The translations under genes were made by a program, and so were the position numbers. 33,682 nucleotides of DNA from Clostridia bacterium (GTDB taxonomy: Bacteria; UBA6262; WVXT01; JAUXBS01): NCBI GenBank assembly GCA_030618495.1, contig JAUXDE010000003.1:1-33682 (forward strand). The letters run 5' to 3'. The notes beneath the pieces were generated by a model that worked only from the letters and a program-made list of their open reading frames with translations, was not told the DNA's origin and ran no database searches. Shown one piece after another: positions 1 to 33,682 of this stretch (position 1 is its first letter; each line of letters begins with the position of its first letter).

Positions 1-137
1 ACTATTTTAAGGTGTATGCGCTGGATGTCATGCTTGATCCGGGGGAAAAAGCAAAGAAGAGTGATTTATTGAAGGCGATGGAAGGACATATACTATCGGA
101 AGGGCGGTTAATGGGCAGGTATAAAAGAGTCGTTTAA
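1..137 (+). CDS. 3' fragment of a PEBP / YbhB-YbcL (Raf kinase inhibitor-like) protein
   Basis: Frame from nt 3 reads YFKVYALDVMLDPGEKAKKSDLLKAMEGHILSEGRLMGRYKRV* (stop TAA 135-137). This matches the typical C-terminus of the PEBP family (YALD...K.ELL.AM.GHIL....L.G.Y.R). Confidence 0.8.
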   Translation, partial: YFKVYALDVMLDPGEKAKKSDLLKAMEGHILSEGRLMGRYKRVV

Positions 138-222
138 GCATGGGATTGATGCTTAAAATAGCTTGACTTTTATATGGTTTTGTGATAATAATTAGTAAAA
201 ATACTTTTGGAAGGATGTTAAT

Positions 223-645
223 ATGATTAAAACATTAATAACTTTAGTATTAATATTTTTGTTACCGTTGGTCTTGACGGCAGGTGACGAGGATGGTATT
301 TTGCGGAAAGGGCGCAATTTTGCAAACAGGGGGGAGTACGACAGCGCCCTGGAATGCTTCAATGAAGCGGCGCAGATTAATCCTGAAAATACAGCAGTAT
401 GGCTTGCAATGGCGGTAGTTTACGTGAACATGAAGATGAATTACGAGGCAATAGACTGCCTCAACAGGGTAATTGCGATTGATAGCAGAAATGCAACTGC
501 ATACTACATCCTGGCCATGGTATATGAAGAAACAGGAGATGTGTTCGGTTCAATAGACGCTTGGAACAGGTTATTGGATATAAGCCCCAGGGGCGGGCGC
601 TCGGGTATTGCCAGGCAGCATTTAAAAAGACTGGAAGGTAATTGA
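223..645 (+). CDS. TPR-repeat protein with N-terminal signal peptide
   Basis: Hydrophobic N-terminus followed by TPR-like repeats (NRGEYDSALECFNEAAQINPENTAVWLAMAVVY; MNYEAIDCLNRVIAIDSRNATAYYILAMVYEETGD). Confidence 0.85.
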   Translation: MIKTLITLVLIFLLPLVLTAGDEDGILRKGRNFANRGEYDSALECFNEAAQINPENTAVWLAMAVVYVNMKMNYEAIDCLNRVIAIDSRNATAYYILAMVYEETGDVFGSIDAWNRLLDISPRGGRSGIARQHLKRLEGN

Positions 646-1229
646 TGAAATTAAAATCAGTATTAATTATTTTTACTGCGCTTTGTCTGCTTGCCGGCTG
701 CGGACCGCGTGTTGTTATTAAAAAGGATTACGACTTCAACAGCATAAAGAGGGTGGCGATAACGCCGTTTACCTGTACCGTATCAGCTTTCAGTTCAAGA
801 CAGGTTGCCGGAGAAGCTGTGGCGGATGAATTCATTATGCAGTTCATGCAAAGAAACCTTGATGTTGTTGAACGTTACCAGCTCCAGTCGGTTATGAAGG
901 AATACGACCTTGCTTCCAGGGGAATGCTTGATATGACAACAGCCAAGGAGCTCGGGAAACTGGTCGGCGCTGACGTGATATTGACCGGGACAATAGTTCA
1001 GTATCTTCCCAACAGAAGGGATATAATATATGTTGATGACGGCACGGGCGGGAAGAGGCAGGAAATATACATGGTTGACGCAGAGATAGGAATCAGCGCC
1101 CGCATGATTGATGTTGAAACTGGGGTTATTGTCTGGGCGGGTCATTACAGATATAATTCTTTTTTCATAGAGAGCGCTATCAGGGGAGTTGTCGCAGGTT
1201 TGATTAATTCCTTTGCAATGCTGAATTAG
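645..1229 (+). CDS. CsgG-like / curli-assembly-type lipoprotein
   Basis: Lipobox LLAGC; VAITPF...GEAVADEF...VVERYQLQSVMKEYDL...GADVILTGTIVQY...ARMIDVETGVIVWAG resembles the CsgG fold family. ATG at 645 overlaps the upstream stop (TTGATGA). Confidence 0.65.
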   Translation: MKLKSVLIIFTALCLLAGCGPRVVIKKDYDFNSIKRVAITPFTCTVSAFSSRQVAGEAVADEFIMQFMQRNLDVVERYQLQSVMKEYDLASRGMLDMTTAKELGKLVGADVILTGTIVQYLPNRRDIIYVDDGTGGKRQEIYMVDAEIGISARMIDVETGVIVWAGHYRYNSFFIESAIRGVVAGLINSFAMLN

Positions 1230-1363
1230 TGTCACAGAACACCAGCCTTCCGTTAGTTTGAATATTTCAGAAAATGAATGTAGGCTCAGACCCTAGAAAC
1301 ACTACACTAAGAATTCGCTAAGTTGTTTAACATGGCGACATAATTTCAAAGGAGGTAACAGGA

Positions 1364-3058
1364 ATGTTAAGTGATCTGGAAATTGCCCAATCCGCAAAGA
1401 TGAAGCACATCAATGAAATCGCAAAGCCAATCGGGCTGGGAGAAGATGAAATTGAATTGTACGGCAAGTACAAGGCAAAAATATCGCTGGATGTCACCAA
1501 AAGAGTAAAGGACAACCCCAGCGGGAAGTACATAGACGTTACCGCTATTACCCCCACTCCGCTGGGGGAGGGCAAGACCGTAAACACCATCGGCTTATCC
1601 CTGGGTTTGAATAAAATAGGCAAGAAAGTGATTACCACCATAAGGCAGCCTTCACTTGGTCCCGTGTTCGGAATCAAGGGTGGCGCCGCGGGAGGAGGGT
1701 ATTCACAGGTCGTGCCCATGGAGGATTTTAATCTTCATCTTACAGGCGATATACATGCCATAGGGCTTGCCCATAACCTGTGCGCGGCATTTCTTGACAA
1801 CTCAATACTGAAGGGTAACAAACTGAACATAGACCCCTCGGCTGTTAACTGGCGAAGGGTTGTTGATGTGAGTGACAGGTTCCTTCGTAATATCATTGTA
1901 GGGCTTGGCGGTAAGAACGACGGTTTCCCGCGTGAAAGCGGTTTTGACATCACGGTGGCAAGCGAGGTCATGGCGATTCTTGCCCTTACGACGGACCTGC
2001 AGGATTTACGCAAAAGAATCGGCAGGATAGTTCTTGCATTTACCAGCGACGGTAAGCCGGTCACCACTGAAGACATTAAAGTAGCGGGCGCGATGACAGT
2101 CCTGCTTAAGGACGCAATTAAGCCTAACCTGCTTCAGACGCTTGAAAACACGCCGTGTTTCGTGCACGCGGGGCCTTTTGCTAACATAGCGCACGGGAAC
2201 AGTTCCATTATTGCCGATAAAATTGCAATAAAACTGACTGACTACGTGGTCACCGAAAGCGGTTTTGGCGCGGACATAGGCGCCGAGAAGTTCTTTAATA
2301 TAAAGTGCCGCATGAGCGGGATTTTACCCGACGCGGTGGTGCTGGTCTGTTCGATAAGGGCGCTTAAGATGCACAGCGGTGATTTTACCATAGTGGCGGG
2401 AAAGCCAATGGATGAAGGGTTGTTAAAGGAGAACCTGGATGCCGTGAAGAGAGGTTGTTGTAACCTGCAGAAGCATATTGAGAACCTGAAGCTCTACGGT
2501 GTCCCCGTTGTTGTGGCAATAAACAAGTTTACGGCGGACACTGACAAGGAGATAGAACTGGTTAGGAAGATAGCCATTGATTCCGGCGCGGATGATGCCG
2601 TGATAAGCGATGTATGGGCAAACGGAGGGGAAGGCGGAAAAGAAATGGCGGAAGCCGTGGTGAAAGCCGCTGAAAAGCCCAGCAAGTTCAAGTTTCTGTA
2701 TGAACTGGATATTCCGATAAAGGATAAGATAGAGACGATAGCAACAAAGATGTACGGCGCAAAAGAAGTTGATTTTTCGCCGATTGCCCTGAAGAAACTC
2801 AAGCAGTTCACCGAGATGGGGTATGATAAACTCCCGATTTGCATGGCAAAGACACACCTGTCGCTTTCACATGACCCGCAACTGAAGGGCAGGCCGGAGA
2901 ACTTCGTTTTTCCCGTGCGTGATATAAGGGCATCTGTCGGCGCGGGTTTCCTTTATCCGCTCTGCGGGCAGATGAGGACGATGCCGGGGCTTCCGACAAC
3001 ACCGGCAGGCAACAACGTAGATATTGATAAGGACGGCAGGATAAAAGGGTTGTTTTAA
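1364..3058 (+). CDS. fhs: formate--tetrahydrofolate ligase
   Basis: Full-length 564 aa with DVTAITPTPLGEGKTVNTIGLSLGLNKIGKK, RQPSLGPVFGIKGGAAGGGYSQVVPMEDFNLHLTGDIHAI and the C-terminal PLCGQMRTMPGLPTTPAGNNVDID; RBS aaaggaggt upstream. Confidence 0.98.
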   Translation: MLSDLEIAQSAKMKHINEIAKPIGLGEDEIELYGKYKAKISLDVTKRVKDNPSGKYIDVTAITPTPLGEGKTVNTIGLSLGLNKIGKKVITTIRQPSLGPVFGIKGGAAGGGYSQVVPMEDFNLHLTGDIHAIGLAHNLCAAFLDNSILKGNKLNIDPSAVNWRRVVDVSDRFLRNIIVGLGGKNDGFPRESGFDITVASEVMAILALTTDLQDLRKRIGRIVLAFTSDGKPVTTEDIKVAGAMTVLLKDAIKPNLLQTLENTPCFVHAGPFANIAHGNSSIIADKIAIKLTDYVVTESGFGADIGAEKFFNIKCRMSGILPDAVVLVCSIRALKMHSGDFTIVAGKPMDEGLLKENLDAVKRGCCNLQKHIENLKLYGVPVVVAINKFTADTDKEIELVRKIAIDSGADDAVISDVWANGGEGGKEMAEAVVKAAEKPSKFKFLYELDIPIKDKIETIATKMYGAKEVDFSPIALKKLKQFTEMGYDKLPICMAKTHLSLSHDPQLKGRPENFVFPVRDIRASVGAGFLYPLCGQMRTMPGLPTTPAGNNVDIDKDGRIKGLF

Positions 3059-3095
3059 ACGATTAATAGAAGTTGGGGGAAGAACCGGAGGTTTG

Positions 3096-3332
3096 ATGAA
3101 GGAAATAATTTTACCGGAACTGGGTGAGGATGTGAAGGAGGCAACAGTTTCATTCTGGCATCACAAGGAGGGAGATGAGGTGGCAAAGGATGATGACCTG
3201 GTTGAATTCTATACCGACAAGGCAAACTTTAATGTAAAGTCCCCCGCCTCGGGCGTCCTGAAGACGATTTCCGCAAAGGAAGGCGAGAAAATAGAGGTGG
3301 GAAGTGTTATAGGGGTAATTGAGGAGAAATAA
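3096..3332 (+). CDS. free-standing lipoyl (biotinyl/lipoyl attachment) domain protein, 78 aa, E2-type
   Basis: MKEIILPELGEDVKEATVSFWHHKEGDEVAKDDDLVEFYTDKANFNVKSPASGVLKTISAKEGEKIEVGSVIGVIEE: single lipoyl domain with a DKA lipoyl-lysine motif, no E2 catalytic domain, and not GcvH-like. ATG at 3096 follows a near-consensus RBS. Confidence 0.9.
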   Translation: MKEIILPELGEDVKEATVSFWHHKEGDEVAKDDDLVEFYTDKANFNVKSPASGVLKTISAKEGEKIEVGSVIGVIEEK

Positions 3333-3336
3333 GCGG

Positions 3337-4752
3337 ATGAATGAATCAGCCAAAAGCAGTTACGATGTTGTTATTATAGGTTCAGGTCCCGGCGGTTACG
3401 CTGCCGCCCTGCACGCGGCGCGGCTTGGCGCCAGTCCTCTTCTGATTGAAAAGAGCCGGATAGGGGGCGTTTGCCTGAATGAAGGCTGTATACCGACCAA
3501 ATCCCTGCTGGCAAGCGCGGGAATGCTTGGGGATATAAAAAACGCAAAGGATTACGGGGTAAGAGCAGGAGCGCCTGAGGCTGATTTTAACGCCATGATG
3601 CAGAGGAAAGAAAAGATTATAAGGCAGCTCAGCGGCGGTCTCGGGATGCTGTTTAAGAGCTGGGGTATTGATGTTTTGGAGGGGGAGGCGAAATTTAACG
3701 GCAGTCATGAGATTGAAGTAACCTCCAAAGACGGCGTAAAAAATATTTCATGCGATAAAATCATTATTGCAACTGGAGCCGCGGCTTCGGGTGCGCCGGG
3801 GATTGAAGTTAACGGCAGGACCGTCATAAACAGCGCTCACGCGCTACAGCTGGAGGAGTTACCTTCGTCCATTATTATAGTTGGCGGCGGGGTTATCGGT
3901 GTTGAGTTCGCGTCAATTTTTAATATGCTCGGGACAAAGGTGACCGTGATAGAAATGCTGCCCGGTATCATACCCTCTGAAGACGAAGAGGTCTCAAAAG
4001 CTTTAAGGAAATCGCTTGAAAAAGCAGGGATAATTATAAAAACGGAAACCAGGATTGAAAGCTCAACCGCAGAAGGAGAAAAACAGAAAGCGGTGGTGAC
4101 GGGGCCGGAAGGCAGGCAGGAGTTAATTGCCGACAAGGTTCTTGTTGCCGTGGGCAGGACTCCTTATACCGGGGGGCTTGAACCGGAGAAAGCAGGGATT
4201 AAGAACGACCATGGCCGCATAATCGTTAATGATAAAATGGAAACGAACGTGGAAGGCGTATATGCCATTGGAGACGTTGTCGGGGGAACCCTGCTGGCGC
4301 ATGTCGCTTCAGAAGAAGGCATGGTAGCAGCGGGAAATGCCCTCGGGAAGGAATCCACGATAGATTACAGCGTGATAACGGGCTGCATATACTGTTTACC
4401 GCAGGTGGCAAGCGTGGGAATGACTGAATCAAAGGCAGTGGCGAGCGGTGTTGAATACAGTGTTGGTAAGTTCCCGTTTACCGCCAGCGCCAAGGGCCTG
4501 GTTCTCGGTAAGAGGGAAGGGTTTATAAAGGTTATTGCCCAAAAGAAAACAAATAAGATACTTGGGGTAAGTATTATAGGACATAATGCCACCGAGCTAA
4601 TCGCTGAAGCTGCAGTTGCTCTTAAGATGGGAGCCACCACCAAATCATTTACCAGGATAAGTCACGCGCATCCGTCACTGCACGAGTCAATGCTTGGAGC
4701 AGTTGATGATGTTAACGATGAATCCATTGAGCTTGCCAGAAAGAAGAAATGA
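3337..4752 (+). CDS. lpdA: dihydrolipoamide dehydrogenase
   Basis: VVIIGSGPGGYAAALHAARLG, redox-active GGVCLNEGCIPTKSLL, NAD motif IIIVGGGVIGVEFASIFNMLGTKVTVIE, C-terminal SHAHPSLHE. ATG at 3337 after a GAGGAG RBS. Confidence 0.97.
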   Translation: MNESAKSSYDVVIIGSGPGGYAAALHAARLGASPLLIEKSRIGGVCLNEGCIPTKSLLASAGMLGDIKNAKDYGVRAGAPEADFNAMMQRKEKIIRQLSGGLGMLFKSWGIDVLEGEAKFNGSHEIEVTSKDGVKNISCDKIIIATGAAASGAPGIEVNGRTVINSAHALQLEELPSSIIIVGGGVIGVEFASIFNMLGTKVTVIEMLPGIIPSEDEEVSKALRKSLEKAGIIIKTETRIESSTAEGEKQKAVVTGPEGRQELIADKVLVAVGRTPYTGGLEPEKAGIKNDHGRIIVNDKMETNVEGVYAIGDVVGGTLLAHVASEEGMVAAGNALGKESTIDYSVITGCIYCLPQVASVGMTESKAVASGVEYSVGKFPFTASAKGLVLGKREGFIKVIAQKKTNKILGVSIIGHNATELIAEAAVALKMGATTKSFTRISHAHPSLHESMLGAVDDVNDESIELARKKK

Positions 4753-5444
4753 AAATTGATATCACAAGACGCGAATTCTCCGAATATCGCCAGGCCTGGC
4801 GGTATCAGAAAGAACTTGTCAACCTCAGGCGCAGCGGGTTAATAAGCGATACCCTGATACTTACCGAGCATCCGGCTGTTATTACAATCGGCAGGAAGGG
4901 AAGGAAGTCGGATGGTAACGTGCTGGTTTCCGATAGAGTCCTTGATTCGAAAGGGATAGAGGTTGTTGAGATTGACCGGGGAGGAGACATTACGCTTCAT
5001 TGCCCGGGCCAGCTGGTTTGTTATCCCGTGATGGACCTTAAGAATTATGGAAGGGATGCGCACAGGTATCTTCGTAACCTTGAGGAAGTGATTATCGGCG
5101 CGCTGGGGGAGCATGGCATAGATTCGCAAAGAGTGGAGGGGGCTACGGGTGTATGGGTTGGTGATGAGAAAATATCATCCATAGGTGTCGGTGTAACCGG
5201 CTGGATTACCTACCACGGCGTTTCATTGAACGTCTGTCCTGACCTTGAGCAGTATTCGTTGATTAACATGTGCGGGATGAAAAACGCAAGGGCAACCTCC
5301 ATGAAAAAAATACTTAACAGGGGAATATCCGTTGATGAAGTGTTTCCTGCCGTGATTGAGCATTTCAAGAAAGTTTTTGGGAATTATTATGAGACAACAA
5401 ACTCATGCGGTACCGGCCGTCAGAATAGATTTAAGCAATGCTGA
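4749..5444 (+). CDS. lipB: lipoyl(octanoyl) transferase
   Basis: TEHPAVITIGRKG, DRGGDITLHCPGQLVCYPVMDL, GVWVGDEKISSIGVGVTGWITYHGVSLNV; ATGA overlap with lpdA. Confidence 0.97.
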   Translation: MKIDITRREFSEYRQAWRYQKELVNLRRSGLISDTLILTEHPAVITIGRKGRKSDGNVLVSDRVLDSKGIEVVEIDRGGDITLHCPGQLVCYPVMDLKNYGRDAHRYLRNLEEVIIGALGEHGIDSQRVEGATGVWVGDEKISSIGVGVTGWITYHGVSLNVCPDLEQYSLINMCGMKNARATSMKKILNRGISVDEVFPAVIEHFKKVFGNYYETTNSCGTGRQNRFKQC

Positions 5445-6267
5445 ACAGGTTAAGAAAACAAGAACCATACTGGCTGACTACGGTTTAAACACCATATGCG
5501 ATTCCGGGAGCTGTCCGAATATTCATGAATGTTACGGCAGTTTAACGGCAACTTTTATGGTTATGGGTGATGTTTGCACGAGAGGTTGCAGGTTTTGCGG
5601 TGTTAAAAAAGGTTTACCCCGAAAACTTAATGATTCGGAGCCCGAAATGGTGGCAGGGGCTGTAAGGGAGTTGAATTTAGCTCATGTGGTGATAACATCC
5701 GTTACCAGGGACGACCTGGATGACTGCGGGGTATCACATTTCGTGGAAACCATAAAGAAGGTGCGCGAGCTTAACCCGGGTACTGTTATAGAAGTATTGA
5801 TTCCTGATTTTGGCGGTGATGAGGGTTTAATTGAAACTCTCATGCAGGCGCGCCCGGATGTAATCGGGCATAACCTGGAAACCACAGCTAAACTGCATCA
5901 CCTTATAAGGCCCGAGGCCTCGTATTCAAGGTCGCTTAAAGTACTGGCCCAGGTTAAGAAGAGCAATCCTGAAATATGCGTCAAATCGGGAATAATGCTG
6001 GGACTCGGTGAAAATGAAAATGATGTCATTGAGGTGATGATGGATTTAAAAGAAGTGAAATGCGATATTATTACCCTGGGACAGTACCTGCGTCCAACGG
6101 GAAAACAGGTGGAAGTAAAACGATACGTAGCGCAGGAAGAATATGAAAGTTACAGGATAACTGCCGAAAGAATGGGGATTCCTCTTATCGCGGCAGGAAC
6201 TTATGTGCGGAGTTCGTATAAGGCAAATGAGTATTATAAGCAATTTATAAAAAAAAGGAAGTGTTAA
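5389..6267 (+). CDS. lipA: lipoyl synthase (radical SAM)
   Basis: CDSGSCPNIHECYGSLTATFMVMGDVCTRGCRFCGVKKG (both FeS cysteine motifs), HVVITSVTRDDLDDCG, HNLETT, GLGENENDV. Probable ATG at 5389, 11 codons inside the supplied ORF; overlaps the lipB 3' end by about 56 nt. Confidence 0.97.
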   Translation: MRQQTHAVPAVRIDLSNAEQVKKTRTILADYGLNTICDSGSCPNIHECYGSLTATFMVMGDVCTRGCRFCGVKKGLPRKLNDSEPEMVAGAVRELNLAHVVITSVTRDDLDDCGVSHFVETIKKVRELNPGTVIEVLIPDFGGDEGLIETLMQARPDVIGHNLETTAKLHHLIRPEASYSRSLKVLAQVKKSNPEICVKSGIMLGLGENENDVIEVMMDLKEVKCDIITLGQYLRPTGKQVEVKRYVAQEEYESYRITAERMGIPLIAAGTYVRSSYKANEYYKQFIKKRKC

Positions 6268-6270
6268 GAA

Positions 6271-6894
6271 ATGAATAATTATATAGATAGTCCTTTAAAA
6301 GAGTACCTTGATGACCTGGCGTCGAACCTGCCTGCGCCGGGCGGGGGCAGCGCTTCAGCGCTGGTTGGCTCAACCGGAGTGGCGTTATTCTGCATGGTTG
6401 CCAATTTTACCGTTGGCAAGGAAAAGTACGCCGAGGTGGAAGATGAAGTAAGGGCAATGTTAAAGAAACTTGAGTCAATCCGCAAGAGGCTGGACGAACT
6501 AGTGGAGGAGGATATTCTTTCCTACTCTGAGGTATCGGGAGCGTATAAACTTCCAAAAAACACAGATGAGGAGAAAAAGGCCAGGTCGGAGGCAATACAG
6601 GAGGCATGCAAGAAGGCGCTTGGAGTGCCGATGGAGATTGCATCTAATTGTTCAGATGCTATGCTTACCGGCAGGAGACTGCTTGAGATTGGTAACAGGA
6701 ATCTGGTAAGCGACGTAGGGGTGGGGGCAGTACAGCTTGAAGCTGCCTTAAACGGCGCGGCAATGAACGTTAATGTTAACCTTGCGATAATCAGGGACGA
6801 GGAATACGTAAATCAGAAAAAGAAGGAACTTGAGAAGCTGCTGGACGGGAAAGCGGACATAAAGAATGAGATTGTAGGGGGAATGAACTTTTAG
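6271..6894 (+). CDS. fchA: cyclodeaminase/cyclohydrolase family protein (FchA-like methenyl-THF cyclohydrolase)
   Basis: LASNLPAPGGGSASALVGSTGVALFCMVANFTVGKEKYAE and the FTCD C-like architecture; sits next to fhs and folD. Confidence 0.85.
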   Translation: MNNYIDSPLKEYLDDLASNLPAPGGGSASALVGSTGVALFCMVANFTVGKEKYAEVEDEVRAMLKKLESIRKRLDELVEEDILSYSEVSGAYKLPKNTDEEKKARSEAIQEACKKALGVPMEIASNCSDAMLTGRRLLEIGNRNLVSDVGVGAVQLEAALNGAAMNVNVNLAIIRDEEYVNQKKKELEKLLDGKADIKNEIVGGMNF

Positions 6895-6905
6895 GAGGTA
6901 AGAAC

Positions 6906-7814
6906 ATGGCGGCACAATTACTTGACGGCAAGGCGCTGGCTGAGAAAATCAAAAAGGATTTAAACAGGGAAATTGAAGAAATGAAGGCAAAGAACATTGT
7001 TCCTTCGTTAACGGCCGTGCAGGTCGGGGAGAACCCGGCATCCGCGATGTATGTAAAAAACCAGAAGAAGAACTGCGAGGGGATGGGGATTGATTATAAA
7101 TTAGAACAACTCGGGGATAATACGACGGAAGAGGAGTTGATTAAGTTTATAGAAAAACTGAACAATGACACTTTGGTCAACGGTATAATACTCCAGATGC
7201 CGCTCCCGGAGCAGATAGATGCTCGCAGGGTGCAGATGCTCATTGCTCCCGGTAAGGACGTCGAGGCAATGAACCCCGCAAACATGGGCATGCTTGTGTA
7301 CGGCAATCCACAGATTGCGCCCTGCACTGCCATGGGCGCCCTGGAGTTATTGAAATCAAGCGGGGTGGAACTGAAGGGCAAGGAAGTTACCATCGTGGGG
7401 CACAGTGAAATTGTAGGCAAACCCCTGGTTTTGCTGCTTCTTGCGTCCCTGACGGAATCCCCGACCCCCACGGTATGTCATATTGCGACAAAGGACCTGG
7501 CATTTCATACGAAGAGGGCGGATATCCTTATCGTTGCCGCAGGTAAAGCAGGGCTGATTAAGGGAGACATGATAAAAGAGGGCGCAATCGTGATAGATAT
7601 AGGGATAAACCGCGTTCCCGCGCTTGATGAAAACGGGAATGCTATCCTGAATGACAAAGGAAAGCCGAAGAAAAAGACCATTGGCGACGTTGTATTTGAT
7701 GAGGCTGTCCAAAAAGCTTCGTATATTTCACCGGTGCCGGGAGGCGTCGGCCCGTTAACGGTTACGATGTTAATGAGGAATACCATAGAAGCGTGTAAAC
7801 TGCAGAATAAGTAA
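6906..7814 (+). CDS. folD: bifunctional methylene-THF dehydrogenase/methenyl-THF cyclohydrolase
   Basis: LTAVQVGENPASAMYVKNQKKNCEGMGI, NGIILQMPLPEQID, PCTAMGALELL, VGHSEIVGKPLVLLL, SYISPVPGGVGPLTVTMLMRNT. Confidence 0.96.
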   Translation: MAAQLLDGKALAEKIKKDLNREIEEMKAKNIVPSLTAVQVGENPASAMYVKNQKKNCEGMGIDYKLEQLGDNTTEEELIKFIEKLNNDTLVNGIILQMPLPEQIDARRVQMLIAPGKDVEAMNPANMGMLVYGNPQIAPCTAMGALELLKSSGVELKGKEVTIVGHSEIVGKPLVLLLLASLTESPTPTVCHIATKDLAFHTKRADILIVAAGKAGLIKGDMIKEGAIVIDIGINRVPALDENGNAILNDKGKPKKKTIGDVVFDEAVQKASYISPVPGGVGPLTVTMLMRNTIEACKLQNK

Positions 7815-7824
7815 GAGAAACCTT

Positions 7825-7879
7825 GAAAACCGGAGAAACCGGGACGGAAGGAAGATAACCGTTCCGGTTTTCTTTTTTT
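7825..7879 (+). terminator. rho-independent terminator downstream of folD
   Basis: GAAAACCGG (7825-7833) pairs with CCGGTTTTC (7864-7872), additional partial inner pairing, followed by TTTTTTT (7873-7879). Confidence 0.8.
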
Positions 7880-7925
7880 GCAAATGACTTGATTTATAAC
7901 CTAAAATATATTATTATACTATATA

Positions 7926-9215
7926 ATGAATACTACACTACAAATTGCTCTTGATTTTATTGACCTGCCTCGGGCATTAAAACTCGCGAAGGAAGCGGTT
8001 TCGGGCGGGGCTGACTGGCTTGAGGCGGGAACGCCTTTAATCAAGAGTATTGGCATGAATTCAATAAGGGAAATTAAGAAACGTTTTCCCGGAAAAATAA
8101 TTGTTGCGGACATGAAGATAGCCGATACGGGCAGGACCGAGGTTGAAATCGCAGCCAAGTCAGGCGCTGACATAGTCGTGGTACTTGGTACGGCATCGAT
8201 CGCGACAATAAAGGAATGCGTGGAAGCTGCAGCCAATTACGGGGCGAAGATTATGGTTGACCTTATGGATTTGAAATTAACCGGGAAGAAGGTCGCGGAA
8301 GTTGAAAGGACAGGGGTTGATTATTTATGTGTCCATACCGCAATTGACGAACAGATGAAAGGAAAAACATCATTTAAGAACGTTAAGGACCTGGCTTCAA
8401 TTACAGAGCTTCCCGTTGCGGTGGCAGGCGGGATAAACTCCGAAAACGCTGTTGATGCGGTAAACGCCGGAGCTGATATCGTTATTGTCGGGGGCTCGGT
8501 TACCAAGTCGGCGAACGCCGCTAAGGCCGTAAAAGAAATAAGGACCGCGCTTGCCGGGAAGATTAAAATCAAAACGGAACTCTATAAGAGGGTTAACGAA
8601 AAGGCGGATATACTAAAGATTCTTTCAAAGGTTTCAACTGCAAATATTTCAGATGCGCTTCACAGGCAGAAAGCCCTTGAAGGACTTCGGGCGGTTACGA
8701 AAGGGCTGAAATTGACAGGTCCCGCTTTTACGGTCAGGACTTGTCCGGGGGACTGGGCAAAGCCTGTTGAAGCTATTGACGCGGCTGAAAAAGGGGCGGT
8801 CATAGTAATAGATGCCGGGGGGGCTGGTCCGGCAGTGTGGGGCGAGCTTGCCACGTCAAGCGCGCTGAAGAGAGGGATAGCGGGAGTTGTTATTGACGGC
8901 GCGATAAGAGATGTAGGGGAAATCGCCTCCATGAAGTTCCCTGCGTATGCTAAGTTAATTACACCGGCTGCGGGAGAACCCAGGGGATTCGGTGAAACGG
9001 ATGTCCCTGTCAATGTTTGTGGGGAAAGGGTGTACCCGGGGGACTGGATTGCGGCAGACGCTGACGGGGTGATGGTTATTCCAAAAGCCAAGTTGGCGGA
9101 AACGGTAAACAGGGCAATGGACGTTCTTGAAAAGGAAAACAGGATAAGGAAGGAAATAAATGAAGGAAGCAGCCTTGGGAAGGTAACGGAACTTTTAAAG
9201 TGGGAGAAAAAATAA
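7926..9215 (+). CDS. bifunctional 3-hexulose-6-phosphate synthase / RraA-like fusion
   Basis: N-terminal HPS (OMP-decarboxylase-fold) domain: ALDFIDLPRALKLAKEAVSGGADWLEAGTPLIKSIG, ADMKIADTG, AVAGGINSENAVDAVNAGADIVIVGGSVT. C-terminal RraA-like domain: STANISDAL, GDWAKPVEAIDAAEKGAVIVIDAGG, GVVIDGAIRDVGEI, VYPGDWIAADADGVMVIP. Confidence 0.9.
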   Translation: MNTTLQIALDFIDLPRALKLAKEAVSGGADWLEAGTPLIKSIGMNSIREIKKRFPGKIIVADMKIADTGRTEVEIAAKSGADIVVVLGTASIATIKECVEAAANYGAKIMVDLMDLKLTGKKVAEVERTGVDYLCVHTAIDEQMKGKTSFKNVKDLASITELPVAVAGGINSENAVDAVNAGADIVIVGGSVTKSANAAKAVKEIRTALAGKIKIKTELYKRVNEKADILKILSKVSTANISDALHRQKALEGLRAVTKGLKLTGPAFTVRTCPGDWAKPVEAIDAAEKGAVIVIDAGGAGPAVWGELATSSALKRGIAGVVIDGAIRDVGEIASMKFPAYAKLITPAAGEPRGFGETDVPVNVCGERVYPGDWIAADADGVMVIPKAKLAETVNRAMDVLEKENRIRKEINEGSSLGKVTELLKWEKK

Positions 9216-9216
9216 G

Positions 9217-10041
9217 ATGAACGAGAATTTAATAAAAAAGCTTGAATCAAAAGCAAAACAAATAAGGATTGATATCATCAAAATGCTCGGGGAAGCGGGG
9301 TCGGGACACCCGGGAGGGGCGCTTTCCTCCGCGGATATTTTTGCGGCGTTGTATTTCTCGGTTATGAGGCATGACCCGAAAAAACCCGATTGGAAGGAAA
9401 GGGACATGTTCATCCTTTCAAAGGGGCACGTTTGCCCGGGGCTTTATGCGGCGCTGGCGGGGTCCGGGTACTTCCCGGAAGATGAAATTATGACCCTCAG
9501 AAAACTGGGGAGCAGGCTTGACGGCCACCCGTCAAAAACAAAGGGACTGCCGGGTATTGAGATTTCAAGCGGTTCGCTGGGGATGGGGTTATCGGTTGCT
9601 AACGGCGTTGCCCTGGGATTCAAACTGAACAAGTCTTCCCAAAGGGCTTACTGCCTGATGGGTGACGGAGAACTACAGGAAGGCCAGATATGGGAAGCGG
9701 CAATGACATCGGCGCACTACAAACTGGATAATGTCTGCGGGATAGTGGATGAGAACGGGCTTCAGATTGACGGGAAGGTTGAAGAACAAATGGGGCTGGG
9801 TGATTTGAGCGGGAAATGGAAAACTTTTGGCTGGAATGTAATTCAGATAGACGGGCATAACATGAATGAGATATTAGAGGCATTTAACAGGGCGGCTGAA
9901 GTGAAGGGAAAGCCAACGGTGATTATTGCCCGTACAGTCAAGGGGAAGGGTGTATCGTTCATGGAAAACCAGGCTGGTTGGCATGGCAAGGCTCCTGATA
10001 AGGAGCAGACAGCCCAGGCAATAAAAGAGTTGGAGAGTTAA
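9217..10041 (+). CDS. transketolase, N-terminal subunit
   Basis: GSGHPGGALSSADIFAALYF, RDMFILSKGHVCPGLYAAL, GSLGMGLSVANGVALG, GDGELQEGQIWEAAM (TPP-binding). Confidence 0.95.
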   Translation: MNENLIKKLESKAKQIRIDIIKMLGEAGSGHPGGALSSADIFAALYFSVMRHDPKKPDWKERDMFILSKGHVCPGLYAALAGSGYFPEDEIMTLRKLGSRLDGHPSKTKGLPGIEISSGSLGMGLSVANGVALGFKLNKSSQRAYCLMGDGELQEGQIWEAAMTSAHYKLDNVCGIVDENGLQIDGKVEEQMGLGDLSGKWKTFGWNVIQIDGHNMNEILEAFNRAAEVKGKPTVIIARTVKGKGVSFMENQAGWHGKAPDKEQTAQAIKELES

Positions 10042-10977
10042 ATGGAAAAAAAAGCTACAAGGGATGGATACGGCGAAGGACTGGTTGAATTAGGGGAAAG
10101 GAATCCGGACGTGGTCGTGCTCTGCGCTGACCTTGCGGGTTCCACGAAGGCGTCGATGTTTGCAAAAAAGTTTCCTGAGAGGTATTTCAGCATGGGGGTT
10201 GCGGAATCCGATATGATAAGTACGGCAGCGGGGTTTGCACTGGCGGGAAAGATTCCATTTGCGTCATCTTTCAGTGTTTTTGCGATAGGTAGAACGTGGG
10301 ACCAGATACGCGTGAATGCAAGTTACAGTAATTTGAATGTAAAAATAGGAGGGTCGCATAGCGGCATATCCGTTGGTCCGGACGGCCCGACGCATCAGGC
10401 TCTTGAAGACATAGCGCTGGCAAGAGTGCTTCCCAATATGAAAGTTATAATTCCCTGCGATGCCAACCAGACAAGAAAAGCAACGATAGCGTCTGCCCGG
10501 ATACCCGGACCCGTATATATGCGTTTCGGAAGGGCGGCTGTTCCGAGTATTACGGGGAAGGATACGCCTTTTAACTTTGGCAAGGCTGAGTTTCTTAGCG
10601 AAGGCAGCGATGTAACAATCATAGCTTGCGGGCTTATGGTTTATGAATCCTTAATGGCGGGGAAGATGCTTGAGAAAAAGGGTATAAGCGCAAGAATTAT
10701 CAATATGCATACATTGAAACCCCTGGATGAGGATGCAATTGTAAATGCAGCTAAGAATACGGGAGCCGTTGTAACCGCTGAAGAGCATCAGGTGTTCGGA
10801 GGGCTCGGCAGCGCCGTTAGCGAGGTGATTGTGAAAAAATATCCGGTACCCATGGAGATGGTGGGTATGGAGGACTGCTACGGTGGATCCGGCGGGGCGG
10901 AGGAACTCCTGGAGAAATACAAATTAAAGGATAAGGACATTGCGGAGGCAGCTGAAAAGGCTATTAAGAGAAAATAA
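10042..10977 (+). CDS. transketolase, C-terminal subunit
   Basis: MGVAESDMISTAAGFALAGKIPFASSFSVF, SHSGISVGPDGPTHQALEDIALARVLPNM, TAEEHQVFGGLGSAVSE; starts directly after the N-subunit stop. Confidence 0.95.
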   Translation: MEKKATRDGYGEGLVELGERNPDVVVLCADLAGSTKASMFAKKFPERYFSMGVAESDMISTAAGFALAGKIPFASSFSVFAIGRTWDQIRVNASYSNLNVKIGGSHSGISVGPDGPTHQALEDIALARVLPNMKVIIPCDANQTRKATIASARIPGPVYMRFGRAAVPSITGKDTPFNFGKAEFLSEGSDVTIIACGLMVYESLMAGKMLEKKGISARIINMHTLKPLDEDAIVNAAKNTGAVVTAEEHQVFGGLGSAVSEVIVKKYPVPMEMVGMEDCYGGSGGAEELLEKYKLKDKDIAEAAEKAIKRK

Positions 10978-11005
10978 TGCGGATGGCCGCGAAGGAGTTT
11001 TATTT

Positions 11006-12220
11006 ATGATTAAGAAAAACTTTCCTGTTCTGGTGATTTTAATATTTTGTCTTGTTTCTGTCTCGTGTGTCCCTGAAGCTGTAGTAAAGAAGAAAAATCC
11101 TATAATACAGAAATTAAAAACAAGGGCGCAGCTGCCAAATGAAATACCTTATAAAGTTAAATTTATAAGGACGATAGGCAAGGTGGGGACAGGAGTGGGG
11201 GAATTTTTTCAGCCAACGGCGGTTGACGTAGATTATGACAACAACGTTTACGTGCTGGACAGCGGGACAGAGAGGGTTCAAATATTTGATAAGGACGGGA
11301 AGCTTATCCATGAATTTGATATATCAAATGAAAACAAGCAGCAAAAGGCGGAACTGACGGATATTGTTGTTGACAAGAGTTACAGGGTATTCGTATCCGA
11401 CAGGCAGAACAATAATGTCGCGGTGTATGAAATAGTCGGGAAAATGAGTAAGGAGTCGGGAATGAGGGCCGTTAACTATTCAGGTGACCTTGAAAGCAAG
11501 GGTGGAGAGAAAACGCTGGAGGAAGTCGATACCGGGACTTTGTTTACCTTTGCCTCGGGTAACCCAAGCGGATTTTACGAGTTGAAAGAGAAGGGGTTTG
11601 ACAGTATAACCTTTGAGGAAGTTAATGACTTTACCAGGGTGGAAAGACCGCTTACCCAATGCGCTACAATACAGGTATATGTTAAGGTGAGGTTTGACCA
11701 TCCCATGGGATTGGCTACAGACAGAATCGGTAATATATTCGTGGTAGACAGTTACAGTGATTCCATAAAGAAGTTCAATTATTTTAATGAGTATGAGTTT
11801 TCATTTGGAACTTTCGGACGGGGCGTTAATCAGTTCAGTAATCCCTGTAGCGTAGCCGTGGATTATGAGCAGAATATCTATGTCGCGGATACCGGCAACA
11901 ACAGGATACAGGTGTTTGATTTTAACGGCAACCAAATTGCCGAATGGGGCGGGAAGGGCACTGGTGACGGAGAGTTCAACAAGCCCGTGTCCATTGACCT
12001 TGATAAGTTCGGCAATGCGTATGTTGCGGATATAGAAAACAATCGAATTCAGGTGTTTGATATAAACGGGCAGTTTCTGTTTGATTTCAGGGGGAAGTAT
12101 ACGGATACAGAGGAAGGGTTTCAGCCCTTGTCTTTTGCTATAAGCGATGAAAACGAAATGTACGTCCTGGATTCCCTTAATAATGTTTTATCGATGTTTG
12201 AAATAATATATAAGGAATAA
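11006..12220 (+). CDS. NHL-repeat (beta-propeller) lipoprotein
   Basis: Signal peptide and lipobox-like VSVSC; repeated NHL units (GVGEFFQPTAVDVDYDNNVYVLDSGTERVQIFDKDGK; GVNQFSNPCSVAVDYEQNIYVADTGNNRIQVFDFNGN; GDGEFNKPVSIDLDKFGNAYVADIENNRIQVFDINGQ). ATG at 11006 is 22 codons inside the supplied ORF. Confidence 0.9.
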   Translation: MIKKNFPVLVILIFCLVSVSCVPEAVVKKKNPIIQKLKTRAQLPNEIPYKVKFIRTIGKVGTGVGEFFQPTAVDVDYDNNVYVLDSGTERVQIFDKDGKLIHEFDISNENKQQKAELTDIVVDKSYRVFVSDRQNNNVAVYEIVGKMSKESGMRAVNYSGDLESKGGEKTLEEVDTGTLFTFASGNPSGFYELKEKGFDSITFEEVNDFTRVERPLTQCATIQVYVKVRFDHPMGLATDRIGNIFVVDSYSDSIKKFNYFNEYEFSFGTFGRGVNQFSNPCSVAVDYEQNIYVADTGNNRIQVFDFNGNQIAEWGGKGTGDGEFNKPVSIDLDKFGNAYVADIENNRIQVFDINGQFLFDFRGKYTDTEEGFQPLSFAISDENEMYVLDSLNNVLSMFEIIYKE

Positions 12221-12242
12221 ACTGCCAAGTCCATGGTAAATA

Positions 12243-15200
12243 GTGAACTGTTTAAAATGCATTCTAATTATTTTCTTGTTAGCGGCAAAAAGCGCTGCTT
12301 ATTCCAGTGAAAATGACGGTAAAACTGGAAATGAAGTAGTAGTATCAACAGCAATCGGAAAACTTACTCCTCATACATCAAATCAGTACGAAATTGAACC
12401 TTCCACCGGAACAGATTTACTTCAAATTCCCCCAGGACAGGCAGGACAGGTTCCCGTCCTAATGCCGGACACGACAGGCATGTATAAGGTTGAAACTTCC
12501 ACTGAGGCCCTTCGACTTAGCTCAGGATCTACGACTCATAGCTTACTACCCGGCGCGACGGCACAGTATAATGTTGAAGCTTCCACCGGCGTCACTCAAA
12601 GTCTACCGGAACAGGTTCCCGGGTTAGCTTTTGGCACAACGGAACAGTTCAGGGATATTCCGTACAGGGTGTTGCTGTCAACCCAGGCAATGGATTCCGT
12701 GCCGGAAGGTATTCTCTCGTTTTATTTTGAGAGAAATGAATCCCTGGTTAAAGGGGGGGGGGAGGAAAAAACCCACATACTTCCCGATAAGTACATATTG
12801 CCGGGAAGTGTTGAGTTCAATGACCCGCAAACCGGAGAGGAAATGGATGTTGATTGCATAATTGATTATTCGATGGGTATATTAAATTTCAAGGAACTCC
12901 TGCCTGAAACGACTTCATTTAAGGTGATTTATGCATGTTTTCCCTTTAAAGCATTCACGGAATTCATTGCGATTGATTCCCGGTTCATGACGGCAGATAC
13001 GAAGAAGCTGGTGCCTGGACTGGGAAGGGACCTTTCATTAAGGATATTGAAAAAGGAATATGTGCTGAAGGGTGACGGGGGGAAGGGGCCGTACGTTCTC
13101 GAAAATAAATTAATAATCCCCGAAGAGGAAACCGTATGGACAAGAAAAAGAATCAGAAACCGCGATATGGACTATTACATGGATTATTACAGGGGGGAAG
13201 TTAATTTTGAGGAGCCAATTGCTGATACCGACACCTTTAAGGTGATATATAAGTATTTGCCGTTTAATATTATTACTAAGGGGAAGTGGAAGTTCTTTGT
13301 CGACATAGCCATAGATAGTCTTATTGAAGAGGCCTTGCCGGAAGAAAAGGAATCTTATAACCTTTATGAGAAGGAAGAAATCTTTATGGGGACGGATAAG
13401 ACAGGCCCATATTTAACGGGCGAAAAACATGTAATTCCCGGGACGGAAGTTATAATAATGGAAGGCAGGGAGTTGAATAAGGATGTTGATTACACGATAG
13501 ATTATCTCAGCGGTAGATTGTTTTTTGAGGAGCCGGTTTCCGCAAAAACCGCTTTCAAAATGTCTTACAGGTATTTCCCCTTTGATATTTCCGATTCTTA
13601 CGGAAGAAAAAAACAATTTAGTGAAGGTGGGCAGTCCATAATAAAAACGGATTCTTTCATGAAAAAGCAGAAAAAGAAGGATTATCGGCTTACGGTGGGG
13701 GGTGCGCAGACATTTGAAATGAAGTTCCAGCCAGGTGGCACTACCGTAATGAACCAGTCTCTCAGGCTGGACATATCCGGCAATGTGACGGAAGACGTTA
13801 GGGTGAAAATGCTGTTATCCAACCAGAGCATGCCTATACAACCCGAAGGCAACACGGCGGTTATTGAAGAAATGGACAAGATATACATTGAAGTAGGGTA
13901 TAAGGAATCAATGTTGACGCTTGGTGATTACAGTGTTGCGTTTTCCGGGGGAGAGTTCAATAATTACACTAAAAAATTAGAAGGCATAAAGGGTGATATA
14001 GTGCTTGAACCCGTTGACATTACTTTATTTACCGCCAATACAGGCGGCGGATATACCACGGTGGAAATAAAGAATGTAACGGATTCACAGGGTCCTTATG
14101 AAATTGTTAAAAATCGTATCATAATGGCAGGTACGGAAACTGTCTGGGTGGATGACCGGAGTTCGGGCAAGGGGCTTCAGAAGATGGTCAGGGGAAAGGA
14201 AAATGACTATACCATAGATTATAATGCTGCTACCATTACATTTTCCCAGATAAACAGGCCGATTACATCCAATATGATAATAGTGGTGGATTTTGAATAC
14301 CGGGATGCGTATTATACCCGCTCGACAATCGGAGCGCGCGCGAAATCAAAGAACCTGTTAGACGGAAAAATGAAACTTGGTATTACGCTCCTGCAGGAGA
14401 AGGATGATGAGTATTCGAATGAAGAGCTTTATGACAAGGAAGCAGGCAAGCCGAAGGATGCCTGGGTCGCTATTTCAACAAACACTATAGATGAACTGAG
14501 GAGCACGAGTTTACCGCCGCCGCCGATAAGACACTCAATACTGTCATTGGACAGCAGCCTAAAGCTGGGAATGTTTTCGTTGACAGGAGAGCTTGCCGGT
14601 TCCAGCAAGGACAATAATATACTCTATAACATGCCTGGAAAAACCGATTATGAAAGGTTTTCAAGCGGGCTTGCCGGTAAGTTGAATTTTAGTTCAAGTT
14701 TTAATGATATGAAAATAGGAAAAATTACGCTCGGTAACCTGGACTGGAGGGGAAATTTAAGGTATGAAGGCACAGAATTTATTTCATTGGGAAAGAGTAA
14801 GCCGGTAAAATTTACGGATAAATGGGACCTGGCGGCAAGTCCGGCAACGGGCAAGCCTGCAAGGTTGAACGCCGGAACCGAAGTGACGTACAAGCCGTTT
14901 TCGTTTCTTTCGTTCACGCCAAACATTGGCGTAATGAAAGAATACTACGTGTATACCGATACAACGACTTATACATCCCTTAAGGATAAAACGAATACAA
15001 ATATTTCCGGGGGTTTCAGAAATATCAAATTATCCGTAAACAAAATGAATAAAATACCCGGGTCGCTGAATGTTACAGGTTACTATGATGCTCTTCTTAA
15101 GAAAACAACATATTATAGAAATGCGGGTACCAATAATGGGTCGGGCAGGGAAAAATGGCAGTATGAAGTCAAATACAATTTATGGAAATTAACCCCGAGA

Positions 15201-16613
15201 ATATCCAGGTATCATGAGGAAACCACAACAATCAATCAGTCGACAGCGCCGGTTTCCAAGGGAGCCGCCATTCAGAACGTTTTCAAGTGGGGAATAAGCA
15301 CGAGGGAGGTATCGTGGTTGAATCTGTCGTTTGGAAGGGAAGAGAGGGACAGGAGGACGCTGAACGTTGACAGTGATTATGATGTATGGAAGAGCAGTCA
15401 AAACCTATGGCTGGATTCTAATGAAAGGACGGATACTCTAAAATTTGGATTTACCCCCGGAAGGGGAACGTATTTCAGGACTAACTTGACGTTTAACGAC
15501 AGGGAAGCGAATAGATACAGTAAAACAGGTTCAACTACGACTACGACAAGTAACCTGATTGACATGAAAACCAACTACAATCCGAAAATCCTGAAAAAGT
15601 CCCTGAAGACAATGCTGAATTATAGTATGAAAAACCAGTTTAACACGCAGTTGTCTACAACTACTACTTATTCAACCATTAACGCAACTCTGAGGCTGAA
15701 TATGCACCCGAAGTACCTTATGCCCGGAGAACCGGGCTGGCTGGTTAAGAATATACTTATGAACTGGTCACTTGAAAACAATTTTTCTTTAACGGAAGTA
15801 ACCGCGAACCAAAATGACCGGAAAAGGATATTCCTGCAGGACAGGTTTAGTGAATGGAAGTTAATAGACCTGATAGAATTCAAGGAAAGAGAAGGCAGAG
15901 ATTCCGATGTATTCAGGCGCAACCATATTCTTAACCTGCTTAAGGGCAATCATTTTATAAACTGCAGGCTGGAACTAAAAGAATCCGACAGTAACAAACG
16001 TTTTACGAATGAACTGAAGAATATCTTTTCAAACGATACGTCAGTAACCTTGAAGTCAAATGTTCTTAAAGGTTTATCTTTAACCGGCACCTACAAGCTG
16101 GGTTCAAGTTCTACTACCATACTGAATGCGTATGACATCGATAAAACAACGAATACATGGGTAGACAAGCAGGACTGGATAGTTAACGCAAAATGGCAAG
16201 TATTTAAGTTTCTGGCTATATCGTATAATTATTTAGAAGAAAAGGACAATGGAAACACTAAAGCTGCAAATAGGACAAATTGGCAACACACGGGGAAGGC
16301 AAATATTTCCATGAGTTCCAAGGGAAGAATATCGGTAACTTACACCAAGAAGAAAGAGACACTGCCCGCGTATGAAAGAATCACTGAGTCAGAGAAAATC
16401 AAAATTGACGGCAACTACAAGGTAGGCAGAAATGTGAACAGTTCCCTTTCTTTTGATTTTCATAGTCCCTGGGGCAAGGATTATAAAAAGCGTAGAAATA
16501 TTATGGAGGACTTTAATAAAGACGAACAGAAAAATAATGATAAAAACATCCTGGATATATTATTGTATGCCCTGGAGATGAAGTTCAGGGCAGAAGTGCA
16601 GATTCACTTTTAA
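12243..16613 (+). CDS. large repeat-containing outer-membrane / cell-surface protein, distantly SprA-like
   Basis: 1456 aa from a GTG start with a hydrophobic leader. Four units with a (V/D)DYxxDYxxGxxxFxEP...FKVxYxYxPF signature, then a long Thr/Asn/aromatic-rich beta-strand-like C-terminal half ending in ...AEVQIHF* (C-terminal Phe as in OM beta-barrels). Confidence 0.65.
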   Translation: MNCLKCILIIFLLAAKSAAYSSENDGKTGNEVVVSTAIGKLTPHTSNQYEIEPSTGTDLLQIPPGQAGQVPVLMPDTTGMYKVETSTEALRLSSGSTTHSLLPGATAQYNVEASTGVTQSLPEQVPGLAFGTTEQFRDIPYRVLLSTQAMDSVPEGILSFYFERNESLVKGGGEEKTHILPDKYILPGSVEFNDPQTGEEMDVDCIIDYSMGILNFKELLPETTSFKVIYACFPFKAFTEFIAIDSRFMTADTKKLVPGLGRDLSLRILKKEYVLKGDGGKGPYVLENKLIIPEEETVWTRKRIRNRDMDYYMDYYRGEVNFEEPIADTDTFKVIYKYLPFNIITKGKWKFFVDIAIDSLIEEALPEEKESYNLYEKEEIFMGTDKTGPYLTGEKHVIPGTEVIIMEGRELNKDVDYTIDYLSGRLFFEEPVSAKTAFKMSYRYFPFDISDSYGRKKQFSEGGQSIIKTDSFMKKQKKKDYRLTVGGAQTFEMKFQPGGTTVMNQSLRLDISGNVTEDVRVKMLLSNQSMPIQPEGNTAVIEEMDKIYIEVGYKESMLTLGDYSVAFSGGEFNNYTKKLEGIKGDIVLEPVDITLFTANTGGGYTTVEIKNVTDSQGPYEIVKNRIIMAGTETVWVDDRSSGKGLQKMVRGKENDYTIDYNAATITFSQINRPITSNMIIVVDFEYRDAYYTRSTIGARAKSKNLLDGKMKLGITLLQEKDDEYSNEELYDKEAGKPKDAWVAISTNTIDELRSTSLPPPPIRHSILSLDSSLKLGMFSLTGELAGSSKDNNILYNMPGKTDYERFSSGLAGKLNFSSSFNDMKIGKITLGNLDWRGNLRYEGTEFISLGKSKPVKFTDKWDLAASPATGKPARLNAGTEVTYKPFSFLSFTPNIGVMKEYYVYTDTTTYTSLKDKTNTNISGGFRNIKLSVNKMNKIPGSLNVTGYYDALLKKTTYYRNAGTNNGSGREKWQYEVKYNLWKLTPRISRYHEETTTINQSTAPVSKGAAIQNVFKWGISTREVSWLNLSFGREERDRRTLNVDSDYDVWKSSQNLWLDSNERTDTLKFGFTPGRGTYFRTNLTFNDREANRYSKTGSTTTTTSNLIDMKTNYNPKILKKSLKTMLNYSMKNQFNTQLSTTTTYSTINATLRLNMHPKYLMPGEPGWLVKNILMNWSLENNFSLTEVTANQNDRKRIFLQDRFSEWKLIDLIEFKEREGRDSDVFRRNHILNLLKGNHFINCRLELKESDSNKRFTNELKNIFSNDTSVTLKSNVLKGLSLTGTYKLGSSSTTILNAYDIDKTTNTWVDKQDWIVNAKWQVFKFLAISYNYLEEKDNGNTKAANRTNWQHTGKANISMSSKGRISVTYTKKKETLPAYERITESEKIKIDGNYKVGRNVNSSLSFDFHSPWGKDYKKRRNIMEDFNKDEQKNNDKNILDILLYALEMKFRAEVQIHF
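12384..12605 (+). repeat. three degenerate in-frame repeats (QYEIEPSTGTD / MYKVETSTEAL / QYNVEASTGVT)
   Basis: Cores at about 12384, 12480 and 12564, spaced 96 and 84 nt (32 and 28 codons), in the N-terminal Ser/Thr/Pro-rich region of the 1456-aa protein. Confidence 0.6.
12753..12762 (+). repeat. G10 mononucleotide tract within coding sequence
   Basis: AA-GGGGGGGGGG-AGG directly in the sequence; encodes Gly-Gly-Gly-Glu in the frame that continues to 16613. Confidence 0.9.
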
Positions 16614-16747
16614 GAGGAGCCCCGTAAAGAACGGGATGAATCCGTTTTGCGGGACAGGCCCTGGAAGGTGGATAAATCAACAGCGGGGTAAAAAGAAAAA
16701 CAAAAAGAAAACTATTTATTTTATAGGATTCACACAAGAAAAAGGTT

Positions 16748-18682
16748 ATGAAAAGGGTAATTAATATTATTATTGTGGTTTCTTTGCTGGCATTCATCCC
16801 GGCGATGGCGTTTTTGCAGGAGGAGCAGGAGGCGACGGATGTACAGAAAGAGCCGGGGGTTGTGGTTGAGCAATCCGAGGGGGAAGTGAAACTTGATGTT
16901 GATGAAAAAATCATCGAACAGGAGAAGAAGCGGTATGTAGACGATATACTGATTTCCGGGAACACGGTAATAGATGAGAGTATTATAAAAAAAATGATGA
17001 AAACAAGGAAGAATCATATTTTTGATGAAGAGGTTTTCCTGCAGGACATGAAAAAGGTACTCCTGAAGTACAGGGATGAAGGTTATATATTTGCCATTAT
17101 TACAAAATCAGTGGAACTCACCAGTGAAGACGAGGATTACGTATATATAGTTTTAAGGACCCGGATAGACGAGAAGGATAAATACCTTGTGGAAAGAATC
17201 GACGTTGAAGGGAACATGACTTATCCTTTAAACTTTATCAAGGGAATGCTGATTTCCAAAGAGAACAAAACTTTTGATGAGAATATAATAGGAAAGGATA
17301 TAAATACAATACTGACATCGTATCAAAGCGACGGTTTCCCGGACGCCAGGATATTTCCGGGAATATCCGTAGACAGGGATACACATACGATAAATATTAT
17401 GCTGTCAATTGATGAGGGGAAACGCGGACAGGTAGGTGTCATAGAGGTGTTGGGTAACGAGTTTACAAAAACAAGCACGATTATAAGAGAGATGAGGGTC
17501 AGGGAAGGCGAGTATATTACCATGGAGAAGCTGGATGAGATAAAAAGGCGTTTACTGAAACTGCAAGTTGTAAGATATGAGAGTATGGAGCTGTACGATA
17601 CCGACGTTGAGGGGCAGGTGAAGCTGGTCGTTAAGGTGAAGGAGCAGAAGGTAAGCAAAGCCGGCGGTATTATCGGTTATAACCCGCCTACGAATGAAGA
17701 TGAGGAAGGCATTTTAGTAGGCCAGGTTGATATTGACCTTGGGAACCTGTTCGGCACGGCGAGAAAACTTAAGTTTCACTGGGAAAGGAAGAGCGAGGAC
17801 AGGTTTATCACGGAGTTAAGTTTTACTGAGCCCTGGTTATTCGGTCAGCCGGTTGAAGCCGGTTTTCATGTGAGACAGGAAGAGGATATAATCAATAAGG
17901 GTAATAAGGAAAATGAATATGAATATACCAATAGCAGCTGGGACGTTTCTGTTCTTACTTCGTTTACCCAGTTATTCAGCGGAGTTTTTAAATTCGGGCA
18001 AACGACGATTTCTAATCTTCCAAATGATAAAGTAAAGGATTCATTCACTTTTGATTATACGTTTGGAGTTGAGCTGGAAACCCTGGATATCCCGTGGAAT
18101 CCCACGAGAGGATTCAAGGATGATTTATCGGTTACTTTTGAAACAATGGAGAGTTCACCCATATTTCACATAACGTATAAAATAGACGGGAACTTAAGGC
18201 ATTATTTTAATATCTCAAAGAACAAAGTGATTTCGCTCAGGGGTAACGGTAAAGCGGTATTTTCAAACTCAGAAGAACTGATACCGGTACATAAGCATTT
18301 TAAACTCGGGGGGGCAAAGAATTTAAGGGGCTTTTTTGAAGACCAGTTCAACGGGGAGATAATGTGTGTTTTCAACAATGAGTTCCGTTTAATACTGAGC
18401 GAGGAATCTTTTGTGTCGGTGTTTTTTGATGTAGGAGCTTGTTGGAACAGCACCAATGAAGAAACAAAAAATATAACAACGATAGAAGATATTTCTGGTT
18501 ATATCAGTACCGGAACGGGGGCAAAAGGGGGAGTGGGCGGAGGCATGGGGTACGGGATAGGAATAAGCATGAAAGTGCTGGTCGGACAGATTAATATCAG
18601 CGTTGCGATGGGCCTTCCGGACCTCCTGTCTGACTTCATGAATAAAGCCAAGATTCATGCCGCGTTTGAAACGAAGTTTTAG
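16748..18682 (+). CDS. BamA/Omp85-family outer membrane protein with POTRA domains
   Basis: Signal peptide, repeated POTRA-like segments (VDDILISGNTVIDESIIKKMMKTRKNHIFDEEVFLQDMKKVLLKYRDEGY...; VERIDVEGNMTYPLNFIKGML...; VGVIEVLGNEFTKTSTIIREMRVREGEY), barrel motifs FKLGGAKNLRGF and SYTEPWLFG-like FTEPWLFGQ, terminal Phe. Confidence 0.9.
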   Translation: MKRVINIIIVVSLLAFIPAMAFLQEEQEATDVQKEPGVVVEQSEGEVKLDVDEKIIEQEKKRYVDDILISGNTVIDESIIKKMMKTRKNHIFDEEVFLQDMKKVLLKYRDEGYIFAIITKSVELTSEDEDYVYIVLRTRIDEKDKYLVERIDVEGNMTYPLNFIKGMLISKENKTFDENIIGKDINTILTSYQSDGFPDARIFPGISVDRDTHTINIMLSIDEGKRGQVGVIEVLGNEFTKTSTIIREMRVREGEYITMEKLDEIKRRLLKLQVVRYESMELYDTDVEGQVKLVVKVKEQKVSKAGGIIGYNPPTNEDEEGILVGQVDIDLGNLFGTARKLKFHWERKSEDRFITELSFTEPWLFGQPVEAGFHVRQEEDIINKGNKENEYEYTNSSWDVSVLTSFTQLFSGVFKFGQTTISNLPNDKVKDSFTFDYTFGVELETLDIPWNPTRGFKDDLSVTFETMESSPIFHITYKIDGNLRHYFNISKNKVISLRGNGKAVFSNSEELIPVHKHFKLGGAKNLRGFFEDQFNGEIMCVFNNEFRLILSEESFVSVFFDVGACWNSTNEETKNITTIEDISGYISTGTGAKGGVGGGMGYGIGISMKVLVGQINISVAMGLPDLLSDFMNKAKIHAAFETKF

Positions 18683-18690
18683 TGATAAAT

Positions 18691-19824
18691 ATGAAAATAG
18701 CTATTGACTGCCGCATGCTGGGCAACAAAAGGAAAAGCGGCATTGGAAATTATACGCGGAACCTGATAAGCAATTTAAGAAAAATAGACGGTTCAAATGA
18801 ATACTTTCTATTCTTTAACGAAATTGCCGGGCGCCGGGAGGGAAAATTCCACCATGTAAAAAGCGTTGTGAATTTTGAGAGTCACCCGTTATCGGAAATA
18901 TGGGCGAATACCTGCCTGCCTTATAAGCTGTTCAGAAAAGATGTGAACGTTTTTCATTCGCCGTTCTTAATTCTGCCCGCGTGGGGTACAAGGTGCCGGT
19001 TGGTAATAACGATATATGATATGGTGGTTTTTAAGTTTCCTTCACTTTTCCCTCGGAAATACAGTTATTTTGTTAAAGTGATGACTACAATGGCTCTCAG
19101 GAGGGCAGATAAAATAATAGCCATATCGGTTAGTACAAAGAATGACATTTTGGAAATATTCAATATCCCCGAGGAAAAGATTGAAGTGATTTATGGAGGA
19201 GCCGATGAGGTATTCCGTAAAATTGACGATAGGGATTTAATTGATTCTGTTCAAAGTAAGTATTCGTTGGACGGACCTTTCATACTTAACGTAGGCACGC
19301 TGGAACCAAGGAAGAATGTCGCGAGACTGATTAAGGCGTATGAAATCCTGCAAACCAGGCTGACTGAAAAGATTAAATTGGTCATTGCGGGAGGGAAAGG
19401 CTGGCTTTACGACGATATATTCAAGGCGCTAAGCGATTCCAAGGTAAAGGATGATATAATTATACTGGAGAAGGTGGAAGATTCAGAGCTTCCTCTGCTG
19501 TACAATGCCGCAAGTTTATTTGTTTATCCGGCATTGTACGAAGGATTCGGGCTGCCCGTGGTTGAAGCAATGGCGTGCGGGGTACCGGTTGTTACTTCAA
19601 ATGTTTCGTCAATGCCCGAAATAGCGGAAGGCGCAGCTGTTCTCGTTAATCCAAAGAACACCGTAGAGTTGGCTGATGCGATGTATGAGACGCTCATGAA
19701 CGGTTCTCTAAGGGATAAACTGGTAAAGAGGGGGATTGAAAGAGCGGGGCGCTTCAGGTGGGAAACAACGGCAAAACAGACGCTGGAAGTCTATGAAGCA
19801 GTTGAAAAGTCAGGTAAATCGTGA
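18691..19824 (+). CDS. glycosyltransferase family 4 (GT4)
   Basis: MKIAIDCRMLGNKRKSGIGNYTRNLI, FHSPFLILP, NVGTLEPRKNVARLIKAYEIL, YPALYEGFGLPVVEAMACGVPVVTSNVSSMPE. Confidence 0.93.
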   Translation: MKIAIDCRMLGNKRKSGIGNYTRNLISNLRKIDGSNEYFLFFNEIAGRREGKFHHVKSVVNFESHPLSEIWANTCLPYKLFRKDVNVFHSPFLILPAWGTRCRLVITIYDMVVFKFPSLFPRKYSYFVKVMTTMALRRADKIIAISVSTKNDILEIFNIPEEKIEVIYGGADEVFRKIDDRDLIDSVQSKYSLDGPFILNVGTLEPRKNVARLIKAYEILQTRLTEKIKLVIAGGKGWLYDDIFKALSDSKVKDDIIILEKVEDSELPLLYNAASLFVYPALYEGFGLPVVEAMACGVPVVTSNVSSMPEIAEGAAVLVNPKNTVELADAMYETLMNGSLRDKLVKRGIERAGRFRWETTAKQTLEVYEAVEKSGKS

Positions 19825-20969
19825 TGAAAATTGCTCTTGATTTGAGATGGATAACGCGGGATACTGGCGGTATACGCCGGTATGTCCTTAGTCTTGTAAG
19901 GGCTCTTGCGGGGATTGATAAAAAAAACAGTTACCTGCTTGTTTTTGACAACCGAGAGTCGCTTAAAAGCATAATGGGCGGGTATGGACTTGAAAACAAA
20001 GCTGGATTCTCGGGGAAGGTGTTTGAACCGGGCCCGTTTTCTTTAAGGAGCCAGCTTTCACTGCCGGGTTTCCTGAAAAAAGAAGATGTGGATGTTTTTC
20101 ATTCACCTGATTTCATTGCCCCGGTTTTTATCGGGAAAATCAAGCTAATCATTACCATGCATGACCTGACGCCCTACCTGTACCCCGGGCTTTGTCCGCG
20201 CTCGAAAAAAGCCAGGCTTCTTGCCTTTTACAGGATGTTTAACAGGATAATCATTAGACGGTCATTCAGGGTTCTTACCGCATCTGTGAATTCAAAAAAT
20301 GACATCCAAAGAACTTTCAACGTTCCCTCAAACAAAGTAAGAGTTATTTACTACGGCGCAGGGGAAGAATATAGTGTAATAGAAGATAAGGAAAGAATAA
20401 ATAACATAAAAAACGAATACGGGCTTTCTGAAAAGAATGTTTTATACGTAGGGAGGCAGGACCCCACAAAAAACCTGGTTGGGTTGATTAAGGCTTTTCA
20501 TAAACTGAAGAGAGAAAAGGCATTTGGAGGTTCACTGGTAATTGCGGGCAGAAAGGATGAAAGGTATCCCGAACCCTACAAAATAGTGGAATCACTCGGA
20601 CTGAAGGATGCTGTGATATTTACGGGATACGTAGAGGAAGCCAAGCTTCCACTGCTTTATAATGCCTGCGACATGTTTGTATTCCCTTCGTTTTATGAGG
20701 GATTCGGCCTGCCCCCAATTGAGGCGATGGCATGCGGGATTCCCGTTATTTCTTCAGACACATCTTCTCTTCCGGAGGTCATGGGAGACGCGGGCATTAC
20801 GGTCGCCCCGGACGATATAGACGGTATTGTCCGGTCCATGGAAAGGGTGTTGAAGGATGAATCCCTGAGAAAAGAAATGATAAAGAAGGGGCTGGAAAGA
20901 GTGAAAAAGTTTTCATGGAAAGCCACCGCAGAAAAAACCCTGGAAGAATATGAAAAGGCAGGAGTTTAA
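19824..20969 (+). CDS. glycosyltransferase family 4 (GT4), paralogous to the upstream gene
   Basis: MKIALDLRWITRDTGGIRRYVLSLVRAL, FHSPDFIAP, YVGRQDPTKNLVGLIKAFHKL, FPSFYEGFGLPPIEAMACGIPVISSDTSSLPEV. Confidence 0.93.
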   Translation: MKIALDLRWITRDTGGIRRYVLSLVRALAGIDKKNSYLLVFDNRESLKSIMGGYGLENKAGFSGKVFEPGPFSLRSQLSLPGFLKKEDVDVFHSPDFIAPVFIGKIKLIITMHDLTPYLYPGLCPRSKKARLLAFYRMFNRIIIRRSFRVLTASVNSKNDIQRTFNVPSNKVRVIYYGAGEEYSVIEDKERINNIKNEYGLSEKNVLYVGRQDPTKNLVGLIKAFHKLKREKAFGGSLVIAGRKDERYPEPYKIVESLGLKDAVIFTGYVEEAKLPLLYNACDMFVFPSFYEGFGLPPIEAMACGIPVISSDTSSLPEVMGDAGITVAPDDIDGIVRSMERVLKDESLRKEMIKKGLERVKKFSWKATAEKTLEEYEKAGV

Positions 20970-21052
20970 TAATCTTATAATATATTATTGATAATATAAT
21001 GATATTTTGATATATTTATAGTTATAAGTAAGCTAATTTCTTAGGGACTAAA

Positions 21053-22420
21053 ATGAAGAACAAAAACACTTGGAATATATTTAGAGCTTTATTGTTAATT
21101 ACCGATGCCGTGTTGGTATTCTTATCCTTCATGCTGGCTTATAAGCTAAGGTTTTATTCTCAGGTTGTGCCGGTTTTGAAGGGAATCCCGTCTTTTACGG
21201 CTTACAGCAACGTTATTCCCCTGGCAGTGTCAATTTGGATTTTGATTTATATCCATTACGGGTTTTACGGGAAGAAACATAGCGTGGATGCTTATGTTGA
21301 GTTTTTTCAGGTAATAAGAGCCAATGTTTTTGCTTCCCTTATTATCATGGGGCTGAGTTTCATGTATCGTGATTTTTCATATTCAAGGCTGGTATTGATT
21401 TATACGGGAATAATAGCCACTTTGCTCGTATATTTATTTCATGAGATAATCAAGTGCCTGGAGTATTTTGTCAACAAATGGCTGGGGGTAAAATATAAAC
21501 TGTTAATTATAGGCAGCGGAGAATCTTTGAAGGCAATAAGGTCCATTCTGGAGAAGAAGCATAATACTGAATTATCCGTTCTGAAGGAACCAGGAGAAGA
21601 CATTGAGGCGTATCTGAGCGGCAAGGGGATTGATGAAATAATCGTAGCGAAGTCCCCGGTAAACCACAAAGAGGTTTTGGGGCTCGTGGATGCGTGCGAA
21701 GCGTTGAATGTTAAAATAAACGTATTGCCCGACATCCTTGAGTTGAGGCTGGGAAGCATTTCCATGGACGATTATTACGGAACCCCGGTCCTGCAGATAA
21801 ATCCGGTGTCTTTATCAAGGGGCAATTTCTTGCTGAAAAGAATTTCAGATATCATTATTTCAATATTGGCTATTTCCATTACCATTATTCCCCTATTGTT
21901 GATAGCGTTATTGTTAAAACTGGACACAAAAGGCCCGGTATTCCATAAACAGTTGCGTATGGGACACAGGGGAGATAAGTTCTCTTTTTTGAAGTTCAGA
22001 AGCATGGTTGCCAACGCTGATGACATGTTAAAAGATTTGATGCATCTGAGCGAGAGGGAAGGGCCTGTTTTCAAAATAAAAGATGATCCAAGGATAACAA
22101 AGATAGGGAAGTTCATACGCAGGTACAGCATAGATGAAATACCGCAATTTTATAACGTGCTTAAGGGGGATATGAGTATAGTAGGTCCTCGTCCCCAGGT
22201 GCTATGGGAGGCGTCCTATTATGATGATTGGGCGAAAAAAAGACTGAGAGTATTGCCCGGTATTACAGGGTACTGGCAGATAAGCGGACGAAGTGACTTG
22301 AGTTATGAAGATATGATTAAACTGGATATTTATTATATAGAAAATTGGAGTTTTAAGCTTGATTTCATAATAATGATGAAAACGTTTCCTGCAATGTTTT
22401 CCAAGTCTGGGGCATATTAA
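21053..22420 (+). CDS. exopolysaccharide polyprenyl glycosylphosphotransferase (bacterial sugar transferase)
   Basis: N-terminal TM helices; C-terminal catalytic block KRISDIIISILAIS...GPVFHKQLRMGHRGDKFSFLKFRSM...VFKIKDDPRITKIGKFIRRYSIDEIPQFYNVLKGDMSIVGPRP...LPGITGYWQISGRSDLSYEDMIKLDIYYIENWS. Confidence 0.95.
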   Translation: MKNKNTWNIFRALLLITDAVLVFLSFMLAYKLRFYSQVVPVLKGIPSFTAYSNVIPLAVSIWILIYIHYGFYGKKHSVDAYVEFFQVIRANVFASLIIMGLSFMYRDFSYSRLVLIYTGIIATLLVYLFHEIIKCLEYFVNKWLGVKYKLLIIGSGESLKAIRSILEKKHNTELSVLKEPGEDIEAYLSGKGIDEIIVAKSPVNHKEVLGLVDACEALNVKINVLPDILELRLGSISMDDYYGTPVLQINPVSLSRGNFLLKRISDIIISILAISITIIPLLLIALLLKLDTKGPVFHKQLRMGHRGDKFSFLKFRSMVANADDMLKDLMHLSEREGPVFKIKDDPRITKIGKFIRRYSIDEIPQFYNVLKGDMSIVGPRPQVLWEASYYDDWAKKRLRVLPGITGYWQISGRSDLSYEDMIKLDIYYIENWSFKLDFIIMMKTFPAMFSKSGAY

Positions 22421-22434
22421 CGTTCGGAGGAAAA

Positions 22435-22632
22435 ATGATTAAAGTGATAATCGGTTTTATACTATTATTGGTTGGGTTGAGTTATCTGTACAGGCCTGAT
22501 AGCATAATCAAAATAAATTCTTGGGTGAAGGCAAACGTTTTTAATGACCAGGTGATTATTAATCACAGGAGAAAAATAGGTGTGGTAATCATATTGATTG
22601 GCATCATATTTCTATGCATAGGGATTAATTGA
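22435..22632 (+). CDS. small membrane protein, 65 aa with two predicted TM segments
   Basis: MIKVIIGFILLLVGLSYLYRPDSIIK...RRKIGVVIILIGIIFLCIGIN; GGAGG RBS at about 22427, ATG start, tightly spaced between the sugar transferase and the PmbA-like gene. Confidence 0.65.
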   Translation: MIKVIIGFILLLVGLSYLYRPDSIIKINSWVKANVFNDQVIINHRRKIGVVIILIGIIFLCIGIN

Positions 22633-22639
22633 GGCATCG

Positions 22640-23962
22640 ATGATTGAGCTGGGAAAAAAAGTATTGTCAAAGACGGGGGGAATACCTTCGGAATTATATA
22701 CCAGGCGTTCAAATGATTTCACGGTAGAGGTGTCCGGAGGTAAAATTGAAAATATCAATGTAAGCCGGTCAGCGGGCATGGGTTTGAGGATGTTTTCAGC
22801 AGGTAAGGTCGGATTCGCGTATGCAACGGATTTTGAAGGCGCAGCCTTAAGCAGGATGGTGCAGCAGGCGAAGGCAAATGCCGACAGCGCGAGTGAAGAC
22901 AGGTATAACAGAATGCCCGGGGCATTGATGCCGAAAAAAAACAGGTTGTACGATTTATGTGATGACAGGTTGGAGAGCATGTCGTCAGATGAAAAAATAG
23001 ACATAGCAAGGTCGATGGAGCAGAAAGCGTTAAAGTATGACAAGAGGATTAAGAAAGTTATAAGGTCCTCGTTTTCAACGAGTGATTATGAAGTGGGGAT
23101 TGTCAATTCAGAGGTGCCCGGGAAAACATACAAGGGAACGCTTTATTCAGCGGAACTTGACTTGGTTGCAGAAGACGCCGGGGAGATTCAATCAGGTTGG
23201 GACGTTGAGGATAAGAGGTTTTTTAGTGACCTGAATTATGAGGGAATAGTGGAAACGGCATGTTCCCGCGCGATTTCCATGTTGGGTTCCCGCAAGGTTG
23301 AGAGCCAGAGCGTACCTGTCGTATTTGACCCGATGGTAACTTGCCAGTTTCTTGAAGCGCTTTCCGGCAGTTTGTGCGCTGACAGGGTTCAGAAGGGAAA
23401 GTCGCTTTTTGCGGAAAAAACCGGCAGAAAAATCGCAAGTTCCTGCGTGAATCTCGTTGATGACGGCACGCTTGAGAGGGGTGTGGGGACTTCCGTTTTT
23501 GATGCCGAGGGGACAGGTACGCAAAAAACGGTTTTAATTGAGGACGGGGTGCTTCGGGGGTTCCTTTACAACGATTATACCGCGAACAAGGGCGGTGTTG
23601 AATCAACGGGTAATGCCGCCAGGACTTTCAGGGGGATTCCGGGAGTTGAGCCGGGGAACCTGATTCTTCAGGCGGGCAGTGTTGACAGGGAAAGCTTAAT
23701 TGATATTGACAGGGGAATATACGTGTTCGGCACCCTGGGTATGCATACTGTTGATACCATATCGGGTGATTTTTCAATAGGTATTAACGGAACGTGGATT
23801 AAGGACGGTAAATGTAGAGAACCGGTCGGCGGTGTTACAATAGCTGGGAATATAATTGAATTGTTGAATTCAATTGATTCCGTTGCAAGCGATATTAAGT
23901 TCTACGGCAGTGTGGGGGCTCCTTCCGTAAGAATAAAGTCCCTTATGTTAGGCGGAAAGTAG
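22640..23962 (+). CDS. TldD/PmbA (TldE)-family metallopeptidase-like protein
   Basis: SNDFTVEVSGGKIENINVSRSAGMGLRMFSAGKVGFAYATDF; VVFDPMVTCQFLEALSGSLCADRVQKGKSLFAEKTGRKIAS; GTGTQKTVLIEDGVLRGFLYNDYTANK; SGDFSIGINGTWIKDGK...VGGVTIAGNI. Confidence 0.93.
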   Translation: MIELGKKVLSKTGGIPSELYTRRSNDFTVEVSGGKIENINVSRSAGMGLRMFSAGKVGFAYATDFEGAALSRMVQQAKANADSASEDRYNRMPGALMPKKNRLYDLCDDRLESMSSDEKIDIARSMEQKALKYDKRIKKVIRSSFSTSDYEVGIVNSEVPGKTYKGTLYSAELDLVAEDAGEIQSGWDVEDKRFFSDLNYEGIVETACSRAISMLGSRKVESQSVPVVFDPMVTCQFLEALSGSLCADRVQKGKSLFAEKTGRKIASSCVNLVDDGTLERGVGTSVFDAEGTGTQKTVLIEDGVLRGFLYNDYTANKGGVESTGNAARTFRGIPGVEPGNLILQAGSVDRESLIDIDRGIYVFGTLGMHTVDTISGDFSIGINGTWIKDGKCREPVGGVTIAGNIIELLNSIDSVASDIKFYGSVGAPSVRIKSLMLGGK

Positions 23963-23968
23963 GACGGA

Positions 23969-24835
23969 ATGAATAGAATAGAAGGCACGACGAGAATTGT
24001 GGGACTTATGGGCTATCCCATAGGCCATACTTTAAGCCCCGCGATGCATAATGCCGCGTTCAGGCGGCTGGGATTGGACTTCACCTACATCCCGATGCCC
24101 GTAAAGCCCGGGGATATTGAAAGGGCGGTGCAGAGCATCAAGCCGTTGGATATTTTGGGTGTTAACGTAACAGCGCCGTATAAAGAGGAAGTTTTAAAAT
24201 ACGTGGATGGCCTAAGAGGCGACGCAAAACTTATAGGGGCAGTGAACACCATTCATAATTCAGGCGGAAAATTGATTGGATATAACACGGATGCCGAAGG
24301 TTTCATTATTTCATTGAAAAGCGAAGGAAGAATAAACCCGAGGGGCAAGAACGTCCTGCTGGTTGGCGCGGGCGGAGTAGGCAGGGCAATAGGGGTGAAG
24401 CTGGCAGGCGTCGGGGTTTCAACCATCCTGATTGCGGATATTGATTCAAAGAAGTCAAATGCGTTGAAAAACCATATAAGGAAATGTTTCGGGAAAGTGT
24501 CTTCCGGAACGGAAGCGCGCGTAGTAAGTACACAAGAAATAAAAAAAGTAATGAAGAATATCGATATATTGATAAATGCCACTACTGTGGGGATGCATAA
24601 AAAAGACCCCTGCCTGGTAAATCCGGAGTGGTTCCACGGGAAATTGTTTGTATATGACGTAGTCTACAATATTGAAACAAAGCTTCTTAAAGAAGCAAGG
24701 AAGAAAGGGTTAAAAGCTCTTGGCGGATTGGGGATGCTGGTCCACCAGGGAGCGCTGGCGTTTGCGATATGGACGGGTAAGAAACCCCCGGTGAAAGTTA
24801 TGAGAGAAGCAATAATAAGGAAAGTGAGTGGGTAA
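23969..24835 (+). CDS. aroE: shikimate dehydrogenase
   Basis: VGLMGYPIGHTLSPAMHNAAFRRLGLDFTYIPMPV, GVNVTAPYKEEVLKYVD, GAVNTIHNSGGKLIGYNTDAEGF, LLVGAGGVGRAIGVKLAGVG, NATTVGM, GLGMLVHQGALAFAIWTGKKPPVKVMREAI. Confidence 0.96.
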   Translation: MNRIEGTTRIVGLMGYPIGHTLSPAMHNAAFRRLGLDFTYIPMPVKPGDIERAVQSIKPLDILGVNVTAPYKEEVLKYVDGLRGDAKLIGAVNTIHNSGGKLIGYNTDAEGFIISLKSEGRINPRGKNVLLVGAGGVGRAIGVKLAGVGVSTILIADIDSKKSNALKNHIRKCFGKVSSGTEARVVSTQEIKKVMKNIDILINATTVGMHKKDPCLVNPEWFHGKLFVYDVVYNIETKLLKEARKKGLKALGGLGMLVHQGALAFAIWTGKKPPVKVMREAIIRKVSG

Positions 24836-24838
24836 TAT

Positions 24839-24874
24839 ATTGGGAACAGAATACTTAAGTATTCTGTTCCCAAT
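24839..24874. repeat. perfect 36-bp palindrome (REP-like)
   Basis: ATTGGGAACAGAATACTTAAGTATTCTGTTCCCAAT: each 18-nt half is the exact reverse complement of the other; begins 3 nt after the aroE stop. Confidence 0.95.
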
Positions 24875-24882
24875 GTCAGCGG

Positions 24883-24951
24883 GGGAAGAAGGCCCCGGTG
24901 GAAGTAATGAGAAAGGCGATAATAAAACAAAGAATTATGGGGACACGTACT
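24883..24951 (+). pseudogene. second, diverged copy of the aroE 3' coding tail
   Basis: Reads GKKAPVEVMRKAIIKQRIMGTRT then TAA at 24952-24954; homologous to the annotated aroE C-terminus GKKPPVKVMREAIIRKVSG (24776-24832). By hand, 34/42 nt identical over the first 14 codons. Confidence 0.8.
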
Positions 24952-25028
24952 TAATTATTTCAATGCTTACTTAATTATTTTATGAGCATGGTCTGAGAAA
25001 AAATAATTAAGTACGTGTCCCCATAATT
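24933..25028. mobile_element. 96-bp MITE/REP-like element with perfect 28-bp inverted arms
   Basis: AATTATGGGGACACGTACTTAATTATTT (24933-24960) and AAATAATTAAGTACGTGTCCCCATAATT (25001-25028) are exact reverse complements around a 40-nt centre. A 13-nt direct repeat TACTTAATTATTT occurs at 24948-24960 and 24968-24980. Confidence 0.75.
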
Positions 25029-25045
25029 CAAAAAGGGAGGTAGCG

Positions 25046-26233
25046 ATGATGAGATATTATACTGCGGGAGAGTCTCACGGTAAATGCCTGGTTGTAGTGC
25101 TTGAGGGGATACCTTCAGGCCTCAGGCTGAATGAAGATGACATAAACAAGGAACTAAGACGAAGACAGCATGGTTATGGACGGGGCAAGAGGATGGAAAT
25201 AGAAAAGGACAGGGTGGAAATATTAAGCGGTATCCGTTTCGGGGAAACCATCGGAAGCCCTATCAGTATGATGATAGAGAATAAGGACTGGAGTAAATGG
25301 AAAGACACGATGTCTATAAGGGAGACCCGTGACATAAAAATCATGGAGAAACCCCTGACGCATCCCCGCCCCGGCCATGCCGACCTGCCGGGAGTATTGA
25401 AGTTCAGGCGCAGTGATATCAGGGATATTCTTGAGCGTTCCAGCGCAAGGGAAACAGCATCAAGGGTAGCCGTGGGGGCAGTATGCAAAAAACTCCTGGA
25501 TGTTCTCCGGGTCAAGGTCCTGAGTTTTACCAATGAGATAGGAGGAGTCTCCATTAAACTGCCGAAAACATACATGGTGGATATTGAAAAATTCATAAAA
25601 AAAGTGGAATTGTCAAAATTGAGATGTCCCGATAAAAACGCAGATAATATGATGGTGAAGGCTATAAATGCCGCTCATAAGAAAGGTGATACTCTTGGCG
25701 GTATTTTTAGCGTGATTGTGCATAATATTACTGCGGGCCTCGGGAGTCATGTCCAGTGGGACCTGAAATTGGATGCTAAGATTGCCCGGTCGATTATGAG
25801 CATACAGGGTATAAAAGGCGTTGAAATCGGCGCTGGTTTTGACCTTGCAAGAAAGATGGGCAGTGAAGTTCATGATGAAATATTTTTTAGGTCTCCTAAA
25901 AAGCGCGGCAGGGGATACTACAGGAGGACAAACAACGCCGGGGGTATAGAAGGCGGAATAAGCAATGGTGAAAAGATAATTGTAAGGGCGGTGATGAAGC
26001 CGATACCTTCATTGCAAACCCCGCTGCGTTCTGTTGATATACTTACTAAGAAACAGGTTAAAGCGGAGGTTGTTCGCGCGGATACTTGCGCCGTCCCTGC
26101 GGCGGGAGTAGTGGGTGAATCAGTAGTGGCGTTTGAAATAGCAAAGGCCATAAAGGAAAAATTCGGCGGAGACTGCCTGTTCGGTATGAAAAGCAACTAC
26201 AACGCGTACATAGAGTATGTGAAGAACCATTAA
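25046..26233 (+). CDS. aroC: chorismate synthase
   Basis: YYTAGESHGKCLVVVLEGIPSGLRL, RRRQHGYGRGKRM, HPRPGHADLPGVLKF, RSSARETASRVAVGAV, RTNNAGGIEGGISNGEKI. ATG at 25046 or 25049; RBS gggagg. Confidence 0.97.
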   Translation: MMRYYTAGESHGKCLVVVLEGIPSGLRLNEDDINKELRRRQHGYGRGKRMEIEKDRVEILSGIRFGETIGSPISMMIENKDWSKWKDTMSIRETRDIKIMEKPLTHPRPGHADLPGVLKFRRSDIRDILERSSARETASRVAVGAVCKKLLDVLRVKVLSFTNEIGGVSIKLPKTYMVDIEKFIKKVELSKLRCPDKNADNMMVKAINAAHKKGDTLGGIFSVIVHNITAGLGSHVQWDLKLDAKIARSIMSIQGIKGVEIGAGFDLARKMGSEVHDEIFFRSPKKRGRGYYRRTNNAGGIEGGISNGEKIIVRAVMKPIPSLQTPLRSVDILTKKQVKAEVVRADTCAVPAAGVVGESVVAFEIAKAIKEKFGGDCLFGMKSNYNAYIEYVKNH

Positions 26234-26752
26234 ATGAATATCGTTTTAACAGGATTTATGGGGACGGGCAAAACTGCTGTCGGGAAAAAAACAGCAAAAG
26301 CCCTTAATATGCAATATATTGATACCGATGAGGTGATAGAAAAAGACGTGGGCAGAAAAATTCATCGGATATTCGAAGATTCAGGAGAAAAGTATTTCCG
26401 CGGGATTGAAGCAAAAGTGGTGAAATGCGTCGCGCTGCTTGATGGTTTTGTTATAAGCACGGGTGGCGGGGTTGTTTTGAAGAAAGAGAACATGAAGGAG
26501 CTTGAGAAGAACGGTATGGTAATCTGTCTTGCGGCATCACCCGAAGTGATTCTAAAACGAACCAGGAGCGCGATTTACAGACCCCTTTTAAACGTTAATG
26601 ACCCTGCCGGAAAAATAAAGGAACTCCTTGAAAAAAGGGCTCCTTTTTATAAGCGCTGCAGTTTGATGATAGATACTTCAGGTAAGTCAATAGAAGAAGT
26701 GTCAGTGGATATAATAAGTTTCGCCAGGCAAGCCGGCAAGAATAGTCAATGA
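26234..26752 (+). CDS. aroK: shikimate kinase
   Basis: MNIVLTGFMGTGKTAVGKKTAKALNMQYIDTDEVIEKDVGRKI, FRGIEAKVVK, VISTGGGVVL, RPLLNVNDP. Confidence 0.96.
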   Translation: MNIVLTGFMGTGKTAVGKKTAKALNMQYIDTDEVIEKDVGRKIHRIFEDSGEKYFRGIEAKVVKCVALLDGFVISTGGGVVLKKENMKELEKNGMVICLAASPEVILKRTRSAIYRPLLNVNDPAGKIKELLEKRAPFYKRCSLMIDTSGKSIEEVSVDIISFARQAGKNSQ

Positions 26753-27795
26753 ATGAGACAAAAAGACTGAAACGTCTTGAATGTATATTAAGAAGCAGGA
26801 AAGTGGATGGTTTGATTGTTTCAAGCCCTTCAAACCTGTTTTACCTGACAGGTTTTCGCGCGGATGGATGCATGGGGCTGATGTCCCCCCAGGGGTTGGA
26901 GGTTTTCGTTCATCCCTTGCTTTTCAATCAGGCAAGGGACTGTACCCGGGGCGCAAAAATAGTAAACGCTAAAGAAGACCTGGTTGGCGCCATAAGGAAA
27001 AGCATAAAGAACCAGGGGTTAAAAAGAATTGCCATTGAACAGTCATATGTTTCCTACGGGTTGTACCGCCGGTTTATTAAGAGGTTTGAGGGCTGCAGTA
27101 TTATTCCCGGAGACGACCGGATAGAATTAATGCGTATGATAAAGGATGAAGAAGAAATCAGCCTGCTTAAGAAAAGCGCGCGGGTGTGTAAAAAAGCTTT
27201 CAGTCATATAAAAAAGAGTATCATTCCAGGTTGTAAGGAAAATGAATTGTCGGGCAGGATGGAATGGTATTTTAAGGGGGTTTGCGGTAAAGATATCAGC
27301 TTCAATACTATTGTTGCCTCGGGCCCGAACAGCGCTTATCCCCATCATATTCCCGGGAAAAGGAAGATAAAAAAAGACGATATAGTGATTGTTGATTCGG
27401 GTTGCAGGTACGAAGGTTATAGTTCCGACTTGACAAGGACGTTTTTTTTAGGTAATATCCATAGGTTAAAATTTAAAAAAATACTATCTGCGGTAAGAAA
27501 AGCGCAGAGTGAAGCTACCGGAGCAATCAGGCCGGGAGCGCGGTGCCGGACGCTGTATGATAAAGCGTTCAGGGTAATAAATGAAGCGGGGTTTGGCAGG
27601 TTCTTTATCCATGGGTTGGGACATGGAGTAGGAATTGATGTGCATGAAAAGCCTTATATGAATTCCAGGAGCAAAGAAGTGTTGAAGCAGGGGATGGTGG
27701 TAACCGTTGAGCCGGGGATATACGTACCCGGCATGGGCGGGGTAAGACTTGAGAACATGGTGCTGGTCACAAAGAACGGCCATCAGATTCTATAA
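26749..27795 (+). CDS. M24-family peptidase (Xaa-Pro aminopeptidase-like)
   Basis: [106 protein letters not shown] (metal ligands). Confidence 0.95.
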
Positions 27796-27822
27796 TTAAA
27801 CAGAGCGTTTGGAGATAAAAAA

Positions 27823-28380
27823 ATGATTAACGCTGTTGACATCAGGAAGGGAATGAATATTATTGTGGGCGGGAAACTGTATGTTGTCCTTGACAGGCAG
27901 CACCATAAGCCGGGTAAAGGCGGAGCGGTGATGAGGACAAAAATTAAGAACCTGGACACAGGAGCCATTACGGAAAGAACTTTCAGGGGAGGGGACAAGA
28001 TAGAGGAAACGTACCTTGAAAGAAAAAAACACCAGTACCTGTACAGCGATAAGAACGGTTGTTTTTTTATGAACATGGAAACCTATGAACAGATTTCATT
28101 GTCTAAGGAACAGCTGGGAAAATCGGTGGGATTCTTAAAAGAAAATATGGATGTGAATATTCTCATGCATGTAGACAGGATAATAGGGGTGGATTTACCC
28201 AAGAACATTGTTTTAAAAGTTACATACGCCGAACCCGGACACAGGGGAGACACTGCAACTAATGTCCAGAAGCAGGCAACCGTTGAAACAGGCATTGAAG
28301 TGCAGGTTCCGTTGTTCATTAACATAGGGGATTCAATAGTGATTAATGTTGAAACGGGCAAGTACGTGTCAAGAAATTAA
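27823..28380 (+). CDS. efp: translation elongation factor P
   Basis: 185 aa; MINAVDIRKGMNIIVGGKLYVVLDRQHHKPGKGGAVMRTKIKNLDTGAITERTFRGGDKIEE; C-terminal VQVPLFINIGDSIVINVETGKYVSR. Confidence 0.97.
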   Translation: MINAVDIRKGMNIIVGGKLYVVLDRQHHKPGKGGAVMRTKIKNLDTGAITERTFRGGDKIEETYLERKKHQYLYSDKNGCFFMNMETYEQISLSKEQLGKSVGFLKENMDVNILMHVDRIIGVDLPKNIVLKVTYAEPGHRGDTATNVQKQATVETGIEVQVPLFINIGDSIVINVETGKYVSRN

Positions 28381-28407
28381 AAAGGACAAACCTCAGGGAG
28401 ATAAAAA

Positions 28408-28884
28408 ATGAGTATAGACAAGGAATTAAAAAAAGTTGAAAAATTCATAGGTTCCCTGAAGAAAACGGACGTTGTTGAGCTTCTCTGGGAAAAAAACGGG
28501 GTAAAAATAGGATTCAAGAAAGACGATGATTCCGTTAATAACAACAGTAATGCCCATGTTAATAAAGCGCAGGCTGTCCGCGGGGCTGAAGTAAGCAATT
28601 CCGCCAATGCCCCGGAGCTGAATGATGGTAACTATATGACGGTCAAATCGAGAATGGTGGGGACATTTTACCTGTCGCCTTCGCCGGATAGCCCGGTTTA
28701 TGTAAGCGCGGGGGATGAGGTAAAATCGGGCGGCAGGATTTGCATGATTGAGGCGATGAAAGTTATGAGGGAAATAACAATTGATAAGGATGCAAGGATA
28801 ATTAAGGTATTGATTGAAAACGGACATCCCGTTGAATACAACCAGGATATGTTTTTAATTGAGCCTCTGAACAAAACCAAATAA
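28408..28884 (+). CDS. accB: biotin carboxyl carrier protein of acetyl-CoA carboxylase
   Basis: MVGTFYLSPSPDSPVYVSAGDEVKSGGRICMIEAMKVMREITIDKDARIIKVLIENGHPVEYNQDMFLI (EAMKVM biotinylation motif). Confidence 0.95.
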   Translation: MSIDKELKKVEKFIGSLKKTDVVELLWEKNGVKIGFKKDDDSVNNNSNAHVNKAQAVRGAEVSNSANAPELNDGNYMTVKSRMVGTFYLSPSPDSPVYVSAGDEVKSGGRICMIEAMKVMREITIDKDARIIKVLIENGHPVEYNQDMFLIEPLNKTK

Positions 28885-28907
28885 CACTAAGGAGGCCGCA
28901 AAGACCA

Positions 28908-30110
28908 ATGGCTAAACTTTCAATTGCGAATATTGATATTAAGGGAAAGAAAGTGCTCATGAGATGTGATTTCAACGTTCCGCTTGATGGAAACCGGAAT
29001 ATAACGGATGATACCAGGATAAAGGCCGCATTGAAGACTATAAATTATATCCTTGATAATGATTGTCCCGTGATACTGTGTTCCCATCTCGGAAGGCCAA
29101 AGGGAACGGTGAAGCCGGAACTGAGCCTGAAACCTGTCGCAGAAAGGCTGAAAGAACTCGTTCCTTCAGCTTTAAAAGTGATGATGGCTCCTGACTGTGT
29201 CGGGGAGGAAGTAAGGGAAATGGCGGGGGCATTGAAGCCAAAGGAAATACTGCTTCTGGAAAACCTTCGCTTCCATTCGGAAGAAACAGGCAATGACGAT
29301 AATTTTGCAAAGGAACTTGCTTCAATGGCAGAGGTATTCGTTCAGGAGGCTTTCGGCACGGTGCACCGCGCGCATGCTTCGACTGTGGGCGTGACAAGTC
29401 ATCTTACCGCGGTGGCGGGGTTCCTGGTTCAGAAGGAAATAGATTATCTCGGCGATGCAGTGAATAACGCCCGGAAGCCGTTTGTAGCGATACTGGGCGG
29501 CGCAAAAATATCAGGAAAGATAGAAGTGCTTAAGAGCCTTGCCGGAAGAGTTGATACAATGATAATAGGCGGAGGAATGATTTATACTTTCCTGAAATCA
29601 AAAGGCATAAGCATAGGGAATTCCCTTCTTGAAGAGGATAAAATAGGCACGGCAAAAGAAGTAATGGAGGCGGCGGCAGCTAATAATGTCAAGCTTCTTC
29701 TGCCGGAAGACCATATAACGGCCGACAAAGTTGCGCCTGACGCGGAATCAAGGGAGATACCGGAGCTCAATATTCCCGAAGGGCAGATAGGTGTTGATAT
29801 AGGCCCGAAGACAATAAAGAAATACGTTGATGAAATAAAATCCGCAAAGACCATAGTATGGAACGGTCCAATGGGAGTGTTTGAAATAGATAAATTCGCG
29901 AAAGGTACGCTGGAAATTGCAAAAGCGGTGGCTGAAGCCACTGGAAAAGGAGCGGTTTCCGTTATAGGAGGCGGTGATTCTGTAGCTGCCGTAAACAAGA
30001 TGAAACTAAATGATAAAATGACCCACATATCAACGGGAGGAGGGGCTTCGCTTGAATTCCTTGAAGGAAAAGACCTTCCCGGAATAGCAGCGCTAAAAGA
30101 TAGAGTTTAG
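28908..30110 (+). CDS. pgk: phosphoglycerate kinase
   Basis: KKVLMRCDFNVPLDGNRNITDDTRI, VILCSHLGRPKG, LLLENLRFHSEE, FGTVHRAHASTVG, AILGGAKISGKIEVL, TIVWNGPMGVFE, VIGGGDSVAAVNK, HISTGGGASLEFLEGKDLPGI. Confidence 0.98.
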   Translation: MAKLSIANIDIKGKKVLMRCDFNVPLDGNRNITDDTRIKAALKTINYILDNDCPVILCSHLGRPKGTVKPELSLKPVAERLKELVPSALKVMMAPDCVGEEVREMAGALKPKEILLLENLRFHSEETGNDDNFAKELASMAEVFVQEAFGTVHRAHASTVGVTSHLTAVAGFLVQKEIDYLGDAVNNARKPFVAILGGAKISGKIEVLKSLAGRVDTMIIGGGMIYTFLKSKGISIGNSLLEEDKIGTAKEVMEAAAANNVKLLLPEDHITADKVAPDAESREIPELNIPEGQIGVDIGPKTIKKYVDEIKSAKTIVWNGPMGVFEIDKFAKGTLEIAKAVAEATGKGAVSVIGGGDSVAAVNKMKLNDKMTHISTGGGASLEFLEGKDLPGIAALKDRV

Positions 30111-30149
30111 GATTTAATGTTTTAAATTTAGTGTTTAGCATTTGAATTT
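30102..30149 (+). repeat. degenerate 7-bp-period NNNNTTT repeat between pgk and secG
   Basis: AGAGTTT-AGGATTT-AATGTTT-TAAATTT-AGTGTTT-AGCATTT-GAATTT; overlaps the pgk stop codon. Confidence 0.6.
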
Positions 30150-30167
30150 AAGAAGGAGGGATTAATA

Positions 30168-30542
30168 ATGAGTAATGTGGTTCTGGTTGTTCACATCATT
30201 ACGTCGATTGTGCTGGTTCTCATAATACTTCTGCAGATAGGGAAGGGCGCCAGTATGGCAAATCTTTTTGGCGGGGGCAGCAGTGATGCCGTGTTCTCGG
30301 GAGCGGGCGGCGATGTGTTCATGAAGAAAATAACAGTTGTTTTTGCCGTTGTTTTTGCCCTGACGTCGCTCGGGCTTACCGTATTATCCTCAAGAGGTTC
30401 TTCAAAAACAGTCATGGATAAGGTTACCCAGTCAGCTCCGCCTGTAACAGGAGTGGGCGAGGAAGAAAGCGCTATTGCGGAAGAAGAAAAGGTTCCTGTT
30501 CCGGCTGAAGAAAAACCTGCAGAGCCTTTTAATGTAGACTAA
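30168..30542 (+). CDS. secG: preprotein translocase subunit SecG
   Basis: Two TM helices around LQIGKGASMANLFGGGSSDAVFSGAGGDVFMKKITVVFAVVFALTSLGLTVLS. Confidence 0.93.
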   Translation: MSNVVLVVHIITSIVLVLIILLQIGKGASMANLFGGGSSDAVFSGAGGDVFMKKITVVFAVVFALTSLGLTVLSSRGSSKTVMDKVTQSAPPVTGVGEEESAIAEEEKVPVPAEEKPAEPFNVD

Positions 30543-30548
30543 ACCTAT

Positions 30549-30631
30549 GCCGAGGTGGTGGAACTTGGTAGACATGTACGCTTGAGGGGCGTATGGGGCG
30601 ACCCGTGCGGGTTCAAATCCCGCCCTCGGCA
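30549..30631 (+). tRNA. tRNA-Leu (anticodon GAG)
   Basis: Acceptor GCCGAGG/CCTCGGC, anticodon stem TACGC/GCGTA with loop TTGAGGG, long variable arm, T arm GCGGG-TTCAAAT-CCCGC, discriminator A; CCA not encoded. Confidence 0.95.
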
Positions 30632-30676
30632 TTAATAAGATGTTCTAAACAATAAAATTTAATGGAGGTAAAGCCT

Positions 30677-31555
30677 ATGAGCGCTAAGAAAATCCTTACA
30701 ATAGATGATGATGACAGCATAAGGTTATTATTGAAAGTCCTCCTCAAACAGGCAGGGTATGAAGTCGAGGGGAAAGGAAGCGCGGAAGAAGGGTTGGAGG
30801 AACTGAAAAATAACAAGTATGACATTCTTCTTCTTGATATTATTCTGCCGGAACAGACGGGAATCGATATTCTGCCTGAAGTAGTTAAGAATTATCCGGA
30901 TATGGATGTTATAATGATATCGGGCTATGGGGACATGGGAGTTGTTATGGATTGTTTCCGAATGGGCGCCTACGATTATATTGCAAAACCCTTCAGCAAG
31001 GATTACCTTGTTAGTTCCGTAGAGAGATGCACGAAAAAGGAACTGCCTCCTGAAGTGGCGCATGAATACGATGAAAACGTAAACTTCCTGTACGATGTAA
31101 GCAAGGCAATAAAGAACCCGATGCCGATTGATAAGCTTGCGGAAACGATTATACTTGCGGGAATGAAAACCTTGAAGACGGACAGCGGTTCCCTGATGCT
31201 TGTGGATGAAGAAGCGCAGGAATTAGTGCTGAAGAAAACGCTCGGATTGAACAAGGATAAAATAAAAACCAACAGGGTAAAAATAGGCGAAGGGATAAGC
31301 GGTTGGGTGGCAAAGGAGAAAAAACCACTGCTCTTTGTTGACGAGTATGAGGATAACCCGGAATTCAAAAAGAATGAACCATGCAAGGACATAAAGTCAG
31401 CCGTTATCGTGCCCCTGGTACTTGAAGATAAGTTGGTGGGCGTACTGAACGTAAACAACGTTGTTTCCGAAAGGAAGCTTTCGGACCAGGACCTGAAGAT
31501 GATGACTATATTCTCAAAGGACTGCGCAAGAGCCATAGTCAATTTAACCGCCTGA
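30677..31555 (+). CDS. response regulator receiver + GAF domain protein
   Basis: REC domain KKILTIDDDDSIRLLLKVLLKQAGYEVE...DILLLDIILPEQTGIDILPEV...MISGYGD...YDYIAKPF, then GAF (GSLMLVDEEAQELVLKKTLGLNKDK...GEGISGWVAKEKKPLLFVDEYEDNPEF...SAVIVPLVLEDKLVGVLNVNN). The ATG at 30662 overlaps the RBS, so 30677 is preferred. Confidence 0.92.
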   Translation: MSAKKILTIDDDDSIRLLLKVLLKQAGYEVEGKGSAEEGLEELKNNKYDILLLDIILPEQTGIDILPEVVKNYPDMDVIMISGYGDMGVVMDCFRMGAYDYIAKPFSKDYLVSSVERCTKKELPPEVAHEYDENVNFLYDVSKAIKNPMPIDKLAETIILAGMKTLKTDSGSLMLVDEEAQELVLKKTLGLNKDKIKTNRVKIGEGISGWVAKEKKPLLFVDEYEDNPEFKKNEPCKDIKSAVIVPLVLEDKLVGVLNVNNVVSERKLSDQDLKMMTIFSKDCARAIVNLTA

Positions 31556-31593
31556 AGCACTGCCTGTTCTTCATCATTTAAACACAAACCTTT

Positions 31594-33507
31594 ATGGGGG
31601 TCTATGTGACAAATAAAAATAACGAAAGATTAACGGGGTTCGGAATGAAATATTTCCAGCAAATGTTAATATTTGTAAGAAACACTACGCTGGGAGTAGC
31701 AGCGGCGTTAGTTTTACTGCCGTTGGCGTCTTTTGCCGGGGATAATGAAGAGTCTTTTCTTTTCAACCTGGAAGAAGTGGTAGTGACAGGGACAAGGAGC
31801 TTGCGGATATTAAAGGACGTTCCGATTGAAACCAACGTGGTTACAAGGAATGAAATGGAGCAGGCGGGCGTTAAGGACGCGGCTGATGCAATACGCATGG
31901 TGCCGGGCTTGAGTATATCCGGAGGAGCTCCGCTGGGCGGTAACCGCAGGCTGACAGGGCTTATAAGGGGTTTACCGGCTCATTACAGCCTGCTTTTAAT
32001 TGACGGAAAGAGGACAAAGAGCGAGCATATACATACGGGAATCAACATGAATGTTGTCCCGGTTGAAATGATTGAGAGGATTGAGGTGATAAAGGGTCCT
32101 GCTTCGGCTATTTACGGGAGCGACGCGTTTGGAGGAGTCATTAATATCATAACGCGGAAATTCCCCGGGAAACACTTATTCAACCTTGATACGTCGTACG
32201 GGACTTTTAACACAGGGAACATGGGAATAACATACGGTTCACAGGCGGGAAAGCTTGATTATACGTTAAGCGGGAAAATGGTCAATACAGGCGCGTTTGA
32301 CGGTTACAGGCAGAGGAACCTGATGGCCAAAGCAGAGTATAAACTCAGTGAAAAAAATATACTTGATATGAGCGCAAAGTATTATTTGAACGGTTACAAT
32401 AAAAGCGGTGTTCCGGCAACCGATTCGTTGTTTGATTTCACAATGGGTTTGAGGAGGGATTATGGAGGTAATTCATCCCTCAAGGTGGACGGTTATTTCT
32501 GTGATTTCAACCAGGATGCAAAGGAAACCGGGAATACCACGGTAGAAATGGATGCCGTATACCACAATGATTTCAGCAAAAAACACAGCATCACCGCAGG
32601 TGTGGAGATGAAGCGTGATGATTTTAAGAGATTGGCAACACCGGCGAAGTGCGAAAATATTTACAGCACTTTTGTTGAAGAAGAAATTAAGTTATCAGAC
32701 AGATTCAATTACGTCGCGGCTTTAAGGGTTGACCTGCACCCGGGCCTGAATCCCATTTTTACCCCGAAAGTAAATTTCCTTTATAAAGCGGCTGAAAAAA
32801 CGAGCCTGAGGTTTGAAGCGGGCACCGGGTTCAGGGCGCCGTCACTCCAGGATCGTTACGAATACCATTACTGGCACAAGACATACTGGAGAGATGGAAA
32901 CCCCGACTTAAAACCTGAATACTCTGTCAGTTTCAACCTTGGGGTTGAACAGAGGTTTATAGAGGACAGGCTAATGGGCAGGCTCTCGCTGTTCAGGAAC
33001 AACATCACGGACATGATTAACGTCACCGCGGACCTGGGGCTTGACCCGAACGACGGTCAGCAGGTATACGGCAGGGAGAACCTGGCAACGGCCTTTACCC
33101 AGGGGGCTGAGATCGAATTCCGCTGGAGGGTTTTCAATCCTCTTGATGTTATATTCTGCTACAATTTCCTCGACGCGAAGGACGATGAAGGTAAAGTCCT
33201 TTCCTATAATCCGGAACATTCATTCAACCTGCGCTTTTACAGTAACTGGGATGATGCCGGCATCGTGATGTATTTATCCATGGAAAGCGCGGTTAACAGG
33301 TTCTACAAGGATAAAGAAGGGAGCGTTGAACCGCTCGACGACTATACCCTGTTAAACTTCAACCTGATAAAAAAGGTTATTAAGAGCCTGGATGTTTATC
33401 TTACGGTCGGAAACATTCTAAACCAGTCATTTGAGAGTTATGAGGAAGGAAAAGCTGAGACGAGTTTAGGCAGGACATTCACGTTCGGAGTGAAATACAA
33501 GTTATAA
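31594..33507 (+). CDS. TonB-dependent outer membrane receptor
   Basis: Signal region then TonB-box-like EEVVVTGTRS; plug domain DAADAIRMVPGLSISGG...LIRGLPAHYSLLLIDGKRT...VPVEMIERIEVIKGPASAIYGSDAFGGVINIITRK; barrel GTGFRAPSLQDRYEYHYWHKTYWRDGNPDLKPEYSVSFNLGVEQ; C-terminal FGVKYKL. Confidence 0.95.
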   Translation: MGVYVTNKNNERLTGFGMKYFQQMLIFVRNTTLGVAAALVLLPLASFAGDNEESFLFNLEEVVVTGTRSLRILKDVPIETNVVTRNEMEQAGVKDAADAIRMVPGLSISGGAPLGGNRRLTGLIRGLPAHYSLLLIDGKRTKSEHIHTGINMNVVPVEMIERIEVIKGPASAIYGSDAFGGVINIITRKFPGKHLFNLDTSYGTFNTGNMGITYGSQAGKLDYTLSGKMVNTGAFDGYRQRNLMAKAEYKLSEKNILDMSAKYYLNGYNKSGVPATDSLFDFTMGLRRDYGGNSSLKVDGYFCDFNQDAKETGNTTVEMDAVYHNDFSKKHSITAGVEMKRDDFKRLATPAKCENIYSTFVEEEIKLSDRFNYVAALRVDLHPGLNPIFTPKVNFLYKAAEKTSLRFEAGTGFRAPSLQDRYEYHYWHKTYWRDGNPDLKPEYSVSFNLGVEQRFIEDRLMGRLSLFRNNITDMINVTADLGLDPNDGQQVYGRENLATAFTQGAEIEFRWRVFNPLDVIFCYNFLDAKDDEGKVLSYNPEHSFNLRFYSNWDDAGIVMYLSMESAVNRFYKDKEGSVEPLDDYTLLNFNLIKKVIKSLDVYLTVGNILNQSFESYEEGKAETSLGRTFTFGVKYKL

Positions 33508-33682
33508 TCAGTCGCGGTGTTGTGCCCCAAATCAAACCCCAAGCCATTCTTCACGTTATATAAATCACATTTCAGCCGGTTTCATTAATGTAATAAAATT
33601 GTAAAGAAAATGTGTTTTTTTACCATTAATTCAAAAACAGCACATCCGTAAAGGTATTATAATATAAGGATATATATTCATA

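Follow-up and report, generated by a model that had tools for sequence, protein, structure and literature searches.

The shikimate dehydrogenase gene aroE of this Clostridia bacterium is followed, in the window (by which we mean the whole stretch of 33,682 nucleotides that was analysed), by a diverged second copy of its own 3' coding end, and a perfect 36-bp palindrome lies between the two tails, as the initial annotation of this DNA had claimed. The feature is real, small and old, and it is not an element that routinely re-supplies gene ends. The reading we prefer, to which we give a little less than even odds, is that the aroE 3' end was duplicated locally long ago, with a REP-type hairpin at the joint. 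The features on which the argument turns are these:

23969 to 24835, forward strand: aroE (shikimate dehydrogenase), intact, ending with tail A
24775 to 24835, forward strand: tail A, the last codons of aroE in use, GKKPPVKVMREAIIRKVSG and stop (sequence reading)
24839 to 24874, no strand: perfect 36-bp palindrome ATTGGGAACAGAATACTT/AAGTATTCTGTTCCCAAT, arms of 18, no spacer
24882 to 24930, forward strand: tail B, relic second aroE tail, GKKAPVEVMRKAIIKQ (alignment to tail A)
24932 to 25029, no strand: REP2, a REP-doublet hairpin (REPIN) with arms GAATTATGGGGACACGTACTTAATTATTT and its reverse complement (inverted repeat)
25046 to 26233, forward strand: aroC (chorismate synthase), downstream neighbour of aroE
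Contig 61 of the same genome, L163 1155-1976: Y1_Tnp (RAYT-like) gene with flanking REPs

Two tails of one gene

The C-terminal end of the window's aroE reads ...WTGKKPPVKVMREAIIRKVSG and stop, and its last 15 or so codons recur at 24882-24925, where the best local alignment has 36 of 44 nucleotides identical and a score of 28. The maximum in 3,000 dinucleotide shuffles was 17 (mean 8.7), and when the 28 main genes of the window were tested for a downstream copy of their ends aroE alone was positive, with the others scoring 6-10; chance similarity is therefore rejected, and the tails pass the comparison with shuffled sequence that the initial annotation had proposed. Its counts of 34/42 nucleotides and 11/14 residues proved correct on recounting. 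A second complete aroE as the source of tail B was also rejected, the genome search having returned one aroE only, and a search of viral contigs for aroE relatives gave one distant match.

Tail B runs from 24882 as G GGG AAG AAG GCC CCG GTG GAA GTA ATG AGA AAG GCG ATA ATA AAA CAA, and its reading frame, GKKAPVEVMRKAII.., has its codons from 24883. Because it is out of frame, shifted 107 bases from tail A, and has no start codon, we regard it as a relic rather than a working gene end; we see no coding role for the duplicated tail today, and the space between the tails leaves no room for an ORF. Its description as an aroE terminus holds for about the first 16 codons, which are aroE-like, and fails for the RIMGTRT-stop end (from about 24931), which is read from an arm of the next hairpin, 24932-25029. 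Homology may extend back as far as 24875, the edge of the palindrome, but the sequence in between has decayed too far to reveal it.

The tails are 82% alike (18% diverged), and their longest identical run is 8 nt. Over 42 nt there are 8 differences, by which 3 of 14 residues are changed, and the altered codons comprise 4 synonymous and 3 non-synonymous ones, a proportion with P about 0.02 under random substitution. The coding-like divergence that had been read from third positions is thus only moderately supported.

The phylum is thinly sampled, with 6 genomes available for comparison. In the same-genus relative, G001, which is the one member of the genus compared, aroE has a single tail, GRKAPVDVMRKAIEKKVKK and stop, and aroC begins about 23 nt on, with neither a hairpin nor a second tail; AroE tails of the sister family read GQ[KR]AP[IV]EVMR. 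At the three differing residues of the first 14 codons tail B has A, E and K, and the relative has A, D and K, from which tail A departs with P, K and E. Across 109 AroE sequences the more frequent residue is that of tail B at the first two positions (A, then E) but that of tail A, E, at the third. When 16 codons are polarised with G001 as the outgroup, the A branch takes six changes (altering the residue in four codons) and the B branch three, though these numbers are tiny. The relative's residues are nearer to tail B, which also lies on the aroC side, and this bears out the suggestion that tail B is more like a functional aroE terminus than a slip duplicate of tail A. Indeed, the untranslated tail is more canonical than the tail in use, which is odd for a drifting relic, and this is the main point favouring the meeting of two alleles.

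Under such a meeting, DNA from a related strain or species would have replaced aroE upstream by homologous recombination, and an illegitimate downstream joint at the palindrome would have left the resident tail B by aroC. We hold this to be possible but rather doubtful. It accords with the abundance of silent changes between the tails and with the retention of same-genus residues in tail B and not in tail A. It would also draw on a known process, homology-facilitated illegitimate recombination, which has been described from transformation and conjugation experiments (PMC3240628) and in which homologous and illegitimate joints together can leave a remnant of the resident gene end; unlike in those experiments, no donor allele was found here, in a phylum sampled by 6 genomes. 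However, the body of aroE follows the genus (the identity is 68% within the genus, to G001, and about 51% against the sister family), which is by sequence a vertical pattern, so the donor would have to be within the genus.

The palindrome and the second hairpin

The palindrome starts three bases past the aroE stop. It is single-copy in its own genome, where its 19-nt head has no other match at <=3 mismatches, and it was absent from the viral contigs searched; that it is a multi-copy REP of its own genome is thereby rejected. Its head, TGGGAACAGAATACTTAA, is one base off TGGGAACACAATACTTAA and two off TGGGGACACAATACTTAA, which are heads of REPs dispersed in the sister-family genomes G002-G005. 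Overall it matches two sister-family REP heads with 1 mismatch and some 30 with 2 mismatches, against 0 for a reversed control pattern. When the arms of a sister-family-type REPIN are joined without the loop the result is GGGRACASAATACTTAAGTATTSTGTYCCC, which equals the palindrome seen, and we infer that the palindrome is probably a REPIN of the sister family's GGGRACASAATACTTAA type from which the loop was deleted. A passage in Bertels and Rainey (PMC3116915) mentions that deletion of a REPIN spacer yields a long palindrome, and the shape found here is that expected of a REPIN minus its spacer. Since its own genome has no further copies of it we call it REP-like or REP-derived and not a member, and its place in a REP family is presumptive. 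Its sister-family type, together with the lack of any other copy in its own genome, is also what a junction of two alleles could leave. Folded as single-stranded RNA, the palindrome reaches -26.2 kcal/mol (z -6.75), and without a T-run it is not a standard intrinsic terminator.

REP2, the hairpin behind tail B, has 29-nt perfect arms and a 40-nt loop. Its family, GAATTaTGGGGACACGTACyTAATTATT, to which the 36-bp palindrome does not belong, occupies about 24 loci of the genome, mostly as inverted pairs with variable loops, and the genome's only Y1_Tnp (RAYT-like) gene, an ORF of 218 aa on contig 61, is flanked by inverted REPs of the same family and is the probable source of this genome's REPINs. 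With repeated inverted REP hairpins and a RAYT gene flanked by the same REPs, the REP2 group is a REPIN family as Bertels and Rainey 2011 (PMC3116915) use the term. The palindrome differs from that system in being single-copy here and of the sister-family sub-type, and a diverged copy, 40-50 bp long, of the upstream gene's end beside the element is not among the REP/REPIN features described in the passages cited.

REPs also lie at the very end of coding sequences elsewhere, supplying the upstream stop, as at L333 (G005 contig 36, about 7120; ...LPWSHLEFWGHNT and stop) and L343 (G002 contig 62, about 16295; ...GIIE and stop), and REP2 likewise supplies a stop in frame with tail B. A REP head close to that of the sister family, GGGGACACCATACTTAATT, occurs in about 31 copies on contigs 4-127 of G044, a genome of a different phylum; heads of the GGGGACACCATACTTAATT type were matched in only 11 of the 115 genomes searched.

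A similar REP head stands behind each tail, TTGGGAACAGAATACTTAA in the case of A and ATGGGGACACGTACTTAAT in that of B, and a tail and its REP may therefore have been copied as one. A plain tandem duplication, in a unit of about 107 bp (tail plus REP head) that later diverged, would then account for the junction, with the REP playing no causal part. We think this unlikely: by eye the two heads agree at only about 70%, and they are of different sub-types, against 82% for the tails.

A second case at lpxB and the survey of other gene ends

The flank-against-flank test at REP sites of the relatives returned one outlier, with a score of 20 (988 mismatched controls gave <=19), on contig 38 of the sister-family genome G005. 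There a gene that we take, from its C-terminal sequence, to be lpxB ends in tail A (...AKIILEEAIASN and stop), and is followed by a 62-nt spacer, a REPIN, a diverged lpxB tail B and the next gene. Tail B (...SAKIILGEALTSN and stop) abuts the REP end, and its TGATG overlaps the start of the next, ABC-transporter-like gene; no REP follows this tail, which is a further point against tandem copying of tail and REP. The inside of the REP pair resembles, by eye, a RAYT C-terminus. Between the lpxB stop and the REP, at L196 712-782, lies a hairpin-like stretch, GTCAACTACTCCACCC...GTTGAC, that is possibly an IS200/IS605-type end.

Empty sites are found in G002, in two G003 haplotypes and in G004, where lpxB overlaps the next gene by TAATG or TGATG, and aligning filled with empty sites gives a duplication of 38 bp (37-40 bp). 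The pattern of a target duplication, one copy when empty and two when filled, is seen at lpxB; aroE has one distant empty relative, G001. The lpxB tail contains what is probably the next gene's ribosome-binding region (GGAGGAGG), so that an insertion at this point would presumably need the duplicate. Tail B differs from G003 at 8 of 40 bases and the next 600 bases at only 4 (Fisher P 4e-8), and the last 40 bases of tail A carry silent changes and a changed stop; the insert and its edges are thus more diverged than their surroundings, as if an old inserted allele had come by recombination.

In each case two genes on the same strand lie close together. The upstream one is intact, complete with tail and stop, and a REP hairpin follows it; directly behind the hairpin a diverged piece of the upstream gene end stands beside the downstream gene, and in both cases the tail in use is the upstream copy (A). 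The comparison weighs against the meeting of two alleles, because at lpxB the divergent copy is B although B adjoins native sequence, and the body of lpxB is native; moreover, recombination between alleles by itself leaves the REP exactly at both joints unexplained.

Such structures are rare. No duplicated gene tail abuts a REP at 83 other REP-type sites in three lineages, which comprise 20 others in the window's own genome, 31 in its relatives (30 of them sister-family sites, the other a weak match within the genus) and 32 in the unrelated REP-bearing G044; the flank tests also gave some matches that were weak or distant and no better than the controls. At the end of a biotin-carrier-like gene, where filled and empty sites can be compared (G002/G005 against G003/G004), the REP replaced a few stop-codon bases with no duplication. 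The duplication is therefore not a regular product of REP insertion.

A partial scan of ORF ends (about 6,000 in 2.5 Mb of genome stretches) yielded verified diverged copies of a recognised gene's coding tail at aroE and lpxB only. Both have a REP at the joint, and only lpxB counts as independent support for a link with REPs, since the window case was the starting point. The other matches examined were near-identical tandem repeats, low-complexity or intergenic: L258, L229, L252, L302, L032 and L094 are near-perfect tandem repeats and were set aside as recent, and the apparent tail matches L264 and L274 were dismissed, the first as a repeat between genes and the second as a chance resemblance within the following gene. 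A further match lies in L357. The corresponding scan for duplicated gene heads found only near-exact repeats or junction duplications, with none verified as REP-bounded in the manner of aroE and lpxB.

Duplications without a REP also occur. In G005 the hypC tail and hypD head stand in tandem on contig 10 (L293 14512-14598 and 14600-14686), over 87 nt with 4/4 differences silent (P = 0.004), and this has the appearance of a joint between the alleles of two strains, made by recombination or in assembly. Further along L293, at 16887-17137 and 17136-17386, is a tandem with a 249-nt period, made of a degraded gene end and the first codons of the next gene, 92% alike and again free of REPs. REPs are hence neither sufficient for such duplications, as the REP sites without them show, nor necessary, as hypC-hypD shows. 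The hypC-hypD case resembles an allele junction and to that extent favours a meeting of alleles at aroE, and the diverged junction tandems of L293 (periods 88 and 249 nt) are a point for tandem duplication independent of REPs.

The hypC-hypD case also bears on whether the window's two tails were brought into one contig by the assembler, through a join at the palindrome of reads from two co-occurring strains. These are draft assemblies, strain mixture is present (as in the two lpxB haplotypes of G003), and hypC-hypD resembles two joined strains. However, the palindrome occurs once in the assembly, there is no second aroE, and a join would still need reads with the palindrome directly before tail B in mid-aroE; the 18% divergence of the tails is, in addition, far above strain level. 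We consider an assembly error unlikely, and indeed the least probable of the explanations weighed here; a narrow literature search on chimeric metagenome contigs returned no match.

Origin and meaning of the duplicated tail

Under the preferred reading, an old local duplication with a hairpin at its joint, a REPIN would have entered the tightly packed aroE-aroC junction along with a duplication of about 45 bp (40-50 bp) of the aroE end, the copy being either a target duplication made on insertion or a product of repair or template switching at the hairpin. This would have left aroE whole and kept the original sequence beside aroC. The first REPIN would then have lost its loop to become the perfect palindrome, the tails would have diverged (by about 18%), and a second REPIN would have inserted where tail B ends. 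The only importance of the duplicated tail would be that it allowed an insertion between close-packed genes to survive, sparing both of them. For this account speak the similarity beyond chance, the single tail without insert in G001, the REP-like head of the palindrome and the second case at lpxB. Against it stand the changed state of the aroE tail in use beside a canonical relic, the reverse of what drift of a relic should give, and the lpxB tail B, which is too diverged for a recent duplication in that lineage, together with the 83 REP sites and the filled and empty pair without duplication, and the hypC-hypD duplication without a REP. We also count against it that IS200/IS605-type relatives of RAYTs make no larger target duplications (PMC2817692).

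The arrangement of gene end, element and second gene end as a direct repeat is shared with integrative elements that re-supply the 3' end of the gene they enter, such as islands in tRNA genes and some protein genes. Unlike these, the aroE junction has no integrase, cargo or identical att core, the element is 36 bp long and the upstream copy is not shown to derive from it. The initial annotation had suggested that a palindromic element may have been captured with, or recombined through, its neighbour's 3' end, in a manner resembling elements that re-supply gene ends. Neither capture of a gene end by the element nor re-supply is supported: no other REP copy in the sequences searched carries tail A or tail B, REPs sit at many sites without a tail and can insert without duplication, hypC-hypD was duplicated with no REP, and tail A is not shown to have been borne by the element.

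REPs are among the commonest bacterial repeats, and to our knowledge the insertion of new copies has hardly been seen so far. The same layout at an unrelated gene in the sister family suggests that hairpins can land in, or promote, small gene-end duplications, and a recurring duplication of gene ends bounded by REPINs makes a modest new lead; with two cases it is mainly that, a lead. We would wager only a little on the more general proposition that REPIN insertion into close-packed genes is, in a minority of events, coupled to a 40-50 bp duplication of the upstream 3' end. If it were true, the upstream C-terminus and the downstream leader would both survive, and REPINs would have a hitherto unreported way of integrating by which the hairpins gain entry to operons. 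The duplication of a gene end around a REPIN is now seen at two unrelated genes, from two families, and for one of these close relatives show the empty site; it offers a concrete footprint to seek, and it may explain how a hairpin can enter two overlapping genes with neither being broken.
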